Part shown: positions 1 through 9,049 of the stretch, piece by piece
How the letters are laid out: every line of letters starts with the position of its first letter
Numbering within the stretch: position 1 is the stretch's first letter
Assembly: GCA_028693885.1 (NCBI GenBank)
Contig: JAQUUM010000037.1
Location: 1-9,049, forward strand
Length of the DNA: 9,049 nucleotides
DNA from: Bacilli bacterium
GTDB lineage: Bacteria > Bacillota_I > Bacilli_A > ML615J-28 > CAG-698
Reading direction: 5' to 3'
Made by a program: the position numbers and the translations under genes
The notes under the pieces: generated by a model
What the model was told of the DNA's origin: nothing
What the model saw: only the letters and a program-made list of their open reading frames with translations
The model's database searches: none

Positions 1-1179
1 GCTAGTGCTGCGGGAGTTTTTATCGAGGCATTAAAGCAAGATCTAATCACTGAGGTTTATGGAGCTGAGCATGGGATTAAAGGTATTTTAGATGAAAGAT
101 TTTTTGATATAAACAAAGAAGATGCAGAGGAATTGATGTTATTAAAAAATACTCCTTCATCTGCACTAGGTTCAGTTCGTTATAAGTTAGCTAAATTAGA
201 AGATGATGAAAAAGATTACAAGAGAATTCTAGAAGTTTTTAAAAAGTACAACATTAGATATTTTTTCTATAATGGTGGTAATGACTCTATGGATACTTGT
301 AATAAAGTCAGTAAGTATTTAAAAAATTCAGGATATGAATGCAATGTTATTGGTGTTCCTAAAACTATAGATAATGATTTGTTTGGGACTGATCATTGTC
401 CAGGATTTGGAAGTGCAGCAAAATACGTTGCCACTACGATGATGGAATTATATTTAGATACGCATGTATATAATACAGGATTAATTACAGTAGTTGAAAT
501 TATGGGTAGAAATGCAGGTTGGTTAACAGCTGCATCTCATTTGGCTTGTTTAGATGGCAAAGGACCTGATTTAATTTATTTGCCAGAACTTGATTTTGAC
601 TTAGAAAAGTTTTTAGTAGATTTAAAAGAAGTAGCTACTAAAAAGCACAATAAGGTAATTGTGGCTATTTCTGAGGGGATTAAAGATAAGAACGGGAAAT
701 ATATTTCAGAATATGGAACAGAAATTGCGAAAGACTCATTTGGTCATGCTCAATTAGGCGGGGCTGCTTCGGTTTTAGCTGGAATAATTAAAGAAAAATT
801 AGGTGTTAAGGTAAGACCTATTGAGTTTAGTTTGCTTCAAAGATGTGCAGCACATTTAGCATCTAAAGTAGATGTTGAAGAAGCTTTCATGGCTGGTAGA
901 ATGGCTGTTAAGTATGCAGTTGCTGGTGAAACTGATCAAATGGTTATATTTAAAAGAAGTGAGGGCCCTGTTTATAATATATCATATGAGCTTGTAAATG
1001 TTTCTGTTGCTGCTAATACTGAGAAGAAAGTTCCAAGAGAGTGGATTAATGAAGCTGGAAATGGTATTAAACAAGAGTTTGTGGATTATGCTCTTCCACT
1101 TATTCAAGGAGAATCAAAAGCTCCGTTAGTCAATGGTTTACCAAGATTTGCAAAACTTGCCAAAGTTTTAGTTAAATAG
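1..1179 (+). CDS. pfp: PPi-dependent 6-phosphofructokinase (diphosphate--fructose-6-phosphate 1-phosphotransferase), 5'-truncated by window edge
   Basis: Cytoplasmic glycolytic enzyme that phosphorylates fructose 6-phosphate to fructose 1,6-bisphosphate, with PPi as the likely donor. The frame is open from base 1 (first visible residues ASAAGVFIEALK), so the true start lies upstream; family N-termini (GGPT..IN before ASA) suggest roughly 15-20 residues are missing. Numbering the visible residues from 1, the donor loop GGNDS is at 92-96, PKTIDND at 120-126 (with the catalytic Asp of TIDND) and EIMGRNAGW at 166-174. Known family rule: ATP enzymes carry Gly at the second loop position and PGTIDND, whereas PPi enzymes carry Asp there and Lys in PKTIDND; both PPi markers are present. 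The first loop acidic residue is Asn instead of the usual Asp (GGND not GGDD). A strong terminator follows, so it does not read into the next gene. The internal TTG at 133 is not a start. ATP use cannot be excluded without assay. Confidence 0.87.
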   Translation, partial: ASAAGVFIEALKQDLITEVYGAEHGIKGILDERFFDINKEDAEELMLLKNTPSSALGSVRYKLAKLEDDEKDYKRILEVFKKYNIRYFFYNGGNDSMDTCNKVSKYLKNSGYECNVIGVPKTIDNDLFGTDHCPGFGSAAKYVATTMMELYLDTHVYNTGLITVVEIMGRNAGWLTAASHLACLDGKGPDLIYLPELDFDLEKFLVDLKEVATKKHNKVIVAISEGIKDKNGKYISEYGTEIAKDSFGHAQLGGAASVLAGIIKEKLGVKVRPIEFSLLQRCAAHLASKVDVEEAFMAGRMAVKYAVAGETDQMVIFKRSEGPVYNISYELVNVSVAANTEKKVPREWINEAGNGIKQEFVDYALPLIQGESKAPLVNGLPRFAKLAKVLVK

Positions 1180-1190
1180 TAATTTAAATT

Positions 1191-1224
1191 CTAACTCAAA
1201 CAAATGTTTGAGTTAGTTTTATTT
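1191..1224 (+). terminator. Rho-independent terminator after the phosphofructokinase gene
   Basis: CTAACTCAAAC (1191-1201) pairs with GTTTGAGTTAG (1206-1216) as an 11-bp perfect stem around the 4-nt loop AAAT. The T-rich tail TTTTATTT runs 1217-1224. It lies 11 bases after the stop codon. Confidence 0.9.
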
Positions 1225-1231
1225 GGAAATG

Positions 1232-1260
1232 TTGCAATACGTATAAAAATGTGATAGAAT
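1232..1260 (+). promoter_or_regulatory. Sigma-A-type promoter of the secreted phosphodiester glycosidase gene
   Basis: A -35 box TTGCAA (1232-1237) is followed by a 17-base spacer and the -10 box TAGAAT (1255-1260), with a TG at 1252-1253 giving an extended -10. An alternative TATAAT at 1261-1266 overlaps but sits 23 bases from the -35. The AAAGGAGA ribosome binding site (1273-1280) follows, 5-6 bases before the ATG at 1286. Confidence 0.65.
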
Positions 1261-1285
1261 TATAATAGTTTTAAAGGAGAATAAT

Positions 1286-3157
1286 ATGAAAAAATTCATT
1301 AAATTTTTACTAGTTATTATTTTAGGCTTTACAATTATATCTTTAAGTAATATTGAAGCTGCTGAAATTACTGGGGGTTATAATGTGACTAGCACGGAAG
1401 AAGATACTGAATTGTGGTATAATGTTAAACATAAAAGAGAGTTAGCTCAGTCTAGTAGTGCTATTGTTACTGGAAATGCTGCAGGTTCTGGTGGTGGAGG
1501 TTTAGCTGTTCAAGGACAACTTTATCCTCAACAAGTAAACATTCTTGAAATTCCATCTAGTGAGACTGTAAGAATTGTTCCGTGGACAAAATTTATTAGT
1601 GCTTCTGATTGGAAATTGAACACTGTAAAATCTATGGCGGCTGATTTTGAATTAAAAAATTCAGGATGGAAAGTAATAGGAGCTGTAAATGGTGATTTCT
1701 TTGATATTCAGGCAAAAAATCCTTTACCATATCAACCATCTAACACTCATGCTTCTTTTGGTGAATTTTACAAAGTTACAACAGGCAGATCTATTGGGTT
1801 TAGAAACGATGGTTCGACTGACTCACTTGTAGGTGGTATAGCTGCAACAAGATCAGGATTTAAACTAAGTATATATGATTCGGAAAATTCAATAATTGAA
1901 GATTTTGATGTTAATAAGGTTAATCAAGCACCTAGCGAGGGTGAAATCAGTATATATTATTCATATTATACTGCTGAGCATACACCGATCCCTATTGATG
2001 TTGATCCATCTGGGTTAAATGCATACGTAATAGGTAGCGCAGAAAAATCTCTTGCTAATGGAACTGATAATTTCTATGGTAAAGGTGCGATTTCTAGTGT
2101 TACCACTTCAACATTTAATTTAACTAAAGGACAATTTGCTTTAGTTAGTAATAATACTGAAATTAACTCTAATTTATCAAGCGGAACTACTGTTAGAGTT
2201 CAAAGAACTATGACAGGAGCATATGAAGACGTTAATGATTTTATGGGATGTGGTATAACTTTACTAAAAGATTCTGAACCTATTGATTCTGATGTAAACC
2301 GTCACCCAAGAACAGTTGTAGGAAAAAAAGCTGATGGAACTATTGTAATGGCAGTAATTGATGGACGTCAACCAGATACTGATATGTATGGAGCTACTAG
2401 TGATGAAATGCAAGCGATGATGGCACATTATGGTTGTGTTGACGCTTATAACTTAGATGGTGGAGGATCTTCAACATTAATTGTTTTAGAAAACGGTGAA
2501 TTTGTTGTTAAAAACTCTCCTTCAGATGGGAATGAAAGATCTGATGCTAACTGTTTATTGATTGCTGTTAAAGAACCAGTTATTAATCATCAAGTAACTT
2601 TAAATACTCCTACATCAATTAGTTTGTCAATATCTGTCGATAATAATAATGGTCATCCGATTGAAAAATTATTTGTTAAAATGAATAATGAGCTTAAAGA
2701 GATAATTAATAATGAAGTTGTTTTTGAAGGTTTGAGCTCAAATACTAACTATGTATATGAATTCCAATATGAAGATACAACTGAAGATGTTGTTAGATTG
2801 ATCAATTATGGCCTAATAACTAGCGCTAAAGTTAATCCTAAATTTACTGGAATTACTTTCTTACAAGATGGAAATAATTTGAAAATCACGCCTGATTTTA
2901 ATGATCCTGATTTTGCAGTTACTGGAATGTATGTAAGCGTAAATGGAGTAAAAACTTTTACAACTAACGGGATTGCAAACATTATAAATAAAACTTATAG
3001 TGAAGAAGATGAAATAATTTTGTATTATGAAATCATGCTTAACAATGGTAGTCCAAAACAAGTACGTACTTACTACTCTCCTCAGTTTTATAGTTGCCGA
3101 GTTTTAGCAGAAATGAATATGGCAAGAAATTCTGTTATTTCTAATGTTACTAAATAA
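1286..3157 (+). CDS. Secreted phosphodiester glycosidase (NAGPA/DUF2233) domain protein with C-terminal beta-sandwich-like region
   Basis: 623-residue exported protein of the family named for the human uncovering enzyme NAGPA, which hydrolyses sugar phosphodiesters; in bacteria the natural substrate is mostly unknown, with cell-envelope or exopolysaccharide phosphodiesters as candidates. A Sec signal peptide is clear: MKKFIK, hydrophobic stretch about 7-20, probable cleavage after NIEA (residue 25). The catalytic domain runs about 85-428: VNGDFFD (134-140), HPRTVVG (340-346), VIDGRQPDTDMYGAT (357-371) and NLDGGGSSTL (389-398), all family hallmarks. A glycine-rich patch (GSGGGG, 67-72) separates the mature N-terminus from the domain. 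Residues about 433-605 form two beta-rich, fibronectin-III-like stretches, a weak call. No LPXTG motif, lipobox or C-terminal membrane helix is seen, so it is probably released or held non-covalently. The gene is monocistronic, with its own promoter and terminator. Confidence 0.85.
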   Translation: MKKFIKFLLVIILGFTIISLSNIEAAEITGGYNVTSTEEDTELWYNVKHKRELAQSSSAIVTGNAAGSGGGGLAVQGQLYPQQVNILEIPSSETVRIVPWTKFISASDWKLNTVKSMAADFELKNSGWKVIGAVNGDFFDIQAKNPLPYQPSNTHASFGEFYKVTTGRSIGFRNDGSTDSLVGGIAATRSGFKLSIYDSENSIIEDFDVNKVNQAPSEGEISIYYSYYTAEHTPIPIDVDPSGLNAYVIGSAEKSLANGTDNFYGKGAISSVTTSTFNLTKGQFALVSNNTEINSNLSSGTTVRVQRTMTGAYEDVNDFMGCGITLLKDSEPIDSDVNRHPRTVVGKKADGTIVMAVIDGRQPDTDMYGATSDEMQAMMAHYGCVDAYNLDGGGSSTLIVLENGEFVVKNSPSDGNERSDANCLLIAVKEPVINHQVTLNTPTSISLSISVDNNNGHPIEKLFVKMNNELKEIINNEVVFEGLSSNTNYVYEFQYEDTTEDVVRLINYGLITSAKVNPKFTGITFLQDGNNLKITPDFNDPDFAVTGMYVSVNGVKTFTTNGIANIINKTYSEEDEIILYYEIMLNNGSPKQVRTYYSPQFYSCRVLAEMNMARNSVISNVTK

Positions 3158-3165
3158 TATAAATT

Positions 3166-3196
3166 AAAAAACAAAAGTTTACACTTTTGTTTTTTT
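3166..3196 (+). terminator. Rho-independent terminator after the phosphodiester glycosidase gene
   Basis: AAAAAACAAAAGT (3166-3178) is the exact reverse complement of ACTTTTGTTTTTT (3183-3195), loop TTAC. The right arm is itself the T-tract (seven Ts, 3190-3196), and the A-run on the left makes it potentially functional on both strands, although nothing converges from the right. Confidence 0.85.
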
Positions 3197-3220
3197 AAAA
3201 AAAATAAAAGACTATATTAG

Positions 3221-3249
3221 TTGAAAAATAAAACAATATAATATAAAAT
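3221..3249 (+). promoter_or_regulatory. Probable promoter of the cupin-hcp operon
   Basis: TTGAAA (3221-3226), a 17-base spacer, then TAAAAT (3244-3249). A perfect TATAAT at 3237-3242 also exists, but its spacing from this -35 (10 bases) is wrong, so which hexamer is used is uncertain. I saw no convincing Rex, FNR or HcpR-type palindrome near it. Confidence 0.5.
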
Positions 3250-3258
3250 GTTATCTAT

Positions 3259-3266
3259 GAGGTGAT
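3259..3266 (+). promoter_or_regulatory. Ribosome binding site that fixes the cupin start
   Basis: GAGGTGAT is complementary over eight bases to the standard 16S rRNA 3' tail (AUCACCUC). It overlaps the in-frame GTG at 3262, which therefore cannot be the start, and places the GTG at 3271 at the right distance. Confidence 0.75.
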
Positions 3267-3270
3267 TAAA

Positions 3271-3591
3271 GTGCTTGAAAAAAAATATTTACTTACGCAA
3301 ACAAACAACAAGCTTATTGAAAAAGTTATTTTAGATGAAAATTTAAATTATATGCATATGGTACTGCCTAAAAATGATAGATTGCCTGAACATTATGCTA
3401 ATTCAAATGTCTATATGACTGTTATTAGAGGAATTGTTTCATTGCAATTAGATGATCAAGAATTAAAGAAATTTGAAAAAGGATCAATAATAGTTATACC
3501 ATATAAAACGAAAATGAATGTTGTGAATTATGACGAAGAAGTTTTAGAAATTACTGTAGTAAAAGTTCCATCACCAGATAAAATTAAATAA
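3271..3591 (+). CDS. Small single-domain cupin protein in operon with hcp
   Basis: 106-residue cytoplasmic protein with one cupin (beta-barrel) domain. Start chosen at GTG 3271 because GTG 3262 lies inside the ribosome binding site. Cupin motif 1 is at about 41-54 (from His41 to Gly54 of VIRG) and motif 2 at 71-86 with correct spacing (G71, P77, N86). Of the usual metal ligands only His41 survives: the second His position holds Ala43, the Glu position Val47, and the motif-2 His position Met82 in PYKTKMNVVN. The site is therefore probably metal-free or altered. Its stop codon overlaps the AAGGAGGA ribosome binding site of hcp, so the two are co-transcribed and may be translationally coupled. 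Similar small cupins are, from general knowledge, found beside hcp in anaerobic Firmicutes; a binding or sensor role in the nitrosative/redox response is inference only, and no enzymatic activity can be assigned. Confidence 0.8.
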   Translation: MLEKKYLLTQTNNKLIEKVILDENLNYMHMVLPKNDRLPEHYANSNVYMTVIRGIVSLQLDDQELKKFEKGSIIVIPYKTKMNVVNYDEEVLEITVVKVPSPDKIK

Positions 3592-3603
3592 GGAGGATTT
3601 AAA

Positions 3604-5232
3604 ATGGGAATGTTTTGTTTTCAATGTCAAGAAACTGCAAAAGGTACAGGGTGTGAGATTCAAGGAGTATGTGGAAAAAAAGAAGATGTAGCAAAGTTGC
3701 AAGACTTATTAATATATTCTTTAAAAGGAGTTGCTAATATTGTTGTTAAAAACAAACTTGAAGTTGATGAGTTAAAAGAAGCTAATTTTGAAACCATAAA
3801 TAGTTTATTTATGACTATTACTAATGCTAATTTTGACGATACATCTTTAATTAATCAAATAAAAAAAGTTTTAAAAGTTAGGGATTCTTTAAGAAATGTT
3901 AATGGGATTGCTAATCATGATTCTACAAATTTTGTGGTTAGTACTAAAGAGGAGATGCTTGAGAAAGCATCAACAATAGGTGTTTTAGCTACAAAAGATC
4001 CGGATATTCGTTCGTTAAGAGAAATGATTACATATGGATTAAAAGGAATTGCTGCATATACTGAGCATGCATATAATGGTGGAAAAACTAATAATGAAAT
4101 TTTTGAGTTTATTTATCAGACATTAGCGAGTATAACTGATGATTCTTTAGGAATTAATGAACTTGTAAATTTAACGTTAAAAACAGGTGAATGTGGTGTT
4201 AAATCAATGCAATTATTAGATTTTGCCAATACTGATAAATATGGTAATCCAAAAATAACAAAAGTAAATATTGGAGTTAGAAAAAATCCAGCTATATTAG
4301 TGTCAGGACATGACCTAGTTGATTTAGAAAGTTTGTTAGAACAAACAAAAGGAACTGGTGTTGATGTTTACACTCATAGTGAGATGTTGCCGGCTCATTA
4401 TTATCCTTTTTTTGAAAAGTACGATAATCTTGTAGGTAATTATGGTAATGCTTGGTGGAAACAAGTAACTGAATTTGAAACTTTTAATGGACCGGTTTTG
4501 TTTACGACAAACTGTATTGTTCCTCCTAGAAAAGAAGAAATTAGAGCTAGAATTTTTACCACAAATTCAACTGGATATCCTGGATGTAAACATATAGTTA
4601 AAGATGCTAATGGTAAAAAAGACTTTTCTGAAATTATTGAAATGGCTAAAAAAATGTCTTCGCCTACTGAAATTGAAACAGGTACTATTATTGGTGGATT
4701 TGCTCATAATCAAGTATTTGAATTAGCAGATAAAGTGGTATCTGAAATTAATGCAGGAAATATTAAAAAATTTATTGTTATGGCGGGCTGCGACGGAAGA
4801 ATGAAATCAAGAGAATATTATACAGAATTTGCTCAAAAACTTCCAAAAGATACAGTTATTTTAACAGCAGGTTGTGCAAAGTATCGTTATAATAAGTTAG
4901 ATTTGGGTGATATTAATGGTATTCCTAGAGTTCTTGATGCGGGACAATGCAACGATTCTTATTCATTAGCGTTGATTGCTTTAAAATTGAAGGAAATTTT
5001 TAAATTAAGCAGTGTTAATGATTTGCCTATTATTTTTAATATAGCTTGGTATGAACAAAAAGCCGTTATAGTGTTATTAGCATTATTATTTTTAGGCTTT
5101 AAAAATATTCATTTAGGCCCGACACTACCTGGATTTTTATCTGAGAATGTTAGAAAAGTATTAATTGAAAACTTTAATATAGCAACTATTAAAACTGTTG
5201 ATGAAGATTTAAAATTATTCTTTGGGGAATAA
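3604..5232 (+). CDS. hcp: Hybrid cluster protein (hydroxylamine reductase / NO reductase-type), class I
   Basis: 542-residue cytoplasmic Fe-S protein (prismane). The family reduces hydroxylamine to ammonia in vitro and is linked in vivo to NO detoxification and, in E. coli, protein S-nitrosylation. The N-terminal cluster motif is C5-X2-C8-X8-C17-X5-C23, the class I pattern of strict anaerobes that binds a [4Fe-4S] cluster, as opposed to CX2CX11CX6C of facultative bacteria. The hybrid-cluster ligands are all visible: H236, E260, C304, C396 (the persulfide cysteine position, in MAGCDGR), C424, C449, and E484/K486 in WYEQKA. Their spacing (24, 44, 92, 28, 25, 35, 2) nearly equals that of the Desulfovibrio protein. 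Length is normal for class I. The ATG at 3604 lies 7 bases after AGGAGG. No NADH-dependent Hcr partner gene is present, so the electron donor is encoded elsewhere. Second gene of an operon with the cupin. Confidence 0.96.
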
Positions 5233-5239
5233 TTTAAAT

Positions 5240-5271
5240 AAGAACTAAATTTCATAATTTAGTTCTTTTTT
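5240..5271 (+). terminator. Rho-independent terminator after hcp
   Basis: AAGAACTAAATT (5240-5251) pairs with AATTTAGTTCTT (5256-5267) as a 12-bp stem with the loop TCAT, followed by the rest of a T-tract to 5271. It starts 7 bases after the hcp stop. Confidence 0.88.
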
Positions 5272-5278
5272 AAATTGA

Positions 5279-5307
5279 TTGCTATACTTACAGTTTTATA
5301 GTATAAT
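5279..5307 (+). promoter_or_regulatory. Promoter of the rRNA methyltransferase gene
   Basis: TTGCTA (5279-5284), 17-base spacer, perfect TATAAT (5302-5307). The leader to the ATG at 5330 is only about 16 bases and carries AGAGGT (5319-5324) as ribosome binding site, 5 bases from the start. Confidence 0.65.
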
Positions 5308-5329
5308 TATAAAGATTTAGAGGTATGAT

Positions 5330-6688
5330 ATGAATGAATTAAAATTAAATGAAATAATTTTTATTACAATTAAAAGAATGGGAATAAATGGTGAAGGAAT
5401 AGGCTATTATAAAAGATTAGCCGTTTTTGTCGAAAATGCATTAGTAGATGAAGAAGTAGAAGTTAAAATTACAAATACTTATGATAAATATGCAACTGCA
5501 GAGATTGTTAAAATTAAAAAAATATCGCCATCAAGAGTTAAGCCTAGATGTCCTTACTATGAAAAATGTGGTGGATGCCAATTACAACATCTTGAGTATG
5601 AAGAACAATTAAATCAAAAGAAAAATATACTAATTTATTCCTTAGAAAGATACTTAGATGGTTTTAATAAAATAAGAATAAATGATACTATTGGTATGAA
5701 TGAACCATACTTCTATAGGAATAAAACCCAATTACCCGTTAGGCATGATGGTGAAAAGGTTGTATCTGGGCTTTATGCAAAAAATACAAACAAGTTGGTT
5801 TATATTGATGAATGTATTGTTGAGAATAAATTAGTTCAAAATACTCTTAAAAATGTTTTGGATGTTTTAACTAAAACTAATGTTGATATCTATAATCCAA
5901 GATATAAACAAGGTTTGTTAAGATATGTCGTTATTAGAGGATTTGAAGAAACTTCTGAGGCTCAAGTAACTTTAGTCACTATGGAATTAGATTCGAAAAT
6001 TTCAAAAGCTTTAAAAATGATTGCTAAAATAGAAAATGTAAAATCTGTGAATTACTGTATTAATAATGATATAAAAGGTATTGAAATATTAAATGATAAA
6101 ATAGTTAATACTGAAGGGGTTGGTACCGTTAATGGAAAACTAAAAGATTTGTCTTTTGATATTTTACCTAACAGTTTTTTTCAATTAAATACTAAGCAAA
6201 CTATTGTTTTATATGATGAAATTAAAAAAGCTATTAATCCAAAAGGTGATGAAAAGGTATTAGATTGCTATTGTGGTATTGGAAGTATAGGGCTTTTTCT
6301 TGCTTCATCTGTTAAAGAAATAAGGGGAATTGATAATAATAAAGGTAATATTGAAAATGCTAAGAATTTTGCTGAAAAAAATTCAATAAAAAATGCACAA
6401 TTCTATTATGGAAATATTTTGCCACATCTAAATGCTTTTTCAAAAAATGATTATCTACCTGATGTTGTAATAGTAGATCCGCCTAGAAAAGGATTAGAAC
6501 TTAATTTTATTAATTACTTACAAAAAAATAGGATAAAAAAAATCGTATATGTTTCATGTAACACTTCAACACTAGCAAAAAACTTGAATCATTTACAAAA
6601 AGATTATATTATTAGATATATTCAACCGATAGATATGTTTCCTCAAACATCTAATGTAGAATGTGTTGTATGTCTTGAAAGAAGATAA
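5330..6688 (+). CDS. rlmD: 23S rRNA (uracil-5-)-methyltransferase, RlmD/RlmCD (RumA) family
   Basis: 452-residue SAM-dependent enzyme forming 5-methyluridine in 23S rRNA. The order is: TRAM RNA-binding domain about 5-64; [4Fe-4S] ligands C74-X5-C80-X2-C83 and C162; SAM-binding Rossmann domain with LDCYCGIGSIGL (311-322) and the acidic GIDNN (333-337); IVDPPRKGL (381-389); the catalytic nucleophile Cys410 in VYVSCN; and the base Glu444 in QTSNVECV. The usual His-His or Asn-His before VE is Ser-Asn here, a small variation. Length matches the family. In Gram-positives a single homologue (RlmCD) modifies both U747 and U1939, while E. coli RlmD makes only U1939, so the exact target is undetermined and RlmCD is as likely as RlmD. 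No clear hairpin terminator follows, but the next gene has its own promoter. Confidence 0.92.
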   Translation: MNELKLNEIIFITIKRMGINGEGIGYYKRLAVFVENALVDEEVEVKITNTYDKYATAEIVKIKKISPSRVKPRCPYYEKCGGCQLQHLEYEEQLNQKKNILIYSLERYLDGFNKIRINDTIGMNEPYFYRNKTQLPVRHDGEKVVSGLYAKNTNKLVYIDECIVENKLVQNTLKNVLDVLTKTNVDIYNPRYKQGLLRYVVIRGFEETSEAQVTLVTMELDSKISKALKMIAKIENVKSVNYCINNDIKGIEILNDKIVNTEGVGTVNGKLKDLSFDILPNSFFQLNTKQTIVLYDEIKKAINPKGDEKVLDCYCGIGSIGLFLASSVKEIRGIDNNKGNIENAKNFAEKNSIKNAQFYYGNILPHLNAFSKNDYLPDVVIVDPPRKGLELNFINYLQKNRIKKIVYVSCNTSTLAKNLNHLQKDYIIRYIQPIDMFPQTSNVECVVCLERR

Positions 6689-6715
6689 CAATTTCATAAA
6701 TTAGTTGTTTAATAA

Positions 6716-6744
6716 TTACATTTTCAATATGCTTATGTTATAAT
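6716..6744 (+). promoter_or_regulatory. Extended -10 promoter of the heliorhodopsin gene
   Basis: Perfect TATAAT (6739-6744) preceded by TG at 6736-6737 (TGT TATAAT, extended -10). At 17 bases upstream only a weak -35, TTACAT (6716-6721), is present, which extended -10 promoters tolerate. The predicted transcript starts near 6751, leaving a leader of about 45 bases. Confidence 0.65.
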
Positions 6745-6752
6745 ATTGTCAG

Positions 6753-6780
6753 TATAGATAGTTTTAAGAAGATATCTATA
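6753..6780 (+). repeat. Inverted repeat in the heliorhodopsin leader
   Basis: TATAGATA (6753-6760) and TATCTATA (6773-6780) are exact reverse complements separated by 12 bases. The element starts at the predicted transcription start and ends 4 bases before the GAGGAG ribosome binding site (6785-6790). It could be a repressor operator or a weak leader hairpin; the arms have only one G-C pair each, so RNA stability is low and an operator is likelier if it is functional at all. Confidence 0.45.
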
Positions 6781-6796
6781 TAATGAGGAGAGATAT

Positions 6797-7591
6797 ATGA
6801 AAGAAAAAATTATTGATTTTAAGTATTTAAGAAAGTTTAACCTTATTATGGGTGGCCTACATTTTATTCAAGGTTTGTTGATGGTTTTATTTGCTTATAC
6901 TATTGTTGCAGATAGTCCATTTGCTGGCTTTAAACCCCAAATTGTTCAAAATTATCTAACATATGATCCAGTTTTGCAAACACTTGTCCCTGCTTCAAAG
7001 GCATTGTTTGAATTACCTTTTGCTTTGCTTGTTGCTTGTTTTTTGTTTTTGTCTGCAATTGCACATTTTGTTGTTTCAGCTCCGAAAATAAATGACATTT
7101 ATAATAATGACTTAACTAAGAATATAAATAAATTCCGCTGGTTTGAGTATGCTTTGAGTTCATCTATAATGATTGTATTAATTGCAACTTTATTTGGTGT
7201 TTTTGATATTGCGTCTTTAATTTTAATTTTCGGCTTGAATGCATCAATGAATTTGTTTGGATATACTATGGAAGCTATCAATCAAAAAAGAGATAAGATA
7301 GATTGGAGTTCATTTGTTTTTGGCTCAATAGCAGGAATTATTCCTTGGATAATTATTTTGATATATATGTTTGGACCTATTGATTTAGGACAAGTGCCTT
7401 GGTTTGTTTGGGCTATTATTGGAACTTATTTTGTGGCTTTTAATACTTTCCCTATTAATATGGTTTTACAATATCTTAAAGTTGGGAAATGGAAAAACTA
7501 CCTATATGGTGAAAGAGTTTATATTATTCTAAGTTTAGTTGCTAAATCAATTCTTGCTTGGTTAGTTTTATTTGGAGCAATGCAACCATAG
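6797..7591 (+). CDS. Heliorhodopsin (type 3 rhodopsin)
   Basis: 264-residue seven-helix membrane photoreceptor binding retinal. Helices lie at about 14-36, 70-94, 112-134, 139-159, 170-192, 200-225 and 238-260; the long stretch 37-69 between helices 1 and 2 matches the extended A-B loop of the family. Against the reference heliorhodopsin 48C12 as I know it, the Schiff-base lysine (K241) is K250 in LSLVAKSILAW, the counterion (E107) is E117 in RWFEYALSSSIMIVLIA, and His23 and His80 are H22 and H90. FGLNASMNLFG (145-155), FGSIAGIIPW (175-184) and GKWKNYLYGERVYI (230-243) are also near-identical family blocks. Lysine/arginine-rich N-terminus fits the family's inverted topology (N-terminus inside). 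Family members do not pump ions in most tests and are regarded as sensors in monoderm bacteria. No kinase or transducer domain is fused. No retinal or carotenoid gene is nearby. Start is set by GAGGAG 6 bases upstream. Probably co-transcribed with the EamA gene 49 bases downstream. Confidence 0.96.
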   Translation: MKEKIIDFKYLRKFNLIMGGLHFIQGLLMVLFAYTIVADSPFAGFKPQIVQNYLTYDPVLQTLVPASKALFELPFALLVACFLFLSAIAHFVVSAPKINDIYNNDLTKNINKFRWFEYALSSSIMIVLIATLFGVFDIASLILIFGLNASMNLFGYTMEAINQKRDKIDWSSFVFGSIAGIIPWIIILIYMFGPIDLGQVPWFVWAIIGTYFVAFNTFPINMVLQYLKVGKWKNYLYGERVYIILSLVAKSILAWLVLFGAMQP

Positions 7592-7640
7592 TATTACAGT
7601 TTTGACTTGATTCTAGACTTAATCTTTAAAAGGTGAAAAA

Positions 7641-8582
7641 ATGGCAAACAAAAATAAAACTATAGCAATTATTTCGGCAATTTTAGTTCAAGTGATTTTT
7701 GGCTTTAGTTTCCTATTCACTAAAATGTCTACTGATATTGCTTCGCCTTTAATTCTATTGAGTTGGCGTTTTGCCACTGCATTTATTTTTTTAAATTTAT
7801 TAATAGTTTTTAAATTAGTAAAAATAAATTTTAAACAACTAAATATAAAAAATTTATTATTATTATCAAGCTTATACCCTTTAGCATATTTTGTTTTTGA
7901 GACTTATGGTGTCCAGTATACTACTGCATCAGAAAGTAGTATTATAATAGCTTTGATACCCATAGCTACTCTTGTTTTCACAAATATTACGATTAAAGAA
8001 AAACCTAAAAAAATTCAAATAATAGGAATATTATTAGCTTTTTTTGGGGTAGTTTTTGTAGTACTAGTAAAAGACGTTGAAACTTCTTTTAGTATTTTAG
8101 GTTATTTTTTGTTAATTTTATCTGTTATATCCTTTGCTATTTATTCACCTTTAGCTCAAAAGAGTAATAAATCTACTCAAATAGAAAAAACATATTTTAT
8201 GTTGGCTATTGGAACTTTATTTTTCACTGTTTTTGCTCTACTTGAAAGTTATCAAAAAGGTAATATGTTAGAATATTTTAAATTGCCTTTTATTAATTTA
8301 AATTTTTTGCTTTCTATTTTATATTTAGGGATTATAGCATCAGTTGGAGCCTTTTTGATGATTAATTATTCTATCTCAGTTTTAGGTTCTAATAAAACAG
8401 TTAGTTTTAATGGAATATGCACAATTGTTGCGGTTAGTGCTAGTATTATATTTTTGAAAGAAGAGTTTAATGTTTTACAGATATTTGGAATGCTTTTAAT
8501 ATTAAGTGGAGTTTACATAGCTAATTTTGTTTATAAGAAAAATTCTAATAGTTCAATTGTTTTAGAATTTGACAAAAATTGA
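7641..8582 (+). CDS. DMT-superfamily (EamA) transporter
   Basis: 313-residue integral membrane protein with two tandem EamA repeats of five helices each (about 8-143 and 152-297), the architecture of drug/metabolite exporters such as RhaT- or YdcZ-unrelated EamA permeases. Repeat 1 shows GFSFLFTK (21-28) and the TM2 SWRF (41-44); repeat 2 ends with the typical FLKEEFNVLQIFGMLLILSG block, split here as KEE at 273-275 and ILSGVYIAN at 287-295. Substrates in this superfamily (amino acids, nucleosides, sugars, drugs) cannot be read from sequence. The ATG at 7641 follows AAAGGTGA by 4 bases. The 49-base gap after the heliorhodopsin gene has no terminator and no promoter with a usable spacing, so both are probably on one mRNA. 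It ends in TGA, which shows that TGA is a stop in this organism. Confidence 0.9.
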   Translation: MANKNKTIAIISAILVQVIFGFSFLFTKMSTDIASPLILLSWRFATAFIFLNLLIVFKLVKINFKQLNIKNLLLLSSLYPLAYFVFETYGVQYTTASESSIIIALIPIATLVFTNITIKEKPKKIQIIGILLAFFGVVFVVLVKDVETSFSILGYFLLILSVISFAIYSPLAQKSNKSTQIEKTYFMLAIGTLFFTVFALLESYQKGNMLEYFKLPFINLNFLLSILYLGIIASVGAFLMINYSISVLGSNKTVSFNGICTIVAVSASIIFLKEEFNVLQIFGMLLILSGVYIANFVYKKNSNSSIVLEFDKN

Positions 8583-8611
8583 CACTCGCGTTTTGCGAGT
8601 GTTTTTGTTTT
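8582..8611 (+). terminator. Rho-independent terminator of the heliorhodopsin-EamA unit
   Basis: ACACTCGC (8582-8589) pairs with GCGAGTGT (8595-8602), loop GTTTT, tail TTTTGTTTTT. It is the most GC-rich hairpin of the window, and its first base is the last base of the EamA stop codon. Confidence 0.92.
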
Positions 8612-8617
8612 TATTTA

Positions 8618-8646
8618 TTGAAAAAAACATAATTATTTAGTATAAT
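8618..8646 (+). promoter_or_regulatory. Strong sigma-A-type promoter of the last exported protein
   Basis: TTGAAA (8618-8623), exactly 17 bases, perfect TATAAT (8641-8646). This is the best-matching promoter in the window; transcription should start near 8652-8654. Confidence 0.8.
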
Positions 8647-8649
8647 ATA

Positions 8650-8664
8650 TTGTAAGCGTTATTT
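8650..8664 (+). promoter_or_regulatory. CcpA cre-like site at the predicted transcription start
   Basis: TTGTAAGCGTTATTT matches the catabolite-responsive element consensus WTGNAANCGNWNNCW at every defined position except the last C (T here). The core TGTAAGCGTTA is the same as that of the Bacillus subtilis amyE operator as I recall it. Overlap with +1 would give repression when preferred sugars are present. Presence of CcpA in this organism is not shown. Confidence 0.5.
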
Positions 8665-8674
8665 ATAATTTACG

Positions 8675-8684
8675 AAAGGAGAAG
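8675..8684 (+). promoter_or_regulatory. Ribosome binding site placed for the leader ORF, not for the main start
   Basis: AAAGGAGAAG is a good Shine-Dalgarno sequence, with GGAG at 8678-8681. It is spaced for the ATG at 8686 (4 bases after GGAG) and is 30 bases away from the ATG at 8712 that opens the exported protein, which has no ribosome binding site of its own. Confidence 0.65.
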
Positions 8685-8701
8685 TATGACAAATGTCATA
8701 C
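8684..8701 (+). repeat. 8-2-8 palindrome over the leader start codon
   Basis: GTATGACA (8684-8691) and TGTCATAC (8694-8701) are perfect inverted repeats separated by AA. As RNA it forms a 7-bp stem with loop AAAT that buries the ATG at 8686; as DNA it has the size and symmetry of a dimeric repressor operator, about 32 bases after the predicted transcription start. Confidence 0.6.
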
Positions 8702-8709
8702 ATGTGTAA
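8686..8709 (+). CDS. Possible 7-residue leader peptide (uORF)
   Basis: ATG with a good ribosome binding site encodes MTNVIHV then TAA. The stop is two bases before the ATG of the exported-protein gene, a spacing typical of translational coupling or re-initiation. The peptide has no run of one amino acid that would suggest classical attenuation. A second ATG at 8693 opens an overlapping 11-codon frame (stop 8726-8728) and is a weaker candidate. Alternative explanation: a one-base error in the AAA run at 8691-8693 hides a start at 8686 for the longer protein. Confidence 0.4.
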   Translation: MTNVIHV

Positions 8710-8711
8710 AA

Positions 8712-9049
8712 ATGATTTTAAGACGTAAAATTAGAATTATGTTAGGGTTCATGCAATTACTTGTTTTTGTTTGTTTGATTGCTTTTGCTTTGCCGATTTC
8801 AACTGATGTAAATGCTGCTAACCCAGTTGGGCTAGGAGATATAGGGTTTACTGAAACAAGAAGTATATCACCAGATGTTGAATTAAGTTATTATATGGGA
8901 GTTAACACTTTGGGCGAACAAAAAGCTCATACCATTACGTTTGCAAAAGGTAGCTTAGCACCTGTTGCTTCTTATGGTAATTTTTTACGAGGTGGAGAAA
9001 CCGTACAACAGTTAGCAAATATTGAAAGATTAGCTAGAGGAGGTACAGT
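8712..9049 (+). CDS. Exported protein, probable second phosphodiester glycosidase-type protein, cut by window end
   Basis: The first 112 codons are visible, with no stop before the window ends. A Sec signal peptide is clear: RRKIR, hydrophobic 11-30, probable cleavage after DVNA (residue 35). The mature start reads ANPVGLGDIGF. Residues 70-106 (KAHTITF..., then ETVQQLANIERLA) resemble the opening strand and helix of the NAGPA-type domain in the gene at 1286, where a strand (QVNILEI) is followed by NTVKSMAADFE and then the NGDFFD motif; here the corresponding motif would lie beyond the window. The family call is therefore tentative. ATG 8712 is the only start codon that keeps the whole signal peptide in frame, yet it lacks a ribosome binding site and depends on the leader upstream. 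Own promoter and cre-like site suggest carbon-source control, by inference. Confidence 0.6.
   Translation, partial: MILRRKIRIMLGFMQLLVFVCLIAFALPISTDVNAANPVGLGDIGFTETRSISPDVELSYYMGVNTLGEQKAHTITFAKGSLAPVASYGNFLRGGETVQQLANIERLARGGT

Follow-up and report, generated by a model that had tools for sequence, protein, structure and literature searches.

The function of heliorhodopsins is largely unsettled, and the source of pigment in rhodopsin-bearing bacteria that have no retinal genes is a question already in print (PMC7734400). Both questions are raised by the stretch of DNA analyzed here, referred to as the window, which is a whole contig of 9049 bases (C113) from the metagenome-assembled genome G000 of a member of the class Bacilli (1.34 Mb in 207 contigs, 86.5% complete, 3.4% contamination). 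An earlier note, made from the sequence, had described an intact heliorhodopsin in what looked like an anaerobic, low-GC host, where light sensing and a supply of retinal would not be expected. What might the protein do there, and with which pigment? The answer that we favor is a tentative one, falling a little short of even confidence: it would be a membrane light sensor, likely operating on scavenged retinal and most likely acting on a protein partner, for which an EamA exporter is the nearest candidate. Eight genes follow one another on one strand of the window, in the order listed here together with putative expression signals:

1..1179, + strand: PPi-type phosphofructokinase, its 5' end lost at the contig start (NF010675, 532 bits vs 273)
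1286..3157, + strand: NAGPA-domain phosphodiester glycosidase, 623 aa (a homologue adjoins rlmD in 6 of 11 same-family loci)
3262..3591, + strand: small cupin-like protein, 109 aa (Cupin_2, 20.5 bits, under the cut-off of 27.2)
3604..5232, + strand: hybrid cluster protein (hydroxylamine reductase), 542 aa (Pfam, NCBIfam)
5330..6688, + strand: RlmD, 23S rRNA (uracil-C5)-methyltransferase, 452 aa (NCBIfam; best matches in the window's own family, 44 relatives searched)
6715..6744, + strand: promoter-like ATTACA-18-TATAAT, the second hexamer preceded by TG, between rlmD and the heliorhodopsin gene (10/12 matches)
6785..6790, + strand: Shine-Dalgarno-like GAGGAG, 6 nt upstream of the heliorhodopsin ATG, as read from the sequence
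6797..7591, + strand: heliorhodopsin, 264 aa, ATG start, stop codon within the range; K250 (SxxxK motif, S246-K250) as the predicted retinal lysine and E117 as the predicted counterion
7641..8582, + strand: EamA/DMT-family transporter, 313 aa, 49 nt 3' of the heliorhodopsin gene (Pfam, NCBIfam)
8581..8603, + strand: intrinsic-terminator-like hairpin and T tract where the EamA gene ends
8712..9047, + strand: start of a protein with a hydrophobic N-terminus, truncated by the contig end (no Pfam match)

The picture of the host drawn by the earlier note is borne out in its main elements. The GC fraction is 0.25-0.34 in 1-kb windows, the phosphofructokinase scores as the PPi type, and the hybrid cluster protein combines a hydroxylamine reductase family match with the N-terminal cysteine spacing C-x2-C-x8-C-x5-C, which we take to be that of class I. 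The anaerobic lifestyle proposed from these enzymes agrees with the genome at large, since neither heme-copper (COX1) nor bd terminal oxidases were found in G000 at its 86.5% completeness, and a hydrogenase domain is represented by a fragment of 78 positions where a contig ends. A PADLOC scan of four window proteins gave no match that would indicate a role in defence. As an observation on the gene order, the cupin-like and hybrid cluster protein genes (3262-5232) lie between those for the NAGPA protein and RlmD, and the pair may be an insertion, because the latter two genes adjoin in 6 of the 11 same-family loci.

That the window encodes an intact heliorhodopsin is well established. The protein matches the family profile PF18761, the Pfam search that the earlier note had proposed as a check, over its whole length (positions 1-242 of 242, 329.8 bits, E 1.1e-98), and its score with the NCBIfam heliorhodopsin equivalog NF038020 is 315 bits (cut-off 100). 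When used as the query of a PDB sequence search, it retrieves six matches up to E = 1, all of which are heliorhodopsins, the best having an E-value of 3.4e-56. The AlphaFold model (mean pLDDT 79.5) has the fold of solved heliorhodopsins, overlaying on 6is6 with TM-scores of 0.88/0.93 and an rmsd of 1.9; it displays a two-strand hairpin after helix 1 and what we interpret as the seven rhodopsin helices, the second being broken at residue 95. Known heliorhodopsins typically have such a β-hairpin following helix 1. An inverted topology, with the N-terminus inside, would follow only from homology. The closest homologue, P0002, is 72% identical to the window protein and likewise keeps the conserved positions; these two share a two-residue insertion at 38-39 and Y156, whereas the other 118 of the best 120 database matches have no insertion and a leucine.

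All of the residues that had been named as signatures (H22, H90, E117, N148, W184, K250, and W255) are present, and they are near-invariant among 84 distinct heliorhodopsin loci. The alignment comprises 86 rows, namely the window and 85 fetched loci, in which two loci are present twice, leaving 84 distinct ones with the window included; nine of 28 further loci from the class proved identical to named loci (e.g., L131 = L003, L142 = L013) and were counted once. The E117, H90, and W184 columns are uniform in 86/86 rows, those of K250, H22, and W255 in 85 with a single gap each, and that of N148 in 85, the remaining row having threonine. The serine of the SxxxK motif (S246 column) is found in 84 of 86 rows, with one arginine and one gap. 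Among the best 120 database matches, the window protein counted among them, all seven named residues occur in 120 of 120. The segment S246-LVA-K250 aligns with the SxxxK motif of the solved heliorhodopsins, and the mismatch between K250 and the retinal lysine that the earlier note had regarded as fatal to its reading is absent. E117 aligns with E108 of TaHeR, a column in which the 7clj chain has aspartate (an E108D mutant, according to its title).

The host would presumably need retinal, for which three sources had been considered: a pathway elsewhere in the genome, scavenging, or occasional exposure to oxygen and light. The search of G000 covered brp/blh, RPE65-type oxygenases, and phytoene synthase, and neither brp/blh (PF15461) nor phytoene synthase (PF00494) was found in this 86.5%-complete genome, which leaves the first source without support; scavenging, an unrecognized pathway, or occasional exposure to light and oxygen may account for the supply. 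The same families were examined in 56 heliorhodopsin genomes, made up of six from a genome search and 50 of 80 named loci, with isolates and distinct lineages favored; the window protein served as the query for gathering the set, which is not a random sample. None of the 56 contains brp/blh above the cut-off (two weaker matches reach ~21 bits vs 28), and nor do any of 14 control genomes, so that the sensitivity of this search is without a positive control. The RPE65-type oxygenase PF03055 is likewise absent from all 56, G000 included, while phytoene synthase exceeds the cut-off in 10 of 56, with none in G000 or in the five others from the genome search. Peloplasma aerotolerans and Trichococcus flocculiformis are among the members of the set for which the searches detected no retinal genes. 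COX1 occurs in one genome and cytochrome bd in three, the COX1 genome among them, and both oxidase families are absent in 53 of 56; a hydrogenase domain is found in 33, one of which is G000. The frame carrying the COX1 match (L116, G043:C25) contains nine TGA codons, its neighboring frames are TGA-rich, and it looks mitochondrial. This match in G043, a genome that also has cytochrome bd, is probably contaminating mitochondrial-type DNA.

Far from setting this host apart, an intact heliorhodopsin in an apparent anaerobe that has no retinal genes is thus what most of the examined relatives show. The earlier expectation that light sensing would be out of place in such a bacterium finds no support, given the 53 genomes without either oxidase and the published descriptions of heliorhodopsins from strict anaerobes among the Firmicutes (PMC8612252). 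Firmicutes that have a rhodopsin and lack blh are also in print, being mentioned as data not shown in PMC7734400. Since the retinal site is conserved across the 86 rows and the 120 matches although neither of the retinal-cleaving families searched was found in these genomes, the sequences suggest that retinal binding is probably still under selection and that the pigment is probably external.

Three other accounts of the gene's presence have to be weighed against this one. The host could make its own retinal via an unrecognized route, with the heliorhodopsin functioning as a normal sensor there, and endogenous retinal has indeed been reported in Aurantimicrobium minutum, a bacterium without blh or diox1 (PMC7734400). 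According to the same source, however, that bacterium has C50 carotenoid genes, whereas the missing phytoene synthase match in G000 means that no C40 carotenoid backbone is seen, and the route proposed there requires an oxygenase, in a host for which no terminal oxidase was detected; we consider such a route improbable. The contig could also be a contaminant wrongly binned into G000, as might occur in a bin of 207 contigs with 3.4% contamination, but the contig fits its bin: the 18 best non-self matches of the neighboring RlmD all come from the same family (44 relatives searched), and the NAGPA gene has its place beside rlmD in 6 of the 11 top same-family matches that were read as loci (56-62% identity). 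The phosphofructokinase gene adjoins rlmD in one of these 11. Although the search covered relatives only, and a better match may exist outside the class, we give contamination hardly any credence.

The third account, according to which the gene is a horizontally gained passenger with no light function in this host and heading for loss, is unlikely. The distribution of heliorhodopsin is patchy: of the family's 27 other genomes, 3 have it, never on the contig carrying their best rlmD match, and the four family heliorhodopsins do not form one clade in a tree (AU p = 0.03), a result weakened by long branches. Repeated gain, or gain and loss, is thus likely. In the class, a heliorhodopsin match above the cut-off is present in 70 of 395 genomes, and some copies, such as those of G238, G379, and G173, are broken. 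Against a passenger speak the intact reading frame and the retained conserved positions, both of the window protein and of its closest homologue P0002. Two observations from the class may be recorded here. Copies broken by internal stops or split matches occur in G238, G379, G173, and G391 and are signs of loss, and three genomes of genus g85 (G175, G298, and G381), 0.7-1.0 Mb in size, show an unusual expansion to three heliorhodopsin genes without internal stops.

The position next to rlmD invites a comparison with other loci, because 9 of the 84 distinct loci, the window included, have rlmD no more than six genes away from heliorhodopsin. A vertically inherited rlmD-heliorhodopsin block that the window would share with Izemoplasmatales can be rejected, as the window RlmD is 30-40% identical to the copies in those loci, compared with 56-62% for the 11 same-family ones that were read. 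Neither heliorhodopsin nor an EamA gene was found downstream of rlmD in the 8 of 11 same-family loci that have more than 1 kb of downstream sequence, the other three (L108, L109, and L111) having fewer than 300 bases. The adjacency is therefore treated as lineage-specific or coincidental. In five other loci (L002, L025, L037, L047, and L055, at ~7.7-13.8 kb in each), the heliorhodopsin gene lies between two rlmD paralogues, and a Na/H-exchanger-family gene adjoins it in three of them (L025, L037, and L055); in L120, one of the further loci from the class, rlmD precedes heliorhodopsin and the exchanger follows.

A scavenged-retinal sensor, the reading that we prefer, could operate as follows. 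The heliorhodopsin would bind retinal scavenged from other organisms at K250, with E117 as the counterion, and after activation by light it might regulate the EamA exporter. The two genes are predicted to share a transcript, judging from the 49-nt gap between them, in which no terminator-like site was found, and from the terminator-like hairpin after the EamA gene. The promoter-like site at 6715..6744 is a weak one, no better than many chance sites, given that the region has 27 such sites vs a mean of 15.3 in shuffled sequence. The putative step from sensor to partner is modeled on published heliorhodopsins, which bind the product of a neighboring gene and modulate it, whether a photolyase (PMC9769723), a glutamine synthetase (PMC9529153), or an ABC transporter (PMC11109279). 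EamA as the partner is the weakest step of the explanation and is weakly supported, because EamA, a very large family, is encoded within six genes of heliorhodopsin in just 3 of the 84 distinct loci: it is both adjacent and on the same strand in the window only, being next to heliorhodopsin but on the other strand in L003 and six genes away in L036. A further EamA case among the class loci, L131, is the L003 locus again.

Two functions known from other heliorhodopsins compete with regulation of the EamA exporter. The protein could bind a class II CPD photolyase and broaden the action spectrum of that enzyme, as the heliorhodopsin of Trichococcus flocculiformis does. In favor of this role, a photolyase is found in 41 of the 56 heliorhodopsin genomes vs 4 of 60 genomes consisting of the window's genome and 59 relatives, within which it occurs in 2 of 6 with heliorhodopsin vs 2 of 54 without (Fisher p = 0.046), and 22 of the 84 distinct loci have a photolyase gene no more than six genes from heliorhodopsin. 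Furthermore, R162 and K227 of TfHeR, reported to be essential for photolyase binding (PMC9769723), are matched by R165 and K228, and D100 takes the place of E97. On the other hand, there is no photolyase among the eight window proteins, and none was found in G000 (86.5% complete) or in two of the family's three other genomes with heliorhodopsin. The binding residues had to be discarded as a marker of photolyase partners, since they are as frequent where photolyase is missing, with positive residues at the R162 and K227 positions in 11/15 and 14/15 genomes without photolyase vs 27/41 and 32/41 with it. Such a helper role is unlikely in this host, with a slim chance of being correct. A proton transporter driven or gated by light, of the kind represented by the viral V2HeR3, would belong to the same family, and the counterion and lysine are retained, but the published hallmark residues are absent. 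Based on the PDB-match alignment and the residues given in PMC9448325, from which the positions were placed by hand, E191 of V2HeR3 (I199 in TaHeR) corresponds to Y211 and W195 (F203 in TaHeR) to F215, both invariant in the 86 rows; proton transport was accordingly rejected and strikes us as extremely improbable.

Outside the window, a further neighbor of heliorhodopsin genes is a member of the "tocopherol cyclase" family PF14249, encoded 25-49 nt directly 3' of heliorhodopsin on the same strand in 6 of the 84 loci (L013:10815-11786, L023:9865-10818, L024:8142-9095, L029:10853-11818, L049:6335-7300, and L072:892-1866). The L013 protein, from Peloplasma, is predicted to be lipocalin-like, and a fold search relates it to AttH and related cyclases/hydratases, whereas a PDB search by sequence with the tocopherol-cyclase-like profile gave 0 matches. 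It is a candidate for a protein that handles a retinoid, and no paper naming both heliorhodopsin and the tocopherol cyclase family was found in the open PMC literature.

These findings sharpen the question of pigment supply: the two retinal-cleaving families searched are above the cut-off in 0 of 56 genomes and both oxidase families are missing from 53, yet the lysine and the counterion are near-invariant. A speculative picture, with little chance of being right, would make these anaerobes a guild of retinal auxotrophs, pigmented only where oxygen-using neighbors leak retinal, because the known retinal-forming enzymes need oxygen. Heliorhodopsin might then detect the coincidence of light with an oxic zone close by, raising an alarm that puts exporters and repair into a protective state, and in some hosts the lipocalin-like protein of the tocopherol cyclase family might capture and deliver the retinoid. 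Since named strains are among the hosts (Trichococcus, Proteiniclasticum, Fusibacter, and Peloplasma), both scavenging and the role of this neighbor are testable. New in this work are the window member itself, the tallies for the 56 genomes, and the neighbor of lipocalin-like fold.

Compared with known systems, the window protein has the family, the lysine, and the counterion in common with V2HeR3 (PMC9448325), from which it differs at Y211 and F215. It is a close homologue of TfHeR with equivalents of R162 and K227, but unlike the TfHeR system (PMC9769723) it comes without a photolyase gene, either in the window or as found in G000. The predicted co-transcription with a transporter gene resembles the arrangement of OcHeR and its ABC transporter (PMC11109279), although the partner here would be a single EamA/DMT protein, a type absent from the ten neighbor groups listed in that source. 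With the MORN-heliorhodopsins of strictly anaerobic Firmicutes, as described in PMC8612252, it shares the setting of an apparently anaerobic low-GC bacterium, whereas the window protein has no N-terminal fusion (264 aa, with PF18761 as its sole match). Finally, the heliorhodopsins of Trichococcus, Proteiniclasticum, Izemoplasmatales, and Acholeplasmataceae (PF18761/NF038020) differ from it in having neither the insertion at 38-39 nor Y156, both of which it shares with P0002, and no photolyase was found in its host; they are 61-69% identical to it in the best segment, nearly over the full length, its host lacks both oxidase families, as do 53 of the 56 genomes, and the residues of the retinal site are the same.
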